From assembly GCF_000745475.1 (NCBI RefSeq), contig NZ_JQJJ01000010.1:744001-808000 (forward strand): a stretch of DNA of 64,000 nt, read 5' to 3'. This DNA is from Allobosea sp. UNC402CLCol (GTDB lineage: Bacteria > Pseudomonadota > Alphaproteobacteria > Rhizobiales > Beijerinckiaceae). Each line of letters opens with the position of its first letter. Within the stretch, counting starts at the first letter, position 1. The position numbers and the translations under genes are program-made. The notes below the pieces were generated by a model. The model had not been told where the DNA came from, searched no databases, and saw only the letters and a list, made by a program, of their open reading frames with translations. Positions 1 to 64,000 of this stretch are shown here, piece by piece.

Positions 1-910
1 GAGGTTGCAGATCCTCATGACCTTCATCGAGGTCGGGGCGCTCGCCGCCATCATCCTGCTCGGCCTGTTCTTCGGCGGCGATGCCCCGGCGCAGCCGGCT
101 GCCCCTGCACCCGGGACGGCGGCGATCGGCCTCGCCATGGTCTTCGTGCTCCTGACCTATGGCGGCTGGAACGAGGCGGCCTATCTCTCGGGCGAATTGG
201 AGAACCCGGCGCGCAACATGGCGCGCGTGCTGGCCATCGGCACGGCGATCCTCGTCGCGATCTACGTGCTCGCCAATCTCGCCTTGCTCGCGATCCTCGG
301 CCTCGACGGCCTGCGGGCCTCGGAGGCGGTGGCGGCGGATATGATGCGGCAGGTCGCCGGCGAGCCGGGTGCCGTGATCGTCAGCCTCGCCATCGTCGTC
401 GCGGCGCTCTCGACACTCAACGCCACCATCTTTACCGGCGCGCGGGTCTATTTCGCCATGGCGCGGGATCTCACCTTGCTGCCGCGCGTCGGGGAATGGG
501 ACGAGCGCGGCCGCGCCCCGGCGAACGGGCTCCTGCTGCAAGGCGCCGTCGCGCTGCTGCTCGTCGGTTTCGGCGCGGCGAGCCGGGACGGCTTCCACTC
601 CATGGTCGACTACAGCGCGCCGGTGTTCTGGGCCTTCCTGCTGCTGGTCGGCGCGGCCTTGCCGATCCTGCGCTGGCGCGAGCCCAAGCGGAACCTGCCG
701 TTCCGCGTGCCACTCTATCCGCTGACGCCGATCCTGTTCTGCCTGGGCTGCGCCTACATGCTGCACGCCAGCCTCGCCTATACCGGCAGCGGCGCGCTGG
801 TGGGGCTCGCGGTGGTGCTCGCGGGCCTGCCGCTCCTGCTGTTCCGGCGCAAGCAGGGGGATGAGGGGGAGGTCATTCCCGGCGCCGCGAGGCCAGCAGC
901 GGCCGAGTGA
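1..910 (+). CDS. APC-family amino acid permease, C-terminal part
   Basis: Cut by the left edge: the frame is open from the first bases, and the first start-like codon (TTG at 5) is probably internal. About 301 residues remain of a family usually 430-500 long. They hold about eight hydrophobic segments, and the motif WNEAAYLSGELENPARN is typical of APC-superfamily permeases of the basic amino acid/polyamine antiporter type. The tail is short and charged. It should act in the inner membrane as a proton- or exchange-coupled amino acid transporter. The substrate cannot be read from this part. The downstream methyltransferase starts 61 bases later with its own ribosome site. Confidence 0.85.
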   Translation, partial: RLQILMTFIEVGALAAIILLGLFFGGDAPAQPAAPAPGTAAIGLAMVFVLLTYGGWNEAAYLSGELENPARNMARVLAIGTAILVAIYVLANLALLAILGLDGLRASEAVAADMMRQVAGEPGAVIVSLAIVVAALSTLNATIFTGARVYFAMARDLTLLPRVGEWDERGRAPANGLLLQGAVALLLVGFGAASRDGFHSMVDYSAPVFWAFLLLVGAALPILRWREPKRNLPFRVPLYPLTPILFCLGCAYMLHASLAYTGSGALVGLAVVLAGLPLLLFRRKQGDEGEVIPGAARPAAAE

Positions 911-971
911 ACTCGCCCGATCGAGACCTCCAACCAAGGCTTTCCAACCCAGCTTTCGACAACGGAGACAG

Positions 972-1817
972 ATGATGAAGAGGCTTCACATTCTCGCCAC
1001 CGCTTGCGCCCTCGGCTTCCTCGCGCCTGCGGCACCTTACGCCCAGCCCGTGCAGGCCACGCAGAATCCGGCAGCCGCTCCCGACTACGTGCCGCGCTCG
1101 GGCCAGGCCGGGAAGGACGTCGTCTGGGTGCCGACCCAGCAGGCGCTGGTCGACAGCATGCTCAACATCGCCAAGGTCACGAAGGACGACTATCTGATCG
1201 ATCTCGGCTCGGGCGATGGGCGCACCGTCATCACCGCCGCCAAGCGCGGCGTGCGAGCCATGGGCATCGAATACAATCCCGACATGGTGACGCTGTCGCA
1301 GCGCAATGCCGAGGCGGAGGGCGTGACCGACAGGGCGCGGTTCGTTCGCGGCGACATCTTCGAATCGGATTTCTCGCAGGCGACGGTGCTGACATTGTTC
1401 CTGCTGCCTGAACTCAACCTCAAGCTCCGGCCGACCATCCTCGACATGAAGCCCGGCACGCGGGTCGTCTCGAACACCTTCACCATGGACGATTGGGAGC
1501 CGGACCAGAGCGTCGTGCTGGCTGAGAACTGCTCGAGCTTCTGCCGCGCCTATCACTGGATCGTGCCCGCCAAGGTTGCCGGCACATGGCGGCTCGGCGA
1601 TGGCGAACTCAGGCTCTCGCAGAGCTTCCAGATGCTGTCGGGCACGCTGACGCGCGACGGCAAGTCCGTGCCGATCTCCGAGGCCAAGATGACGGGCAGC
1701 GAGATCAGCTTCCTGGCGGACGGGCAGCGCTATACGGGCCGCGTCGAGGAAAATCGCATGATCGGACGGGCTGAAGGCGGCGGTCAGGACTGGCTGGCGA
1801 CGCGCTCCAGCACTTGA
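972..1817 (+). CDS. Exported SAM-dependent methyltransferase-like protein
   Basis: 281 residues. The start is ATG 972 behind GGAGA at 964-968; an ATG follows immediately at 975. Residues 1-25 form a signal peptide ending PYAQ. Residues 50-190 are a class I methyltransferase fold with the SAM loop DLGSGDGR at 77-84 and an acidic strand end at GIEYNP (99-104). The GSGDGR loop and preceding VWVPT stretch recall prokaryotic relatives of the FAM173/ATPSCKMT lysine methyltransferases (recall, not a search). Residues 204-280 look like a small extra beta domain (GTWRLGDGELRLSQ). Export is odd because SAM is cytoplasmic. The substrate is unknown. Confidence 0.75.
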   Translation: MMKRLHILATACALGFLAPAAPYAQPVQATQNPAAAPDYVPRSGQAGKDVVWVPTQQALVDSMLNIAKVTKDDYLIDLGSGDGRTVITAAKRGVRAMGIEYNPDMVTLSQRNAEAEGVTDRARFVRGDIFESDFSQATVLTLFLLPELNLKLRPTILDMKPGTRVVSNTFTMDDWEPDQSVVLAENCSSFCRAYHWIVPAKVAGTWRLGDGELRLSQSFQMLSGTLTRDGKSVPISEAKMTGSEISFLADGQRYTGRVEENRMIGRAEGGGQDWLATRSST

Positions 1818-1839
1818 CCGTGCAGGAGACCCTACCGGC

Positions 1840-2646
1840 TCAGTTCTTGAGCCGGTAGCCGGTCCTGAAGATCCAGCCGACGATGCCGATGCAGAGCACG
1901 AGGAAGAAGAGCGTCATGCCCAGACTCACGCCGAGGCTGACGTCGGCGATCCCGTAGAAGCTCCAGCGGAAGCCGCTGATCAGATAGACCACCGGGTTGA
2001 ACAGCGTCACCTTCTGCCAGAAGGGCGGCAGCATCGCGATCGAGTAGAAGGAGCCGCCGAGGAAGGCCAGCGGCGTCACGATCAACAGGGGTATGACCTG
2101 CAATTTCTCGAAGCCATCGGCCCAGATGCCGATGATGAAGCCGAACAGGCTGAAGGTCGTCGCCGTCAGCACGAGGAAAAGCAGCATCATCGCCGGATGC
2201 TCGATGCGCAGCGGCACGAAGAAGGTGGCCGTCAGCAGGATGATCAGCCCGAGCAGCATCGATTTCGATGCGGCGGCGCCGACATAGCCGATCACTGCCT
2301 CCCACCAGGCGACGGGGGCGGAGAGCAATTCGTAGATCGTGCCGGTAAATTTCGGGAAATAGATTGCGAAGGACGCATTGGCGATGCTCTGCGTCAGCAG
2401 GGACATCATGATCAGGCCGGGCACGATGAAGGCGCCATAGGGCACGCCGTCGATCGACTGCATGCGCGAGCCGATGGCGCCGCCGAAGACGACGAAATAG
2501 AGCGCGGTCGAGAGAACCGGCGAGACGATGCTCTGCGAAGGGGTGCGCCATGTCCGCGCCATCTCGAAGCGGTAGATCGCGGCAATGGCGCGGAAGTTGA
2601 GGCGCATACCGGCCTCGGCGTCGCGGTTCGTCGTGACAGTGGTCAT
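1840..2646 (-). CDS. ABC-2 type transporter permease
   Basis: 268 residues with about six membrane segments and the ABC-2 pattern ([29 protein letters not shown]) near residues 165-195, which is characteristic of the NodJ/DrrB/YadH group of exporter permeases. Its ATG overlaps the stop of the ATPase gene by four bases (2643-2646), so the pair is translationally coupled. It should form the membrane channel of a two-component exporter. The cargo is unknown; family members move drugs, polysaccharides or lipo-oligosaccharides. Confidence 0.9.
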
Positions 2647-3593
2647 GCGCGCTCCCTCACCAGGCTGACGAAGATGTCTTCGAGCGAACTTTGGCTGGTG
2701 CTGAGGTCGCGGAAGCGGATGCCCGCCTCGGCAAGGCCCTGCAGCAAGGTGGTGATGCCGGTTCGCTCGGCCTGGGTGTCGTAGGTGTAGACGAGCTCGT
2801 CGCCGGCGGGCGACAGGCTGAGATTGAAGGCGGCGAGCGTGGCAGGAACGGCCTCGATCGGCTGTTGGAGCTGAAGGCTGAGCTGTTTCTTGCCGAGCTT
2901 GCGCATCAGCTCCGCCTTTTCCTCGACGAGGATGATCTCGCCCTTGGAGATGACGCCGATGCGGTCGGCCATCTCCTCCGCCTCCTCGATGTAATGCGTC
3001 GTCAGGATGATGGTGACGCCGGATTCCTTAAGCCGGCGCACCATCTGCCACATGTCCTGCCTGAGCTCGACATCGACGCCGGCGGTCGGCTCGTCGAGGA
3101 AGAGGATGCGCGGCTCATGGGCGAGCGCCTTGGCGATGAGCACGCGCCGCTTCATGCCGCCGGAGAGCCGGCGGATCTGCGTGTCCTTCTTGTCCCAGAG
3201 CGACAGCTCCTTGAGAATCCGCTCGATGAAGGCCGGGTCCTTCGGCTTGCCGAACAGGCCGCGGCTGAAGCTCACCGTGCTCCAGACCGTCTCGAAGGCG
3301 TCGGTGGTCAATTCCTGCGGCACGAGGCCGATGGTCGCGCGGGCGGCGCGATAGTCGCGGATGATGTCGTAGCCGTCGGCGAGGACGGTGCCGGTGCTGG
3401 GCTTCACCAGCCCGCAGATGATGCTGATCAGCGTCGTCTTGCCGGCGCCGTTGGGGCCGAGCAGGGCGAAGATCTCGCCGCGCCTGATCTCCAGATCGAC
3501 GGATTTGAGCGCGCTGAAGCCGGTCGCATAGGTCTTGGAGAGCCCGGAGACCGAGATGATCGGGGATGTCGAGGACATGAGCATGGCCGCCAT
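2643..3593 (-). CDS. ABC-2 exporter ATP-binding protein
   Basis: 316 residues if started at ATG 3593; ATG 3584 and 3578 are also possible and no ribosome site decides. Walker A GPNGAGKT lies near 46-53, followed by the signature LSGGMKRR, Walker B FLDEP and the switch histidine in [10 protein letters not shown]. The C-terminal 90 residues ([19 protein letters not shown]... [14 protein letters not shown]) are the regulatory tail of the CcmA/NatA/YadG exporter ATPases. It powers the permease encoded directly downstream, with which it overlaps by four bases. Confidence 0.92.
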
Positions 3594-3729
3594 ATAGGCC
3601 TGTTCGTCGCCGGTTGCGATGGCTGACAGGGCTGGAGACGCGCGAATTCCTGCCAAGGCGTGGCGGCAACGATCATGCAAAGGGCCGGGGGCGAGGCCCG
3701 GCCCTGCACGTTCCTCGGTTCGTTCGAGG

Positions 3730-3804
3730 CTATTTCATGAAGAACCACAACAGGATGATGATCGGGATGGGAACCCCGACGAGCCACAGGATGATCGAAC
3801 GCAT
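3730..3804 (-). CDS. 24-residue hydrophobic membrane peptide
   Basis: Codons run from ATG 3804 to TAG 3730 and encode a single hydrophobic helix beginning [18 protein letters not shown] with a terminal K. An AAAAAGGGG ribosome-binding stretch lies about 6 bases upstream of the ATG. I recall near-identical tiny peptides of the [11 protein letters not shown] type scattered through Hyphomicrobiales, usually unannotated or called hypothetical. It is monocistronic, between the ABC exporter start and the hypothetical gene at 3865. Function unknown; a single-pass inner membrane peptide is likely. Confidence 0.6.
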
Positions 3805-3864
3805 GGACAGCCCCTTTTTGGAAAGGATGATGCTGTGCCAACGCCTTTTGTGGCGTGAAAGTTC

Positions 3865-4515
3865 CTACTCGCTAGTGCCGGGTGGCGGCGTGAAGGCATC
3901 GGCGCTCGGATGCCAGAGGGGCCTATAACCTTGTCTCAACACGGCGAGCGTGGCCGGAGGCGTCAGGACGGTCACGGTTCCCGCCGGGCGGTCGCGGCGC
4001 TCGATGTAGCCGGCCGGCGACCAGAGCAAGGTCGAGCCGCCGCGCAGCGCCAGGAATTCGCCACCGTTCTCGGCGAGGAGCATCGCGCCATCCGGCAGAT
4101 CCTCCACCGGCAGGCGATGCGTGCGCTTCGCTCGTCCGTCGCGGCGCTCGCCGTCGAGAATGCGATCGATCTCCGGGAAGAACGGCGTCTGCGTCAGGCC
4201 GAGGCCGTTCACCAGCGCTGCGCGATAGGCGAGGGCGTCGTGCCGCCGGCATTCCATGCAGGGGCGGTGGCCAGCGGCGAAGGCGGTGACCTCGTCGCAG
4301 AAGAAGAGGTCGGTGTAGCCGGGACCCCAGACCTGATGCCGGCGCCCCTTGAAGGACAGCACGCAGCAGATCCACTGGCGGCTGGCCTGGATGCGACGCG
4401 GCAGGGCTTGCGTCCGCGGATCGTGGAAGCGCCCGCCGCGATTGCCGAACAGGGTGCCGCGGGCCGGATCGGCGAAGAGCGCGCCGTCGGGCCTGACGCG
4501 ATTGGGCAGGGGCAT
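3865..4515 (-). CDS. Conserved hypothetical protein with HRPCMECRR motif
   Basis: 216 residues from ATG 4515, with GGAAGG about 5 bases upstream. The protein is soluble, without a signal peptide. It carries a distinctive pattern: GNRGGRFHD near the N-terminus, RQWICCVLSFKGRRHQVWGPGYTDLFF, then AAGHRPCMECRRHDALAYR with two cysteines two residues apart, and a C-terminal LWSPAGYIER segment. I recognise it as a conserved alphaproteobacterial hypothetical but know no function. The CMEC pair with nearby histidines could bind metal; that is a guess. Confidence 0.75.
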   Translation of the reverse strand: MPLPNRVRPDGALFADPARGTLFGNRGGRFHDPRTQALPRRIQASRQWICCVLSFKGRRHQVWGPGYTDLFFCDEVTAFAAGHRPCMECRRHDALAYRAALVNGLGLTQTPFFPEIDRILDGERRDGRAKRTHRLPVEDLPDGAMLLAENGGEFLALRGGSTLLWSPAGYIERRDRPAGTVTVLTPPATLAVLRQGYRPLWHPSADAFTPPPGTSE

Positions 4516-4591
4516 GAGACCTTCCGAGCGAGGTGATAACCCTAACCACGGTAACGACCGCCGCGACAGGCTGAGGCAGCAATGGCCCGCG

Positions 4592-5080
4592 TCACTCCTC
4601 CTTGAAGCCGTAATCGGGAATGCCCTGCTCGTTGCCGTAGTACTTGTACGGCAGGAATTTGCCCGACATGCCGATCTTGACCCGGTCTCCCTTCGGATTG
4701 GGCTCGCGCTCGAACGAGATGTTGAAATCGATCGCGGACATGATCCCGTCGCCGAATTCCTCCTCGATCAGCGCCTTCCAGGCCGGCCCGTTGACCATCA
4801 CCATCTCGTAGAAGCGGTAGATCAGCGGGTCGGTCGGCGGCATCGGCGTGCCGGTGCCGCGATAGGGCACCTCGTTGAGCATGCGCTTTTCGTTCTCGGA
4901 CAGGCCGAACAGCGCGGCTGCGCGCTCGGCCAGCGGCCGGACCAGCTTCATCTGGCCGAGCAGCGCGCCGACCACCAGCACCTCGGACATGCCGCCGATC
5001 TCTTCGGTGATGTATTTCCAGCTCCAGCCCTTCTCGCGCTTGATGTCGAGAATCTTCTCGGTCAGCTCTTCGCGCTTCAT
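4592..5080 (-). CDS. cynS: Cyanate hydratase (cyanase)
   Basis: 162 residues from ATG 5080, preceded by GGAGAGGG at a good distance. It catalyses bicarbonate-dependent breakdown of cyanate to ammonia and carbon dioxide in the cytoplasm as a decamer. The N-terminal helical DNA-binding-like domain (KREELTEKILDIKREKGWSW) and C-terminal catalytic domain are complete. The catalytic triad known from E. coli (R96, E99, S122) is present as R89 and E92 in YRFYEM and S115 in GIMSAIDF. No CynR regulator, carbonic anhydrase or cyanate transporter is adjacent, so it stands alone, possibly for detoxification or nitrogen supply. Confidence 0.97.
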   Translation of the reverse strand: MKREELTEKILDIKREKGWSWKYITEEIGGMSEVLVVGALLGQMKLVRPLAERAAALFGLSENEKRMLNEVPYRGTGTPMPPTDPLIYRFYEMVMVNGPAWKALIEEEFGDGIMSAIDFNISFEREPNPKGDRVKIGMSGKFLPYKYYGNEQGIPDYGFKEE

Positions 5081-5277
5081 CGTCACCCTCTCCGGACACC
5101 TTGACCGCCAGAGCTCAGGCAAGGATCGGGCCGGTGCCCGGATGACGCAGGGTTTCGTCGATCGCGGCAGGATCGTCTTAACGTTATGATGAAGTAGGGT
5201 TCGCGCACTAAGGCATTTGAAGTTTTTTTCTCGGCATCTGGAGGCTGAAAAACGACGCAGGAAAGCCCGGCACGGCG

Positions 5278-5646
5278 ATGAGTTCCTATATTCCCCTGAT
5301 CCTGTTCACGGTGCTGACCAATGCGGCGGCGCAACTCATGCTCAAGCGCGGCATGAGCAGTTTCGGCTCCTTCGACATCGCCGGCGACGGGATCGTCGCC
5401 ACAGTTTTCCGGGTCGTCTTCAACCCGTTCGTCTTCGCGGGCCTGTGCACCTTCGTCGTCAGCATGGCCTCGCATCTGGTCGTGCTGTCCAAGGTGCAGA
5501 TCAGTTACGCCTACCCGTTCCTGAGCCTCGCCTATGTCGTGGTCGCGGCCTATGCCTATTTCGCCTTCCATGAGGATCTGAGCCCGAGCCGCATCGCCGG
5601 CATCGGCTTCATCGTCATCGGCACCATCTTCATCGCACAAAGCTGA
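5278..5646 (+). CDS. SMR/EamA-type small multispan protein, possible lipid-sugar flippase
   Basis: 122 residues with four hydrophobic helices, the size of a small multidrug resistance (EmrE/ArnE) subunit. The first helix holds TNAAAQLMLKRGM, the position where SMR proteins carry their ion-coupling glutamate, but no Glu is present there. This resembles the ArnE/ArnF lipid-linked-aminoarabinose flippase group more than drug pumps. It is the first gene of a + strand operon with a 40-codon ORF, an SDR and an aminotransferase. With the polyprenyl-sugar enzymes at 8731-10931 nearby, a role in flipping an undecaprenyl-linked sugar is a reasonable inference. Confidence 0.75.
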   Translation: MSSYIPLILFTVLTNAAAQLMLKRGMSSFGSFDIAGDGIVATVFRVVFNPFVFAGLCTFVVSMASHLVVLSKVQISYAYPFLSLAYVVVAAYAYFAFHEDLSPSRIAGIGFIVIGTIFIAQS

Positions 5647-5654
5647 GGGGTACC

Positions 5655-5777
5655 ATGGACCTGATCGTTCGCCTGTTCCTGCGCCTCGGCGCCCTGTTCG
5701 AGCCGCGGCCCGAAACCATGCTGACGCCGGTTCCCGTGCCGGTGCGGGTTCGTCCGGCGCCCCGGTCGCGCCGATAG
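5655..5777 (+). CDS. Putative 40-residue operon peptide
   Basis: ATG 5655 has GAGGGG directly before it and the frame ends at TAG 5777, nine bases before the SDR start. The predicted peptide has an amphipathic start (MDLIVRLFLRLGALFEP) and a proline/arginine-rich tail (PVPVPVRVRPAPRSRR). It fills the gap between the flippase-like gene and the SDR exactly, in the same direction. It could be a real small membrane-associated protein or merely a coupling leader. No homologue is known to me. Confidence 0.45.
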   Translation: MDLIVRLFLRLGALFEPRPETMLTPVPVPVRVRPAPRSRR

Positions 5778-5786
5778 GAGCCGGTC

Positions 5787-6791
5787 ATGAAGCATATCAT
5801 CATCGGCGGCGACGGCTTCGTCGGCTCGCGCCTGGCGGCTGATCTCGCGGCGATGGGCGAGGACGTCCTCGTCGCGGACATCCACAAGAGCAGCCATGCG
5901 CATTACGCCAAGGTGCCCTTCGTCCAGATCGACGTGACCAAGGCGGAGAGCGTGGACACGATCCCGCTCTCGCCTGAAGACGTGGTCTACAACCTTTCGG
6001 CCAAGATGCTCTCGCCGATCGTCACGCGGGCCGAGCGGCACGATTTCTTCTGGCCGGTCAATTTTCACGGCACGCAGAACATCCTGAGCTGGATGGAGAA
6101 GCGCGGCGCCGACCGGCTGGTGCATTTCACCACGGATATGATCTACGGCCATTCGGTCACGGTGCCGCAGGACGAAACCCATCCCGCGCATCCGCTCGGC
6201 GAATATGGCGAGAGCAAGCTCGCGACCGAGCGGCTCGCCGAGGAATACCGCGCCAAGGGCTTCAAGATCCCGATCTTCCGGCCGCGACTCATCATCGGGC
6301 CCGGCCGGCTCGGCATCCTGGTGAAGCTGTTCAAGCTGATCGACCTCAACCTGCCGGTGCCGATGATCGGCTCGGGGCGTAATCCCTACCAGTTCATCTC
6401 GGTGTTCGACTGCGCCAGCGCCTGTGTCTGCGCCTGGAAGGCGGGCTTCCCGAACGAGGCCTATAATCTCGGCTCCGACGAGCCGCCGCCGGTGAAGAAG
6501 CTGCTCGGCGACCTGATCAAGCATGCCGGCTCGAAATCGATCCTGCTGCCGACGCCGGCCTCGCTGGTGAAGCTCACGCTCGATGCGCTCGACGCGGTGA
6601 ACATGCCGATCATGGATCCCGAGCAATACAAGATCGCCGACGAGATCTGTATTCTCGACACGTCCAAGGCCAAGCGCGAGCTCGGCTGGCACCCGAAATA
6701 CCGCGACGAGGACATGCTGCTCGCCGCCTATACCGAGTATCGCAAGGGCAAGGACGCCCACAAACAGGCGCAGAGGAGCCTCGCCGCATGA
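5787..6791 (+). CDS. Extended SDR, NAD-dependent epimerase/dehydratase
   Basis: 334 residues with the Rossmann glycine motif GGDGFVG at 7-13, the catalytic pair Y140/K144 (EYGESK) and a preceding FTTD segment. These are hallmarks of the extended short-chain dehydrogenases that act on nucleotide sugars or lipid-linked sugars. AGGAG sits seven bases upstream of ATG 5787. Its stop overlaps the aminotransferase start by four bases (ATGA at 6788), so the two are translated together. It may oxidise or epimerise a sugar that the aminotransferase then aminates. The exact substrate is not readable. Confidence 0.85.
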   Translation: MKHIIIGGDGFVGSRLAADLAAMGEDVLVADIHKSSHAHYAKVPFVQIDVTKAESVDTIPLSPEDVVYNLSAKMLSPIVTRAERHDFFWPVNFHGTQNILSWMEKRGADRLVHFTTDMIYGHSVTVPQDETHPAHPLGEYGESKLATERLAEEYRAKGFKIPIFRPRLIIGPGRLGILVKLFKLIDLNLPVPMIGSGRNPYQFISVFDCASACVCAWKAGFPNEAYNLGSDEPPPVKKLLGDLIKHAGSKSILLPTPASLVKLTLDALDAVNMPIMDPEQYKIADEICILDTSKAKRELGWHPKYRDEDMLLAAYTEYRKGKDAHKQAQRSLAA

Positions 6792-8236
6792 GCATGCCCG
6801 CTTTCAGCCAGGAGGATGCGCCGGTGAGCGGAGCGCGCCCGCAACTCATCAGCGTCGAGGCTGCCAAGCAGCTCGACGCCGCCCAGGTGAAGGATTTCTT
6901 TGCCGCCCATATCAACCCCGGCCAGCTTCATTTCCTCAAGCTGCTCGGCTTCGACAAGATCCTCGTCGATCGCGCCGAGGGCCTGCACTACATCACCAAG
7001 GACGGCCGCAAGATCCTCGATTTCTTCGGCGGCTTCTGCTCGGTCGCCTTCGGCCACAACCATCCGCGCATCATCGCGGCCCGGCAGAAGTTCCAGGACG
7101 AGAACCGCCATGAGATCTGCATGGCGTTCATGTCGCAATACGCGGCGGCGCTGGCGAAGAACCTTGCCACCATCGCGCCGGGCGATCTCGACATGGTCTT
7201 CCTCGGCTCGACCGGCTCGGAGGCGATGGAGGCGGCGCTGAAGGTCGCGGAGCAGGCGCAGGGTCCGGGCAAGTCCAAGATCCTGCATGCGGCGAACTCG
7301 TTCCACGGCAAGACCAAGGGCGTGCTCTCGGTCACCGATTCGACGCTCTACCAGTCGCAGTTCAAGCTGGTCGAGAACCGCGTCAAGGTGCCCTTCGGCG
7401 ACATCCATGCGGTCCGGCAGGCGCTGGAGAACGACCCCTCGATCGGCATCGTCGTGATGGAGACGATCCAGGGCGGCGGCGGCATCGTCGAGGCGCCCGA
7501 GGGTTTCTGGCGCGAGTTGCGCGCGCTCTGCGACAAGCACGGCGTGCTCTGGGTCGCGGACGAGGTGCAGTGCGGGCTTGGCCGCACTGGCCAATTCTTC
7601 GCCTTCGAGCGCGACGGGGTGGTGCCGGATGTGACCGCGCTCGCCAAGGCGCTCGGCGGCTCCAAGGCGGCGATGGGCGCGATGATCGCTCGCCGCGAGA
7701 TCTACATGAAGGCCTATGGCAAGCCGAAGACCGCGCTGATCCATGCGCAGGCGACTTTTGGCGGCATGGGTGAGGCCTGCGTCTCCGCCATCGAGGCCCT
7801 CAACGTCCTCTATGACGAGGATCTGATGGGCAATGCGAAGCGGCAGGGCGACTATCTGATCGAGCGCCTGAACGGCCTGCGAGCGAAATACCCGACGCTG
7901 CTCAAGGAAATCCGCGGGCGCGGGCTGATGATCGGCATCGAGTTCCAGGACATCAGCGAGACCATGCCTTTCGGGGTCAAGCACATGGTCGCGTTGCTCG
8001 ACGACAAGCTGAAGGGCTCGCTCTGCGGCTTCGTCGGCGCGCTCTTGCTGAAGGAGCACGACGTGCTCGTCGCCTTCACCGAATACAACCGCAACGTCAT
8101 CCGCCTCGAGCCGCCATTGATCGTCACGCGCGAGCAGTGCGATCAGTTCCTCGCGGCGTTCGAGGATGTGCTGTTGCGCGGCGTCACCGGCATCGTCACC
8201 GGCTACCTGCGCAAGGTCGCTGCCGCCAAGGGCTGA
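6788..8236 (+). CDS. Class III PLP-dependent aminotransferase
   Basis: 482 residues. The fold-type I class III pattern is complete: STGSEAMEAALK (141-152) for the PLP phosphate, ADEVQCGLGRTG with D258, and the Schiff-base lysine K287 in ALAKALGG. It has an unusual N-terminal extension (AQVKDFFAAHINPGQLHFLKLLGFD) compared with acetylornithine/ornithine aminotransferases. The SDR upstream overlaps its start, pointing to an oxidised sugar or polyol as amino acceptor. HpnO of aminohopanoid synthesis belongs to the same class, so a hopanoid role is an alternative, although no other hopanoid gene is present. A bidirectional terminator follows. Confidence 0.88.
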   Translation: MSMPAFSQEDAPVSGARPQLISVEAAKQLDAAQVKDFFAAHINPGQLHFLKLLGFDKILVDRAEGLHYITKDGRKILDFFGGFCSVAFGHNHPRIIAARQKFQDENRHEICMAFMSQYAAALAKNLATIAPGDLDMVFLGSTGSEAMEAALKVAEQAQGPGKSKILHAANSFHGKTKGVLSVTDSTLYQSQFKLVENRVKVPFGDIHAVRQALENDPSIGIVVMETIQGGGGIVEAPEGFWRELRALCDKHGVLWVADEVQCGLGRTGQFFAFERDGVVPDVTALAKALGGSKAAMGAMIARREIYMKAYGKPKTALIHAQATFGGMGEACVSAIEALNVLYDEDLMGNAKRQGDYLIERLNGLRAKYPTLLKEIRGRGLMIGIEFQDISETMPFGVKHMVALLDDKLKGSLCGFVGALLLKEHDVLVAFTEYNRNVIRLEPPLIVTREQCDQFLAAFEDVLLRGVTGIVTGYLRKVAAAKG

Positions 8237-8260
8237 GCGCCCCGATCGACCCGCAACAAA

Positions 8261-8287
8261 AAAGAGGCCGGCGTAAGCCGGCCTTTT
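8261..8287. terminator. Bidirectional rho-independent terminator
   Basis: Perfect 8-bp stem AGGCCGGC/GCCGGCCT (8265-8272 and 8277-8284) with a GTAA loop, followed by TTTT on the + strand and preceded by an A-run (8258-8263) that gives a T-run on the - strand. It sits between the convergent aminotransferase and the small secreted protein gene, serving both. Confidence 0.85.
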
Positions 8288-8324
8288 GAGTCTGGGGTCT
8301 CGAAACAGGGGCGTCCAGGGAAGC

Positions 8325-8621
8325 TCAGTAGTAGCCGCAGACCCGGCGGTAGCCGATGACGTTGCCCCAGCGGTCGAAGCGCTCGACCAGGTCGCAGGAG
8401 CGAACGGGGGCAGGAGCGTCATAGTAGCCGTAGCCATAGGCGGGGCGGGTGGCGCCGGCGATGATCGCGCCTGCGGCGAGCGCGCCGACCACACCGGCTC
8501 CGACGCCCCAGCCATAGCCCCGGTGCCAGCGCGGGCGCGCTTCGGCGCCGGACGCGATCAAGGTGGTGGCCAGGGTCACGGCCGCGAGGGTCGCGGTCAG
8601 CGTCTTGCGGAACGTGGTCAT
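8325..8621 (-). CDS. Small exported glycine-rich protein
   Basis: 98 residues from ATG 8621. A signal peptide (residues 1-28, ending GAEA) is followed by RPRWHRGYGWG, a glycine/alanine hydrophobic stretch (GAGVVGALAAGAIIAGA) resembling a glycine-zipper segment, and a tail with two cysteines (SCDLVERFDRWGNVIGYRRVCGYY). This layout is common among periplasmic or surface proteins of Hyphomicrobiales with no defined function. It is transcribed alone. Confidence 0.75.
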   Translation of the reverse strand: MTTFRKTLTATLAAVTLATTLIASGAEARPRWHRGYGWGVGAGVVGALAAGAIIAGATRPAYGYGYYDAPAPVRSCDLVERFDRWGNVIGYRRVCGYY

Positions 8622-8730
8622 GCTCGTCTCTCCCGATCGTTGCGAGAGCGAAGGTCTCGCTCTTCATGCTCATTGGTCGCAGGGAGGAGCGGGGAGGTTC
8701 AAAGGCGGTGACGATTATTTTCGCGCGGCC

Positions 8731-10044
8731 TCAGCCGTCGCTGACACGGCGCCAGAAATCCGAGGAGAAGCCGGGATCGATATGAGTGGCGAAATCGCGC
8801 CATTGCGGAAAGGAGGCCTGGAAGGTCGCCGCCGACATGCGGGCATCCTTGTAGGGGTTCACCCGGCCCCCGGCCTCGATCGCGATCCGGTCCAATTCCG
8901 TCAGCAGCGCCTCGGTCCGGGCGCCGCGATTGGGGAAATCGAGCGTCAGCGTCGCGCCCTGGATCGGGAAGGACATCAGCCCCGGCGAGCGCTTGGCGCC
9001 GAAGAGCTTGAGCACGGTCAGGAACGAGGCCTCGCCGGCAGCGAGCGTCCGGCTCAGCATCTCCTCGACGGCGCGGCGGGCGCCGGCCATCGGCACGGCG
9101 CATTGGAACTGCCTCAGGCCCTGCGGGCCATAGGCGCGGTTCCAGTCGCGGATCCGGTCGAGCGGGTAGAAGAACGGCCGATAAGGCACACGCCGTGGCG
9201 CCGCCCCGCGCGGCTGGCTGTGACGATAGAGCCAGTTGAAGGCACTGAGCGTCACCCGGTTAATCAGGGGAAAGGGTGGTTCGATCGGAAAGCGCAGGTT
9301 GCGGCCGGGCTGTGGCGGCAGGAAGCCGAAATCGGGCGCATGGTTGGCGCGGAAGAAGACGCCGCGGCCGAAGTGCCGGCCGCTGGCGAGGGCGTCGATC
9401 CAGGCCACGGTGTAGTCATGCGTCGAGTCGGATTCGGCGGCCAGTCCGAAGAAGCCGTCGAGGCTGTCGAAATGCAGGACCTCCTGCTCCATTGCGGCCG
9501 AGCGGATCGGCATGAGCTGGAGCGTCACCTGCGTGATGAGCCCGGTCAGCCCGAAGCCTCCGATGGTGGCGGCGAAGAGATCGGCATTCATGTCCGGCGC
9601 GCAAAGGATGCGCTGGCCGTCGGAGCGCATCAGCTCGAAGGCGCGGACATGGCAGCCGAAAGTGCCGGCGGCATGATGGTTCTTGCCATGGACGTCGTTG
9701 GCGAGCGCGCCGCCGATGGTCACGAAGCTCGTTCCGGGCGTGACGCAGGGGAACCAGCCGGCCGGAACCACGATATCGAGCAGGCGGTCGAGCAGGAGCC
9801 CCGCGCCGCAGGTCAGCAGGCCGGTTTCCCGGTCGAAGGTCTGGACGTTGGCGAGCGAACGCGCATCGATCAGCGAGCCCCGGCTGTTCAGGCAGGAATC
9901 GCCATAGGAGCGGCCATTGCCGTAGGCGAGGACGGGGCGGCGGAAGCGATCGGGCCGCTCGATCCAGTCAGCCGCATCGACGATCTCGCTGCCCTGCGCC
10001 GAGAGCCCGCCCCAGGAGCGATACGCGCCGCGGGGGACGGTCAT
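8731..10044 (-). CDS. DprE1-like FAD-dependent polyprenylphosphoryl-ribose oxidase
   Basis: 437 residues. An N-terminal FAD_binding_4 domain carries YGNGRSYGD (the flavin pyrophosphate loop) and DVHGKNHHAAGTFGCHV, nearly the same as the active-site segment of mycobacterial DprE1. The C-terminal domain ends with NPYKDARMSAATF, where the lysine matches DprE1 K418. By analogy it oxidises the 2-hydroxyl of a polyprenylphosphoryl-ribose to the keto form. The benzothiazinone-reactive Cys387 of Mycobacterium aligns with a threonine (LTLDFP) here. Its ATG overlaps the UbiA gene stop by four bases, so both are made together. The DprE2 reductase partner is not obvious nearby. Confidence 0.87.
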   Translation of the reverse strand: MTVPRGAYRSWGGLSAQGSEIVDAADWIERPDRFRRPVLAYGNGRSYGDSCLNSRGSLIDARSLANVQTFDRETGLLTCGAGLLLDRLLDIVVPAGWFPCVTPGTSFVTIGGALANDVHGKNHHAAGTFGCHVRAFELMRSDGQRILCAPDMNADLFAATIGGFGLTGLITQVTLQLMPIRSAAMEQEVLHFDSLDGFFGLAAESDSTHDYTVAWIDALASGRHFGRGVFFRANHAPDFGFLPPQPGRNLRFPIEPPFPLINRVTLSAFNWLYRHSQPRGAAPRRVPYRPFFYPLDRIRDWNRAYGPQGLRQFQCAVPMAGARRAVEEMLSRTLAAGEASFLTVLKLFGAKRSPGLMSFPIQGATLTLDFPNRGARTEALLTELDRIAIEAGGRVNPYKDARMSAATFQASFPQWRDFATHIDPGFSSDFWRRVSDG

Positions 10045-10931
10045 GGCAGGATCGTCGCCAGGACCATGATGGCGATGACGACGAGGCCCATGAGCTGGCT
10101 GCGCCAGTCGCGGATCATGAAGACCAGCGGATCGTCGGGCATGCCGCCACGGCGGGCCATGAACCAGATGCGCGCCATCTGGTAGAGGACGATCGGGCAG
10201 AGCAGCCAGATCAGCTCGGGGTGGCGGTAGAGCTGCTTCACGTTGGCGCTGTCGACATAGAGCGCCATGATCAGCGCACAGGTGCAGCCCGAGGCCATGC
10301 CGAGCTGCGAGAGCGCCTCGATATCCTCGACCTGATAGCCGCGCCCGGCCTTCTTCAGGCCGGACTGGTCCGCGGTGATGCGCAATTCGGCATAGCGCTT
10401 CACCAGTGCGAGGCTGAGGAAGAGGAACATCGAGAAGGCCAATAGCCAGGACGAGATCGGGACGGCCGCGGCCGCGTTGCCGGCCAGGATGCGCAGCGTG
10501 TGCATCGCCGCCAGGCCGAGAACGTCGACCAGCAGCCTGCGCTTGAGAAAGAGGAGATAGGTCAGCGCCAGGAAGAGATAGGCCAGCAGCGCCAGCATGA
10601 AGCTCTGTGGCTGCGGCACGAGAAGGACGGTCGAGAACGCGGCGAGCAGGAGCACGGGCACCGCGGCGTAGGCCTGGGCGGCGGTGATCTCGCCGGCGGC
10701 GAGGGGGCGCTTGCGCTTGGTCGGATGCAGGCGATCCGCCTCGACATCCTTGATGTCGTTGAGGAGATAGATCGCGGAGGCGATCAGGCTGAAGGCGATG
10801 AAAGCGATGACACCGTGCCAGAGGGCCGCCGGGTCGAAGACATCGTGATTAAGCAGGATCGGGACGAAGACGAGCCCGTTCTTGAGCCAGTGATGGGGGC
10901 GCATGGCCCGGATCATGGCGGACGCAGACAT
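10041..10931 (-). CDS. UbiA-family prenyltransferase, 5-phosphoribosyl-polyprenol synthase type
   Basis: 296 residues from ATG 10931 with GGGAG about 8 bases upstream. It has about eight or nine membrane helices, the first Asp-rich motif NDIKDVEADRLHP (58-70) and the basic KRKRPLAAG that follows it. RPHHWLKNGLVF at the N-terminus is typical of the Rv3806c/NoeC group, which joins phosphoribosyl pyrophosphate to a polyprenyl phosphate in the inner membrane. Being the first gene of an overlapping pair with a DprE1-like oxidase strongly supports this sub-family over ubiquinone or haem UbiA proteins. Confidence 0.88.
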   Translation of the reverse strand: MSASAMIRAMRPHHWLKNGLVFVPILLNHDVFDPAALWHGVIAFIAFSLIASAIYLLNDIKDVEADRLHPTKRKRPLAAGEITAAQAYAAVPVLLLAAFSTVLLVPQPQSFMLALLAYLFLALTYLLFLKRRLLVDVLGLAAMHTLRILAGNAAAAVPISSWLLAFSMFLFLSLALVKRYAELRITADQSGLKKAGRGYQVEDIEALSQLGMASGCTCALIMALYVDSANVKQLYRHPELIWLLCPIVLYQMARIWFMARRGGMPDDPLVFMIRDWRSQLMGLVVIAIMVLATILP

Positions 10932-11225
10932 GTTCGGGCTCCCAGCGCTCCTGCGACATGCGCTGCTTCCCGCCGTACGGGGTAGCAACGGCCGGTTGTA
11001 CCGGCGCCGGGGTTTTGAGCTGAAAACTCCTAAGCTGACGTGCATGAGCCGCAAAAACGGGCAATGAATTCAACGCCATGCTTAACGGGCGGCTTCCATG
11101 ATCGCGGAAACCGGCTCCGGAGGCCAAGACGGCTCCGGGGCGTCGGGCATGGACGCTGCTGCCCATGCCCGTCATTCGTTACGCCGCGGGCGCGCGCAGC
11201 AGCCGCCGAGCGAAGCGAGGTCGGC
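10932..11225. other. Intergenic region with probable promoter for the UbiA operon
   Basis: No coding potential that I trust. The part nearest the UbiA start (10990-11100) is less GC-rich than its surroundings and is the likely promoter side for the - strand UbiA/DprE1-like pair. The part near 11180-11225 is the 3' flank of the DUF533 gene and is strongly GC-rich, without a clear T-tailed hairpin. Confidence 0.4.
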
Positions 11226-12110
11226 TCAGACCTTCGCGGTGCTCGCGGCGGCGTCGATATTGGCGACGAGCTCGGCGTCGAGCCCGAGAGAGCCGGCCAG
11301 ACCCGCCAGGAAGTCCTTCTCGGCGGGCGTATCCGGATTGATGGCGATGCGCGCGGCCGTATAGATCTGCGCCGCCATCTCGGGTGATGCGGCGGCATCG
11401 GCGAGCTGATCGATCGAGGCGGGCTTGGCCATCTCCTTCGTCAGCCAGTCATGCGCTTCGGCATCGAGCCCGGCGTCCTTGAGGCCGCCGAGGATGGCGC
11501 CGCGCTCCTGCGCATCGATGTTGCCGTCGGCCGCCGCGGCCGCGATCATGGCGCGGATGAGGGTGAGGGCCGTCGCCTCCGTGGCGGCCTGCGGCTCAAA
11601 GCCGCTGCCGGCGGGCGCGGGCAGGATCTGCTGATGATTGCCGTCGAGGAGCGGCTTGCCGGCCTGGTAATTCTGGTAGGCCCTGTAGGCGAGGCCGCCG
11701 ATAAGGGCCATGCCGCCGAGCTTGGCGGCCGACGCCGCGACCGAGCGGCCGGCGCCGGTGCCGAAGACGAGCGCGCCGAGGCCACCCAGAACGGCGGTCG
11801 CCAGGGCCGGATTGCTGGTGAGGACGCCCTTGGCCTGCGCGAGCAACTCGTCGGGCGTCCGTCCGCCGGTGGCGCGGCCGAGCGCATCCGAGGCGCCCTG
11901 CTGCACGCCCGTCTGGCGTGCGGCGTCGCCGAGCCCTTGCGTGGCCTGGGTGAGGATCTGGCCGGCGAGGCCGCCGAGCCCGCCTGAGCGCTGAACCTGC
12001 TCCGCCAGCCCGCCGAGCACGCCGCTAAGACCGCCCTGCTGGCCCGTCTGCCCGGCAGCCTGGCTGCCGGCGTTGACCAGCGCATCGAGCAGCGATTTGG
12101 CGTTGAACAT
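11226..12110 (-). CDS. DUF533 (YebE-like) membrane protein with TerB-like domain
   Basis: 294 residues. The N-terminal 100 residues are Gln/Gly/Leu rich and of low complexity (GGLSGVLGGLAEQVQRSGGLGG). One hydrophobic stretch covers LATAVLGGLGALVFG and KLGGMALIGGLAYRAYQNYQ (about 100-150). The C-terminal half (ALTLIRAMIAAAAADGNIDAQERGAILG onward) is the helical TerB/DUF533 fold. The family is anchored to the inner membrane and its function is unknown. It stands alone, between the UbiA promoter and the Lrp regulator. Confidence 0.85.
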   Translation of the reverse strand: MFNAKSLLDALVNAGSQAAGQTGQQGGLSGVLGGLAEQVQRSGGLGGLAGQILTQATQGLGDAARQTGVQQGASDALGRATGGRTPDELLAQAKGVLTSNPALATAVLGGLGALVFGTGAGRSVAASAAKLGGMALIGGLAYRAYQNYQAGKPLLDGNHQQILPAPAGSGFEPQAATEATALTLIRAMIAAAAADGNIDAQERGAILGGLKDAGLDAEAHDWLTKEMAKPASIDQLADAAASPEMAAQIYTAARIAINPDTPAEKDFLAGLAGSLGLDAELVANIDAAASTAKV

Positions 12111-12211
12111 GTCGGTTCTCCCTGACGATTTCGGCTAGGCGCGGATGCGGCCGGTCGGATCAGCCATGCAAAGACGGCCTGACGAAGGCAGGAGTTTGCA
12201 CAGCTTCGCGC

Positions 12212-12682
12212 TCAAGTCATCGGCAGCGGCAACAGACCCGGCTCCTTCAGCGTTTCGAGGGCGATCTCGGAACGCACGCGGGCCACGCTCTCATGCGGCA
12301 TCAGCACTTCGTTCACGAGCCGGGCGAGCTCCTTGAGATCGCCGACGGCGACCTTGAGCAGGTAGTCGGCCTCGCCCGTCAGCGCATGGGCTTCGAGGAT
12401 CGCCGGGGTCAGACGCACGAGATCGCGGAAGCGACGGGCATTGTCGCGGGAATGGGTGTCGAGCGCGACATGGATGAAGACGATGACGCCGAGGCCGACC
12501 GCCGAGGGATCGAGCGCCGCGCGATAGCCCTGGATCACGCCATCCTGTTCGAGACGCTGGCGGCGGCGCGAGACCTGGCTCGCGGACAGGCCGACCCGCT
12601 CGGCCAGGGCCGCGTTGGTCAGGGACGCATCCTGCTGCAAGGCATCGAGCAGGCGCCAGTCGAATGCGTCGAGAGCGGTCAT
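12212..12682 (-). CDS. Lrp/AsnC-family transcriptional regulator
   Basis: 156 residues. An N-terminal helix-turn-helix ([24 protein letters not shown], about 22-45) is followed by the RAM effector-binding domain ([20 protein letters not shown]... [13 protein letters not shown]). It is divergent from the 4-hydroxyphenylpyruvate dioxygenase gene across 124 bases, so it probably regulates it in response to an aromatic amino acid. The shared region 12725-12775 is AT-rich and holds two TTTGCA words, a plausible Lrp-type binding area. Confidence 0.9.
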
Positions 12683-12806
12683 TTCGTGCGGCTTTCTCGC
12701 TTTTGATGCGAGTATCGTGCGTCATTTTCCGATTTGCAATTCAGTTTGCACGCCACTTGCCGCCAGCTCGCGCGATCATGGCGATCATCTCGAGGAGGAG
12801 ATCGCT
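12683..12806. promoter_or_regulatory. Divergent promoter region between Lrp regulator and hppD
   Basis: 124 bases separate the two divergent starts. The segment around 12720-12765 is AT-rich for this genome (CATTTTCCGATTTGCAATT) and contains two TTTGCA words spaced by about one helical turn. GAGGAGGAG at 12792-12800 is the strong ribosome site of the dioxygenase. Confidence 0.45.
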
Positions 12807-13943
12807 ATGGGACCGTTTCCGCATGATGCCGCGCCGCCTGAAATCTCCGAGGCGAATCCGATGGGTACCGACGGCTTCGAGTTCGTCGAGTTCGCCCATC
12901 CGGAGCCGGAAAAGCTCGGCGCGCTGTTCGGGACGATGAGTTTCGTGCCGGTCGCGCGCCACCGTTCGAAGCGCGTCACGCTCTACCGGCAGGGCGACGT
13001 GAATTTCGTCGTCAATGCCGAGCCGAATTCCTTCGCGCAGGATTTCGCCGCCGCGCATGGGCCATGCGCCTGCGCGATGGCCTTCCGCGTCGTCGATGCG
13101 AAGCAGGCCTTCGATCGCGCCGTCTCGCTCGGCGCCGAGCCCTATGTGAGCAGGATCGGCCCCGGCGAGCTCGCCATTCCGGCGGTGAAGGGCATCGGCG
13201 GCTCGCTGCTCTATTTCGTCGACCGCTATGGCGAGAAGGGCTCGATCTGGGATGTCGATTTCGAATGGATCGGCGAGAAGAACCCGCATCCCGAGCCGGC
13301 GGGGCTGTATTATCTCGATCACCTGACCCACAACGTCCATCGCGGCCGCATGGACCATTGGGCCGGCTGGTACGGCAAGCTCTTCAATTTCCGCGAGATT
13401 CGCTTCTTCAACATCGAGGGCAAGCTGACCGGCCTGATTTCGCGGGCGCTGACCTCGCCTTGCGGCAAGATCCGCATCCCGATCAACGAATCCCTCGACG
13501 ACAGGAGCCAGATCGAGGAATACCTGCGCCAGTACAAGGGCGAGGGCATCCAGCATGTCGCCATGGGCTCGCGCGACATCTATGCCAGCGTCGAGGCCCT
13601 GCGCGGCAACGGCCTGCCGTTCATGCCATCGCCGCCCGCGACCTATTACGAGAAGGTCGATGCCCGCGTGCCGAACCATGGCGAGCCGGTTGAGCGGCTC
13701 AAGGCCAACGGCATCCTGATCGATGGCGAGGGGGCAGTGGCGCTTGGCGAGAAGGCGGGCCGGATGAGCAAGGTCTTGCTGCAGATCTTCTCCGGCACGG
13801 TGCTCGGGCCGATCTTCTTCGAGTTCATCGAGCGCAAGGGCGATGACGGCTTCGGCGAGGGCAACTTCCGGGCCCTGTTCGAATCGATCGAGGAGGACCA
13901 GGTCCGGCGCGGTGTATTGAAGCCGGCTACCGCGGCCGAATGA
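12807..13943 (+). CDS. hppD: 4-hydroxyphenylpyruvate dioxygenase
   Basis: 378 residues from ATG 12807, behind GAGGAGGAG. This Fe(II) enzyme converts 4-hydroxyphenylpyruvate to homogentisate in tyrosine breakdown. Two vicinal-oxygen-chelate domains are present. The iron ligands are readable as H172 (DHLTHNV), H250 (IQHVAM) and E339 (IFFEFIER), matching H161, H240 and E322 of the Pseudomonas enzyme. The length is normal. No homogentisate dioxygenase or maleylacetoacetate isomerase is adjacent, so the rest of the pathway lies elsewhere. An Lrp-type regulator is divergent. Confidence 0.97.
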
Positions 13944-13961
13944 CGCCGTCGGCCGTCGCCG

Positions 13962-14768
13962 TCAGGGCGCGAGCTTGCGCATCAGCAGCGGCGCGCCGAT
14001 GGCGGGGTCCTTGCGCCACTGGCCGTTCTCGAAGACGAGCTCGGTGCCGTGGCCCCGGCGGGCGACGAGCGACAGCCGCCCGCCGGCATAGCGCCAGCCG
14101 ACCGGGTCGAAGATGGTGAGGCCGACATCCTGGCAGGAGCCCTCGAAGGCGGTGCCGCCCTGCTGCCCGCCCGCGGCCGGGGCCGAGAGCACGAGACGAC
14201 AGGCCTCGCGGTTCTGCTGGCGCATCAGGATGTAGCGGCCGGGGACCGTCTCGGGCGCGGGTGCCTGGGCCGGATCGACCGTCGTCTGCCGTTGCGCGGC
14301 TTCGGATGCAGCTGCGGCGGCGCCCTGCAGAGCACGGGCGGCGAGGCGCGGATGCCCCTTCCCGGAGAGGCGATAGCCCTTGCCGTCGCTGCCTTTGCCC
14401 TCCACCCCAGTTTCGGCGGAGCCGCCCTGAAAGCTCACCACGGCCTTGCCGCCGGCGTCGAGCAGTTGCGGCTGGCCGCTCGCATTCAGCGTCCATGCCG
14501 TCGCGCTGTCCAGGATGGGCAGGGCGCGGCGGCAGGTCGCGGGGAAGCGCAACTGGCGGCCGTTTGCGGTCGCTTCCGTGCCGAAGGTGAGGGTGCAGCG
14601 GCGCGGCGCGTCGGCGAGTTCGAGCTCCCAGGCGCCGAGCCAGCGCCGGATCGCGTCCGGAGCCTTGTCGGCGCCGCGCGGAAGCGGCGCCGGCTGGGCG
14701 GCGGCCGGCAAGCTGCCGGCGCCGAGAAGGAGAAGCGGCAGAAGCCGGCGAATCAGGCCTTTTTCCAT
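13962..14768 (-). CDS. Exported protein with two AprI/Inh protease-inhibitor-like domains
   Basis: 268 residues from ATG 14768, which lies inside the last codons of the upstream dehydrogenase (16-base overlap). A signal peptide covers residues 1-24 (LLPLLLLGAGSLPAAAQ). Residues 38-115 form one AprI/Inh beta-barrel with a cysteine pair C58/C79, and 174-268 a second with C190/C212. They are joined by an Ala/Gln-rich linker. Single-domain relatives such as AprI inhibit serralysin-type metalloproteases in the periplasm. No such protease gene is in view, so the target is unknown. Confidence 0.75.
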   Translation of the reverse strand: MEKGLIRRLLPLLLLGAGSLPAAAQPAPLPRGADKAPDAIRRWLGAWELELADAPRRCTLTFGTEATANGRQLRFPATCRRALPILDSATAWTLNASGQPQLLDAGGKAVVSFQGGSAETGVEGKGSDGKGYRLSGKGHPRLAARALQGAAAAASEAAQRQTTVDPAQAPAPETVPGRYILMRQQNREACRLVLSAPAAGGQQGGTAFEGSCQDVGLTIFDPVGWRYAGGRLSLVARRGHGTELVFENGQWRKDPAIGAPLLMRKLAP

Positions 14769-15742
14769 GGTGTCTCCGGCACGGGCGTCAGCGGACCCTT
14801 GCCATCGAACCATGAAACCATGTTGTCGACCAGAAGCTGGCCCATCGCCTCGCGGGTGTGGACGGAGGCCGAGCCGACATGGGGCAGCAGCACGGCATGC
14901 TCGATGGCGATCAGCTCTGCGGGTACGCGCGGCTCGTCCTCGAAGACGTCGAGGCCGGCGGAGAGGATGGTCCTGTCCTTGAGCGCCTTGATCAGCGCCT
15001 GCTCGTCGACGACCGTGCCGCGTCCGACATTGACCAGGATGCCATTGGGACCCAGTGCCTTCAGCACCTCGGCGTTGATGATGTGATGGGTCGAGGCGCC
15101 GCCCGGCGCGACCGAGATCAGCGTGTCGACATCGGCGGCCATGTCGACCAGCGAGGGATAGTAGGGATAGGACACGTCCGGCTGGCGCGAGCGGCCGTGA
15201 TAGACGACCGGCAGGCCGAAGGCCTCGACGCGCTGCGCCACCGCCTTGCCGATGCGGCCGAGGCCGACGATGCCGACCTTGCGGCCGCGCAGCGAGGTGG
15301 TGAGCGGGTAATTGCCCTTGAGCCACTTGCCCTCGCGCAGGTAGCGATCGACCTGCGGGAGCTGGCGGACCGTGGCGATCAGCAGGCCTATGGCGAGGTC
15401 GGCAACCTCGTCGGTCAGCACGTCGGGCGTGTTGGTGACGACGAGGCCGCGCCGGCCGGCTTCGGCCGCGTCGACATGGTCGTAGCCGACGCCGAAGCTG
15501 GAGATGACCTCGAGCTTGGGCAGCGCGTCGAACAGCGCGCCGTCGACCCGGTTGTGGCCGCCGCCCGCGGCGACGCCGCGCACGCGATCCGCGACCTCGC
15601 GCAGCAGGCCGGCGCGGTCGGCCGCCTTCCACAATTCGTGGACGGTGAAGTGCTGCTTGAGCTGATCGGCGGCATGGGCGATCAGCGGGCCGGTCTGGAT
15701 GATCTCGGTGCGGTCGGAGGCTGGCATCGTCGTCTGGTCCAT
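14753..15742 (-). CDS. D-isomer-specific 2-hydroxyacid dehydrogenase (hydroxypyruvate/glyoxylate reductase type)
   Basis: 329 residues. The nucleotide loop GLGRIG is at 160-165. The catalytic residues are R241 (NVGRGTVVDE), E270 (DVFEDEP) and H288 (LLPHVGSAS). The strand after the second beta unit reads YHGRSRQP, with arginines where NAD-specific enzymes have an acidic residue, which suggests NADPH use. It reduces a short 2-oxoacid in the cytoplasm. A FadR-type regulator lies upstream on the same strand (15854), which may control it. Confidence 0.9.
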   Translation of the reverse strand: MDQTTMPASDRTEIIQTGPLIAHAADQLKQHFTVHELWKAADRAGLLREVADRVRGVAAGGGHNRVDGALFDALPKLEVISSFGVGYDHVDAAEAGRRGLVVTNTPDVLTDEVADLAIGLLIATVRQLPQVDRYLREGKWLKGNYPLTTSLRGRKVGIVGLGRIGKAVAQRVEAFGLPVVYHGRSRQPDVSYPYYPSLVDMAADVDTLISVAPGGASTHHIINAEVLKALGPNGILVNVGRGTVVDEQALIKALKDRTILSAGLDVFEDEPRVPAELIAIEHAVLLPHVGSASVHTREAMGQLLVDNMVSWFDGKGPLTPVPETPWKKA

Positions 15743-15853
15743 CTCTGCGTTGATTCGTGTCTTGTGAATCGATTAAATTCGAATTTAGCCGCCGGGTACC
15801 CCTCGGACGGCCTGTGATCGGGCTGCCAGCGTCACGCCGTATCGGCGGGGCTG

Positions 15854-16627
15854 TTATTTAGTATGCTTTATTCGGGTGATTTTGTCGGGTTCGGCCTGGC
15901 TGACATTCACCGATGCCAGCGTCGTGTTCAAGCTGTCGATGACCAGTCCCGCCATGCGCACGGCGGCGAGATCGCCATCGCGCTCGACGATCGCGGCGAG
16001 GATGTTTTCGTGATCTGGCAGGGAGGCGATGAAGGCCTCGTCGACGCCTTTCTTCAGCACGAGCGACCATTGCAGGGTGGCGATGACCGCGCTCGACAGG
16101 CATTGCAGCGGAGCGTTCTGCGAGGCCGCGAAGATGGCCTCGTGAAAGGCGAGATCGCCGCGCACGCAAGCATCCGAATAGGGCGGATTGTCGATCATGG
16201 CCCGCAACGCGGCCTCGATGCGGGCGATGTCGGCGGCGGTGCGGCGCTGGGCCGCCAGCCGCGCCACGCTGGGCTCGACGAATCGGCGTAACTCGAAGAG
16301 ATCACGGATGAATTTCTCGTTCGGGTCGGCCTCGAAATGCCAGGCCAGGACATCGGTGTCGAGCAGGTTCCAGCGGTCGCGCGGGGCGGCGCGCGTGCCG
16401 CTTTTCGGACGTGCCTCGACGAGCCCCTTGGCGGTGAGCACCTTGACCGCTTCGCGATAGGCCGTGCGCGAAACCGAGATGTCGGCGCGCAGGTCGTCCT
16501 CGTTGGGCAGGAGCTCGCCCGCGCCGATCCGGCCGCTGATGATCGCGACTGCCAGCCTCTGGGCAACCTGGCCGAAAAGCCTGTCGGGATTGAGCGTCGT
16601 CGGCCGCGAGAAATCGCGCATCCGCAT
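15854..16627 (-). CDS. FadR-subfamily GntR transcriptional regulator
   Basis: 257 residues if started at ATG 16627; TTG 16657 and ATG 16621 are alternatives. The winged helix-turn-helix (LFGQVAQRLAVAIISGRIGAGELLPNEDDL... SVSRTAYREAVKVLTAKGLVEARPKSGTR) is followed by the all-helical FCD ligand domain, with metal-binding-type histidines (DLAFHEAIFAAS and LPDHENILAAI). It is divergent from the ABC importer operon at 16860, which it probably represses. A near-consensus GntR half-palindrome lies at 16714-16724. Confidence 0.92.
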   Translation of the reverse strand: MRMRDFSRPTTLNPDRLFGQVAQRLAVAIISGRIGAGELLPNEDDLRADISVSRTAYREAVKVLTAKGLVEARPKSGTRAAPRDRWNLLDTDVLAWHFEADPNEKFIRDLFELRRFVEPSVARLAAQRRTAADIARIEAALRAMIDNPPYSDACVRGDLAFHEAIFAASQNAPLQCLSSAVIATLQWSLVLKKGVDEAFIASLPDHENILAAIVERDGDLAAVRMAGLVIDSLNTTLASVNVSQAEPDKITRIKHTK

Positions 16628-16695
16628 CGATCGACCCGTCCTCTCGCTCTGTGCCAATCGCGTTTCCCCTGAACCCGGTTCGACCTGTGTCGCGC

Positions 16696-16724
16696 TTGAC
16701 AGCTTTCCGGCTATCGTATGACTT
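16696..16724 (+). promoter_or_regulatory. Possible promoter and FadR-type operator of the ABC operon
   Basis: TTGACA at 16696-16701 is followed 15 bases later by TATGAC. Overlapping the -10 area, TCGTATGACTT (16714-16724) matches the GntR/FadR consensus TNGTNNNACNA except for the last base. This placement would let the divergent FadR-type protein block transcription of the operon starting at 16860. Read by eye only. Confidence 0.35.
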
Positions 16725-16859
16725 TATCGCAGACGCATGGGGACACAACCGCTCAGGAGAGGCGGGGCCATATGCATCAATCGGTCACAAGAAGCCGATA
16801 GGCGACAGCGATGCTCGCGCAGTTGCGAGGATCAAGGGAACGGAAGCAGGGAAGAAAAC

Positions 16860-17912
<1,053 letters not shown>

Positions 17913-17920
17913 AGGCAATC

Positions 17921-17962
17921 GCGCGCGGGCCCGTCGCCCGGGCCGCGCGCGGGCGCAGTTTT
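17921..17962 (+). terminator. Intercistronic hairpin with T-run after the ATPase gene
   Basis: GCGCGCGGGCCC (17921-17932) pairs with GGGCCGCGCGC (17940-17950) with one bulged base. A TTTT run follows at 17959-17962. It may partly terminate or process the transcript between ATPase and binding-protein genes, which would change their ratio. Confidence 0.45.
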
Positions 17963-18031
17963 ACGGCGACAATCATGCATGACGAGGGTCCGATGCAGGC
18001 CCTCGCGGCTTTTCACGGAGGGAATATCATC

Positions 18032-19336
18032 ATGAGCATTTCGAGACGTGACGTATTGATCGGTGGTGCCGGGCTTGCCGCGGGGGCGAGCCTGCCGCTG
18101 GCACCGGCGATCGCGCAGGCCAAGATCGAGCAGGGCGCGACGCTGCGCGTGCTGCGCCCCACCAAGTTCGTCGATCCCGACCAGGCGATCTTCAACGAGA
18201 ATACCGAAGCCTTCACCAAGGCGACCGGCGTGCCGGTGCGCGTCGATTATGCCGGCTGGGAGGATCTGCGCCCGCAGACGGCGGTGACCGCCAATACCGG
18301 CGCCGGCCCCGATGTCGTGGTCGGCTGGGCCGACGATCCGCACATCTTCTCCGACAAGCTGATCGACCTGACCGATATCGCCGAGGATCTCGGCAAGAAA
18401 TATGGCGGCTGGTACCCGATCGCCGAGAAATACGGCAAGAAGGACAAGACCAACCAGTGGGTTTCGATCCCGATGGGTGCGTCGGGCGCGCCGGCGGTCT
18501 ATCGTGAATCCTGGGTCAAGGAAGCGGGCTTCGATACCTTCCCGAAGGATCTCGACGGCTTCCTGAAGCTCTGCCGCAAGCTCAAGGAAAACGGCCACCC
18601 TGCCGGCTTCGCGCTCGGCAATGCGGTGGGCGACGGCAATGCCTACTGCAACTGGCTCGTCTGGACCCATGGCGGCTACATGGTCGACGAGAACAACAAG
18701 GTCGCGATCAACTCGAAGGAGACGATCGAGGCGCTGAAATACGCCAAGGCGCTCTATGAGACCTTCATCCCCGGCACGCTCTCCTGGCTCGACATCAGCA
18801 ACAACAAGGCGCTGACGGCGGGCGAGATCGGCGTCACCCAGAATGGCGTCTCGCTCTATTTCTCGATCAAGAATTCGAAAGACGAGAAGACCGCCGCCAT
18901 CGGCAAGGACCTGAACCACGCGACCATGCCGGTCGGTCCGCTCGGGCGGCCGTCGGAGCCGGCGCTGATCATCAACGCCATGGCGTTCAAGCACACCAAA
19001 TTCCCGAACGCGGCCAAGGAATATCTCCGCTTCATGATGGAGAAGGAGCAGTACGACAAGTGGCTGACCGGCTGCTACGGCTACTGGACCCAGCCGCTGA
19101 AGGGCTATGCCGAGAGCAAGGTGTGGTCGAGCGACCCCAAGATCGTGGTCTATCGCGACACCTGGGAGCGGGCGCTGTGGAGCGGCTACAAGGGCTCGAT
19201 CAACGAGGCCGCCGGCACGGTCAACGCCGAATATGTCGTCGTCCAGATGGTCGCCTCGGTCTGCGCCGGTCAGGCGACGCCTGAGGAAGCGGCGGCGGAA
19301 GCCGAGCGCCGCGCCAAGCGCTACTACCGGACCTGA
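18032..19336 (+). CDS. Family 1 ABC extracellular solute-binding protein (Tat-exported)
   Basis: 434 residues from ATG 18032 behind CGGAGGG. The N-terminus MSISRRDVLIGGAGLAAGAS is a twin-arginine signal, with cleavage expected near AIAQA. The rest has the two-lobe pattern of carbohydrate-binding proteins (family SBP_bac_1), with NANTGAGPDVVVGWADD-type and EKEQYDKWLTGCYGY segments. It captures the ligand in the periplasm for the permeases downstream. A sugar acid is possible because the operon borders a threonate-dehydrogenase-like gene; this is inference. Confidence 0.92.
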   Translation: MSISRRDVLIGGAGLAAGASLPLAPAIAQAKIEQGATLRVLRPTKFVDPDQAIFNENTEAFTKATGVPVRVDYAGWEDLRPQTAVTANTGAGPDVVVGWADDPHIFSDKLIDLTDIAEDLGKKYGGWYPIAEKYGKKDKTNQWVSIPMGASGAPAVYRESWVKEAGFDTFPKDLDGFLKLCRKLKENGHPAGFALGNAVGDGNAYCNWLVWTHGGYMVDENNKVAINSKETIEALKYAKALYETFIPGTLSWLDISNNKALTAGEIGVTQNGVSLYFSIKNSKDEKTAAIGKDLNHATMPVGPLGRPSEPALIINAMAFKHTKFPNAAKEYLRFMMEKEQYDKWLTGCYGYWTQPLKGYAESKVWSSDPKIVVYRDTWERALWSGYKGSINEAAGTVNAEYVVVQMVASVCAGQATPEEAAAEAERRAKRYYRT

Positions 19337-19349
19337 GCCGGAATCCTCA

Positions 19350-19374
19350 CGGCCGCCGGCTCGTCCGGCGGCCG
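19350..19374 (+). terminator. Perfect intercistronic hairpin after the binding-protein gene
   Basis: A 10-bp perfect stem, CGGCCGCCGG paired with CCGGCGGCCG, closes a 5-base loop, without a T-tail. It lies 14 bases after the stop of the binding-protein gene and 133 bases before the permease. Such stems often protect the upstream mRNA so that the binding protein is made in excess. Confidence 0.5.
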
Positions 19375-19506
19375 ATGCGAGATCGTCGCGCATCCGATCG
19401 GACGCAACAACGATGATCTCCTGATGTGTTGTCGCATCCGGTTGTTCCGAAAGATGGGTTCCCCTTTTCGGTCCGATGCCGTAGCCGACCCCAACGCGAG
19501 AGCGCC

Positions 19507-20463
19507 ATGGCCGTAGCTGCCGCCGAATTGCGAACCGTCCACAGCCTGCAGCAAAACTGGCTGGTGCGTCTGTTCGACTACAAGCCTTTCCTGGTCTTCC
19601 TCTGCCTGCTGCCCGCGGCCGGGTTCCTGCTCGTCTTCCTGAGCTATCCGCTGGGCCTGGGCATCTGGCTCGCGTTCACCGATACGCGCATCGGCCGGGT
19701 CGGCCATTTCATCGGTTTCGAGAACTTCCAGTCGCTCTGGTACGACCGGGTCTTCATCACCTCGGTCTGGAACACGATGCTCTATACGGGCGTGGCGACC
19801 ATCGGGAAATTCGCGCTCGGCCTGTGGCTGGCGCTGCTGCTCAACAACCACCTGCCGATGAAGTCGCTGCTCAGGGCGATCATCCTGATTCCCTGGATCG
19901 TGCCCACGGTGCTCTCGGCCATCGCCTTCTGGTGGATCTACGATCCGCAGTTCTCGATCATCTCCTATGTGCTGGTCGACGTGCTCGGCTGGCGCGACAG
20001 CTATATCGACTTCCTCGGCCAGCCCTGGCCGGCGCGTTTTTCGCTGATCGCGGCGAATATCTGGCGCGGCATCCCCTTCGTCGCGATCTCGCTGCTCGCC
20101 GGCCTGCAAACCATTTCGCCGTCGCTCTACGAGGCGGCGATGCTGGACGGTGCCAATGCCTGGCAACGCTTCCGGCACGTGACTTTCCCGATGCTGATGC
20201 CAATCCTGGCGATCGTGCTGACCTTCTCGGTGCTGTTCACCTTCACCGATTTCCAGCTCGTCTACGCCATCACACGCGGCGGGCCGGTGAACGCCACGCA
20301 TCTGATGGCGACGCTCGCCTTCCAGCGCGGCATCCCAGGCGGCCAGCTCGGCGAGGGCGCGGCGATCGCGGTGGCGATGATCCCGTTCCTCGTGATGGCG
20401 ACGCTGTTCAGCTATTTCGGCCTGTCCCGGCGCAAATGGCAGCAGGGGGAAGAGAATGACTGA
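19507..20463 (+). CDS. Sugar-type ABC importer permease (MalF-like)
   Basis: 318 residues from ATG 19507 with a weak GAG ribosome site. Six membrane helices follow a short cytoplasmic N-terminus. The EAA loop reads LYEAAMLDGANAWQRFRHVTFPML, which contacts the ATPase. Its 3' end overlaps the next permease by eight bases. It forms a heterodimeric channel with that protein. Confidence 0.93.
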   Translation: MAVAAAELRTVHSLQQNWLVRLFDYKPFLVFLCLLPAAGFLLVFLSYPLGLGIWLAFTDTRIGRVGHFIGFENFQSLWYDRVFITSVWNTMLYTGVATIGKFALGLWLALLLNNHLPMKSLLRAIILIPWIVPTVLSAIAFWWIYDPQFSIISYVLVDVLGWRDSYIDFLGQPWPARFSLIAANIWRGIPFVAISLLAGLQTISPSLYEAAMLDGANAWQRFRHVTFPMLMPILAIVLTFSVLFTFTDFQLVYAITRGGPVNATHLMATLAFQRGIPGGQLGEGAAIAVAMIPFLVMATLFSYFGLSRRKWQQGEEND

Positions 20464-21358
20464 TCAAACCCTCAGTGCGCGTCCGCATCTCAAGGACAGG
20501 GAGCGCGAAGGCGTCATCGATTGGTCGTCCGGCCCGCGGCGCCTCCTCACGCTCTACCTGCCGCTGTCGCTCTTCCTCCTCGTGCTGCTGTTCCCGTTCT
20601 ACTGGATGGCGATCACGGCGATCAAACCGAACGCCGAGCTGCTCGACTACAAGAACAACAACCCGTTCTGGGTGAAGTCGCCGACGCTCGAGAACATCAA
20701 CAGGCTGCTGTTCCAGACCGATTATCCGCAATGGCTCTGGACCACGATGATGGTCGCGGCGGTGGCGACGGCGCTCTCGCTGTTCTCCAGCGTGCTCGCC
20801 GCCTATGCGATCCAGCGGCTGAGGTTCAAGGGCTCGCAATATGTGGGCCTGGCGATCTATCTCGCCTATCTCGTGCCGCCCTCGATCCTGTTCATCCCGC
20901 TGGCGACGCTGATCTTCCAGTTCGGCCTGTTCGACTCGCCGCTGGCGCTGATCCTGACCTACCCGACCTTCCTGATCCCGTTCTGCACCTGGCTCCTGAT
21001 CGGCTATTTCAAGTCGATCCCCTACGAGCTCGAGGAATGCGCGATGATCGATGGGGCGACGCGGCTGCAGACCTTGTGGCGCATCACCTTGCCGCTCGCC
21101 ATGCCCGGCCTGATCTCGGCCGGCATCTTCGCCTTCACCCTGTCCTGGAACGAGTTCATCTATGCGCTCGCCTTCATCCAGTCGGCGGAGAAGAAGACGG
21201 TGCCGGTCGCGGTGCTGACCCAGCTCGTCGAGGGCGACGTCTATCACTGGGGCTCGCTAATGGCCGGCGCGCTGCTGGGCTCGATTCCCGTGGCGATCCT
21301 CTACTCCTTCTTCGTCGACTACTACGTGGCGTCGATGACGGGTGCGGTGAAGGAATGA
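20456..21358 (+). CDS. Sugar-type ABC importer permease (MalG-like)
   Basis: 300 residues. The hydrophobic N-terminal segment (LYLPLSLFLLVLLFPFYWMAITAIKP) and EAA loop (LEECAMIDGATRLQTLWRITLPLAMPG) are characteristic of the MalG partner. It overlaps the MalF-like gene by eight bases. It is the last transport gene of the operon; an imperfect hairpin at 21363-21397 follows. Confidence 0.93.
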   Translation: MTDQTLSARPHLKDREREGVIDWSSGPRRLLTLYLPLSLFLLVLLFPFYWMAITAIKPNAELLDYKNNNPFWVKSPTLENINRLLFQTDYPQWLWTTMMVAAVATALSLFSSVLAAYAIQRLRFKGSQYVGLAIYLAYLVPPSILFIPLATLIFQFGLFDSPLALILTYPTFLIPFCTWLLIGYFKSIPYELEECAMIDGATRLQTLWRITLPLAMPGLISAGIFAFTLSWNEFIYALAFIQSAEKKTVPVAVLTQLVEGDVYHWGSLMAGALLGSIPVAILYSFFVDYYVASMTGAVKE

Positions 21359-21362
21359 GGCC

Positions 21363-21397
21363 GATGCGCCGGCGCCGCTTGTCCGGCGCCGGGCATC
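21363..21397 (+). terminator. GC-rich hairpin at the end of the ABC operon
   Basis: GATGC plus GCCGGCGCC pairs with GGCGCCGG plus GCATC around a short loop, giving about 13 pairs with one mismatch. No T-tract follows, so it is either a weak terminator or an mRNA-stabilising stem before the dehydrogenase gene at 21457. Confidence 0.35.
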
Positions 21398-21456
21398 CGC
21401 GCTCAACTCATGGTGCTGCATGCGTGGCATGCGAGCTCCGAGAAAGTACCTGACTT

Positions 21457-22362
21457 ATGCCAGACACGCCGATTTCCAGCATCGCCTTCATCGGGCTTGG
21501 CGCGATGGGTGCGCCGATGGCCGAGAACCTGGTCAAGCGGCAGTTCCGGGTCACCGGCTTCGACATGCGGGAGGCGGCGCGCGACGCGCTGGCTGCAGCT
21601 GGCGGACAGGCTGTCCCAAATGCGGCCGAGGCGGCCAAGGGCGCCGATGCACTGGTGCTGATGGTGGTCAATGCCGCGCAGGCGCGCGCGGTGCTCTTCG
21701 AAGCCGGGGCGCTCGCGGCGCTGGCGCCGGATGCGACGGTCATCCTGATGGCGACCTGTCCGCCGGGCGAGGCCGAGGCGATCGCGGCGGAGGTCACGAA
21801 GACCGGCCGGCATTTCATCGACGCGCCGGTCTCCGGCGGCGTCAAAGGCGCGCAGGGCGGGACGCTGACGATCATGGTCGGCGCGGCGCCGGAGAGTTTC
21901 GCACGGGCAAAGCCGGTGCTCGATGCGCTCGGCGACAAGGTCTTCCATGTCGGCGAGAAACCGGGGCAGGGCGCGACGGTGAAGACCGTCAACCAGCTCC
22001 TCTGCGGCGTGCATATCGCGGTCGCGGCCGAGGCGCTGTCGCTGGCGGAGAAGGCCGGCATCGACGGACGCCTGCTCTTCGAGATCATGGGCGGCTCGGC
22101 GGCATCCTCCTGGATGCTCAGGGATCGCGGCCCGCGCATGCAGGAACCCGACCCGGTCGTCGCCAGCGCCGTCGACATCTTCGTCAAGGATCTCGGCATC
22201 GTGCTCGATGCCGGGCGCGCAGCGAAGGTCGCGCTGCCGCTGGCGGCATCGGCCCATCAGATGTTCCTCGCGGCCTCGGGGCTGGGCCATGGCGGGCGCG
22301 ACGATTCGCAGGTCGTGCGGGCCTATCGCGCCCTCAACGCCAAGCCCGCGAACGATGCCTGA
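21457..22362 (+). CDS. Beta-hydroxyacid dehydrogenase, L-threonate dehydrogenase (LtnD)-like
   Basis: 301 residues. The NAD loop is FIGLGAMGAPMAENL (11-25), the substrate-binding segment FIDAPVSGG, and the catalytic lysine lies in TVKTVNQLLCGVHIAVAAEALSLAEKAGID. The NQLLCGVHIA segment is typical of the LtnD/YgbJ branch that oxidises L-threonate at C2. It follows the ABC importer in the same direction, so the importer may bring in threonate or a related sugar acid. No LtnK kinase or LtnC aldolase is present beside it. Confidence 0.82.
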   Translation: MPDTPISSIAFIGLGAMGAPMAENLVKRQFRVTGFDMREAARDALAAAGGQAVPNAAEAAKGADALVLMVVNAAQARAVLFEAGALAALAPDATVILMATCPPGEAEAIAAEVTKTGRHFIDAPVSGGVKGAQGGTLTIMVGAAPESFARAKPVLDALGDKVFHVGEKPGQGATVKTVNQLLCGVHIAVAAEALSLAEKAGIDGRLLFEIMGGSAASSWMLRDRGPRMQEPDPVVASAVDIFVKDLGIVLDAGRAAKVALPLAASAHQMFLAASGLGHGGRDDSQVVRAYRALNAKPANDA

Positions 22363-22366
22363 AGGC

Positions 22367-23425
22367 TCAGCGGGGCGGACAGGTCGTCCCGCGCAGGACG
22401 AGTTCGGGCGTCAGCAGCAGGCGCTGCTGCGGCGCGGCGGGCTCGGCGATGCGGCGCAGCAGGAATTCCGCCGATTTGGCGCCCATCTGGTTCTGGAAAT
22501 TGTGGATCGTGGTGAGCGCCGGAAACCATTGCGCCGCCTCCTTCACGTCGTCGCAGCCGACGATGGAGAAGTCGACGCCGGCCTCGCGTCCGCGATGGCG
22601 CAGGCCGAGCATCGCGCCGAAAGCCGAGAGGTCGTTCATGCAGATGGCGGCGGTCGGCGGTGCGGGAGCGTCGAGCACCTGCTGGATGCCCTTGAGCCCG
22701 TTCTCGCGCGTGCCGTAGGCGAAATAGATCAGCGCGGGGTCGATCGACAGGCCATGAGCCGTCAGGCCCTCGCGATAGGCGTGATAGCGGTTGCGCCCGG
22801 TCGAGATGCTCTCATTGGCGCAGAGGAAGGCGATCCGGCGGTGGCCGAGCCCGATCAGATGCTCCATCGCCTGGAGGATGCCATGGCGGTCGTCCGCGCC
22901 GACGAAATCGAGGCCGAGCCCCGGCACTTCGCGCGAGAGCTGCACGATGGGCACGCCTGCATCGACGAGGTGGCGCAGGCTGTCGGCCGTGCTGCCGCCC
23001 GCCGGGCAGAGGATCATCCCGTCGGGCCTGTACTCGGCCAGGGAGTTCAGCACGCGCTCCTGCCGCTCAAGATCCTCGGCATAGGTGCCGAGCAGGATCG
23101 AGCGGCCATAGGCTGCCGTGGCTCCGTCGATCGCCGCCAGCAGCTCGGCGAAATACGGATTGGTGATGTCGTGAAAGCCGACGCCGATGATGTTGGTGCG
23201 GTCGGTGCGGAGCGCCGCGGCACTGCGGTTGTAGCTGTAGCCCATCTGGCGCGCGATCTCGCGCACGCGGCCGCGCGTCGCCTCGGCGACCAACGGGGAA
23301 TCCCGCAGGGCCAGCGAGACCGTCGCCGTCGAGACCGACAGATGGTCGGCGATGATCTGAAGAGTGACGCGGCTGCGGCCGGCGGGGGGCGTGGGGCTTG
23401 GCGGGGACGGGCCGTCGGCGTTCAT
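22367..23425 (-). CDS. LacI-family transcriptional regulator
   Basis: 352 residues. A 17-residue Pro/Ser-rich lead precedes the LacI helix-turn-helix (VTLQIIADHLSVSTATVSLALRD) and the hinge segment GYSYNRSAAALRTDRTNIIG. A periplasmic-binding-protein-like effector domain follows. It is divergent from the dehydrogenase at 23527 and convergent with the LtnD-like gene, from which only four bases separate it, so it may control one or both. I found no clear palindromic operator in 23426-23526. Confidence 0.92.
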   Translation of the reverse strand: MNADGPSPPSPTPPAGRSRVTLQIIADHLSVSTATVSLALRDSPLVAEATRGRVREIARQMGYSYNRSAAALRTDRTNIIGVGFHDITNPYFAELLAAIDGATAAYGRSILLGTYAEDLERQERVLNSLAEYRPDGMILCPAGGSTADSLRHLVDAGVPIVQLSREVPGLGLDFVGADDRHGILQAMEHLIGLGHRRIAFLCANESISTGRNRYHAYREGLTAHGLSIDPALIYFAYGTRENGLKGIQQVLDAPAPPTAAICMNDLSAFGAMLGLRHRGREAGVDFSIVGCDDVKEAAQWFPALTTIHNFQNQMGAKSAEFLLRRIAEPAAPQQRLLLTPELVLRGTTCPPR

Positions 23426-23526
23426 CAGGGGTCCAGGTCAAGGGCTGGCCTCGTCAAGCGTCCCGAAGCCAGTCGTTTCGTCGATATCTCTGCCGTTCGC
23501 ATACTCATACAGACAAGCAGGAGAAT

Positions 23527-24444
23527 ATGAAAATGAGCGCTGGCAAGGAAGCGATCGGCTTTATCGGCGTCGGGCTGATGGGCCAGGGCATGGCCGCCAA
23601 TCTGGTCGCGAAGGGCTTTCCGCTGACCGTGATGGGGCACCGCAACCGCAAGCCGGTCGAGGATCTCGTTGCGGCCGGCGCCGTCGAGGCGAAGACGCCG
23701 GCGGAGCTGGCGGCGCGCTCCGGCATCATCTTCCTGTGCGTCACCGGCTCGGCGCAGGTCGAGGAGGTGCTCAAGGGCGAGAGCGGCATCATCGCCGGGG
23801 CGAAGCCCGGCACGATCGTGGTCGATTGCTCGACCTCCGATCCGACCGTCACGGTCCGGCTGGCCGCCGAGCTCGAGGCCAAGGGGTTGCACCTTGCCGA
23901 TGCGCCGCTCGGCGGCACGCCGGCACAGGCCGCGCAGGGCCAGCTCTCGGCGATGATCGGCGCCGCGCCCGAGGTGTTCGCCCGGATCAGGCCGGCCTGC
24001 GAGGCCTGGGCGCAGAAGATCGTCCATCTCGGTCCCGTCGGCGACGGGCACAAGATGAAGCTGATCAACAACTTCCTCTCGATGGGCTATGCCGCGATCT
24101 ATGCCGAAGCGCTGACGCTCAGTCAGAAGATCGGCATCACGCCGCAGACCTTCGACAGTGTGATCCGGGGCAGCCGAATGGATTGCGGCTTCTACCAGAC
24201 CTTCATGCAATATGTGCTGGAGCGCGACCGCGACGCGCACAAATTCACCCTCGTTAACGCGTTGAAGGATGTGCGCTATCTGGAAGGCGTCGCCAACGCG
24301 GCCGGCGTCGCGAACCCGATCGGCAATGCCGTGAAGAACAGCTACGCCAACGCCGTCGCCAGCGGGCGGGGCGGGGATTACGTGCCGATGATCTCGGACT
24401 GGATCGCGGAACTCAACGGCGTCTCGCTCGCCGCGAAGGGGTGA
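23527..24444 (+). CDS. NAD(P)-dependent beta-hydroxyacid dehydrogenase (3-hydroxyisobutyrate dehydrogenase family)
   Basis: 305 residues from ATG 23527 behind AGGAG. The nucleotide loop is FIGVGLMGQGMAANL, the substrate loop LADAPLGGTPAQAAQG, and the catalytic lysine lies in GDGHKMKLINNFLSMGYAAIYAEAL. It is a second, clearly different member of the same family as the gene at 21457. A LacI regulator is divergent. The substrate is probably a short hydroxy acid such as tartronate semialdehyde or hydroxyisobutyrate. Confidence 0.88.
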   Translation: MKMSAGKEAIGFIGVGLMGQGMAANLVAKGFPLTVMGHRNRKPVEDLVAAGAVEAKTPAELAARSGIIFLCVTGSAQVEEVLKGESGIIAGAKPGTIVVDCSTSDPTVTVRLAAELEAKGLHLADAPLGGTPAQAAQGQLSAMIGAAPEVFARIRPACEAWAQKIVHLGPVGDGHKMKLINNFLSMGYAAIYAEALTLSQKIGITPQTFDSVIRGSRMDCGFYQTFMQYVLERDRDAHKFTLVNALKDVRYLEGVANAAGVANPIGNAVKNSYANAVASGRGGDYVPMISDWIAELNGVSLAAKG

Positions 24445-24448
24445 CGCT

Positions 24449-25192
24449 TCAGGGGTTTGCCAGCAGCCGCGAGAGGCTGTCGGAGAGGCCGGTGCTGCCG
24501 ACGGGGGCGGGGAGGGCGAAATCGCCGCTCTGCGGTTTCGCCGGCGGCTCTCGCAGCGCTTCGAGCAGCATCGTCACCCCGGCCTCGGCCGAGCAGATCA
24601 CCGGCACGGAAACATGCGGCTGGACGCGCGCGGCAAGGCCGGCGAGCCCGGCTCCGCCGAGGATGACGGCGCCGGCACCGTCACGCGCCACGGTCCGGTT
24701 GCAGGCTTCCGCGAGCAGGGTGACAGAGCCGTCGGGATCGCGCGCGATGTCGGCGCCGGTCGGCGCCACGGTCTCGACCGCGGCGAGCCGGCCAGCAAGC
24801 CCGAGCGAGCCGAGGAACTCCCGCAGCATCGGCCCCCAGCGCTCGCCGCCGGTCACGATCGAGAAGTGTTCCGCCTGCCGGGCCGCGAGCCGGCTCGATG
24901 CCTCCGCCATGCCGATCACGGGCACGCGCGCCAGCTCCTTGAGGGCGAGGAGGCCGGGATCGCCGAAGCAGGCGAGATAGACGCCGTCGCAATCCGCGCG
25001 GTGCTCGGCGAAGGCGTCGAGCGCCGCATGGGCCGCGATGGCGGCGGCGCTGCGGCTGGCGATGTATTGCGCGCCGAAGCGGCCCGTGACCGGGACGAGC
25101 GTCGTCTCCGGCGGCAGATGCGGCTGGATAGCCCGCACGACCAGCGCCGTCATCTCCGGCATCGTATTCGGGTTGATGAGGAGGAGGCGCAT
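24449..25192 (-). CDS. Asp/Glu/hydantoin racemase-family protein lacking the second cysteine
   Basis: 247 residues with the typical start MRLLLINPNT. The first catalytic cysteine is present as C75 in YLACFGDPG. The second, normally in an LGCAGM motif, is replaced by glycine (VILGGAGLAGL, about 177-187). A free cysteine occurs later at C200 (PVICSAEAG). Two-base racemisation is therefore doubtful. A one-cysteine reaction such as decarboxylation or isomerisation is possible, as in arylmalonate decarboxylase, which keeps only one of the two. It lies downstream of a D-amino-acid dehydrogenase-like gene on the same strand. Confidence 0.82.
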   Translation of the reverse strand: MRLLLINPNTMPEMTALVVRAIQPHLPPETTLVPVTGRFGAQYIASRSAAAIAAHAALDAFAEHRADCDGVYLACFGDPGLLALKELARVPVIGMAEASSRLAARQAEHFSIVTGGERWGPMLREFLGSLGLAGRLAAVETVAPTGADIARDPDGSVTLLAEACNRTVARDGAGAVILGGAGLAGLAARVQPHVSVPVICSAEAGVTMLLEALREPPAKPQSGDFALPAPVGSTGLSDSLSRLLANP

Positions 25193-25335
25193 CTGGGCTT
25201 TCGGGGAAGCGTCGAGAGGAGGCAGGGCGGGCTGCTCGCAGCCCCGGTGAGCTCAAGCGCCGGCACCATAATGCGGATCCAGGCGGCCGTCAGCTCAGCC
25301 GTGGCTGTGGCCTGCCCCTTGGGGCGATGATGCGC

Positions 25336-26592
25336 CTAGAAGCGATCGGCCGCGAAGGGCTTGAGATCGCAGAAGGGTGGGGTGCCGGTCATCGCTTCCG
25401 CCAGAAGCCGACCGGTGGCCGGACCCAAGGTGAAGCCGTGATGAGCGTGGCCGAATGCAAACCACAGGCTGCGATGCCGGGGAGCCCGGCCGATGATCGG
25501 CAGCATGTCGGGCAGGCAAGGGCGCGCGCCGCGCCAGGGCTCGGCATCGAGACGCTGGCCGAGCGGCATGATCCGCCGTGCGATCTCCTCCGCGCGATCG
25601 AGCTGCCAAGTGTCCGACGGCTCGTCGCGGCCGGCCAGCTCGATGCCGGTGGTCAGGCGAATGCCGCGCTGCATCCGGCTCAGAACGAAACCCGCCTGCG
25701 CATCGCAGAGCGGATATTGCGGCGCCGATTCGTCCGCGGCGGCGTAATGCATATGATAGCCGCGCTTGAAGCCGAGCGGGAAACGGTAGCCGAAGCCTTT
25801 ACAGACATCGCCTGACCAGGGCCCCAGCGCGACGACGACCTCGGAGCCCCGCCAGGTTCCGGCATTGGTTGGGAGGTGCCATTCCGCGCCTTCCTGACGC
25901 AAGGCGAACGCATCCGCCTTCGCCAGCGCGCCGCCGCGCGCGGAGAAGAGTTCGGCATAGGCGCGCGTCACCGCGCCGGGATCGCGGACCGTCACCGGAT
26001 CGCGCCAATGCACGGCGCCGGCTGCGGCATCGGGCAGCAAGGCAGGCTCCAGGCTGCGCAGGGCCTCACGCTGGAGCACGTCATAAGCAAGCCCGTAGCC
26101 ACTCAGCTCTGCCGCCGTTCGAACCGCCTGGGCGAGGGCGCGCGGGTCGCGATAGAGCTCGATCCAGCCCCCGCTCCGCATCAGCGCCTCCGTGCCCGCG
26201 GCTTTCGTCCAGTGCCGGTGCTCGTCGATGCTGCGCTCGATCAGAGGCAGGACGGCGCGGCCCAGCCTGTCGAGGCGGTCCGGTGCCGAGTTCCACCAGT
26301 AGCGCGCCAGCCAGGGCGCCATCCGCAGCAATGTCGCCGGCCGGTAGCGCACGGCGATGGAGCGGTTCGAGGCGAAGGCGGCGAGTGTCGCGAGATCGCG
26401 GGGAAAGGCATAGGGAACGACGGAAGAGCGCTCGATCAGCCCGGCATTGCCATGACTGGTTTCGGCTCCCGGCTCGCCGCGATCGACCAGCAGGACGGTG
26501 CGGCCGCGCTCCTGCAGATGCAGGGCGGTGCTGACACCGATGATGCCGGCTCCGAGCACGATGACATCGGCCTGTCCTGTCGCCATCGCCAT
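25336..26592 (-). CDS. FAD-dependent D-amino acid dehydrogenase-like oxidoreductase (DadA family)
   Basis: 418 residues. The N-terminal dinucleotide fold VIVLGAGIIGVSTALHLQERG (11-30) and GAETSHGNAGLIERSSVVPYA match the DadA group of the DAO superfamily. The C-terminal PIIGRAPRHRSLWFAFGHAHHGFTLGPATGRLLAE closes the flavin site. It probably deaminates a D-amino acid or N-substituted amino acid into the respiratory chain. The gene 143 bases downstream is the racemase-like protein, which suggests a shared substrate. It is divergent from a remnant of an ABC binding protein. Confidence 0.88.
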   Translation of the reverse strand: MAMATGQADVIVLGAGIIGVSTALHLQERGRTVLLVDRGEPGAETSHGNAGLIERSSVVPYAFPRDLATLAAFASNRSIAVRYRPATLLRMAPWLARYWWNSAPDRLDRLGRAVLPLIERSIDEHRHWTKAAGTEALMRSGGWIELYRDPRALAQAVRTAAELSGYGLAYDVLQREALRSLEPALLPDAAAGAVHWRDPVTVRDPGAVTRAYAELFSARGGALAKADAFALRQEGAEWHLPTNAGTWRGSEVVVALGPWSGDVCKGFGYRFPLGFKRGYHMHYAAADESAPQYPLCDAQAGFVLSRMQRGIRLTTGIELAGRDEPSDTWQLDRAEEIARRIMPLGQRLDAEPWRGARPCLPDMLPIIGRAPRHRSLWFAFGHAHHGFTLGPATGRLLAEAMTGTPPFCDLKPFAADRF

Positions 26593-26639
26593 TCGAATCC
26601 GTCCCCGAAGCCCATGTTCGGGACATAGCCGAGCCCTAA

Positions 26640-26771
26640 TTGAATCGTCTTTGCAAGCCGTTCACCGACATCAAGATGCGCGAGGCGACCGCCTTCGCCG
26701 TCAACCGGAAGGAGATCCTGACCAGCCTCTCTGGCGGCAATCTCCTTGCGGCTAATATGTGGGGGGCGTGA
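26640..26771 (+). pseudogene. Remnant of a family 5 ABC peptide/solute-binding protein
   Basis: A 43-codon open stretch between TAA (26637) and TGA (26769) has no start codon or ribosome site. It contains KPFTDIKMREATAFAVNRKEIL, the conserved segment in which family 5 binding proteins read roughly PL.D.RVR.A...AIDR. The intact gene at 35922 has KDLRVRKAMSLAIDRDAIVK at the same place. Homology stops at both ends, and the tail overlaps the end of the XRE-cupin gene. I take it for debris of a lost peptide-type importer. Confidence 0.65.
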
Positions 26772-27297
26772 TGGCGCTCACGATCTCGCTCGGCTCGTCG
26801 GCGGCATTGCGGAAGCGGTGCGGTTCGCGGCTGTCGAAATAATAACCATCGCCGGGGTGGAGGATTGCCGTCCGGCCCGAGACGGTCACCTCGACCGCAC
26901 CACGGATGACGAGGCCGCCCTCCTGGGCCGAATGAAAAAAGGCCTCGCCCGTATCGGCCCCGGGAGCGTAGGTTTCATGCAGCATCAGCATCGAGCGGTT
27001 GGGAAATCCGGTCCCGATCACGCGGTAGGAAATGGCGTCCGCACGACCGATTTCCGCCATCTCCGCAGCTCGGCAGAACGGATTTGGCGGCGATACTGCA
27101 TTAAAGTCCAGAAAAAAGCCCGATAGGGTCGTGCCGAGCGCGTCGAGCACCGCATGCAGCGTGTCGAGGGACGGGCTGATCAGGTCCCGCTCGATCAGCG
27201 AAATCGAAGAGTGGGACACGCCCGAGCGCAGGGCGACGGCGCGCACGCTGAGCTTGCGGCGTTGGCGCAGCTCCCTCAACCGGTCGCCGATCTTCAT
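26752..27297 (-). CDS. XRE-family regulator with C-terminal cupin domain
   Basis: 181 residues from ATG 27297 with a very strong AAGGAGG site. Residues 1-60 form a Cro/CI helix-turn-helix (LSVRAVALRSGVSHSSISLIERDLISPS). Residues 105-175 form a small-molecule-sensing cupin (FFHSAQEGGLVIRGAVEVTVSGRTAILHPGDGYYFDS.. PHRFRN). PuuR and relatives of this build control amine or amino-acid catabolism. It is divergent from the histidinol-dehydrogenase-like gene, and a polyamine-type importer follows that, so it is the likely regulator of both. Confidence 0.93.
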   Translation of the reverse strand: MKIGDRLRELRQRRKLSVRAVALRSGVSHSSISLIERDLISPSLDTLHAVLDALGTTLSGFFLDFNAVSPPNPFCRAAEMAEIGRADAISYRVIGTGFPNRSMLMLHETYAPGADTGEAFFHSAQEGGLVIRGAVEVTVSGRTAILHPGDGYYFDSREPHRFRNAADEPSEIVSAITPPTY

Positions 27298-27433
27298 GGA
27301 AGGCCTCCTTCACGCGGGCGCCGCATCTGAGCGCAATTGGTGATTATCTTCAACACACCCAGGTGCCCTCCTTGCGTCGCTGCCATGCGGCGGGGAAGCT
27401 TGCCGCCCATTCCCGCCCACTGGAACACGCCGC

Positions 27434-28741
27434 ATGCCCAACTCCGCCCCCGCCCTGGACGCCCGGATCACGCGCATCAAGGCCCCCCAGCGCAGCGCCT
27501 GGAGCGACAACACTCCCGTCGAGACCACGGTGAAGGCCGTTCTGGATCATGTGCGGCGCGATGGCGACGCCGCTCTGCGGCATTATTCACGCGAGTTCGA
27601 CAAGCTCGATATCGAGGCTTTCGAGATCACGCCGGCGGAGCGCGCCGCTGCGCTCGACGGGCTCGAGAAGCAGACCCGTGCCGATACCGAATTCGCCATC
27701 GAGCGTGTGCGGGCCTTCGCCGAGGCGCAGCGCAAGACGCTGCTTCCCCTGGAGATCGAGGCGCTGCCGGGGCTGCATCTCGGCCATCGCATCATTCCGA
27801 TCGCGCGCATCGGCGCCTATGTGCCGGGCGGACGCTATCCGCTGCTCTCGGCGCCGATCATGACGATTGTGCCGGCCAAGGTCGCCGGCTGCGACGAGGT
27901 CGTCGCCTGCCTGCCCCCGGGAGCGCATCCGGCGATGATCGCGGGCTGTCACCTTTCAGGCGCCGACCGGATCTTCCGCGTCGGCGGCGCGCAGGCGATC
28001 GCCGCCATGGCCTTCGGCACGGAAAGTATCCCCGCGGTCGACAAGATCGTCGGCCCGGGAAACGCCTATGTGAACGAGGCCAAGCGGCAGGTCTTCGGCC
28101 TGGTCGGCATCGATCAGCTCGCCGGGCCGAGCGAGATCTTCGTCGTCGCCGACGAGACCGGCGATGCGGTGACGATCGCGGTCGATCTGCTGGCACAGGC
28201 GGAGCATGACGTGCGCACCCGCGTCGGCCTGATCACCACGGATCGCGGCCTGGCGGAGAAGGTGCTCGTCGAGATCGAGCGCCAGCTCGGCAACCTCTCG
28301 ACGGCGCCGGTCGCCGCCGCGGCCTGGCGCGACTATGGCGAGATCGCCGTCTGTGCCGACGAGGCGACGATGCTGGCCTATTCGGACCAGATCGCCGCCG
28401 AGCATCTGGAGGTGCATACGCGCGACGCGCATGCAACGGCCGCGAAGCTGCGCAATTACGGCTCCATCTTCATCGGCGTCGCCGCGAGCGTGGTCTATTC
28501 GGACAAATGCTGCGGCACGAACCACACGCTGCCGACCATGGCGGCCGGGCGCTATACCGGCGGCCTCTGGGTCGGCTCCTACCTCAAGACCTGCACGCAT
28601 CAATGGCTGGACGAGCGTGGCGTCGCGGCCGTGGCCCCGCCGGCCATGCGCCAGAGCGCCAGCGAGGGGCTCGAAGGGCACCGCCGCGCGGCGGCGCTGC
28701 GTCTGGCGCCCGCGCAATTGTTGAGCGAGATCGGCGCCTGA
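27434..28741 (+). CDS. Histidinol dehydrogenase-family enzyme, probably catabolic
   Basis: 435 residues. The zinc ligands and catalytic residues of HisD are all present: Q255 and H258 (AQAEHD), D357 (VYSDK), H416 (EGLEGHR), and E323/H324 (AAEHLE). The C-terminal substrate segment RYTGGLWVGSYLKTCTHQ differs from the SSP..V.DF pattern of biosynthetic HisD and resembles paralogues such as HpsN, which oxidises a sulfonated diol (recall). It is preceded by a divergent XRE-cupin regulator and followed by a PotABCD-like importer, with no other his gene. An imported amino-alcohol or diol is the likely substrate. Confidence 0.85.
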   Translation: MPNSAPALDARITRIKAPQRSAWSDNTPVETTVKAVLDHVRRDGDAALRHYSREFDKLDIEAFEITPAERAAALDGLEKQTRADTEFAIERVRAFAEAQRKTLLPLEIEALPGLHLGHRIIPIARIGAYVPGGRYPLLSAPIMTIVPAKVAGCDEVVACLPPGAHPAMIAGCHLSGADRIFRVGGAQAIAAMAFGTESIPAVDKIVGPGNAYVNEAKRQVFGLVGIDQLAGPSEIFVVADETGDAVTIAVDLLAQAEHDVRTRVGLITTDRGLAEKVLVEIERQLGNLSTAPVAAAAWRDYGEIAVCADEATMLAYSDQIAAEHLEVHTRDAHATAAKLRNYGSIFIGVAASVVYSDKCCGTNHTLPTMAAGRYTGGLWVGSYLKTCTHQWLDERGVAAVAPPAMRQSASEGLEGHRRAAALRLAPAQLLSEIGA

Positions 28742-28850
28742 TCAGCAAGAAGATTTCCGTAGCGTGATGCTGCGAAGCGAGGTCCAATACGGGCAAGGTA
28801 GCCGGCATTCCGCGAGGGGCGGAGCAGCCGGATCAGAACGGGAGAAGACC

Positions 28851-29903
28851 ATGACATCGTTGAAGGCCCTATTCGCAGGCTCGACGCTCGCGGCTGGACT
28901 GATGCTCGCCGGCCTCGGCACGGCGGCTGCCCGCGACCTCACCGTCGTCTCCTGGGGCGGCAACTACCAGGACGCGCAGCGCAAGATCTACTTCAAGCCC
29001 TTCGCCGAGAAGACCGGCAAGCCGGTGCTCGACGAATCCTGGGATGGCGGCGTCGGCGTCGTCCAGGCGAAAGTGAAGGCGGGGACGCCGAACTGGGACG
29101 CCGTGCAGGTCGAGGCCGACGAGCTCGCCATCGGCTGCGCCGACGGCCTCTACGAAAAGCTCGACTGGAACAAGCTCGGCGGCAAGGACAAGTTCCTGCC
29201 GAGCGCCGTCAGCGATTGTGGCGTCGGGGCGATCGTCTGGTCGACGCTCTTGTCCTACGATTCCGAGAAGCTGAAGACCGCGCCGACCTCCTGGGCGGAT
29301 TTCTGGGACACCAAGAAGTTCCCGGGCAAGCGGGCCCTGCGTCGCGGGCCGAAATATGCGCTCGAATTCGCGCTGATCGCCGATGGCGTCGCGCCGAAGG
29401 ACGTCTACAAGGTGCTGCGCGACAAGGGCGGCGTCGACCGCGCCTTCAAGAAGCTCGACGAAATCAAGTCCGATATCGTCTGGTGGGAGTCGGGCGCGCA
29501 GCCGCTGCAACTGCTGAAATCCGGGCAGGTCGTGATGACCTCGGCCTATAACGGCCGCATCAGCGGCATCAACAAGACCGAGGGCACCAAGTTCAAGACC
29601 GTCTGGCCGGGCAGCATCTACGCCGTCGACAGCTGGGTGATCCTGAAGGGCAGCCCGAACAAGGACCAGGCGATGGATTTCATCGCTTTCGCCAGCCTGC
29701 CGGAAAACCAGTCCAAGCTGCCGCAGGACATCGCCTACGGCCTGCCCAACAAGGCCGCCGCGGCCGCCGTCCCGGCCGACCTGGCCGCGGACCTGCCGAC
29801 CGCGCCGCAGAATCTCGAGAATGCGATCGCGATCGACGTCGACTACTGGAACGACAACATCGAAGACCTGACCAAGCGCTTCAACGCCTGGGTCGGCAAG
29901 TAG
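28851..29903 (+). CDS. Polyamine-type ABC extracellular solute-binding protein
   Basis: 350 residues from ATG 28851 behind GGGAGAAG. A signal peptide covers about residues 1-27 (LAGLGTAAARD). The mature protein starts LTVVSWGGNYQDAQRKIYFKPF, the usual opening of the PotD/PotF-like family, and has KFPGKRALRR and SAYNGRISGI segments. Two cysteines (in IGCADG and SDCGVG) may form a disulfide. It is the first transport gene of the operon behind the HisD-like gene. Confidence 0.92.
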   Translation: MTSLKALFAGSTLAAGLMLAGLGTAAARDLTVVSWGGNYQDAQRKIYFKPFAEKTGKPVLDESWDGGVGVVQAKVKAGTPNWDAVQVEADELAIGCADGLYEKLDWNKLGGKDKFLPSAVSDCGVGAIVWSTLLSYDSEKLKTAPTSWADFWDTKKFPGKRALRRGPKYALEFALIADGVAPKDVYKVLRDKGGVDRAFKKLDEIKSDIVWWESGAQPLQLLKSGQVVMTSAYNGRISGINKTEGTKFKTVWPGSIYAVDSWVILKGSPNKDQAMDFIAFASLPENQSKLPQDIAYGLPNKAAAAAVPADLAADLPTAPQNLENAIAIDVDYWNDNIEDLTKRFNAWVGK

Positions 29904-30098
29904 GTCGGCAAGCGAATCGGCGAGCGGGGCGGCCAGCAGCCGTCTCCGCTTCGCCGTGCTTCATGCAGAGAGCCCCGGGCGCGCCACGTGCGTCCGAGGC
30001 CGCTCCAGCCGATCGCCCGGTGTGGCATCGTCCTTGCGACGAGAGCCTCGCCGCGGCCAGGGCGGCTTCGCCTCATCCGTCACGAGAAGATTGATCCT

Positions 30099-31172
30099 TT
30101 GCGAGATTCGAATCCGTTCATTCATTTCGAGGCCATCAGCAAGGTATTCGGCACGGTCACGGTGGTCGACTCGCTCGACTTCCATGTCGCGCAGGGCGAG
30201 TTCGTCAGCCTTCTCGGCCCTTCGGGCTCGGGCAAGACGACGCTTCTGATGATGCTCGCCGGCTTCGAGACCCCCACCGGCGGGAGCATCCATGTCGATG
30301 GGCGGCGCGTCGAGCATCTGCCGCCCCACAAGCGCGAGATGGGTGTGGTCTTCCAGAACTATGCCCTGTTCCCGCATATGACGATCGCCGAGAATGTCGG
30401 CTTTCCGCTCAAGATGCGCGGCGTCGCCAGGGCCGAGCGCGAGGCGCGGGTGAAGCGCGCGCTCGAGCTGGTGCGCCTCGGCCATCTCGCCGACCGCAAG
30501 CCCTCGCAGCTTTCCGGTGGCCAGCAGCAGCGCATCGCGCTGTCCCGCGCCCTGGTCTACGAGCCCAAGGTCGTGCTGATGGACGAGCCGCTGAGCGCGC
30601 TCGACAAGCAATTGCGCGAGCATATGCAGCTCGAGATCCGCGCCTTGCATCGTGAGCTCGGGCTGACAGTCATCTTCGTCACGCATGATCAGGGCGAGGC
30701 GCTGACCATGTCGGACCGTGTCGCCGTGCTCAATCGCGGCAAGATCGAGCAGTTCGATACGCCGTCGGGCCTCTATGACAGGCCGCGGACACGCTTCGTC
30801 GCCGAGTTCATCGGGGAGACGAATCTGCTCGCCGGGCGCGTCTCGCAGCGCCAGGGCGAGGCCGCGACGATCGTGCTCGCATCCGGCGCGCGCGTGACCT
30901 GCGACAGCGCGGCGGCCTTCGAGACCGGCCACGACGTGATGATCTCGGTTCGTCCGGAAATGCTGCATCTCGTGCAGGATGCCGCCGCTGCGAACGCCTT
31001 GCCGGTGACGATCGAGGACCATGTCTATCATGGCGATCACATCCGCCTGCATCTCGCCTGCGGCGAAAGCCGGCTCGTCGCCAGGGCCGGGCGACGCGAT
31101 GCGGCGCCGCCGATCGGCAGCAAGGCATTCGCCAGCTTCGCCCAGGGCGATTGCTCGCTGGTGGCGCCATGA
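30099..31172 (+). CDS. Polyamine-type ABC importer ATP-binding protein (PotA family)
   Basis: 357 residues if started at TTG 30099, which has GAGAAG about nine bases upstream; ATG 29988 in the same frame would add 37 residues of poor quality. Walker A GPSGSGKTT, Q-loop FQNYALFPHM, signature LSGGQQQRIALSRA, Walker B VVLMDEPLSALDKQLR and a C-terminal TOBE domain are complete. Its stop overlaps the permease start (ATGA, 31169). The 195 bases before it hold no other gene. Confidence 0.92.
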   Translation: MRDSNPFIHFEAISKVFGTVTVVDSLDFHVAQGEFVSLLGPSGSGKTTLLMMLAGFETPTGGSIHVDGRRVEHLPPHKREMGVVFQNYALFPHMTIAENVGFPLKMRGVARAEREARVKRALELVRLGHLADRKPSQLSGGQQQRIALSRALVYEPKVVLMDEPLSALDKQLREHMQLEIRALHRELGLTVIFVTHDQGEALTMSDRVAVLNRGKIEQFDTPSGLYDRPRTRFVAEFIGETNLLAGRVSQRQGEAATIVLASGARVTCDSAAAFETGHDVMISVRPEMLHLVQDAAAANALPVTIEDHVYHGDHIRLHLACGESRLVARAGRRDAAPPIGSKAFASFAQGDCSLVAP

Positions 31173-32338
31173 GCGCGCGCCTCAAAGCCCTGCTGCTGAT
31201 CCTGCCGCTGGTGATCTTCCTCGGCCTGTTCTTCCTCTGGCCGCTCTGGATGATGGTTTCGACTGCGGTGCAGGGCGGCACCGTGCGCCTGGCCTTCCCA
31301 CAGACGGCGATCGCGATCGCGAGCTGGGATGGCAGCGGCCCGCCGCCGGCCCCGCTGCAGGCGGCGCTCGTCCGGGATTTGCGGGCCGATACGCCGCAGG
31401 AGCGCTTCGGCGATGCCGTGCGGACGCTCAACAGTCAGCAGGCCGGCTTCCGCACGCTTCTCCCGCGCACGGCGCGTGCGGTGCGGGAGAGCGGCGAAAC
31501 CGAAGCGATCGATCTTCAGGCCGTCGATCCGCGCTGGAGCGATCAGGGCTATTGGCTGGCGCTGAAGCGCAGCATGCCGGCCTATACCGACGCCAACCTG
31601 CTGGCGGCGGTCGACCTCAAGCGCAATGACGAGGCGCGGATCGAGCCGGTCGAGCCCGATTTCGCCGTCAACCGCGCGATCATGCTGCGCACCTTCACCA
31701 TCGCGACACAGGTCACGCTGCTTTGCGCCGCGATCGGGCTGCCCTTCGCGATGCTGGCGGCGAGCGTGACGGGCTGGAAGCGCAATGCGCTGCTCATCGC
31801 CGTGCTGCTGCCGCTGTGGACCTCGTTGCTGGTGCGCACGGCGGCCTGGCTGATCCTGCTGCAGGATAACGGGCTCATCAACCAGATGCTGCGGGCGATC
31901 GGGTTGATCGATTCTCCGCTTGCGCTCATCTACAACCGCACCGGCGTGCTGATCGCGATGACGCATGTGCTGCTGCCGCTGATGGTGCTGCCGATCTATG
32001 CCAGCCTGATCGCGATCCCGCGCAACCTGATGCCGGCCGCCGCCGCGCTGGGCGCCGCGCCGCTGCAGGCCTTTCGCCACGTCCTGCTGCCGCTCGCCAT
32101 GCCGGGCCTGCTCTCGGGCTCGCTGCTCGTCTTCATGGTGGCGCTTGGCTACTACATCACCCCGGCCCTGACCGGCGGAGCGGGCGACCAGATGATCAGC
32201 TCGGTCATCGCCTTCTACGCCACCGGAACGGCGAATTGGGGGATGGCGGGTGCGCTCGGCCTGTTCCTGCTGGTGCCGACGACCGTGCTCTACATCGTCT
32301 ACAACCGGCTCTCGCGCACGCCGCTGGTGCCGGCATGA
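31169..32338 (+). CDS. Polyamine-type ABC importer permease with large periplasmic insert (PotB-like)
   Basis: 389 residues from ATG 31169, overlapping the ATPase stop. Compared with a usual PotB of about 285 residues, an insert of about 120 residues follows the first helix (QGGTVRLAFPQTAIAIASWDGSG... to DEARIEPVEPDFAVN). This insert is found in some putrescine/opine-type permeases. The EAA loop is MPAAAALGAAPLQAFRHVLLPLAMPG. Its stop overlaps the next permease by four bases. Confidence 0.92.
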   Translation: MSARLKALLLILPLVIFLGLFFLWPLWMMVSTAVQGGTVRLAFPQTAIAIASWDGSGPPPAPLQAALVRDLRADTPQERFGDAVRTLNSQQAGFRTLLPRTARAVRESGETEAIDLQAVDPRWSDQGYWLALKRSMPAYTDANLLAAVDLKRNDEARIEPVEPDFAVNRAIMLRTFTIATQVTLLCAAIGLPFAMLAASVTGWKRNALLIAVLLPLWTSLLVRTAAWLILLQDNGLINQMLRAIGLIDSPLALIYNRTGVLIAMTHVLLPLMVLPIYASLIAIPRNLMPAAAALGAAPLQAFRHVLLPLAMPGLLSGSLLVFMVALGYYITPALTGGAGDQMISSVIAFYATGTANWGMAGALGLFLLVPTTVLYIVYNRLSRTPLVPA

Positions 32339-33168
32339 GCGTCGCGGCGGTTCGTCCGGGCGGCGCGGCCTTCAACGCGCTGCGGCTCGCCTTCGGGGCT
32401 CTGGCTGTCGCCTTCCTGCTGCTGCCGCTGGTCGCGATCCTTCCGCTGGCCTTCACCGACAGCGTCTTCCTCGTCTACCCGATCAGCGGCCCCTCGATGC
32501 GCTGGTTCGGGGCGCTGGCGGAAAGCCAGGCCTGGACCCGCGCGATCGTCAATTCGCTGATCATCGGTACGGGCGCGACCGTCGTCGCGACGGTGATCGG
32601 GACGTTGGCGGCGCTCGGCCTGAGGCGTGAGCTCGTGCCCTTTTCGGGGCTGCTGCGCTCGATCTTCCTGCTGCCGATGGTGGTGCCGGCGGTCGTGCTC
32701 GGCGTCGGCATGCAGATCCTCTATGCCCGCATGGGGCTGGCCTCGAGCTATCTCGGGGTGATCATCGCGCATGCCGTGCTGTGCGTGCCCTTCGTCCTCG
32801 TCAATGTCTCGGGCTCGCTCGCCAGCATGGACCCGGCGCTGGAGCGCGCGGCGGCCAGCCTCGGCGCCTCCCCGGTCGATGTTTTCCGGAATGTGACCCT
32901 GCCACTGGCCATGCCGGGCATCCTCACCGGCGCGGTCTTCGCCTTCGCCACATCGCTCGACGAGGTGGTGATCACGCTGTTCGTCGCCGGCCCCAACCAG
33001 ACGACGCTCGCCCGACAGATGTTCTCCTCCCTGCGCGAGAACATCAGCCCGGCCATCGCCGCAGCCGCCTTCATCATCATGATCCTCACCTTCCTCCTCC
33101 TCCTCGCCGTGAAGGGAGCTGCGCTTGTCCAGGCACTGCGCCGGAAGCGGGGCATCGAGGGCAGCTAG
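32335..33168 (+). CDS. Polyamine-type ABC importer permease (PotC-like)
   Basis: 277 residues from ATG 32335. It has six helices, the first preceded by a short polar stretch, and the EAA loop LERAAASLGASPVDVFRNVTLPLAMPG. The segment AFATSLDEVVITLFVAGPNQTTL is characteristic of PotC partners. It is the last gene of the XRE-regulated operon. Confidence 0.93.
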   Translation: MSVAAVRPGGAAFNALRLAFGALAVAFLLLPLVAILPLAFTDSVFLVYPISGPSMRWFGALAESQAWTRAIVNSLIIGTGATVVATVIGTLAALGLRRELVPFSGLLRSIFLLPMVVPAVVLGVGMQILYARMGLASSYLGVIIAHAVLCVPFVLVNVSGSLASMDPALERAAASLGASPVDVFRNVTLPLAMPGILTGAVFAFATSLDEVVITLFVAGPNQTTLARQMFSSLRENISPAIAAAAFIIMILTFLLLLAVKGAALVQALRRKRGIEGS

Positions 33169-33287
33169 GAGTGTGGCCTGCGGCGTGATCGTGCGGATGC
33201 AGGTTGCGAACCGGGTTCACGCTTTTCAGCGGCGAAGCCAGGTGCGGGATCATGGAGAGCCGAACTCCACAAGCTCCGTGAAGGAGA

Positions 33288-33372
33288 TGGTGCCCCTGGC
33301 CGGGATCGAACCAGCACTCCTTGCGGAACTCGATTTTGAGTCGAGCGCGTCTACCAATTCCGCCACAGGGGC
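33288..33372 (-). tRNA. tRNA-Leu (anticodon CAA)
   Basis: 85 bases on the - strand including an encoded CCA (33288-33290). The acceptor arms GCCCCTG/CAGGGGC pair perfectly. The anticodon CAA lies at 33336-33338 in a CTCAAAA loop closed by CTCGA/TCGAG. A long variable arm and the GGTTCGATCC T-arm identify a class II leucine tRNA. No integrase or duplicated 3' end flanks it in the window. Confidence 0.95.
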
Positions 33373-33510
33373 CCCGACGGGCCGGCGGACTATAGCGATC
33401 GATCGATACCGGTCAATCGCTGCGGCGGCACGGCGAAGAGGTTTTTCGGTCCCGGCGCAAGATGGCGATGTTTCGGCCTGTCGAAGCCGTTGCGTCACCG
33501 GTCGACGCAT

Positions 33511-33645
33511 GCTCTAGAGCCGGATGATTTCAGAGGGGACCACCAGGCGATCCCATCCGAAATCTGAATCCGTCTCTCACCAGGGAGTTAGAGCAGGATT
33601 ATCGCGAAAAACCGGTTCCCGCTTTTTCGCATCCTGCTCCAGAGC
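33511..33645. repeat. Composite palindromic repeat upstream of the YqaA-like gene
   Basis: It begins GCTCTAGAGCCGGATGATTT at 33511 and includes an imperfect inverted pair (ATTTCAGAGGGGA at 33528-33540 against TCCCATCCGAAAT at 33551-33563). It then runs into GAGCAGGATTATCGCGAAAA (33591-33610), whose left arm GAGCAGGAT pairs with GCATCCTGCTC (33629-33639). I recognise the second half as a dispersed intergenic palindrome of Hyphomicrobiales (recall). It lies within the 5' leader of the following gene. Confidence 0.7.
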
Positions 33646-33649
33646 CGCC

Positions 33650-34261
33650 ATGCTGAAGCGCCTCTACGAATGGACCATGTCGCTCGCCGCCCGCCCCCGG
33701 GCCGAGCTGTGGCTCGCGGTCGTCGCTTTCGTCGAAAGCTCCTTCTTCCTGATCCCGGCCGATGTGCTGTTCGTGCCGATGGCGCTGGCACAGCCGATGC
33801 GCGCCTATCGGCTGGCCTTCATCGCGACGCTGTTCTCGGTGCTCGGCGGTATCATGGGCTACGCCATCGGCTATTATGCCTTCGAGGCGCTGGCGAAGCC
33901 GGTGCTCGCCTTCTACGGCAAGCTCGATGCCTTCGACACTCTGCGCGCCTGCGCCGGCCCCGACACGACGCTGATCCTGCTGACGACCTCGGGGCTGGCC
34001 CATCTGCCGCCGATCAAGGTGGTGACGATCCTGGCCGGCGCGGTCCATATCGGGCTGACCTTCTTCGTCGTCTCCTGCATCCTTGCCCGCGGGGCGCGCT
34101 TCTTTGCGCTCGCCTTCCTGCTTAGGCGCTATGGCGACACGATCCGCCACTTCATCGAACGTCGCCTGAAAGTGATCGCCGTCGTCGCGGCCGCCGTGCT
34201 GATTCTGCTTTATTTCGGCCTCAAGCTGGTCGCAGGGTCGGGACAGCTTCTGTCCTGCTGA
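33650..34261 (+). CDS. YqaA-like (DedA-superfamily) membrane protein
   Basis: 203 residues from ATG 33650. The segment VAFVESSFFLIPADVLFVPMALAQP is the re-entrant-loop signature of the YqaA/DedA (SNARE-associated/VTT) proteins, which act as proton-linked lipid flippases or scramblases in the inner membrane. It has about five hydrophobic segments. The dispersed repeat ends four bases before its start, so no normal ribosome site is present apart from AGAGC. DsbB follows ten bases later, probably in the same transcript. Confidence 0.88.
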   Translation: MLKRLYEWTMSLAARPRAELWLAVVAFVESSFFLIPADVLFVPMALAQPMRAYRLAFIATLFSVLGGIMGYAIGYYAFEALAKPVLAFYGKLDAFDTLRACAGPDTTLILLTTSGLAHLPPIKVVTILAGAVHIGLTFFVVSCILARGARFFALAFLLRRYGDTIRHFIERRLKVIAVVAAAVLILLYFGLKLVAGSGQLLSC

Positions 34262-34271
34262 GCCGACGCCC

Positions 34272-34814
34272 ATGACCAGTTCCACCTTCGAGACCGTCCC
34301 CGCCCGGAGCCGGATGTTGACGCCGCTGCGGCTCATCGGCGCGATCGGCCTCATCAGCGCCGCGCTGATCGCGGGCGCCTGGTACTTCCAGCTCGTGCTC
34401 GGGCTGGTGCCGTGCAAGCTCTGCCTTGAACAGCGCGTGCCGCATTACGCCGCCATCGGCCTCGCGCTCGCCGCGTTGCTGCTGGCCCGCTCAGCGCGGC
34501 TGCAATGGCTGGCGCTGCTGGTACTGGCGGTGCTGATGGCCTGGAGCGCCGGGCTCGGCGTCTATCATTCCGGCGTGGAGTGGGGCTGGTTCCTGGGGCC
34601 GAGCGATTGCGGTGGCGGCTCTTCCGCTGCGGCCGGCGTCCAGGACTTCATGAAGCAGTTGCAGAGCGTGCGCGTGGTCTCCTGCGGCGAGGCGGCGTGG
34701 CGCTTTCTCGGCCTGTCGCTTGCTGGCTGGAACGCCGTGGTTTCGGCCGGGCTCTTCCTGCTTGCGGTCTTCGGGCTGACGCGACGCGCCCAGGTCGCGG
34801 GTCCGGCGCGGTAG
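34272..34814 (+). CDS. dsbB: Disulfide bond formation protein B
   Basis: 180 residues with four membrane helices. The quinone-side cysteine pair is C48/C51 (PCKLCLEQR) and the periplasmic pair C113 (SDCGGG) and C138 (VVSCGE). The tail SCGEAAWRFLGLSLAGWNAV is typical of alphaproteobacterial DsbB. It reoxidises DsbA and passes electrons to ubiquinone. It is the second gene after the YqaA-like gene. Confidence 0.93.
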   Translation: MTSSTFETVPARSRMLTPLRLIGAIGLISAALIAGAWYFQLVLGLVPCKLCLEQRVPHYAAIGLALAALLLARSARLQWLALLVLAVLMAWSAGLGVYHSGVEWGWFLGPSDCGGGSSAAAGVQDFMKQLQSVRVVSCGEAAWRFLGLSLAGWNAVVSAGLFLLAVFGLTRRAQVAGPAR

Positions 34815-34853
34815 CCTCTTTTCCGGAACCCGCATTCCGCCTTCCGGGCCGGG

Positions 34854-34961
34854 CTCTAGAGCATTTCCGCGTTTCTCTGAAGCGCGGAAATGCTCTAGCC
34901 CCTTGTTTTTGTGAATTTTCTTTACGCGAACCGGCATCCACTTCGCTCGAAATGCTCTAGC
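34854..34961. repeat. Dispersed palindromic repeat (AGAGCATTTCCGCG family)
   Basis: A perfect 14-bp inverted repeat, AGAGCATTTCCGCG (34858-34871) and CGCGGAAATGCTCT (34883-34896), is followed by an AT-rich spacer and GAACCGGCATCCACTTCG. It ends with a third copy of the arm, AAATGCTCTAG (34950-34960). This layout is a well-known intergenic element of Hyphomicrobiales (recall). The last arm supplies the TAG stop codon (34957-34959) of the RpiR-family gene. Confidence 0.8.
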
Positions 34962-35829
34962 GAAAGAAGGTCCAGAGTAGGCTCTCGCTCAGTTCCTTGA
35001 GCGCCTCGACCGCATCGGGCCGTTCGCGCGCGACGGCCGCGATCAGCGCATCCGCCAGGGCGAAGACCGCGGTCGGCGAATTGGGCAGGAGATGGCTGCG
35101 GGCGGGGGCAAAGAGCGTGACGTCGGCGATCGGCGTCAATGGCGAGGTGGGGCTGTCGGTGAGCGCGAGCACCCGGGCGCCGCGCTTCTTGGCGAAGCTC
35201 GCGAGATCCAGGGTCGCGCGGGAGTAGCGCGGCACCGAGATCGCCACGACGAGATCGTCGGGCCCCGCCGACATCATGTGCCGGATGGCGCGCTCAGGCC
35301 CGGTGCGGGATGAGGCGAAGATGACATTGGCGTCGAGATAGAGCGCCAGCCCGTCCTCGAGGAAGGACGCGACATGGTGGCTTGCGCCGGACGCCGCGAT
35401 GAAGACGCGCGGCGCCTTCAGCAGCAGTTCCACCGCCCGCGTCACGGCGTCTTCCGAGAGCCCGTCGCGCGCTGCCTGGAGGTTTCCGGCCTGATCGGCA
35501 AGCGCGGTCGCGAAGGTGGCGAAGCTCGAGCCGGCCTCGGCGCGGGCGCCGGCAAAGCTGTCGACCGGGGCATGGGCGAATTTCAGCGCCGCCGAGAGCG
35601 CGCCGCGAAACTCGCCATAGCCGCCATAGCCGAGCGCCCGGACGAAGCGCGTCACCGTGGCGTTGGAGGTGCCGCTGCCTTCCGCCAGCCCCTCGATGGT
35701 CATGGTGGCGACGTCGAGCGGATGCTGCAGCACGAAATCGGCCGCACGGCGATGGCCGCTGCTGAGCGACGGGTAGATCTGCGCGATCCGGTTCGAGAGA
35801 TCCGTCGACGGCTTCAAGCCCTGGGACAT
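34957..35829 (-). CDS. RpiR-family transcriptional regulator
   Basis: 290 residues from ATG 35829 behind GGAGG. An N-terminal RpiR helix-turn-helix (TIEGLAEGSGTSNATVTRFVRALGYGGYGEFRGAL, about 43-78) is followed by a SIS sugar-phosphate-binding domain (RVFIAASGASHHVASFLEDGL and AISVPRYSRATLDLASFAKKRGARVLALTD). It is divergent from the Dpp-type importer operon and is its probable regulator. Its last codons and stop lie in the dispersed repeat, so the natural C-terminus may have been slightly altered. Confidence 0.93.
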   Translation of the reverse strand: MSQGLKPSTDLSNRIAQIYPSLSSGHRRAADFVLQHPLDVATMTIEGLAEGSGTSNATVTRFVRALGYGGYGEFRGALSAALKFAHAPVDSFAGARAEAGSSFATFATALADQAGNLQAARDGLSEDAVTRAVELLLKAPRVFIAASGASHHVASFLEDGLALYLDANVIFASSRTGPERAIRHMMSAGPDDLVVAISVPRYSRATLDLASFAKKRGARVLALTDSPTSPLTPIADVTLFAPARSHLLPNSPTAVFALADALIAAVARERPDAVEALKELSESLLWTFFR

Positions 35830-35921
35830 GTGCCTCCGACCGGTTGACGTTCAAAAATTTTCATGTTTGCTACTCGACGAAAATAAACCTGTCAAAACGA
35901 CAAGCGGGAGCGGTTATCGTC
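35830..35921. promoter_or_regulatory. Divergent promoter region between RpiR regulator and Dpp-type operon
   Basis: 92 bases, notably AT-rich for this genome. It contains TTCAAAAATTTTCA near 35850-35863, an A/T-tract with partial dyad symmetry that would suit an RpiR-type operator. GCGGGAGCGG about 10 bases before ATG 35922 is the ribosome site. Confidence 0.4.
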
Positions 35922-37535
35922 ATGCGCACATCCTTGTTCCGCGCGGCCCTTGCGGTTGCGTGCCTGTCCACCACGGCGGTCTCCGCGCAAACCCTGCGCA
36001 TTGCGCTGGCCTCCGAGCCGACGGCTGTCGATCCGCATTATCACGACCTCACGCCGAACAATGCGCTGGCGCAGCATATCTTCGATTCGCTCGTCAGCCA
36101 GGACGCGCAGCAGAAGCTGCATCCCAGCCTCGCGGCTTCGTGGGAGAACGACGGCAAGAACCGCTGGACCTTCAAGCTGCGCGACGGCGTGAAATTCTCG
36201 AACGGCAAGCCCTTCACGTCCGAGGACGTGGTCTTCACCTTCTGCCGCACGCTGAAGAACGAGACCAAGGTCTCGGATTCCTTCGCAGACGTCACCGGCA
36301 ATTTCGCCGCCGTCGAGGCGCCCGATCCGCAGACGCTGGTGATCACCACCACCAATCCGGAGCCGCTGCTGCCGAACCTGCTTTCGGCGCTTCCCATCCT
36401 CTCGGCCTCGATCGTCGAGCATGGCCCGATCGCTTACGACGTCGCCAAGAATTGCGGCGTCACCGGCCCCTGGCCGACGGTCAGCGGCTTCAACGACGGC
36501 ACGCTCGCCATCGGGACCGGCCCCTACAAGCTCAAGTCCTATGTGCGGGGATCGGCGATCGAGCTCGAGCGCAACCCGAGCTATTGGGGCAAGGCCGAGC
36601 CCTGGGCGACGGTTCGCCTGCTGCCGGTGACCAATGCCGGCCCGCGTCTCGCCGGCCTGCTCGCCGGCGATTACGACGTGATCGAGAACCCGGCGGCGCG
36701 CGACCTCGGCCGGATCAAGGACGACAAGCGCTTCGGCCATGTCATCACCCCCTCGACCCGCGTGGTCTATTTCCAGCTCGACGTCGCCCGCGACCAGAGC
36801 CCCTTCGTCAAGTCGGAGGACGGCAAGAACCCGCTGAAGGACCTGCGTGTCCGCAAGGCGATGTCGCTGGCCATCGACCGCGACGCCATCGTCAAGCGCA
36901 TCATGGACGGCGCGGCCGAGCCGGCCTACCAGTACCTGCCGACCGGCATGTTCGGCACGCAGGCCAAGCCGGAGAAGCTCGCCTATGACCCGGCGCAGGC
37001 GAAGAAGCTTCTCGCCGAGGCCGGCTATGCCAAGGGCTTCCAGCTCACGCTCTCGACCACCAACGACCGCTACATCAACGACAGCCAGATCACCCAGGCC
37101 GTCGCGCAGTATCTGACGCAGGTCGGCATCAAGGCCGAGGTCGATGCGATGACGCGGGCGATCTACTTCCCGCGCCGCGCCAAGAAGGAATTCTCGGTCG
37201 CGATCGGCGGCTGGGGCTCCGGCACCGGCGAGGCGGCCTCCTTCCTGCGGCAGTGGCCGCCGACCCCGAACGAGGCCAAGACACTCGGCGGCTCGAACTA
37301 TGGCGGCTACAAGAACGACCAGTTCGACAAGGTCATCCGCGAGGCCGTCACCACGCTCGACGACGCCAAGCGCGACCAGCTCCTGCAGGAAGCCGGCAAG
37401 CTCGTCCTCGCCGACTACGCCTTCATCCCGATCCATTTCGAGAGCGGCATCTGGGCCTTCAAGTCCGATCTCGACGTCACGGGCCGCGCCGACCAGTACA
37501 TGCTGGCGATGTCGGTGAAGCCGAAGGCGAAGTAA
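35922..37535 (+). CDS. Family 5 ABC solute-binding protein (peptide/opine/nickel type)
   Basis: 537 residues from ATG 35922. The signal peptide is residues 1-23 (LAVACLSTTAVSAQ). The mature start TLRIALASEPTAVDPHYHD and the segments WTFKLRDGVKFSNGKPFTSEDVVFTF and NPLKDLRVRKAMSLAIDR are hallmarks of SBP_bac_5 (DppA/OppA-like). It is the first gene of a complete six-gene operon. Ligand unknown; the co-encoded hydrolase suggests a conjugate that is cleaved after import. Confidence 0.95.
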   Translation: MRTSLFRAALAVACLSTTAVSAQTLRIALASEPTAVDPHYHDLTPNNALAQHIFDSLVSQDAQQKLHPSLAASWENDGKNRWTFKLRDGVKFSNGKPFTSEDVVFTFCRTLKNETKVSDSFADVTGNFAAVEAPDPQTLVITTTNPEPLLPNLLSALPILSASIVEHGPIAYDVAKNCGVTGPWPTVSGFNDGTLAIGTGPYKLKSYVRGSAIELERNPSYWGKAEPWATVRLLPVTNAGPRLAGLLAGDYDVIENPAARDLGRIKDDKRFGHVITPSTRVVYFQLDVARDQSPFVKSEDGKNPLKDLRVRKAMSLAIDRDAIVKRIMDGAAEPAYQYLPTGMFGTQAKPEKLAYDPAQAKKLLAEAGYAKGFQLTLSTTNDRYINDSQITQAVAQYLTQVGIKAEVDAMTRAIYFPRRAKKEFSVAIGGWGSGTGEAASFLRQWPPTPNEAKTLGGSNYGGYKNDQFDKVIREAVTTLDDAKRDQLLQEAGKLVLADYAFIPIHFESGIWAFKSDLDVTGRADQYMLAMSVKPKAK

Positions 37536-37564
37536 GCACCCGGCCGAGGGGCCCATCGACAAAC

Positions 37565-37589
37565 CGGGCCGCCCGTGGAGGGCGGCCCG
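37565..37589 (+). terminator. Perfect intercistronic hairpin after the binding-protein gene
   Basis: Ten perfect pairs, CGGGCCGCCC with GGGCGGCCCG, around a GTGGA loop and without a T-tail. It lies between the binding-protein stop (37535) and the permease start (37620), the same place as the stem at 19350-19374 in the other operon. It probably stabilises the upstream mRNA or trims read-through. Confidence 0.55.
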
Positions 37590-37619
37590 TGAACCATTGA
37601 GCGGAGCCGGTCGAGCATC

Positions 37620-38597
37620 ATGACCGCCTATGTCCTGCAGCGACTGATCCAGAGCGTGCTCGTGCTGCTCGCGGTCTCGGTCGTGGTGTTCTTCGCCGTC
37701 TACGGCATCGGCGACCCCGTCGAACTGCTCGTCTCGCCCTCGGCGAGTGCGGCCGAGCGCGAGGCGCTGGTCCGGCGCCTCGGCCTCGACCTGCCGGTCT
37801 GGCAGCAATATTTCGTCTTCATGGGCAATGCGCTCAAGGGCGATCTCGGCCGTTCCTTCGTGCATGGCGTGCCGGCGATCGAGCTCATCCTCGGACGCCT
37901 GCCGGCGACCTTCGAGCTCGTCCTGCTCTCGATGACGCTGGCCATCGTCACCGGCGTGCCGCTCGGGCTCTATGCCGGGCTCGACCAGGACAGCCGGCCC
38001 TCGCGGATCATCATGGGCGCCACCGTCCTCGGCTTCTCGCTGCCGAGCTTCTGGAAGGGCATGATGCTGATCCTGCTCTTCGCGGTGGTCCTCCACTGGC
38101 TCCCGACGGCCGGGCGCGGCGAGACGGTCTCGGTCCTGGGAATTCGGACCAGCCTCCTGACCTGGGACGGGCTCGTCCATCTCGCCTTGCCCGCGATCAA
38201 CCTCGCCATCCCCCAGATCGCGCTGATGACCCGCCTCGTCGCGGCCGGCACGAGCGAGGCGATGACGCAGGACTACGTCAAATATGCCCGCGCCAAGGGT
38301 GTCAGGCCGCGCCGCGTCGTGGGGCGGCACGTGCTGCGCAACATCCTGATCCCGGTCGTCACCGTCGTCGGCATCGAGTTCGGCAGTCTCGTCGCCTTCT
38401 CGACCATCACCGAGACGGTCTTCGCCTGGCCCGGCATGGGCAAGCTCCTGATCGACTCGGTCTACCAGCTCGATCGACCCGTCGTCGTCGCCTATGTGCT
38501 GCTGGCGACCTTGCTCTTCGTCACCGTCAACTTCCTCGTCGACATCCTCTATGCCGCGCTCGATCCGCGCGTGAAGCTGACCGGAGAGATGGCATGA
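37620..38597 (+). CDS. Dipeptide-type ABC importer permease (DppB-like)
   Basis: 325 residues. The N-terminal pattern MTAYVLQRLIQSVLVLLAVSVVVFF and FGIGDPVELLV-type segment are DppB hallmarks, and the ATPase-contact loop reads DYVKYARAKGVRPRRVVGRHVLRN. It has six membrane helices. The stop overlaps the DppC-like start by four bases. Confidence 0.95.
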   Translation: MTAYVLQRLIQSVLVLLAVSVVVFFAVYGIGDPVELLVSPSASAAEREALVRRLGLDLPVWQQYFVFMGNALKGDLGRSFVHGVPAIELILGRLPATFELVLLSMTLAIVTGVPLGLYAGLDQDSRPSRIIMGATVLGFSLPSFWKGMMLILLFAVVLHWLPTAGRGETVSVLGIRTSLLTWDGLVHLALPAINLAIPQIALMTRLVAAGTSEAMTQDYVKYARAKGVRPRRVVGRHVLRNILIPVVTVVGIEFGSLVAFSTITETVFAWPGMGKLLIDSVYQLDRPVVVAYVLLATLLFVTVNFLVDILYAALDPRVKLTGEMA

Positions 38598-39502
38598 GCG
38601 CTCCAGCGAAAGCTCCCGCCGTCCCGTCCTATGCCGATACGCCGCTCCGCGAGAAGGTGCTGCGCCGCATCCGCAGCCGGCCGACGACGCGCGGCGCCGC
38701 GATCCTGCTCGGCATCATGGTTGCGCTGGCCCTGCTCGCCCCGGTCATCGCGCCGCAGAACCCGCATGACCTCGCCTCGCTCAGCGTGATGGACAACCGC
38801 CTGCCGCCGGGGGATGTCGGCATGAACGGCCTGACCTATTGGCTCGGCACGGATTCGCAGGGGCGGGACATGCTGAGCGCGATCCTCTACGGCCTGCGCA
38901 CCAGCCTGATGGTCGGACTCATCGCGACGCTGGGCGCGCTCTTCATCGGCATCTCTGCCGGGCTCGTCGCGGCGCAGTTCGGCGGCGTTGTCGACGCCGT
39001 GATCATGCGCGTCGTCGACTTCATGCTCGGCTTTCCCTCGATCCTGATCGCGCTCGTGCTGCTCGCCTCGATCGGGCGCGGGGTCGACAAGGTCATCCTC
39101 GCAATCGTCTTGGTGCAATGGGCACAATATGCCCGGCTGATGCGCGCCTCCGCCATGGTCGAGCGGCGCAAGGAATATATCGAGGCCGCGCTCAATTTCG
39201 GCCTGCCGACCCGGCACATCATGATCGCGCATCTGCTGCCGAATTCGGTGGGCTCGGTGCTGGTTGTCGCCTCGATCAGCATCGCCGGCGCGATCACGCT
39301 GGAGGCGACGCTCTCCTTCCTCGGCGTCGGCGTGCCGGTGACGCAGCCCTCGCTCGGCCTGCTCATCGCCAACGGCTTCGAGTTCCTGCTCTCCGGCGAA
39401 TACTGGATCGCGGTCTTCCCCGGCATCGCGCTGGTGCTGCTGATCGTCTCGCTCAACCTCGTCGGCGACCGGCTGCGCCGCAGCTTCAACGTGCGCTCAT
39501 GA
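38594..39502 (+). CDS. Dipeptide-type ABC importer permease (DppC-like)
   Basis: 302 residues with the DppC N-terminal domain (residues 40-90, ALLAPVIAPQNPHDL), the LGTDSQGRDMLSAILYGLRTSL segment, and the ATPase-contact loop EYIEAALNFGLPTRHIMIAHLLPNS. It overlaps both neighbours by four bases and pairs with the DppB-like protein as the channel. Confidence 0.95.
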   Translation: MSAPAKAPAVPSYADTPLREKVLRRIRSRPTTRGAAILLGIMVALALLAPVIAPQNPHDLASLSVMDNRLPPGDVGMNGLTYWLGTDSQGRDMLSAILYGLRTSLMVGLIATLGALFIGISAGLVAAQFGGVVDAVIMRVVDFMLGFPSILIALVLLASIGRGVDKVILAIVLVQWAQYARLMRASAMVERRKEYIEAALNFGLPTRHIMIAHLLPNSVGSVLVVASISIAGAITLEATLSFLGVGVPVTQPSLGLLIANGFEFLLSGEYWIAVFPGIALVLLIVSLNLVGDRLRRSFNVRS

Positions 39503-40479
39503 GTGAACCCCTGCTCGATGTCCGCGGCTTGCGGACCGTCTTCCACGCGCTGGACGGCGCTTGGCCCGCCGTCGACGGCGTCGATCTCAGCGTCTCGCGT
39601 GGCGAGGTGCTGGGCTTGGTCGGCGAGTCCGGCTCCGGCAAATCGGTGACCGGCTTCTCGCTGGTGCGCCTGATCGACCCGCCGGGCGAGATCGTCGCCG
39701 GCACGGTGAGCTTCGGTGGCGAGGACCTGCGCGCCGCGACCGAGGAGCGTCTGCGGAGTCTCCGCGGCGACCGCATCGCCATGATCTTCCAGGACCCGCT
39801 GATGACGCTGAACCCGGTGCTCAGCATCGGCGAGCAGATGAGCGAAGCGATCCTGGAGCATCGCGATTGCAGCCGCGAGGAAGCGCTCAGTGAAGCCGCC
39901 AAGGCGCTGGCCCGCGTCGGCATCTCCTCGCCGGAGGCGCGGCTGAAGCAGTTCCCGCACGAGTTCTCCGGCGGCATGCGCCAGCGCGTCGCGATCGCGA
40001 CCGCTTTGCTCAATGCGCCCGACCTGATCATCGCCGACGAGCCGACCACGGCGCTCGACGTCACCATCCAGAGCCAGATCCTGTTCGAGGTGCAGAAGCT
40101 TGCCCGCGAGACCGGCACGGCCGTGCTCTGGATCACGCATGACCTCGCCGTGGTGGCCGAGCTCGCCGACCGGGTGGCGGTGATGTATGCCGGCCGCGTC
40201 GTCGAGATCGGGCCGGTGGACGAGGTGCTCGATCAGCCGCGCCATCCCTATACGCTCGGCCTGCTCCATTCCTCGGCCGCCAATGTTCTGCCTGGCGAGC
40301 GCCTGAACCAGATCGACGGCGTCGCGCCGCGCATCGACGCCCGGCCCAGCGGCTGCCCGTTCCGCCCGCGCTGCCCGCGCGTCCAGCCGGTCTGTGCCAT
40401 CAGTGATCCTGAGACGACAGGCGAGGGCGCACATCGCTTCCGCTGCCACAATCCGGTGCCGGTGGGAGAAGCGGCATGA
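39499..40479 (+). CDS. Dipeptide-type ABC importer ATP-binding protein (DppD-like)
   Basis: 326 residues. Walker A GESGSGKSV, Q-loop FQDPLMTLNP, signature FSGGMRQRVAIATAL, Walker B LIIADEPTTALDV and the oligopeptide C-terminal extension with a cysteine motif (SGCPFRPRCPRVQPVC) are all visible. That cysteine-rich tail is usual in this family and has been reported to bind an iron-sulfur cluster in some members. It overlaps both neighbours by four bases. Confidence 0.95.
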   Translation: MSEPLLDVRGLRTVFHALDGAWPAVDGVDLSVSRGEVLGLVGESGSGKSVTGFSLVRLIDPPGEIVAGTVSFGGEDLRAATEERLRSLRGDRIAMIFQDPLMTLNPVLSIGEQMSEAILEHRDCSREEALSEAAKALARVGISSPEARLKQFPHEFSGGMRQRVAIATALLNAPDLIIADEPTTALDVTIQSQILFEVQKLARETGTAVLWITHDLAVVAELADRVAVMYAGRVVEIGPVDEVLDQPRHPYTLGLLHSSAANVLPGERLNQIDGVAPRIDARPSGCPFRPRCPRVQPVCAISDPETTGEGAHRFRCHNPVPVGEAA

Positions 40480-41507
40480 ATGCCTTGACCAGCGCCCAGA
40501 GCGACGCTCCGATCATCGAGCTCAAGGGCATCACCAAGCATTTCCGCCGCAAGCCGACCTTGGCGGAACGCATCCTGATGGCGACCGGGCGCGGCAAGGC
40601 GCCGCCCGTGCTGCGCGCCGTCGACGGCATCGATCTCAGCGTCAAGCGCGGCGAGGTGCTTGGTCTGGTCGGTGAGTCCGGCTGCGGCAAGTCCACGCTG
40701 GCGCGCGTCGTCACCGGCATCCTGAAGCCGACGGCCGGCGAGGTCGTCTACGAGCAGCGGCCGGTCGTGGGGCTCAAGGGGAAGGAGCGGCTCGATTTCC
40801 TGCTGAAGGTCCAGATGATCTTCCAGGACCCTTACGCTTCGCTCGACCCGCGCATGAAAATCAGCCGCATCGTCGGCGAGGCCTTGAGCGTCCACAAGCT
40901 CCTGCCGAAGGCGGAGATCGATGGGGCGGTGGACCAGGCGCTGAGCGAGGTCGGGCTCGATCTCGCCTATCGCGAGCGTTATCCGCACCAGTTCTCCGGG
41001 GGGCAGCGCCAGCGCATCGGCATCGCCCGGGCGCTCGCGGTGAAGCCGGATTTCCTGGTCTGCGACGAGCCGGTTTCGGCGCTCGACGTCTCGATCCAGG
41101 CGCAGGTCATCAACCTGTTCATGGATGTGCGCGAGCGCCATGGCCTGACCTATCTCTTCGTCAGCCACGATCTCGGTCTCGTCCGCCATATCAGCGACCG
41201 CGTCGCGATCATGTATCTCGGCCGCATCGTCGAGATCGGCACGGCGGCTGAGATCTTCGCCGAGCCGGCGCATCCCTATAGCGCAGCGCTGATCGCGGCG
41301 ATCCCGTCAGCGGCGCGGCGCAAGCGTGCCTTCCAGCCGCTCAAGGGCGAGTTGCCCTCGCCCCTGGCGCCGCCGCCGGGCTGCCCGTTCCATCCGCGCT
41401 GCGAGCAGGCCATGCCCGTCTGCCGCGAAGTCCGGCCGAAGCTCATCGAGATCGCGCCCGGCCGCAGCGCCGCCTGCCATCTGCACAAGGCTTCGGAGGC
41501 CGCATGA
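40476..41507 (+). CDS. Dipeptide-type ABC importer ATP-binding protein (DppF-like)
   Basis: 343 residues. Walker A GESGCGKSTLARV, Q-loop FQDPYASLDPRMK, signature FSGGQRQRIGIARAL and Walker B FLVCDEPVSALDVS are complete, with the C-terminal GCPFHPRCEQAMPVC cysteine motif. A basic insert (HFRRKPTLAERILMATGRGKAP) precedes the Walker A domain. Forms the heterodimeric motor with the DppD-like protein. Overlaps the hydrolase gene by four bases. Confidence 0.95.
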   Translation: MNALTSAQSDAPIIELKGITKHFRRKPTLAERILMATGRGKAPPVLRAVDGIDLSVKRGEVLGLVGESGCGKSTLARVVTGILKPTAGEVVYEQRPVVGLKGKERLDFLLKVQMIFQDPYASLDPRMKISRIVGEALSVHKLLPKAEIDGAVDQALSEVGLDLAYRERYPHQFSGGQRQRIGIARALAVKPDFLVCDEPVSALDVSIQAQVINLFMDVRERHGLTYLFVSHDLGLVRHISDRVAIMYLGRIVEIGTAAEIFAEPAHPYSAALIAAIPSAARRKRAFQPLKGELPSPLAPPPGCPFHPRCEQAMPVCREVRPKLIEIAPGRSAACHLHKASEAA

Positions 41508-42373
41508 TCACCACCACCCTCAACCCGGCGGTCGGCCGCGGCGAGCTGCCCTTCGTCGATGGCTTCCATCCCGGCCGGCCACTCGTGGTGAACTTCTATC
41601 GGCCGGCGGGTCACCGGCCGAACGATCCGGTCATCGTCGTGCAGCACGGCATGCTGCGCAATGGCGACGATTACCGCGATTTCTGGATCGATGCGGCCGA
41701 GAAGCACAACCTGTTGATCGTCGCGCCGACCTTCCCGAACGAGCCTTTCCCGAAGGCCGAGGGTTACAATAACGGGCTGGTGGTTTCGGCGGAGGGCGCG
41801 ATCGCGCCGCGCACCGAGTGGCTCTACGCGGTGCCCGGCCGCGTGCTTGACGCGCTGCGTGCCGCGGGCGTGCTCGACAAGCCGGTGATCCGTATCTTCG
41901 GGCATTCCGCCGGCGGCCAATTCGTGCATCGCATGCTGGCAACGGAAGGTGGGGCGCTGTTCGAAGCGGCGATGGCCTCCAATCCCGGCTGGTACACCTT
42001 GCCGACGCCGGAGCGGCATTTCCCCGAAGGCCTCGGCGGGCTTGGGCTGGACGAGGCGGCCCTGACGCGCTGGCTCGCCTATCCGATGATCCTCTTCGCC
42101 GGCGACCAGGACATCGTCACCGACGACCCCAACCTGCCGGCGCAGCCCGAGGCGCTGGCGCAGGGACCGCATCGCTACGGCCGCGCCCATTTCATGCTGG
42201 ACTTCGCACGGGCCGAAGCCGCGCGGCTCGGCACCGCCTGCAACTGGAGTCTCATCACGGTCGCAGGTGTCGGCCATGACGGGGCTGCGATGTCGCGCGC
42301 GGCCGCGGCCTACTGGTTCGAGGGCCGGATACCGGAAGTCGAAGAACTGAAGCCCCAGGGCGCGGTGGCCTGA
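41504..42373 (+). CDS. Alpha/beta hydrolase of the Dpp-type operon
   Basis: 289 residues. The nucleophile elbow GHSAGG has S135, the oxyanion segment is VVQHGM (46-50), and the acid and histidine are in FAGDQDIV and GVGHDG. It has no signal peptide, so it acts in the cytoplasm. It is the last gene of the importer operon and overlaps the DppF-like gene, so it most likely cleaves an ester or amide in the imported compound. Closest in style to the LpqC/polyhydroxybutyrate-depolymerase-like esterases; substrate unknown. Confidence 0.85.
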   Translation: MITTTLNPAVGRGELPFVDGFHPGRPLVVNFYRPAGHRPNDPVIVVQHGMLRNGDDYRDFWIDAAEKHNLLIVAPTFPNEPFPKAEGYNNGLVVSAEGAIAPRTEWLYAVPGRVLDALRAAGVLDKPVIRIFGHSAGGQFVHRMLATEGGALFEAAMASNPGWYTLPTPERHFPEGLGGLGLDEAALTRWLAYPMILFAGDQDIVTDDPNLPAQPEALAQGPHRYGRAHFMLDFARAEAARLGTACNWSLITVAGVGHDGAAMSRAAAAYWFEGRIPEVEELKPQGAVA

Positions 42374-42385
42374 ACCTCCGGGTCG

Positions 42386-42444
42386 GTAGAGCCGGTCGCC
42401 CCGGCGCCCGGCCGTCGCGAAGGCCGGGCGATGCCGGCCTCTAC
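42386..42444. terminator. Nested hairpin between convergent hydrolase and LacI genes
   Basis: A perfect 9-bp inner stem, CGCCCGGCC (42405-42413) with GGCCGGGCG (42422-42430), lies within an outer pair GTAGAGCCGG (42386-42395) and CCGGCCTCTAC (42434-42444) with one bulge. No T-tract follows. It lies exactly between convergent genes, and its right outer arm includes the LacI stop codon. Confidence 0.5.
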
Positions 42445-43502
42445 GGCTCTGGTCTCGCCAACGCGACGGAATCGCGCAGGACGAGCTCGAAGGGCATGAT
42501 CTTGCGGATGGGTCCGGGGACCTTCCCCTCGATCAGGTCGATCAGGATCAGCGCAAGCTCCTCGCCTGCGCTGCGGATCGAGGTCGCTGTCGCCGTCAGC
42601 GACGGCACGAAATCGGCAGCGCTGAAGCCCCTGACGCCGTCGTCGTGGCACACCACGGATACGTCGATGCCGACCTTCAGCCCGTGCTCGCCCAAGGCGC
42701 GATAGACGCCGCGCGCCTGGAAAACCGAACCGCACAGGAAGGCGGTCGGCCGTTTCGCATCGGAGAGCCGGCGCATCGCGGTCTCGTAGCCCGTCGCTTC
42801 GGTCATCGAGACGAATTCGATCGCATCCGGCGGCGGCGTCAGCCCGCGCGCGGCGAAGGCGCGCCGGAAGCTCGCCGCGCGCGCCGCGACATAGCGGAAC
42901 TGCGCGAGGCCGTTGATCGCGACGATGTGCCGATGCCCGTAATCGAGGAGCAGGGTCGTCAGGCGCTCGAAGGCGTTGTCATTGTCCGTGTCGACGAAGG
43001 AATAGGGCTCCTCCACCTCGCTGCGCCCATGCACGACGAAGGGCAGACGAAGCTCGTTCAGCAAGGCGATGCGGGGATCGTCGACAAGGGGGCGCGTGAT
43101 GATGATGCCGTCGACCGCCTTCGACGAGGCGAGCCGGCGCAGGACGGCAGCCTCGTCGCCCTGAAAGGGAGACAGCAGCAGATTGTAGTTGCGGCTGGTG
43201 ATGGCGGTCGAGATGCCCGCCAGCACATCGACGAAATTGGTCTCGGGCAGTTGCAGGCGCTCGAGCGGAAAGGACAGCCCGATCGTCTCGGCCCGGCCGA
43301 GCGCGAGGCTGCGGGCACGCGCATTCGGCCGATAGCCGGCCGCCTCGGCCGCCGAGACGACGCGCAGGCGGGTCGTCTCGGGAATGCCCGGATGGGCCCG
43401 CAAGGCGCGGCTCACGGTGGATTGCGACAGACCGAGCTGCAGGGCGAGCGTCTTCAGATCGGCGGCATTCTTGTGCAAGCGCTTGCTTTCATCATGCGGC
43501 AA
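42441..43502 (-). CDS. LacI-family transcriptional regulator of the lyase operon
   Basis: 353 residues from TTG 43502; no ATG is in frame near the N-terminus and no strong ribosome site is visible. A TTG a few codons further in would place the start inside the operator. The helix-turn-helix (LKTLALQLGLSQSTVSRALRAHPGI) and hinge (GYRPNARARSLALGRAETIG) precede the sugar-binding domain. It is divergent from the binding-protein gene at 43639. Two palindromes with the LacI-family core GCAAGCGCTTGC (43475, 43581) suggest control of both itself and the operon. Confidence 0.92.
   Translation of the reverse strand: MPHDESKRLHKNAADLKTLALQLGLSQSTVSRALRAHPGIPETTRLRVVSAAEAAGYRPNARARSLALGRAETIGLSFPLERLQLPETNFVDVLAGISTAITSRNYNLLLSPFQGDEAAVLRRLASSKAVDGIIITRPLVDDPRIALLNELRLPFVVHGRSEVEEPYSFVDTDNDNAFERLTTLLLDYGHRHIVAINGLAQFRYVAARAASFRRAFAARGLTPPPDAIEFVSMTEATGYETAMRRLSDAKRPTAFLCGSVFQARGVYRALGEHGLKVGIDVSVVCHDDGVRGFSAADFVPSLTATATSIRSAGEELALILIDLIEGKVPGPIRKIMPFELVLRDSVALARPEP
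43475..43486. promoter_or_regulatory. LacI-family operator O2 (GCAAGCGCTTGC)
   Basis: A perfect 12-bp palindrome identical to the core of the operator at 43581. It overlaps the first codons of the LacI-family gene itself. The centre-to-centre distance to the other site is 108 bases, about ten helical turns, suitable for looping by a tetramer or for separate autoregulation. Confidence 0.65.
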
Positions 43503-43554
43503 GGCATCAGGTGCTTGCCGAGTACACGCCAGAAATAGCCCATATCAGGGCCGG

Positions 43555-43582
43555 TTGACAAATCCCCGCATCTCCGTAGCAT
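43555..43582 (+). promoter_or_regulatory. Sigma-70-type promoter of the lyase importer operon
   Basis: TTGACA at 43555-43560 (a perfect -35), 16 bases, then TAGCAT at 43577-43582 (four of six matches). The -10 abuts the operator at 43581, so the bound LacI-family repressor would block open-complex formation. The binding-protein ATG lies 57 bases further on. Confidence 0.6.
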
Positions 43583-43596
43583 GCAAGCGCTTGCAT
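43581..43596. promoter_or_regulatory. LacI-family operator O1 (ATGCAAGCGCTTGCAT)
   Basis: A perfect 16-bp palindrome with the central CG step typical of LacI/GalR operators. It overlaps the end of the -10 element and the start region of the operon. Confidence 0.8.
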
Positions 43597-43638
43597 AATA
43601 CACTGGCAAACAGTGATGCTCCCGGGAGGATGCCCCAG

Positions 43639-44910
43639 ATGAATTTCATGAAGGTCGCCCGCCGATCGTTTCTGGCCTCTGTGCTGGCGCTCGGCGTCTT
43701 CGCCGCCGGCTCCGGCCGCGCGCAGGCCGTCGAGATCCAGTACTGGCAATACGTCTTCGACACCCGCGTCCAGGCGATGACCGAGCTGATCAAGCAGTTC
43801 GAGGCCGAGAACCCCGGCATCACCGTCAAGCAGGTCACCTTCCCCTATGCCGACTACCAGACGCGCCTGATCGCGGCCAAGGCGGCCGGGCGCGGCCCGG
43901 AGGTGATGCAGCTCTTCTATGGCTGGCTCGACACCTTCATCGCCGGCAAGCTGGTCCAGCCCTTGCCGCAGACCACATTCAAGAATGCCGAGATCGAGCG
44001 CGATTTCTTCCCGATCGTCTCGGCGATGAAGCGTGGCGAGCAATATTACGGCCTGCCGACGGCGGTTCGCTCCATGGCCTTGTTCTACAACAAGGATCTG
44101 TTCCAGAAGGCCGGGCTCGACCCGGAAAAGCCGCCGCAGACGCTGGACGAGTTCGTCGCGGCCGCCAAGGCTATCGCCAAGCGCGACGCGGCCGGGAATT
44201 TCCAGCAGGTCGGCATCGCGCTCGACATCGCGCGCCAGGACCATAACTGGTGGCGAGAGATCCTGGTGCGCCAATATGGCGGCGAATCCTATTCCGCCGA
44301 TGGCAGCAAGGTCGCCTACAACACCGAGGCCGGAGAAAAGGCGCTCGCCTTCTACACCGGCCTGCAGAAGGTGCACCGTGTCGGCCAGGAGAGCTTCATG
44401 GACGAGGGCCAGGCGGCCTTCCGTGCGGGCCTCGCCGGCATGGTGGTGGACGGCACCTTCCGCGTCGCCTCCTACAAGACGATCCAGAGCTTCAAATGGG
44501 GCGTGGTCGAGCTGCCGACCCACGACGGCAAGAAGGCCAATTTCGGCAGCTATTTCGCCAATGCCATCGGCGCTTCAGCGACGGGCGAGAAGCTCGCGGC
44601 GGCCGAGAAGTTCATGGCCTTCATCTCCTCCGAGAAGGCGATGAACATCTGGCTGGAGAAGGTCGGCGAATTGCCGGCCCGGCGCGCCGTCGCGCTGACG
44701 GAGGCCAATATCAAGGACCCGATCTACGGCCCCTTCATCCGCGGGCTCGACTATGCGGCGACGCCGCCGATGGTCGACGAGGCGGCCCAGCGCCAGGTCT
44801 CGATCGACATGATCAACGCCGTGCTGCTGAAGGACACGCCGATCAAGGACGCGCTGAATGCGGCGGCCACGCGTGAGCAGGCCATCCTCGACAAGTTCAA
44901 GGCCAAATAA
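43639..44910 (+). CDS. Family 1 ABC extracellular solute-binding protein
   Basis: 423 residues. ATG 43639 is chosen because GGGAGG (43624-43629) lies at normal distance; ATG 43630 would touch it. The signal peptide is residues 1-30 (RRSFLASVLALGVFAAGSGRAQA), possibly Tat. The mature start VEIQYWQYVFDTRVQAMTELIKQFEAENPGI is typical of SBP_bac_1. It delivers ligand to the two permeases immediately downstream (11- and 1-base gaps). Confidence 0.94.
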   Translation: MNFMKVARRSFLASVLALGVFAAGSGRAQAVEIQYWQYVFDTRVQAMTELIKQFEAENPGITVKQVTFPYADYQTRLIAAKAAGRGPEVMQLFYGWLDTFIAGKLVQPLPQTTFKNAEIERDFFPIVSAMKRGEQYYGLPTAVRSMALFYNKDLFQKAGLDPEKPPQTLDEFVAAAKAIAKRDAAGNFQQVGIALDIARQDHNWWREILVRQYGGESYSADGSKVAYNTEAGEKALAFYTGLQKVHRVGQESFMDEGQAAFRAGLAGMVVDGTFRVASYKTIQSFKWGVVELPTHDGKKANFGSYFANAIGASATGEKLAAAEKFMAFISSEKAMNIWLEKVGELPARRAVALTEANIKDPIYGPFIRGLDYAATPPMVDEAAQRQVSIDMINAVLLKDTPIKDALNAAATREQAILDKFKAK

Positions 44911-44921
44911 GAGGCCCGCGC

Positions 44922-45851
44922 ATGTCCGTGACATTATCGCCCCGGAGCGCCGGCGCCAGCGGGGTCTGGGGGCGGCTGTCGATTTCGACGAAGCAGATCG
45001 TCTGGGCCTGGACCTTCCTCGCCCTGCCGGTGCTGTTCTTCGCCATCGTCCGCTTCTACCCGACGCTGGAAGGCTTCTACCTGTCGACGACCGACTGGGA
45101 TTTGCTGAACGAGGCGCGCTTCGTCGGCCTCGATAATTATCGCAAGCTCTTCGCCGATCCGGTGTTCTGGCAGGTCTTCCGCAACACCTTCGCCTATCTC
45201 GTCTTCGGCACGCCGATCGCGATCCTGCTCTCCTTCGCCATCGCCTATTATCTCGACCGGGTGACCTTCCTGCACGGGCTGATCCGGGCGCTCTACTTCC
45301 TGCCCTATCTCACGACGGCGGCGGCGATGGCCTGGGTCTGGCGCTGGTTCTACCAGCCGCCGCCGATCGGCGTGATCAACAGCATCCTCGGCTCCGTCGG
45401 CATCCCGGCGCAGCCCTTCCTGCGCTCGATCGACCAGGCGCTGCCGGCGATCATGCTGACCGCGATCTGGGCGCATCTCGGCTTCCAGATCATCATCTTC
45501 ATGGCGGGCCTGCGCGCCATTCCAACGAGCTATTACGAGGCGGCGCGCATCGACGGGTTGGGGGAGGGGGCGATCCTGACGCGCATCACCATCCCGCTGC
45601 TGAAGCCGACCACCGTCTTCCTCGTCGTGTTCTCGTCGATCGGCTTCCTGCGGATCTTCGACCAGGTCTACAACATGACCAGCAACGACCCCGGCGGGCC
45701 GCTCAACTCGACCAAGCCGCTGGTGCTGATGATCTACCAGACGGCCTTTTCCTCCTACCAGATGGGCTATGCCGCGGCCCAGACCGTCGTGCTGTTCGTG
45801 ATCCTGTTCTCGATCTCGATGGCGCAGCTCTGGATCCTGAGGAGCCGCTGA
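44922..45851 (+). CDS. Sugar-type ABC importer permease (MalF-like)
   Basis: 309 residues with six helices, the EAA loop YYEAARIDGLGEGAILTRITIPLLKP and the segment VYNMTSNDPGGPLNSTKPL that is usual in this family. It lies 11 bases after the binding-protein gene. The next permease starts one base after its stop. Confidence 0.94.
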   Translation: MSVTLSPRSAGASGVWGRLSISTKQIVWAWTFLALPVLFFAIVRFYPTLEGFYLSTTDWDLLNEARFVGLDNYRKLFADPVFWQVFRNTFAYLVFGTPIAILLSFAIAYYLDRVTFLHGLIRALYFLPYLTTAAAMAWVWRWFYQPPPIGVINSILGSVGIPAQPFLRSIDQALPAIMLTAIWAHLGFQIIIFMAGLRAIPTSYYEAARIDGLGEGAILTRITIPLLKPTTVFLVVFSSIGFLRIFDQVYNMTSNDPGGPLNSTKPLVLMIYQTAFSSYQMGYAAAQTVVLFVILFSISMAQLWILRSR

Positions 45852-45852
45852 G

Positions 45853-46704
45853 ATGAGCGAGAGCGCAAAGCCCTCCTACGCCTATGGCAGCACCATCCGT
45901 CCCGGCCGGATCGTCGCCTGGACGATCCTCTTCCTCGGCGGCATCGTCATGATGACGCCGCTGCTCTTCATGTTCTCGACATCGCTCAAGACGGCCGGCC
46001 ATGTCTACGATCTGCGCCTGATCCCCGAGCAGCCGACGCTCGCCAACTACGTCAAGGTCCTGTCCGACGGGCGCTTCGTCCGCTGGTTCCTGAACTCGAC
46101 GCTGATCGCGACGATCGTCACGCTGTCCTGTCTGTTCTTCGACAGCCTCGTCGCCTACACGCTGGCAAAGTTCGACTTTCCCGGCCGCCGCCTCGTCTTC
46201 CTGGCGATCCTGTCGACGCTGATGATCCCGACCGAGATGCTGGTCATTCCCTGGTATCTGATGGCGAGCAAGCTCGGCTGGATCGACACCTATTGGGGCA
46301 TCATGTTTCCGGGGCTGGTCACCGCCTTCGGCGTCTTCCTGATGCGGCAATTCTTCGAGACGGTGCCGAACGACTTCCTTGAGGCGGCCCGCGTCGACGG
46401 CCTCAACGAGTTCGCGATCTGGTGGAAGGTGGCGCTGCCGCTGGTCACGCCCGCGCTCTCGGCACTGGCGATCTTCACCTTCCTCGGCAACTGGACGGCT
46501 TTCTTCTGGCCGCTGATCGTCACCACCGACCCGTCGCTCTACACGCTGCCGGTGGGGCTCTCCAGCTTCGCCGTCGAGCAGTCGATCCAGTGGGAACTGA
46601 TCATGACGGGGGCGGCGCTCGCCACCATCCCGACGCTGGCGATCTTCCTGTTCTTCCAACGCTACATCGTACGCGGCGTCATGCTCGCCGGGGTCAAAGG
46701 CTAG
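45853..46704 (+). CDS. Sugar-type ABC importer permease (MalG-like)
   Basis: 283 residues, six helices. The EAA loop is FLEAARVDGLNEFAIWWKVALPLVTPA and the N-terminus has the TPLLFMFSTSLKT pattern of MalG partners. The lyase-like gene starts three bases after its stop, so the enzyme is translated as part of the transport operon. Confidence 0.94.
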   Translation: MSESAKPSYAYGSTIRPGRIVAWTILFLGGIVMMTPLLFMFSTSLKTAGHVYDLRLIPEQPTLANYVKVLSDGRFVRWFLNSTLIATIVTLSCLFFDSLVAYTLAKFDFPGRRLVFLAILSTLMIPTEMLVIPWYLMASKLGWIDTYWGIMFPGLVTAFGVFLMRQFFETVPNDFLEAARVDGLNEFAIWWKVALPLVTPALSALAIFTFLGNWTAFFWPLIVTTDPSLYTLPVGLSSFAVEQSIQWELIMTGAALATIPTLAIFLFFQRYIVRGVMLAGVKG

Positions 46705-46707
46705 GCT

Positions 46708-48216
46708 ATGGGTTCCTTACAGACCAACGACCGATCGCGCTTTCCCGATCCGGTCTATCGCGAGACCGTGCTGAGGCCGCTCTTCGACGGCGCGCGCCAC
46801 CACCATGCCGGGGCGCTGCGCCGGATCGACCGCGCCCATCTCGTCATGCTGGTCGAAACCGGCATCCTCGATGCCGGCCAGGGCGCGGCGATCGCCCGCG
46901 CGCTGCTGGCGATGGAGCGCGAGATCGACCCTGCCGCGCTCGCCTATGGCGGGGATGTCGAGGATTACTTCTTCTACATGGAGCGCGAGCTCAAGACGCG
47001 CGCGGGGACCGATATCGGCGGGCGGCTGCACACGGCGCGCTCGCGCAACGACATCGACCACACCTTCCTCAAGCTCGACCTGCTGCCGCGCATCGACCGG
47101 CTGCTCGCGGCCTGCCGACAACTGCTGGCGGCGCTGATCGAGACCGCCACGCGCGACCGCGACGTGCTGATCGTCGCCTATACCCATGGCCAGCCGGCCC
47201 AGCCGACGACCTATGGGCATTATCTCGCAGCGATCATCGAGATCCTGATCCGCGACATCGAGCGGATCGAGGCCGCGCGCGGCATCGTCGATCTCTGCCC
47301 ACTCGGCGCGGCCGCGATCACCACTTCGGGCTTCCCGATCGACCGGCAGCGCGTCGCCGACCTTCTCGGTTTCGCCGCGCCACTGCAGAACTCCTATTCC
47401 TGCATCGCCGCGACCGACTACCTGACCTCGATCTACAGCGCGGTCTCGCTGCTGTTCCTGCATCTCGGCCGGCCGGTCCAGGATTTCCAGTTCTGGTCGA
47501 GCTTCGAGGTCGGGCAGCTCTATCTGCCGAACGCCTTCGTGCAGATCTCCTCGATCATGCCGCAGAAGCGCAATCCGGTGCCGTTCGAGCATCTGCGCCA
47601 TCTCTCGGGCCAGGCGGTTGGGCGTGCCCGTGCCGTGGTCGACGTGATGCACAACACCCCCTTCACCGACATGACCGACAGCGAGTCCGAGACCCATGAG
47701 ATGGGCTATCAGGCGATCGATGTCGGGCTTCGCGTCCTCGACCTGCTGACCGCGACGATCCGCGCCGGGCAGATCGACCCGGACCGGGTCGCGGTCAATC
47801 TCAGCCGCTCCTGCGCCACGATCACCGAGCTTGCCGACTGGCTGGTGCGCAGCGAGGGGCTGTCCTTCCGGCTCGGCCACGAGATCGCCGCCGATGTCGC
47901 CCGGGCCGTCGTGGCCATGGCCGGCGATTTGCCGACCGACGGCTATCCGGCCTTCACCACGGCTTTCGAGCACCATGTCGGGCGCAAGCCGGCGGCGGAT
48001 GCGGCCGAATTCGCCCGGATGGTCTCGCCGGAGCATTTCGTCGCGGTTCGCGACCGTTTCGGCGGCCCGGCGCCGGCAGCGCTCGATGCCGCCTTTGCCG
48101 GCTATCGCGAGGCGCTCGATGGATTCGATCGGCACGCGACGGACATCGCCCAACGGCAAAGCGCCGCGGCCGCCGAGCTCGAACGCCGCGTTCACGAGAT
48201 CGCAAAGGGTGGATGA
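46708..48216 (+). CDS. Argininosuccinate lyase-family enzyme embedded in an ABC operon
   Basis: 502 residues, about 40 longer than ASL. The fumarase/aspartase fold signature is SSIMPQKRNP (281-290) with the mobile serine. HTARSRNDI (109-117) and YTHGQPAQP (158-166, H160) match ASL regions 1 and 2 but differ at residues strictly kept in ASL, which reads SRNDQ and LQ(R)AQP. ASL uses these to bind argininosuccinate. The gene lies between permease and ATPase genes of a LacI-controlled importer. It therefore probably eliminates a C-N or C-O bond in an imported compound, like the EDDS lyase of Chelativorans (recall). Confidence 0.85.
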   Translation: MGSLQTNDRSRFPDPVYRETVLRPLFDGARHHHAGALRRIDRAHLVMLVETGILDAGQGAAIARALLAMEREIDPAALAYGGDVEDYFFYMERELKTRAGTDIGGRLHTARSRNDIDHTFLKLDLLPRIDRLLAACRQLLAALIETATRDRDVLIVAYTHGQPAQPTTYGHYLAAIIEILIRDIERIEAARGIVDLCPLGAAAITTSGFPIDRQRVADLLGFAAPLQNSYSCIAATDYLTSIYSAVSLLFLHLGRPVQDFQFWSSFEVGQLYLPNAFVQISSIMPQKRNPVPFEHLRHLSGQAVGRARAVVDVMHNTPFTDMTDSESETHEMGYQAIDVGLRVLDLLTATIRAGQIDPDRVAVNLSRSCATITELADWLVRSEGLSFRLGHEIAADVARAVVAMAGDLPTDGYPAFTTAFEHHVGRKPAADAAEFARMVSPEHFVAVRDRFGGPAPAALDAAFAGYREALDGFDRHATDIAQRQSAAAAELERRVHEIAKGG

Positions 48217-49307
48217 TGGCACGCATCGAGCTGGAGCAGATCGTCAAGCGCTATGGCAGCATCACCACGGTCCACGGCATCGACCTGACGATCGATGACG
48301 GCGAGTTCGTCGTGCTCGTCGGCCCCTCGGGCTGCGGCAAATCGACGACTTTGCGCATGATCGCCGGGCTGGAGGCGATTTCGGGCGGGACGCTGCGCAT
48401 CGGCGGCCAGGTGGTCAATGACCGCGAACCCAAGCACCGCAACATCGCGATGGTCTTCCAGAACTACGCGATCTACCCGCATCTGACCGTGGCGCAGAAT
48501 ATAGGCTTCGGGCTCTACACCTCCAAGCTCTCCAAGGCCGAGAAGCAGGCCCGGATCCGCGAGACGGCGAAGACCCTGAGCCTGGAACCCTATCTCGAAC
48601 GGCGCCCCGCCGCGCTTTCCGGCGGGCAGCGGCAGCGCGTGGCGATCGGCCGGGCGATGGTGCGCGATCCCGTCGCCTTCCTCTTCGACGAGCCGCTCTC
48701 CAATCTCGACGCCCAGCTGCGCGGCCAGATGCGGCTGGAGATCAAGCAGCTCCACCAGCGGCTCGGCAGCACCATCGTCTTCGTCACGCATGATCAGGTC
48801 GAGGCGATGTCGCTTGCCGACCGGATCGTCGTGATGCGCGACGGCCGCATCCTGCAGGTCGGCGCGCCGATGGATCTCTACAACCGGCCGGCGGACATCT
48901 TCACCGCGCGCTTCATCGGCACGCCGGAGATGAACATGATCGACGGGATTGTCGCCGACGGCCACGTGGAGCTGGAGGCCAATGCCGCTGCCGTCGATCT
49001 TTCCGGCCTCGGCGGCTTGCCGCGGGGTGTCGAGGCCGGCCAGCCCATCGTTCTCGGCGTGAGGCCGCAGGAACTGCATCTGCTCGCCGGCGGGCGTGGC
49101 GATTTCCCGATCCGAATCGAGGGCAGGGTCCGGGTGGCCGAGCCGCATGGCTCCGAAACCTTCGTCCTGCTCGACTTGCCGGCCGGCCAGCTGGTTGCCC
49201 GCGCGCCCTCGACGGTCTCGTTCAAGCCCGGCGATGCGGTCGCCTTCGGGGCCGAGGCGAACAGCCTGCGGGTCTTCGACAAGCGGACGGAGAAGCTCGT
49301 CAACTGA
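48213..49307 (+). CDS. Sugar-type ABC importer ATP-binding protein (UgpC/MalK family)
   Basis: 364 residues. ATG 48213 overlaps the lyase stop by four bases. Walker [12 protein letters not shown]-loop [10 protein letters not shown], signature [14 protein letters not shown], Walker [17 protein letters not shown], switch [10 protein letters not shown], and a C-terminal TOBE-type domain. It is the last gene of the LacI-controlled operon and completes the importer. Confidence 0.94.
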
Positions 49308-49413
49308 GCCCGCGCAGACGGACGCCAGCGAGGCATCGGCCGTTCCGCCGCCGTTGCCGGCCTCATGGATTTCGCAGGAATCCACCCCATATGGATTCCA
49401 CGGAGTTCTGAGC

Positions 49414-50802
49414 GTGAGACTCGCGCGGGTGGCCCTTTTCGCGGCGGCCGTCGCGGCCGCGGCGATCCTCTCCTCCTTCTCTCCCGCGCAAACGGTGGCG
49501 GGCAGGGTCGCTTTGAGTGTCGCGATCGACGGCGCCATCGGTCCGGCAAGCTCCCGCCAGCTCAAGCAGGCGCTGAACGTCGCTGCCGAGCGGAAGGCCG
49601 CGGTCCTCATCCTGCAGTTGAACACGCCGGGCGGGCTGGTCACCTCGATGCGCGAGATGATCGCCGACATCCTGGCCTCTCCTGTTCCCGTCATCGGCTA
49701 TGTCGCTCCGGCGGGGGGCCATGCGGCGAGCGCCGGCACCTACATCCTCTACGCCACCCATGTCGCGGCGATGGCACCCGGCACCAATCTCGGGGCCGCC
49801 ACCCCGGTGCAGATCGGTGGGCTGCCCTCGCTCCCCGGCGGCGAGAAGGATAACGGCCCGGGCGGCATCGGGAAGGACACCGGCGCGCGGGCGCCCGTCG
49901 ATGCCATGACGACCAAGGTCACCAATGACGCGGTCGCGCTGATCCGCTCGCTTGCCGAATTGCGCGGGCGCAATGGCGACTGGGGCGAAAAGGCCGTGCG
50001 CGAGGGGGCGAGTCTCTCGGCCAGCGCAGCGCTCGATCAGCGTGTCATCGACTTCGTCGCCCGCGACACGGCCGAACTCCTGCAACTGGCCGATGGCCGC
50101 ACCGTCGAGGTGGCCGGCAAGAAGGAGGTTCTGGCCACGAAGGGCCTGGCCGTTGAGACGCTGGAGCCCGGCTGGTTCATCCGGCTTCTCGCCGTCATCA
50201 CCAATCCGAACACCGCCGTCATCCTCATGCTGGTCGGCTTCTATGGCCTCGTCTTCGAATTCGTCAGCCCCGGCGCGGTGGCGCCCGGTGTCGTCGGAGC
50301 CATCTGCCTCGTGCTCGGCCTCTACGCGCTCGATCAGCTGCCGATCAACTATACCGGGCTTGCCCTGATGCTGCTCGGCGTGGCCTTCCTCATCATCGAG
50401 ACCTTCAATCCGACGGTCGTGCTGGGGCTCGGCGGCGCAGCCGCCTTCCTGCTCGGCTCCACCATGCTGCTTCAGACCGAGGGGCCGGGCTTCGGCGTGT
50501 CCTGGGCGGTCATCGGCCCCGCCGCTGTGCTCAGCCTGGCACTCGCCCTGCTTGCCGGAACCTATTTCTGGACGGCGCGTCGCAATCCGCCGCGCATTGG
50601 CGGCGAGGCCATGCGCGGCCTTGCCGTGGACGTCCTCGACTGGAACGGCGGCGAGGGCCATGTGCTGGCGCTCGGCGAACGCTGGCGGGCGAAGGCCGAC
50701 GAGCCCATCGCACCGGGGGGCAGCGCGGAGGTGACCGCCGTCAGCGGCCTCGTGCTGACAGTGCGGCGGCGCGATGCGGCAAATGACGGAGCAAAGCGAT
50801 GA
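49414..50802 (+). CDS. NfeD-family membrane serine protease
   Basis: 462 residues from GTG 49414, with GGAG 8 bases upstream; no ATG is in frame. A signal-like segment (residues 2-25) precedes a ClpP-class (SppA-like) protease domain with S106 ([10 protein letters not shown]) and K168 (AMTTKVTND), matching the S97/K138 dyad of the Pyrococcus homologue. About four membrane helices (290-400) and a C-terminal OB-fold NfeD domain follow. It overlaps the slipin gene by four bases; this protease-slipin pair is widespread and thought to maintain membrane proteins. Confidence 0.92.
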
Positions 50803-51584
50803 TCGTCAGTTATGTGGCCTATCTGATCATAGCGCTGCTGGCAGCGCTGTTCCTGTCGGCTGCGATCCGCATCCTGAGGGAATATGAGCGCGGCGTGGTC
50901 TTCACGCTCGGCCGCTTCACCGGGGTCAAGGGGCCGGGCCTCATCATCCTCGTCCCGTTCGTCCAGCAGATGGTGCGCGTGGACCTGCGCGTCGTGGTGC
51001 AGGACGTGCCGCCGCAGGATGTTATCTCGCGCGACAACGTCTCGGTGAAGGTCAATGCGGTGCTCTATTTCCGCATCGTCGATGCCGAGCGCGCGATCAT
51101 CCAGGTCGAGGATTTCATGACGGCCACCAACCAGCTGGCGCAGACGACTTTGCGCTCGGTGCTCGGCAAGCATGAGCTCGACGAGATGCTGGCTGAGCGC
51201 GACAGGCTCAACAGCGACATCCAGGAGATTCTCGACCAGCGCACCGATGCCTGGGGAATCAAGGTCTCCAATGTCGAGATCAAGCATGTCGACCTCAACG
51301 AGAGCATGGTCCGCGCCATCGCCAAACAGGCCGAGGCGGAGCGGCTGCGGCGGGCCAAGGTGATCAACGCCGATGGCGAGCAGCAGGCGGCGGCAAAGCT
51401 GGTCGAGGCGGGACGCATGCTGGCGGCCGAGCCGCAAGCCATGCAACTGCGCTATTTCGAAGCCCTGCACGACATCGCCGGCGAGCGCACCTCGACAGTG
51501 GTGTTCCCCCTGCCGATAGATTTGCTGAGGCAGTTCCTGAAACAGCCGGGCGATGGTGGAGGCGCGATGTCGCGCACCCCATAA
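50799..51584 (+). CDS. Slipin (stomatin-like SPFH/band 7 protein)
   Basis: 261 residues. One N-terminal membrane helix (residues 5-24) precedes [22 protein letters not shown] and a full SPFH domain, then an alanine/glutamate-rich coiled coil ([29 protein letters not shown]). It forms membrane rings and is cleaved by its partner NfeD protease in archaeal examples. The last residues (AMSRTP) and stop lie in a 12-bp direct repeat found again at 51683, so the natural tail may have been altered. Confidence 0.93.
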
Positions 51585-51694
51585 GTCAAAGCTGGTAGCG
51601 GGCTAAGTCGTTGATTTTCGGTGAGGTTGACATCCATAAGATGGTCGCGGTGCACCCCAAAAAACCGAAGCATTCGGCAGTTCGCACCCCATAA
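51573..51694. repeat. Pair of 12-bp direct repeats CGCACCCCATAA
   Basis: Identical copies lie at 51573-51584 (containing the slipin stop) and 51683-51694, 110 bases apart. A shorter relative GCACCCCAAA occurs at 51652-51661. They mark the junction between the conserved NfeD/slipin pair and a patchier region with gene remnants. No integrase is present. Confidence 0.5.
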
Positions 51695-51890
51695 TTGGAA
51701 ACCTGCGGTTCGCGAACGATTCGAATCCTCAACGAAAGCGCGGAGAGCGGAACCGCTGTTGCGCCGGCCGAAATCGATGCCGCGACCAAGCGTCGGCGCG
51801 CGAGCGATTTCTGGGATCGCGTCATGGTAGCACGAGCATCGCCACCCCAAAGAAGGGCCAGAGCTCGCGCGTGGTCTTGCTGAGCGAGGG
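51585..51890. other. 306-base intergenic region, no gene recognised
   Basis: Apart from the direct repeats described separately, I see no convincing gene, tRNA or terminator. Short open frames on both strands show no recognisable motif. The part 51585-51720 is less GC-rich than the core genes around it, consistent with acquired or rearranged DNA. Confidence 0.4.
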
Positions 51891-52364
51891 TCAGAACCAG
51901 CGGCGAACCTCGGCCTTGTAGCGGCGGTAGTCGTCGCCGAACTTCGCTTCGAGATAGCGCTCCTCGCGGGCGATCACCTGCGTCTGGATCCCGATCAGCA
52001 CCAAGGGGAGCAAGGCGAAGGCGATCGGCCCGTCGAAGCCGATCGCAAGGCCGGCATAGACAAGCGCCATGCCGAGATACATGGGATTGCGGGTCCACCG
52101 ATAAGGACCGGTCGTTGCGATGAGGGTCGTTGGTTGCGAAGGCGGAACGTTGGTGCCCAGCCGCCGGAACAGCCCCGCCGCCGCAAGCATCATCGCCGCG
52201 CCGGCAACGAACAGCAGCGCGCCCGTCGCGACCAGCAACCGCCAGTCGATGCCGAAAGAGCGCAGGGCGACGAACCGCTCCGCCGCCAGCCCCAACAGCA
52301 GCGCTCCCAGATAGAGGAAGGGCGGAGGGAAGCGCACACCCGCGCTGTCCGGTTCGACGGCCAT
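51891..52364 (-). CDS. Isoprenylcysteine carboxyl methyltransferase (ICMT)-family membrane protein
   Basis: 157 residues. ATG 52364 is preferred because GGAGG lies six bases before it; ATG 52370 directly touches that site. Four or five membrane helices are followed by the SAM-binding signature GPYRWTRNPMYLGMALVYAGLAI and a C-terminal REERYLEAKFGDDYRRYKAEVRRW. Bacterial members methylate lipids or small molecules, or have unknown roles. It sits 22 bases downstream of the flavoprotein gene on the same strand and probably shares its TetR-controlled promoter. Confidence 0.88.
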   Translation of the reverse strand: MAVEPDSAGVRFPPPFLYLGALLLGLAAERFVALRSFGIDWRLLVATGALLFVAGAAMMLAAAGLFRRLGTNVPPSQPTTLIATTGPYRWTRNPMYLGMALVYAGLAIGFDGPIAFALLPLVLIGIQTQVIAREERYLEAKFGDDYRRYKAEVRRWF

Positions 52365-52386
52365 GCTCATCCTCCAATCTGTGCTC

Positions 52387-53397
52387 TCACACCAGCATCG
52401 ACTGCTGGGCGGAGATCCCCGCCATCGCGCCTTGCCATGATGCCGTGGTCACCGAGGGGATGACGGGGTTGGTGAGGTCGCCCGCAGCGTAGATGCCGGG
52501 CATGCTGGTTTCGCGGCGCTCGTCGACCTTGAGGACGATGCCAAGAGGCGTGTCGACTGTGGCGAGACCCAATGCTTCATGCAGGCTTGCGGACGGCTTG
52601 TTGCGCGGATGCGCGAACAGGATGTCGACCGCGACATCGGGGCCGGTATCGAGCTTGACGGTGGCGCCATGCTCCCCGTGATGGGCGACCTCGGTGATCC
52701 GGCCGTCGACGACAGGTGTGTTGCGACGCCCCAGATTAACCCGGATATCGGGCGGAATGTCGTGACCATCGGCGAAGACGGTCAACCTGTCGGTCCAGTC
52801 GTGGAACAGCCTGACCTGGTTCATCGACTGCGGGCCGGACCAGACGAGGCCCCAATGCTGGTCGGCGACTTCAAAGCCATCGCAATAGGGGCAAGGGATG
52901 ATGGATGTGCCCCAGCTTTCGGCAAAGCCCGGAACAGCAGGCATCTGGTCGACAACGCCATAGCTCAGGATCAGGCGGCGCGCGCCAAGGCTTTCGCCGT
53001 CGCCGGTGAGGACGGAGAAATCGTCGATGGCGCCGGAGATGCTGTCGGCCCGGGCATTGACCAGTTTGATCGCGGGATAACGCGCCAGTTGCTGCCGCGC
53101 CTCGGCCAGGATGTCCAGCGGTGGCTTGTGATCGTGGCCGAGCATGCCATGCGAGCGGCCCGCGAAGCGATTGCGCGGCAGGCCGGTATCGAGAACGGTG
53201 ACCTTACGGCGGGCACGGCCGAGCTGAAGGGCGGCGGCGAGGCCGGCAAAGCTGCCGCCAATGATGATGACGTCATCCATGGTGATGGGCTCCGTGTTGC
53301 GGATAGAGAGGGTTGGGCTAGGTTGGGCGGTGGCCTGGGCGCGGCTGATGCCGATGGTGGAAAGCGCGGCCAGCTTCAGCAGGGTTCGTCGTTGCAT
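52387..53397 (-). CDS. Thioredoxin reductase-like FAD/NAD(P) oxidoreductase
   Basis: 336 residues from ATG 53397, giving a Tat-like leader (MQRRTLLKLAALSTIGISRAQA) before the flavoprotein. A second start, ATG 53280 behind CGGAG, gives a normal 297-residue cytoplasmic protein and may be the real one. The FAD loop IIIGGSFAGLAAALQLGRA, redox pair CPYCDG, and C-terminal GIYAAGDLTNP are those of the low-molecular-weight thioredoxin reductase group, but the family also includes Trx-independent oxidoreductases. It is divergent from a TetR regulator across a strong inverted repeat. Confidence 0.85.
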   Translation of the reverse strand: MQRRTLLKLAALSTIGISRAQATAQPSPTLSIRNTEPITMDDVIIIGGSFAGLAAALQLGRARRKVTVLDTGLPRNRFAGRSHGMLGHDHKPPLDILAEARQQLARYPAIKLVNARADSISGAIDDFSVLTGDGESLGARRLILSYGVVDQMPAVPGFAESWGTSIIPCPYCDGFEVADQHWGLVWSGPQSMNQVRLFHDWTDRLTVFADGHDIPPDIRVNLGRRNTPVVDGRITEVAHHGEHGATVKLDTGPDVAVDILFAHPRNKPSASLHEALGLATVDTPLGIVLKVDERRETSMPGIYAAGDLTNPVIPSVTTASWQGAMAGISAQQSMLV

Positions 53398-53462
53398 GGA
53401 TCTCTCGTGTTCGGGCCGGCGATCGGCAGGCGAACGCGCTTGCATATTTCCGAAACTTAATG

Positions 53463-53488
53463 GTATCGTATTTCAGGAATTACGATAC
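53463..53488. promoter_or_regulatory. TetR-type operator (GTATCGTA-N10-TACGATAC)
   Basis: Perfect 8-bp inverted arms at 53463-53470 and 53481-53488 with a 10-base spacer. It lies 21 bases upstream of the TetR GTG start and within the divergent region of the flavoprotein gene. This is the position expected for a repressor controlling itself and its neighbour. Confidence 0.75.
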
Positions 53489-53508
53489 TGTCAAGGACTG
53501 GAATTGTC

Positions 53509-54156
53509 GTGACCGAAAATAGTCGAGGCCGGCGCGGCCGGCCCGCCAACGAGGCGCTTGGCCAAACGATCGTCGACACCGCGGGCGAACTTTTTGCGGA
53601 ACTGGGTTTTCAAGCGACGACTTTGGACAAGGTCGCCCAGCGAGCGAAGATATCCAAGCTCAGCATCTACAGGCACTTCGAGAACAAGGAGGCGTTGTTT
53701 GGCGCGGCGTTTGCGGCCCGCTGCCATCAGTTAATACCGCAGGCCCTTTTTGAAGGCGTCGACGGTTCGGCCGAAGACCAGCTCATGGCGGTGGGATCAT
53801 CGCTGCTTCGCACGCTGTTGAGCCCGGAAGTCCGCAATGTCGAAGCCATGGTCATGGCCGACGTCACGAGTCAAACGTCGTTGAGCAAGCTCCATTACGA
53901 AGCCGGTCCCGCCCATATCATCGCCCAAATCGAGACCCTGTTGCGTCAATTGCACGCGAAGGCGCTTCTGAACGTGCCCGATCCACTCCGGTCGGCCCGC
54001 TTGTTTGCCGCGCTTTTCAAAGGGGCCGATCTCCTGATGATCGCACGCTTCGATGAGGCGAGAGCAGAGGACGAAAACGAGATCGAATCCTACTGCCGGT
54101 CAGCCGTCGCCATGTTCATCGCCGCGCACGGCGGCAACGACCACACGGGCGGATAG
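53509..54156 (+). CDS. TetR-family transcriptional regulator
   Basis: 215 residues from GTG 53509. RGRRGRPANEALGQTIVDTAGELFAELGFQATTLDKVAQRAKISKLSIYRHF is a classical TetR DNA-binding domain (residues 6-58). The C-terminal ligand domain is all-helical, of the TetR_C_7/AefR-like type, with no recognisable specificity. It is divergent from the flavoprotein and ICMT genes and followed by remnants of a methyltransferase and an SDR that may once have been its targets. Confidence 0.93.
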   Translation: MTENSRGRRGRPANEALGQTIVDTAGELFAELGFQATTLDKVAQRAKISKLSIYRHFENKEALFGAAFAARCHQLIPQALFEGVDGSAEDQLMAVGSSLLRTLLSPEVRNVEAMVMADVTSQTSLSKLHYEAGPAHIIAQIETLLRQLHAKALLNVPDPLRSARLFAALFKGADLLMIARFDEARAEDENEIESYCRSAVAMFIAAHGGNDHTGG

Positions 54157-54279
54157 CCTAGACGAGGCCGCGGAGAGCGTGTGGTCGTCGTCCTCGATCG
54201 AACCTGAGCAGCCAGAACGGTACCAATGACATTGTCATCTGCCGAAGCGCGCAGCGCAAAATCAGAACAAGGATATGGC

Positions 54280-54423
54280 ATGGCACAGCAAAATGCCGAT
54301 CAGATCGCCGACTGGTGTGGCCAAAACGAAGAGCGCTGGGTCCCTTATCGGACCCGGCTCGATGCCATGATGGCAGTGTTCGGCCCGGCGTGGATCGTCA
54401 CCGCGCGCAATCCGGCAAGTTGA
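54280..54423 (+). pseudogene. N-terminal remnant of a class I SAM methyltransferase
   Basis: 47 codons from ATG 54280 behind AAGGA. Residues 1-34 (MAQQNADQIADWCGQNEER then WVPYRTRLDAMMAVFG) match the conserved opening NADQI.YW.G..GERWV..Q..LDAM of a methyltransferase family. The SAM-binding domain that should follow (VLDIGCG) is absent and the frame ends at TGA 54421. The ribosome site is intact, so a short peptide may still be made. Confidence 0.6.
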
Positions 54424-54446
54424 CGGGGCGATGACGACGGCCGCCA

Positions 54447-54601
54447 CGCGCCAAAACTATCCTCGAGGCTGCAACGGCCGTTGCGCCGAAGCGGCGCTAT
54501 GCGGCTGGAAAGATGGCGCGCCAGGTAAGTTTTCGGCGCTGCTTCGTCCCGGATCCGCGTTCGACAAGAGCCTGCGGAAGCAGAACGGGCTGCCAACCTG
54601 A
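54447..54601 (+). pseudogene. C-terminal remnant of a short-chain dehydrogenase, frameshifted
   Basis: One frame reads AKTILEAATAVAPKRRYAAG then KMARQVSFRRCFVP (54447-54548). The next frame continues with SAFDKSLRKQNGLPT and stops at TGA 54599. Together they match the C-terminus of the SDR group ending KRRY..GK.A...S.LRRFVP...FDK.LRK..GL. No Rossmann domain is present upstream. This is the tail of a decayed SDR lying next to the methyltransferase remnant. Confidence 0.6.
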
Positions 54602-54732
54602 TGGCGACCTCCGCGATCGGTACCGACGATTGGGACATTGCGGTGAATCCCGCAAGGATCGGAAACATCGGTGCGAGGTCGCGCGGAAAACTCGGCAGCA
54701 GCGTCACAAAGTCCGGTGTGCGCTGCTGAAGC
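54602..54732. other. Intergenic region after the gene remnants
   Basis: 131 bases between the SDR remnant and the stop of the molybdenum fusion gene. I see no recognisable coding remnant, tRNA or T-tailed hairpin. Confidence 0.4.
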
Positions 54733-57700
54733 TCATAGCGAGATGACGAGGTCTGACAGCGGCACCGCCTGGCAGGTGAGGCATTGGTGGGAATCGCCGT
54801 CGAAATCAACAAGATGCGTGAAGCTGCCCTCCAGCACCTTCACCACGCAGCTCTCGCATTGCCCGACGCGGCAGCCGCTTGGGAAAGGCAGCCCGGCAGC
54901 CAGCGCCGCATCGAGAACGGGGCCAGCCGCAGGAGACCATTCGAAAGCCTGCCCCGTGCCGACGACCGTTATGCGTCGCGGCATGAGGGAGGTTGGAACC
55001 TCGCTCGGCGCGGAAAAGGCTTCGGCAAAGATGTCGAAGCGTGGCATCCCACGCCTGACGAGTTCGGCGATCATCGTGTCGTTGAAGTCCGGCGAGCCGC
55101 AGAGATAGGCGAGCGGTCTCTGCGCCAGTACCTTCGCGATCGCTCGGAGATCCAGCCGACCTTCCTGCTGGAAGCGCCCGGTCTTTCGATCCTGCCCACG
55201 CGGTCTGGAATAGGCGGTGACGCGCTTCAGCGTCGGGATTGCGCGAGCCAGTTCGTCGAGGCGCTCGGCAAGAGGATGGTCCGCACCGCTACGGCAGCCA
55301 TGCAGCAGATGGATTGCGTGGTCCGGCTGCGGGCGGAGTTGCGCGATCGTTTCGAGATATCCGACGAAGGGCGTGATGCCGATGCCGTTGGCCAGCAGGA
55401 TCAGCGGGCGCGCGCTGCGGACGGGGATGGTGAAGGCGCCGGCCGGCGCCTCGAGCAGCACCTCGTCACCCGGACGAAGCGACTGGACCTGGCGCGACAC
55501 CGAAAGCGATTGCTCCGGGCGAGCGCTGTTCCACCGCACGGCGACGGACAGTTCCTGAGGGGAGCGGGCATTGCCCGTCAGCGAGTAGGCTCTTGCCGGA
55601 GACTGGTCCGGGAGCCGCAGAACCACATGCTGGCCGGGTAGGAAATCGGGCAGGCCGTCGTCGTCGCAGGGGGTGAGCGACAAGGCGACGGTGGACGGAC
55701 CTTCCGGCCGGGCGTCTGCGACGCGGAACCGGCGCGTGCCAAACCAGCGGCCCCGGTTCGCAGCCGACATGGCCTCGATGTCGCAGGTGACCGCGCGCAG
55801 CGGTACGGAGCCGCTGATCGGGTCTCGCTGCAGGTCGCTAAGGATGGCGTTGACGTTGACGGTGTCCTTGCCTTCGACAATTCCGCCGTCGCGACCCAGC
55901 GGCTCGCAATCCTCCCACCAGCCGAACTCGGCGACGACCGTGCGCGCGTCGAGTCTCGCATTCAGGCGAGCGCGCAGCCGGGCGGTTCCATGTCGCGTAT
56001 GCACGCGGACCCAGTCTCCAGCGCTGACGCCTCGTGCCGCCGCGAGCTCCGGACTGATGTCGACCGAAGGGTCGGGCGACTTGCGGCGCAGCGAGGCGAT
56101 GGCGCGGTGGGAGCTATGGACGAAGAAGCCATTCTTGGCGGTCGTCAGCACGAGCGGCAAGCCATCGCCGGAGGCCGGGCCGTCCCCCGGCTCGACGAAA
56201 TCCGGCAAGGCGTCGTAGCCGTGGTCAAGCAGGCGCTGCGAGTAGAGTTCGACGCGCCGGGTTGGCGTGTCGAAACCCTGCACGCGCCCGCTCTCATCCG
56301 CGTCGGCGAATTTTTGATGCGCGAAAGGCTGAGGAACCCGCACGCCGTCCGGCCGGTCTCGTAAATCATCGACGGTGATGCCGAGTGGCGCGAGCTGATG
56401 GTTCCAGCCGGCGACGATGTTCTCGCCGAAGAAGAGGTCGCCGAAACCCATGCGCATCGCTAGGGACATGACGATCTCGTAGTCGGCGCGGCTCTCGGCG
56501 AAGCGCGGCAGCATGCTCTTGCGGAACTGGATGGTCTCTGCCGCAGCCTGCGTGATCTCGAAGCCGATGCGCAGGGCGTCGCGCTCCCAAGGCATGCTGA
56601 CGGGCAGGACAAGATCGGCGCATTCGGCCGTGGGGTTCATGAACATGTCCGCATGGACATGGAATTCAAGCGCACGCAGTGCCGCGAGGTTGCGGCCGGT
56701 GTCGATCTGCGAGACGGCGAAGTTGGTCCCGAAGCTCACCAGAGCCCGGACCGGATAGGGGCGCTTCTCGATCACCGCCGAGGTGAAGTCGCGGGCGGTG
56801 ATCCAGCCATGGGCCGGAGGCCCGAGCGGCAGATCGGTCAGCCCCAGCGCCTTCCCGATCTGGCCGGGCGGCAGCAGCGAGAGGTCGTTGATGGCGTTTG
56901 CCGGCGGCGGCACCGTCCAGATATTGCCGCCTTCGCGATCGCAGGAGCCAACCAGGGCGGCGAGCGTCGCGATCGCGCGTTCGGTCATGGTGGCGTTGCT
57001 GTGCTGCCCGACGCCGGTCCAAGTGTAATAGGCGAGGCGAGGCGCGCCTTCCAGAAAGCTGTAGAAGGCCATGATGTCCAATTGCCCGAGCCAGGTGAGC
57101 TCGGCGACGCGCTCAGGCGAATAGGGCTGCGCCCGCTCGGCGAGGAGCGTGAAGGCCGTGGCGGCGTTCACCTGCCGGCCATCCCGCGCGATCAGCGTAA
57201 TGCGCGCTTCCAGCGTCACCGATGTCGCATCGGACAAGTTGGCGCAGGTATCGTAGGGCTCTACGCGGCCATCGGCGCGTAGGAGGAGAAAAGTGTCACT
57301 GTCGGCGCCCTCGATGACTTCGTGGGCCTTGATGAAGGCGCCGGTCCGCTCGTTGACCAGGAGAGGTGCGTTGGTCCAGTTGCGCACGAAGGTGTCGTCA
57401 TAGCGGCGCGTCTCGATCAGATGCCGGATTGCGCCCATCGCGAGCGCGGCATCCGCGCCCGGGCGCATCCGCAGCCAGAGATCGGCCTGCTGTCCCGATC
57501 CGTCCGGCTTTGGATCGATGACGACGACCTTGGCGCCGCGCCGCCGCGCCTCGGCGATGCGGCTCGCCTGGGCAAGCCAAGTCCGCGCCGGATTGTGACC
57601 CCAGAGCAGAATGAGCTCGGCCTTGTCGTAGTCCGGCACGCCGAGGCCCCGGCCGAAGGTCAGCGCATGGGCATAATCCTTGTGCCAGCCACAGACCTCG

Positions 57701-58116
57701 ATGGCATAGATCAGGTTGGGGCTGCCGAAGCAGCGCACGAACCGCTCGACCCATTCGTAGCTGTCGACCACCGGCGTGCCGCTCGGCGTGGTCATGGCGA
57801 AGGCGACGGATTCCGCGCCGCTTTCCGTACGGATCGTCAGCAGTTGCCGCGCGATCTCGTCGAGGGCCTCGTCCCAGCCGATCTCTGCCCAGCGGACCGG
57901 GGTCTCGCCCTTCGCGCTCAGCCGGCGCAGGGGGCGGTGCAGGCGCTTCGGACTATGGACCATCTCCGGCGCGGCGCGCCCCTTCGCACAAAGTGCGCCG
58001 CCGGTCGGATGATCCGGGCGCGGTTCGACGCCCACCATCCGATCGCCCTTCACGAGCGTGATCGAGCCGCAGCGCGAGCGGCACAGCGTGCAGTATCCCG
58101 GATGCCTCTCGACCAT
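54733..58116 (-). CDS. Molybdopterin oxidoreductase fused to FNR-type reductase and [2Fe-2S] ferredoxin
   Basis: 1127 residues from ATG 58116, with GGAGGAG seven bases upstream. Residues 1-about 770 form a DMSO-reductase-superfamily subunit. It has a [4Fe-4S] site at C9, C12, C16 and C43, a probable Mo-ligand C142 (EVCGWHKDYAH), and a C-terminal molydopterin-binding domain (VDISPELAAARGVSAGDWVRV). After about residue 795 comes an FAD/NAD(P) domain (ARAYSLTG; LANGIGITPFVGY; YLCGSPDF). Last is a plant-type ferredoxin with C1082, C1087, C1090 and C1115. It has no signal peptide, so it is cytoplasmic and self-contained, linking NAD(P)H to the Mo site. The substrate is unknown; an ABC importer lies upstream. 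Confidence 0.9.
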   Translation of the reverse strand: MVERHPGYCTLCRSRCGSITLVKGDRMVGVEPRPDHPTGGALCAKGRAAPEMVHSPKRLHRPLRRLSAKGETPVRWAEIGWDEALDEIARQLLTIRTESGAESVAFAMTTPSGTPVVDSYEWVERFVRCFGSPNLIYAIEVCGWHKDYAHALTFGRGLGVPDYDKAELILLWGHNPARTWLAQASRIAEARRRGAKVVVIDPKPDGSGQQADLWLRMRPGADAALAMGAIRHLIETRRYDDTFVRNWTNAPLLVNERTGAFIKAHEVIEGADSDTFLLLRADGRVEPYDTCANLSDATSVTLEARITLIARDGRQVNAATAFTLLAERAQPYSPERVAELTWLGQLDIMAFYSFLEGAPRLAYYTWTGVGQHSNATMTERAIATLAALVGSCDREGGNIWTVPPPANAINDLSLLPPGQIGKALGLTDLPLGPPAHGWITARDFTSAVIEKRPYPVRALVSFGTNFAVSQIDTGRNLAALRALEFHVHADMFMNPTAECADLVLPVSMPWERDALRIGFEITQAAAETIQFRKSMLPRFAESRADYEIVMSLAMRMGFGDLFFGENIVAGWNHQLAPLGITVDDLRDRPDGVRVPQPFAHQKFADADESGRVQGFDTPTRRVELYSQRLLDHGYDALPDFVEPGDGPASGDGLPLVLTTAKNGFFVHSSHRAIASLRRKSPDPSVDISPELAAARGVSAGDWVRVHTRHGTARLRARLNARLDARTVVAEFGWWEDCEPLGRDGGIVEGKDTVNVNAILSDLQRDPISGSVPLRAVTCDIEAMSAANRGRWFGTRRFRVADARPEGPSTVALSLTPCDDDGLPDFLPGQHVVLRLPDQSPARAYSLTGNARSPQELSVAVRWNSARPEQSLSVSRQVQSLRPGDEVLLEAPAGAFTIPVRSARPLILLANGIGITPFVGYLETIAQLRPQPDHAIHLLHGCRSGADHPLAERLDELARAIPTLKRVTAYSRPRGQDRKTGRFQQEGRLDLRAIAKVLAQRPLAYLCGSPDFNDTMIAELVRRGMPRFDIFAEAFSAPSEVPTSLMPRRITVVGTGQAFEWSPAAGPVLDAALAAGLPFPSGCRVGQCESCVVKVLEGSFTHLVDFDGDSHQCLTCQAVPLSDLVISL

Positions 58117-58222
58117 GATGCGCTCCTCCATCGACCGCGCATGCGCAGTCCAGCCGCTCTGCCGGCGGCTCATCGTGTATTTTCGAGATCGGTTGCCTTT
58201 GGCCGAGCGTTGGGGGCGCCGG

Positions 58223-59290
58223 TCAGAACAGCATCGCCGCTCCGGCCGGCCAGGATGCGACGACCTGTTGACCCGGCCGCAGCTCGTTCTCGCTCGGAAG
58301 CTCCGCGTTCTGGCGATGCACGACGATCGGCATTCCGGAGCTCGTCCGCACGACGACCTCCGTCAGGGAGCCGCGATAGATGACGTCCTCGACGGTCGCC
58401 GGCAGGGCGCCAAGGCCGGGGGCGGCGCTCGCGCCGAGGCCGTTATGCAGCGAAATCTGCTCCGGCCGCACGGCAAAAGCGGTGACCCCGGCCGCGCCCC
58501 GTTCGGAAGACACCGCGAAGCGTTCGCCTCCCTCGGTCAGGAAGCTGCCTCCCGCCTCGATGCTGCCTGCGAAGATGTTGGTGAGACCGATGAATTCCGC
58601 AACGAAGCGGTTGGCGGGACGCTGATAAATCTCGCGCGGCGTGCCGACCTGTTCGACCTTGCCGGCGGACATCACGACGACGCGGTCCGCGACCGCGATT
58701 GCCTCGTCCTGATCATGCGTGACGAAGATCGTTGTCAGGCCCAACCGGGATTGGAGGCGGCGGAGATCGGTCCGCACCTCATGCCGCAGCTTGGCGTCGA
58801 GCGCCGAAAGCGGCTCGTCGAGGAGCAGGACCTCCGGTTCGTAGACGATGGCGCGGGCGAGTGCGACGCGCTGCTGCTGGCCGCCGGAAAGCTGCTTCGG
58901 CAGGCGGTGGGCGAAGTGATCGAGCTTGACGAGTGCCAGCGCCTCCTGCACCCGGCGCTGGGCCTGCGTGCGGTCGATCCCGCGCATTTCCAGCCCGAAC
59001 GCGACGTTCTGCGCAACCGTCATATGCGGGAAGAGCGCATAGCCCTGGAAGACGAGGCCGGCATTGCGCAGATAGGGCGGCAGATCGGTCACGTCGCGCG
59101 TGCCGAAGCGGATGCTGCCTTCGCTCGCCAACGTCAGCCCGGCGATCATGCGCAACGTGGTGGTCTTGCCGCAGCCCGACGGACCGAGGAAGGCGACGAA
59201 CTCGCCTTGGCCGATATCGAGCGACACACGATCGACCGTCGTCAGATTACCGTAGCGCTTGGTGACGTTCTGTAGGGATATTTGCGACAT
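58223..59290 (-). CDS. ABC importer ATP-binding protein (PotA/FbpC-like)
   Basis: 355 residues. Walker A GPSGCGKTTT, Q-loop FQGYALFPHM, signature LSGGQQQRVALARA, Walker B VLLLDEPLSALDAKLR and switch VTHDQDEAIAVAD are present, with a C-terminal TOBE domain (FAVRPEQISLHNG). Last gene of the importer on this strand. The molybdenum fusion gene follows after 106 bases in the same direction and may be co-transcribed. Confidence 0.93.
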   Translation of the reverse strand: MSQISLQNVTKRYGNLTTVDRVSLDIGQGEFVAFLGPSGCGKTTTLRMIAGLTLASEGSIRFGTRDVTDLPPYLRNAGLVFQGYALFPHMTVAQNVAFGLEMRGIDRTQAQRRVQEALALVKLDHFAHRLPKQLSGGQQQRVALARAIVYEPEVLLLDEPLSALDAKLRHEVRTDLRRLQSRLGLTTIFVTHDQDEAIAVADRVVVMSAGKVEQVGTPREIYQRPANRFVAEFIGLTNIFAGSIEAGGSFLTEGGERFAVSSERGAAGVTAFAVRPEQISLHNGLGASAAPGLGALPATVEDVIYRGSLTEVVVRTSSGMPIVVHRQNAELPSENELRPGQQVVASWPAGAAMLF

Positions 59291-59300
59291 CGGAGGCCTC

Positions 59301-60131
59301 TCAGAAGGCTCGCGCCAGCTTGAAATAGCGATCGGTGATGATGAGGCCGGTCGCGATCAGAGCGATCTGGACAGTGGCGACCGCGGCGATGGTCGGGTCG
59401 ACGCTCCATTCCAGATAGTTCACGATGACGATCGGCAGCGTGGTCGTGCCGGGACCGACCAGGAAAAGCGACTTCTCCAGATCGACGAAGGAGACGACGA
59501 AGGAGAACAGTGCGCCCGCGACGACGCCCGGCCGGATCACCGGCCAGGTCACGCGCCGGAAGGCGGTGAACGGGCGCGCACCCATCGTCAGGGCTGCTTC
59601 GCGCAACTGCGGATCGACGCCGAGCAGCGAGGCGGTCACGAGCCTGACCGTCCATGGCAAGGCGATCAGGCTGTGCGCGATCGCGAGCCCCGTGAAGGTG
59701 GTCGCAACCTGGATACCGGTCACGATCTCGACCTCGATCAGGAACATGTAGAAGGCCGCGCCCGCCACGATCCCCGGCACGATCAGCGGCGCCAGTAGCA
59801 AGGACTGGATCGCTTCGCGTCCCGGAAAGCGTCCGCGCGCCAGCACCACCGATGCCGGGATGCCGACCGCGAGGCTGATCGCCGTCGCGAGCACACCGAG
59901 CTTCAGGCTGGTCGCGAAACCGTCGCGGAAGCGCGGCATCTCCCAGGCCATCGCGTACCAGTTTAGCGTGTAGCCGGTCGGCGGAAAGCTGATGATCTTG
60001 TTCTCGAAGAAGCTCACCCAGATGATCGCGACCAGGGGGGCGAGCACCATGACGAAGGCCAGGATGCAGCCGCCGATCATTGCCGGCCTGAACGAACGGG
60101 TCACCGACATGTCTGAAATCCGCATGGTCAT
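59301..60131 (-). CDS. ABC importer permease (PotC-like)
   Basis: 276 residues from ATG 60131, overlapping the stop of the other permease by four bases. Six helices; the EAA loop is LREAALTMGARPFTAFRRVTWPVIRPG and SFVDLEKSLFLVGPGTTTLPI is typical of PotC-type partners. The ATPase gene starts ten bases after its stop. Confidence 0.93.
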   Translation of the reverse strand: MTMRISDMSVTRSFRPAMIGGCILAFVMVLAPLVAIIWVSFFENKIISFPPTGYTLNWYAMAWEMPRFRDGFATSLKLGVLATAISLAVGIPASVVLARGRFPGREAIQSLLLAPLIVPGIVAGAAFYMFLIEVEIVTGIQVATTFTGLAIAHSLIALPWTVRLVTASLLGVDPQLREAALTMGARPFTAFRRVTWPVIRPGVVAGALFSFVVSFVDLEKSLFLVGPGTTTLPIVIVNYLEWSVDPTIAAVATVQIALIATGLIITDRYFKLARAF

Positions 60132-61027
60132 AACGCCCCGTAGCGCTTCTGCAGGGTGATGCTGGACAGCAAGGTTAGGGCCAGCGTCACGCCCATGAGG
60201 ATGAAGGCCAACGTCGCGGCGAAGGGCCAGTTGTAGACCTTGATCGCCTGCTCGTAGACTTTCGGGGCCATCATCTGGAAGGACGGACCGCCGATCAGCA
60301 CCGGCGTCGCATAGGCGTTCACCGCCAGCACGAAGCAGAGCAGGCAACCGGAGAAGATGCCGGGCATGGCGAGCGGCAGCGTCACGCGGAAGAAGGTCGT
60401 CCAGGGGCGCGCGCCCATGGTCGCGGCCGCTTCCTCATAGGTCTCGCCGATGCCCTCGAAGACGCTCTGCAGTGAGATGATCATGAAGGGCAGCAGCACG
60501 GCGATCAGGCCGATGACGACGGCCGACCCCGTATAGAGGATGCGCACGGGCTCGGAGATGACGCCGGTGACCAGCAGTGCGGAGTTGATCAGCCCCTTAT
60601 CGGCGAGCAGGACCATCCAGCCGGCGGCGCGAACCGCATTGCCCATCAGCAGCGGAATGACGGCCGCCAGGATCAGCGCGGTCTTGAGCCTCCGGTTCGA
60701 CACCCGGCTGATGACATATGCGGCTGGCACGCCGAGCAGCAGGCAGATTGCCGTGCAGGCCAAGGCCACCGTGAGCGTGCGCGCCAGGATCCAGAGGTAG
60801 AAGGGGTCGCCGAAGAAGCGAACATAGTTCTCCACGCCGAAGCCAGACACCTCCGTCGCGGCCGGGTCGAAATGCGCGAAGCTGTAGCGCGCCATCAGCA
60901 CCAACGGCAGGATCAACCCTGCCAGAACCAGCGCCAGGCTCGGCGCCAGCAGCCAGCCAGCATTGGATCGAGGCGTACGTCGAACGCGGCGGCCCGGCGC
61001 ATGGGCCGCGCTGCCCTCGTCGATCAT
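60128..61027 (-). CDS. ABC importer permease (PotB-like)
   Basis: 299 residues from ATG 61027, 11 bases after the binding-protein stop; ATG 61066 would overlap that gene and cannot be excluded. It has six helices, a basic N-terminus (RRVRRTPRSNAG) and the EAA loop YEEAAATMGARPWTTFFRVTLPLAMPG. It pairs with the PotC-like protein. Confidence 0.92.
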   Translation of the reverse strand: MIDEGSAAHAPGRRVRRTPRSNAGWLLAPSLALVLAGLILPLVLMARYSFAHFDPAATEVSGFGVENYVRFFGDPFYLWILARTLTVALACTAICLLLGVPAAYVISRVSNRRLKTALILAAVIPLLMGNAVRAAGWMVLLADKGLINSALLVTGVISEPVRILYTGSAVVIGLIAVLLPFMIISLQSVFEGIGETYEEAAATMGARPWTTFFRVTLPLAMPGIFSGCLLCFVLAVNAYATPVLIGGPSFQMMAPKVYEQAIKVYNWPFAATLAFILMGVTLALTLLSSITLQKRYGAL

Positions 61028-61038
61028 CGAGGCGGCGG

Positions 61039-62100
61039 TCAAGCCTTGAATTCCTTGTTCCACCATTCGACCCATTTCGGGTCGCTCTTGGCCGCATAGG
61101 GGTAGTCGACGAAGTTGAGCTTCGCGATCTGGTCCTGCGTGAATTCGAGGTGCTTGCGTTCCTCGGGCGGAAGCTCGGCGTTGTTAGTGACCACCGAGTA
61201 CGAGGTGGCCAGCGAGATGGCGCCCATCGGCTTGGGCTGCAGCATCGCCTCGAGATAACTGTATGCCGCTTCGACATTGCGCGCCTTCTTCGGGATGCCG
61301 GCGCCGAAGGAGATGAAGATCGCGCCTTCCTTCGGATAGGCCCAGCGGATCGGCAGCCCTTCCTTTTCCCACTGTACGGCACGCGCGCTATAATTCGCCG
61401 AGATCCAGATCTCCTCGGACTGGAACGCCGCCGCGAGGGCCTGATGCGAGGGGTAGAGCCGCGGCTGCACCGCCTTCTTCATGTCCAGCAGCGCCGGGAA
61501 AGCCTTCGAGACGTCGCTCATGGTGCCGCCATGGCTCAGCGAAGCTGCGTAGATGTAGTTGAAGTGCAACTGGTCCATGACGCCGACGCGGCCGGCATAT
61601 TTCGGATTCCAGAGATCGGCGAAGCTGGTCGGCGGCTCAGGAATCTTCGCCGGGTTGTAGAGCACGACGACACCGCCATAGATCGCCGGCACGAGATAGG
61701 GCAGGCGCAGCTTCTCGACGATGTTCTTGCCGCTGGGAAGACGGGACATGTCGAGCGTTTCGAGCACGCCCTGCGCGTTCATCTCATAGGCGTCGGCGTC
61801 GCTGAGCCAGGTCACGTCGATACTGCCGCGGGGCAGGCGCCGCTCCGCCAGGAGCTTCGTCTTGCGCTCCGGGACGGGAGCCAGGTCGTGGACGATGCGT
61901 AGCTGCGAGCCGCCGAAGGCCGGCGTCTCGAACCCCTTGACGATGCGGTCGTTCCAGTCGCCGCCCCAATTCGAGACGACGAGCTCGCCAGCCTGGGCCT
62001 GCGCGCCGCGCGGCAGTATCGCCGCCGCGCCCAGCATCGTACCGGCCGCAAGGAACCGACGCCGGTCGAGCCGGCGCGAGAAAGCTGTCAGGTCTGTCAC
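61039..62100 (-). CDS. ABC extracellular solute-binding protein (PotD/AfuA-like, Tat-exported)
   Basis: 353 residues from GTG 62100, with AGGGGAA about 6 bases upstream. A twin-arginine leader (RRLDRRRFLAAGTMLGAAAIL) ends near GAQAQA. The mature protein starts GELVVSNWGGDWNDRIVKGFETPAF, in the style of family SBP_bac_8 members that bind polyamines, ferric ions or small organic anions. It is the first gene of an operon with permeases and ATPase, upstream of the molybdenum fusion gene. A two-component regulator is divergent. Confidence 0.92.
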   Translation of the reverse strand: MTDLTAFSRRLDRRRFLAAGTMLGAAAILPRGAQAQAGELVVSNWGGDWNDRIVKGFETPAFGGSQLRIVHDLAPVPERKTKLLAERRLPRGSIDVTWLSDADAYEMNAQGVLETLDMSRLPSGKNIVEKLRLPYLVPAIYGGVVVLYNPAKIPEPPTSFADLWNPKYAGRVGVMDQLHFNYIYAASLSHGGTMSDVSKAFPALLDMKKAVQPRLYPSHQALAAAFQSEEIWISANYSARAVQWEKEGLPIRWAYPKEGAIFISFGAGIPKKARNVEAAYSYLEAMLQPKPMGAISLATSYSVVTNNAELPPEERKHLEFTQDQIAKLNFVDYPYAAKSDPKWVEWWNKEFKA

Positions 62101-62219
62101 GGTTGTTCCCCTGCTTGCTGGCCGGCAGTCATGCCGGTCGCGCGGGCTGCTTCGGCCCGGCAGACATATTAGGCTGCCGAGGTTTCCGTAATGTGTTGAA
62201 AATGTTTCATAAAGATTTC

Positions 62220-62990
62220 ATGTTCGAGGAAGCTGGCCGGATTTCCAGCCGGCGCTGCCAGTCAGGGAGGCGGGCGATCAAGAAGATTCTGCTGATCGAG
62301 GACGACGACACGTTCGGCTTGCTGCTCGCCGCCTATTTTAGAACGGCCGGCTACGCGACGGACCGCGCCACTTCGGCCAAGGAAGGCCTGCGCAAGCTCG
62401 ATTCCGGTAGCTGGGATGCCGCTATCGTCGATCTGACGCTGCCGGACGAGGACGGCATCGTGCTGACGCGGATGCTGCGCGCCCGCTCGTCGATCCCGAT
62501 CATCGTCTCGACTGGCCGCAATGGCCGCGAGGACCGGCTCGCCGCGCTGGAGCTCGGTGCGGATGATTTCGTCACGAAGCCGTTCGAGCCGCGCGAGCTG
62601 GTGCTGCGGCTCAACAACATCCTGCGCCGCGGCGAACGGCGCGGGCGCCCGTCGGGCCCTCGCCTGCTCTGCGCGGGCGGCGAGCTGGATCTGGCTGGCC
62701 ATGCGCTCGTCGCTCCTTCGGGAGAATGCCTCGATCTCGGCGCGACCGAGTTCGCGCTGTTGAGATTTCTGGCCCGCAATCCCGATCGCGTGCTCACCCG
62801 CGCCCAGATCATCGACGCCATCGCGGCAGGCGAACCGCCCGAATCTGAGCGTGCGGTTGATGTCAGGATGTCGCGGCTGCGCCGCCGCCTGAAATCGATC
62901 GGTCTCGACGCCGCCCTGCTGAAGACGGTTCACGGCGTCGGCTACAAACTGACCCTGCCGCGCCGGCCGCTCAGTCCGGCGGGGCGGTGA
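62220..62990 (+). CDS. OmpR/PhoB-family response regulator
   Basis: 256 residues if started at ATG 62220, which has no ribosome site. The receiver domain proper begins KKILLIEDDD at about 62280, just behind GGGAGG (62265-62270) and an ATC codon at 62277, so a non-standard start there is possible. The acidic pocket is EDD, the phosphoacceptor aspartate is in AAIVDLTLPDEDG, and the lysine in DFVTKPFEPREL. The C-terminal winged helix (LDLGATEFALLRFLARNPDRVLTRAQI) is complete. It is divergent from the importer and converges on the hybrid kinase with a 20-base overlap. Confidence 0.9.
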   Translation: MFEEAGRISSRRCQSGRRAIKKILLIEDDDTFGLLLAAYFRTAGYATDRATSAKEGLRKLDSGSWDAAIVDLTLPDEDGIVLTRMLRARSSIPIIVSTGRNGREDRLAALELGADDFVTKPFEPRELVLRLNNILRRGERRGRPSGPRLLCAGGELDLAGHALVAPSGECLDLGATEFALLRFLARNPDRVLTRAQIIDAIAAGEPPESERAVDVRMSRLRRRLKSIGLDAALLKTVHGVGYKLTLPRRPLSPAGR

Positions 62991-64000
62991 CCTCGAGGTC
63001 CAGTGCGTAGAGCTTGATCTGTACGATCGCCTTTGCGAGCGCATCTTTCAGATCGTCGCGCTGCTCCGGCGAAAGCGACGAGGCGTTGCGCTCGTCGCGC
63101 TGTGCGCTGCGTGCCAGTTCGTCCAGCCCGAGCAGGCCGGCGACCGCGTGAACCTTGTGCAGCAGCCGTTCCAGCGCCTCGCCGTCTTCCGATGCGAGCA
63201 TCTCGATGGTCTGGCCGAAGGTCACGATGCCGGTCGCGACGATCGAAGCGACGCTGTCGTGGCCAATGTCGGCCACCATGCGGTCGAGCGGCGTCCTGTC
63301 GAAGGCACGGGCGCTTTCGGCGCGCGGAAAGCGGACACGTTCGCCGGGGCCGAGCACACCATGCCCCGCGAGATCCCGGCGCACCGAGACGAGAAGCTCG
63401 CCGAGATCGTCGAGCTCGACCGGCTTCTCGATGAAGCCGGTGAAGCCTGCCGCGAGATAGGCCTTGATGTCTTCGGGCATGACGTTACCGGTCATGGCGA
63501 TGATCGCGAAACCGGGGCCGCCCAGCTTTTCCGCTGCGATCCGGCGCGCGATCTCGATGCCCGATATCTCCGGCATCGAGATGTCGAGGAGCACGGCGTC
63601 GTAGCAGCCCGCGCGCAGCGCCCTCATGCCTTCCTGCCCGTCACGCGCGGTCGTGACGCTGTGTCCGAGCCGCTGCAGCAGGGCGTCCGCCACGATGAGA
63701 TTGGTCTGCTCGTCATCGATGACGAGGATGTTGAGCGGCGGCCCTGGCCGGAGCCCCTGACGCGCCGCCGGCATCACACGCGGATGGCCCGGCTCGCCGG
63801 CCGCCCCGATCGGAATGGTGATCCAGGCGCGCGTTCCGCCGCGTGGCCCCGGTTCGATGCCGAGACGAGCGCCAATCGCGGCGGCCAGCTCCTCGCTGAT
63901 CGAGAGCCCGAGGCCCAGGCCCTCTACGCCGGCCGTGACATGCTCCCGCTGTCGGGCATAGGGCTGGAGCACCCGGTCCGTCAGCCGTGGTGAGATGCCC
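62971..64000 (-). CDS. Hybrid histidine kinase, C-terminal part (HATPase end, receiver, HPt)
   Basis: Cut by the right edge; about 343 residues are visible. They begin in the ATPase domain (VLQPYARQ... GLGLGLSISEELAAAIGARLGIE, the G2 box). A receiver domain follows (ILVIDDEQTN; aspartate in DAVLLDISMPEISG; lysine in GFIEKPVE), then an HPt domain whose histidine is in LLHKVHAVAGLLGL. This is a phosphorelay sensor that would pass phosphate through the HPt to a regulator, most simply the OmpR-type protein encoded convergently. The 3' ends of the two genes overlap by 20 bases. The sensing region lies outside the window. Confidence 0.92.
   Translation of the reverse strand, partial: GISPRLTDRVLQPYARQREHVTAGVEGLGLGLSISEELAAAIGARLGIEPGPRGGTRAWITIPIGAAGEPGHPRVMPAARQGLRPGPPLNILVIDDEQTNLIVADALLQRLGHSVTTARDGQEGMRALRAGCYDAVLLDISMPEISGIEIARRIAAEKLGGPGFAIIAMTGNVMPEDIKAYLAAGFTGFIEKPVELDDLGELLVSVRRDLAGHGVLGPGERVRFPRAESARAFDRTPLDRMVADIGHDSVASIVATGIVTFGQTIEMLASEDGEALERLLHKVHAVAGLLGLDELARSAQRDERNASSLSPEQRDDLKDALAKAIVQIKLYALDLEVTAPPD

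What the first reader, a model, noticed from the sequence alone, without database searches (positions are those of the whole stretch)
5278..10931. Putative polyprenyl-phosphate-pentose pathway with flippase, SDR and aminotransferase
Seen: a UbiA-type prenyltransferase and a DprE1-like oxidase overlap by four bases. Facing them is an operon of an ArnE-like small flippase, a 40-codon ORF, an extended SDR and a class III aminotransferase. Known: Rv3806c and DprE1 make decaprenylphosphoryl-arabinose in mycobacteria, and NoeC-type enzymes arabinosylate Nod factors in Azorhizobium. Inference: this bacterium makes a lipid-linked pentose, perhaps an amino-pentose given the aminotransferase, and flips it for surface or hopanoid/glycan decoration. 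No dedicated DprE2 or glycosyltransferase is seen, so the set is new in composition.
Basis: partly seen in the sequence, partly recalled or inferred. Interest (0 to 1): 0.72.

Follow-up and report, generated by a model that had tools for sequence, protein, structure and literature searches.

The report
Aminated lipid-linked pentose pathway in Bosea
Five neighbouring genes look like a pathway that builds a five-carbon sugar on a membrane lipid and puts an amino group on it, in place of the usual step that makes arabinose, so these bacteria probably decorate their surface with an amino-sugar made by a new route.

Summary
In two whole-genome samples (199 of the order, 327 of the class; own genome in both) 64 distinct genomes carry a DprE1 homologue: 51 carry the usual partner reductase DprE2 by family search, 11 carry this class III aminotransferase (AT), none both. 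The other two are a DprE2 cut by a contig end and a lone DprE1-like gene. AT lies within 3.3 kb of DprE1 in 11 of 11. On the DprE1 tree AT and DprE2 exchanged more than once. Two AT genomes lack the SDR; one SDR genome inside the AT clade has no AT and has DprE2. So AT, not the SDR, fills the DprE2 slot. Best reading: UbiA makes polyprenyl-P-ribose-5-phosphate, DprE1 oxidises C2, AT aminates it on the lipid, the SDR may invert C3, the SMR protein flips the donor, and a GT-C enzyme transfers it (a candidate lies elsewhere in this genome). All chemistry is inferred; no product was seen. It is a new variant of the DprE1 and three-component pentofuranose pathways (PMC11127046). A hopanoid link was not tested.

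The parts
5278..5646 (+). SMR/EamA-type small membrane protein, ArnE/ArnF-like; proposed flippase of the lipid-linked sugar
   Evidence: NCBIfam ArnF 5e-15, below cut-off; found in 90 of 91 AT loci and 0 of 44 DprE2 loci (tblastn; L094 and L137 are the same genome counted twice)
5655..5777 (+). 40-codon ORF: microprotein of Bosea-type genomes (hydrophobic start, Pro/Arg tail), role unknown
   Evidence: similar ORF in 31 of 31 Bosea-type loci, two of them running past the SDR start
5787..6791 (+). extended SDR, proposed C3 epimerase of the lipid-linked pentose; accessory
   Evidence: PF01370 4e-38; GxxGxxG at 7, Y140xxxK144; not found in two AT genomes, G197 and G219
6788..8236 (+). class III PLP aminotransferase, proposed to aminate the DprE1 product
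   Evidence: PF00202 2e-87; Lys287 in the usual PLP motif (motif recalled); never with DprE2 in two samples; within 3.3 kb of DprE1 in 11 of 11 sampled genomes, elsewhere in the genome in some others
8265..8287 (.). hairpin GGCCGGC/GCCGGCC with an A-run before and four T after, between the convergent operons: terminator-like
   Evidence: read from the sequence; the scan reports it on the - strand only, and finds 4 such sites in the region against 3.7 expected, so weak
8731..10044 (-). DprE1-like flavin oxidase of polyprenyl-phosphate-ribose
   Evidence: M. tuberculosis DprE1 2e-70; equivalents of Y60, H132, K134, K367, K418, Q334, Q336 kept; C387, N385, Y415 not
10041..10931 (-). UbiA-type polyprenyl-phosphate phosphoribosyltransferase, without the HAD phosphatase domain found at UbiA in most non-Bosea AT loci
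   Evidence: NF006088 over cut-off; PDB 8j8j 8e-31; HAD not found in Bosea-type and sister loci, 0 of 30

Best explanation
The locus makes a polyprenyl-phosphate-linked amino-pentofuranose. [quoted passage not shown] a phosphatase (HAD domain at UbiA in most relatives, unidentified in Bosea) removes the 5-phosphate; DprE1 oxidises C2 to a ketone; instead of DprE2 reducing it to arabinose, the class III aminotransferase aminates it while the sugar is on the lipid, giving polyprenyl-P-2-amino-2-deoxy-pentofuranose; the SDR, where present, probably inverts C3; the SMR protein flips the donor; a GT-C enzyme transfers it to a surface glycan. Shown by comparison: gene content, linkage, exclusion of DprE2, partner exchange. 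Inferred: every chemical step and the product.
For: Order sample: DprE1 in 30 of 199 genomes (E 1e-40), DprE2 in 20 (E 1e-50), AT in 10 (E 1e-120), no overlap of AT and DprE2, union 30 of 30. Class sample: DprE1 in 35 of 327, DprE2 in 34 (E 1e-40), AT in 2 (E 1e-80; own and G437), no overlap. AT within 3.3 kb of DprE1 in 11 of 11. 9 of 9 genomes whose fetched AT locus lacked DprE1 have it elsewhere. DprE1 tree: the AT label needs 4 changes, 0% of 200 bootstrap trees give 1; all AT rows as one clade rejected, p 7e-30. G197 and G219 have AT but no SDR or DprE2; G079, nested in the AT clade, has the SDR but no AT and has a DprE2 elsewhere. The small transporter changes too: SMR in 90 of 91 AT loci and 0 of 44 DprE2 loci; GtrA in 0 of 91 and 13 of 44. 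One family of neighbouring membrane proteins models as GT-C with ArnT as best hit.
Against: No biochemistry and no detected sugar. Genomes are related, so the small chance figures overstate. AT without G437 as one clade is not rejected (p 0.061), so repeated exchange beyond G437 rests on branch supports. Only 13 (order) or 8 (class) first-look DprE2 candidates per genome were scored, so a DprE2 could be missed; only 15 of 20 and 16 of 34 DprE2 calls pass the family cut-off, though 50 of 51 sit beside DprE1. Class III enzymes use aldehydes as well as ketones (recalled), so C2 is not proven. No HAD phosphatase was found in the own genome (no positive control). Eight of 37 same-genus genomes lack the SDR and were not tested for DprE1 or AT. 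The SDR role rests on analogy; homology to ORF13 was not tested. Transferase folds are low-TM matches (0.30-0.44), and the second family has no hit under E 0.001.
Confidence: 0.66

Rival explanations
1. The SDR is a non-homologous replacement of DprE2 and reduces the 2-ketone to arabinose; the AT aminates another position or another substrate.
For: The SDR is an oxidoreductase-type protein by family and is found in 8 of 10 genome-sample AT loci.
Against: G197 and G219 have DprE1 and AT but neither SDR (E 1e-60) nor DprE2; G079 has the SDR yet also a DprE2.
Confidence: 0.14
2. The AT acts at C5 on an aldehyde made from the arabinose or ribose, giving a 5-amino-5-deoxy-pentose.
For: Many class III aminotransferases use terminal aldehydes (recalled); nearest solved relatives are PigE-type 4ppm and putrescine aminotransferase.
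Against: No enzyme in the set is an obvious C5 oxidase; it does not explain why AT and DprE2 exclude each other.
Confidence: 0.08
3. The product decorates hopanoids, one option the reader named.
For: None found; the only hint is a weak SDR match to HpnA, far below cut-off (66.8 against 367.65 bits).
Against: The few conserved neighbours examined were GT-C-like membrane proteins or looked unrelated. Hopanoid genes were not searched for, so this is weak.
Confidence: 0.03
4. Two unrelated operons happen to be neighbours in Bosea.
For: They are convergent in the window.
Against: One same-strand operon in many other genera and several other arrangements; DprE1 in every genome re-searched.
Confidence: 0.01

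Closest known systems
Mycobacterial decaprenylphosphoryl-arabinose pathway (Rv3806c, DprE1, DprE2, Rv3789)
   Same: UbiA-type phosphoribosyltransferase and DprE1 oxidase with most of the residues checked kept
   Different: No DprE2 found in the genome; aminotransferase and extended SDR instead; ArnE/F-like small protein instead of a GtrA-family one. PMC11127046 calls Rv3789 itself SMR-family, so the transporter difference may be one of subfamily
Three-component pentofuranose systems of Citrobacter youngae O1/O2 (PMC11127046; abstract, 12 passages, section 11 and part 1 of 2 of section 12 read)
   Same: HAD plus UbiA synthase (in relatives), auxiliary SDR, flippase, GT-C transferase
   Different: Adds DprE1 and an aminotransferase; the word aminotransferase occurs 0 times in that paper's main text; SMR instead of MATE; in Bosea the transferase candidate is not in the cluster
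Arn pathway (undecaprenyl-P-4-amino-4-deoxy-L-arabinose, ArnE/F flippase, ArnT transferase)
   Same: Lipid-linked amino-pentose logic, ArnE/F-like small protein, ArnT as best structural match of one neighbouring GT-C family
   Different: Carbon from PRPP, not UDP-glucuronate; amination proposed on the lipid at C2 by a class III enzyme, not on the UDP-sugar by ArnB (Arn chemistry recalled)
UDP-N-acetylxylosamine (bacterial UXNAcS; PMC5078965, passages read)
   Same: A 2-amino-2-deoxy-pentose
   Different: Made as a nucleotide sugar from UDP-GlcNAc by way of its uronic acid, not from PRPP on a lipid

Membership tests
DprE1/DprE2 polyprenyl-P-arabinose pathway | UbiA-type polyprenyl-P phosphoribosyltransferase | tested here: met
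   NF006088 over cut-off, PDB 8j8j
DprE1/DprE2 polyprenyl-P-arabinose pathway | DprE1 oxidase | tested here: met
   but below the NCBIfam equivalog cut-off (331 of 500), and C387 is Thr, N385 Thr, Y415 Asn
DprE1/DprE2 polyprenyl-P-arabinose pathway | DprE2 reductase (NF005489) | tested here: not met
   none in the own genome at E 1e-50 and 1e-40 (13 and 8 of 84 candidates scored)
DprE1/DprE2 polyprenyl-P-arabinose pathway | GtrA-type small protein near DprE1 | tested here: not met
   no tblastn hit of one GtrA query in 91 AT loci; 13 of 44 DprE2 loci have one, so it is not universal there either
Three-component pentofuranose system (PMC11127046) | synthase with HAD phosphoribose phosphatase domain | tested here: inconclusive
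   HAD at UbiA in 51 of 54 AT loci outside Bosea-type and sister loci that show a UbiA; 0 of 30 in Bosea-type and sister loci; no homologue found in the own genome (no positive control)
Three-component pentofuranose system (PMC11127046) | GT-C transferase | tested here: inconclusive
   GT-C-like neighbours in relatives; homologue at G000:C12:174110-175744, 1.6e-92, 39%; activity unknown
Three-component pentofuranose system (PMC11127046) | SDR epimerase homologous to ORF13 | not tested
   same kind of motifs, but the ORF13 sequence was not compared
Arn aminoarabinose pathway | ArnE/ArnF equivalog | tested here: not met
   ArnF 55.9 bits against 99, ArnE 41.5 against 92; ArnA, ArnB, ArnC, ArnT were not searched in the genome
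Class III aminotransferases | PF00202 with PLP lysine | tested here: met
   PF00202 2e-87; Lys287 (motif recalled)
Azorhizobium noeC arabinosylation genes | homology and gene order with the noe genes | not tested
   only a search listing was seen

The most novel reading that the evidence does not exclude
Bacteria make an undescribed lipid-linked donor, polyprenyl-phosphate 2-amino-2-deoxy-pentofuranose, by transaminating a keto-sugar while it is attached to the carrier lipid: one exchangeable slot after DprE1, filled by a reductase (arabinose) or by an aminotransferase (amino-pentose), with an optional SDR that sets C3. (Interest lowered slightly on checking: a 2-amino-pentose is already known as UDP-N-acetylxylosamine; the route and carrier would be new.)
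Probability: 0.57. Interest if true: 0.76.

Novelty: new variant of a known kind. Interest (0 to 1): 0.65.

Why it matters
If true, the DprE1 intermediate, known as a step to arabinose, is a branch point from which bacteria make amino-pentofuranoses as surface building blocks. It would explain why a set of Hyphomicrobiales carries DprE1 without DprE2, would add on-lipid transamination to the ways of making amino-sugars, and could give a positive charge to surface glycans of soil and plant bacteria, as aminoarabinose does in enteric bacteria (recalled). It is testable with one mutant and one mass measurement.

Tried and rejected
Hopanoid reading: no support seen; hopanoid genes were not searched for. 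Two separate operons: rejected. SDR as DprE2 substitute: kept as a rival, weakened by G197, G219 and G079. UbiA as quinone or haem enzyme: rejected by score. The first UbiA tree used wrong ORFs as own paralogues and is not used; only one own paralogue (L002) passed my motif filter and it sits on a branch of about 10 changes, so that tree adds little. A VIA-align look at the transferase model was not available. PHROGs gave only general matches. The promoter and terminator scan gave 0 promoters and 4 terminator-like sites against 3.7 expected.

Papers. Searches on arabinosamine and 2-amino-2-deoxy-pentoses (15 of 52 listed; 54, 12 of 177 listed; 63, 6 of 6 listed) showed in the listings no lipid-linked amino-pentofuranose; one listed paper, PMC5078965, describes UDP-N-acetylxylosamine (passages read), so a 2-amino-pentose as such is known. 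DprE1 with Rhizobium or alphaproteobacterial terms listed only mycobacterial, corynebacterial or tuberculosis-drug papers (3 of 3; 38, 20 of 36). Searches (10 of 230 listed; 10 of 10) gave PMC11127046 as the relevant paper; GT136/PPPRS from 2024 on gave again only that one of 10. A Bosea LPS search listed 10 of 461, none a Bosea structure. The library is open-access only; absence from print is not shown.

Weak points of my counts: the 80 loci were found with the SDR and were the best 80 of 201, so SDR presence there is by construction; 'Bosea-type' means window and L033-L062, some titled only Hyphomicrobiales, Rhizobiales, Beijerinckiaceae or Boseaceae; L094 and L137 are the same genome (G218) and count twice in the 91 AT loci and in the tree; GtrA, SMR and HAD counts come from tblastn with one or two queries. 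Tree rows: 17 chosen of the window plus 80 loci, and all 59 DprE1 rows of L113-L172. L132 (G079) and L134 (G529) were outside the AT/DprE2 change count of 3; with G079 as DprE2 it is 4. G304 and two rows under my tblastn threshold (L159, L168) were labelled DprE2.
Full report
What is there. The window lies in a Bosea-type genome: the nearest relatives that bear a genus name are Bosea. All features of the finding were read again and stand. The four-base overlaps UbiA/DprE1 and SDR/AT are real. The UbiA start (ATG at 10931, or further up) is not settled. Residues aligned with Y60, H132, K134, K367, K418, Q334 and Q336 of M. tuberculosis DprE1 are kept, C387, N385 and Y415 are not; which of them matter for catalysis is recalled, not tested.

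One unit, not two. A search with the SDR in 84,980 species genomes gave 201 relatives, of which the best 80 were kept. AT and SMR are beside the SDR in 80 of 80, and DprE1 lies in the fetched stretch of 71 of 80 (one search counts the window too, giving 81 and 72). The other 9 genomes have DprE1 elsewhere (which also held two controls). In Bosea the sets are convergent; in Mesorhizobium, Nitratireductor, Aureimonas, Jiella and others they form one operon UbiA-DprE1-SMR-SDR-AT; in other lineages the order is UbiA...SMR-SDR-AT-DprE1, divergent, or SMR-SDR-UbiA-DprE1-AT.

The aminotransferase sits where DprE2 should be. In an even sample of 199 genomes of the order, DprE1 occurs in 30, the DprE2 family NF005489 in 20, AT in 10 and the SDR in 9. 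All DprE2 and AT genomes are among the 30; none has both; together they make 30 of 30. A second sample of 327 genomes of the class gave DprE1 in 35, DprE2 in 34 and AT in 2, again without overlap. Of the 4 DprE1 genomes without a DprE2 call, two have AT (own and G437), one (G304) has part of a DprE2 at a contig end, and one (G529) has a 36% DprE1-like gene with no UbiA, AT or DprE2 in the 19 kb fetched. Three genomes have DprE2 without DprE1 (G300, G324, G523). Pooled: 64 DprE1 genomes, 51 with DprE2 by family search, 11 with AT, overlap 0. Under random assortment this would be about 1e-10, but related genomes are not independent, and only 13 or 8 DprE2 candidates per genome were scored. DprE2 lies within 250 bases of DprE1 in 19 of 20 and 31 of 31; AT lies within 3.3 kb in 11 of 11.

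The slot has changed hands. On a tree of 76 DprE1 proteins the AT label needs 4 changes, and no bootstrap tree of 200 gives one. G437 has AT beside a DprE1 from a distant, DprE2-dominated clade; holding all AT rows together is rejected with p 7e-30, while holding all but G437 together is not (p 0.061). G197 (AT) groups with two DprE2-type rows. G079 lies inside the AT clade, has no AT, keeps SMR and SDR, and has a DprE2 on another contig.

Which enzyme replaces DprE2. G197 (UbiA-DprE1-AT) and G219 (UbiA-DprE1-SMR-AT) have no SDR at E 1e-60 and no DprE2, so the SDR cannot be the needed second enzyme there; G079 has the SDR and still a DprE2. AT is therefore the one that fills the slot. Since DprE1 makes a 2-keto sugar in mycobacteria (established; recalled and as told in PMC11127046 for the epimerisation), the simplest chemistry is amination of C2. 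The SDR fits the role shown for ORF13 of Citrobacter youngae O2, an SDR whose deletion turns the xylofuranose side chain into ribofuranose, that is, it inverts C3 (PMC11127046, section 11 and part 1 of section 12 read); homology to ORF13 was not tested.

Export and transfer. AT loci carry an ArnE/F-like SMR protein (90 of 91), DprE2 loci none of 44; GtrA shows in 13 of 44 DprE2 loci and 0 of 91 AT loci. Two families of membrane proteins without Pfam or NCBIfam match (one member of each scanned) lie near AT in relatives: one in 21 loci, the other in 14, none in the 31 Bosea-type stretches. Models (mean pLDDT 87 and 88) match GT-C enzymes first: ArnT, an oligosaccharyltransferase and AftA for the first (E 2e-5 to 6e-3, TM 0.30-0.38), ALG9 and ALG12 for the second (E 0.013 and 0.015, none under 0.001). 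The own genome has one homologue of the first at G000:C12:174110-175744, between genes that look unrelated.

Gaps. A HAD domain is found at UbiA in 51 of 54 AT loci outside Bosea-type and sister loci that show a UbiA (fused in those read: L077, L112, L120), but in 0 of 30 Bosea-type and sister loci, and no homologue was found in the own genome (no positive control). Eight of 37 same-genus genomes lack the SDR and were not examined further. The carrier lipid, amino donor, stereochemistry, acceptor and biological role are unknown.

What changed on checking: the claim about the UbiA start, the terminator, the wording on neighbours, transporter family and papers were toned down; UDP-N-acetylxylosamine was added as a known 2-amino-pentose, and the interest of the novel case went from 0.78 to 0.76 for that reason.

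Noticed in passing
5655-5777 +: An ORF like the 40-codon one is found in 31 of 31 Bosea-type loci, with a near-constant hydrophobic start and a variable Pro/Arg tail; tblastn found it in no other locus. Probably a real microprotein of unknown role.
   Followed up: partly
L132 and L136 (genome G079): UbiA-DprE1-SMR-SDR without AT, DprE2 on another contig. If the SDR is a C3 epimerase this genome might make a lyxofuranose donor, which PMC11127046 says is in no solved carbohydrate structure.
   Followed up: partly
L113-L118 and L144: A different extended SDR lies near DprE2 in 7 of 44 DprE2 loci, e.g. L115 10741-11670; function unknown.
   Followed up: no
L134 (genome G529): A DprE1-like gene with no UbiA, DprE2 or AT nearby; probably another function.
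   Followed up: no
window 4592-5122 -: The gene upstream of the SMR gene looks like a cyanase (recalled from its sequence, not searched); no link to the pathway seen.
   Followed up: no
window 8325-8621 -: A small Gly/Tyr-rich, secreted-looking ORF lies between AT and DprE1; not counted as part of the set.
   Followed up: no
same-genus genomes: Eight of 37 same-genus genomes (own included) lack the SDR at E 1e-20; whether they also lack AT, DprE1 and UbiA was not tested.
   Followed up: no
L081 and L083: UbiA-SMR-SDR-AT stays together while DprE1 lies elsewhere in the genome.
   Followed up: partly
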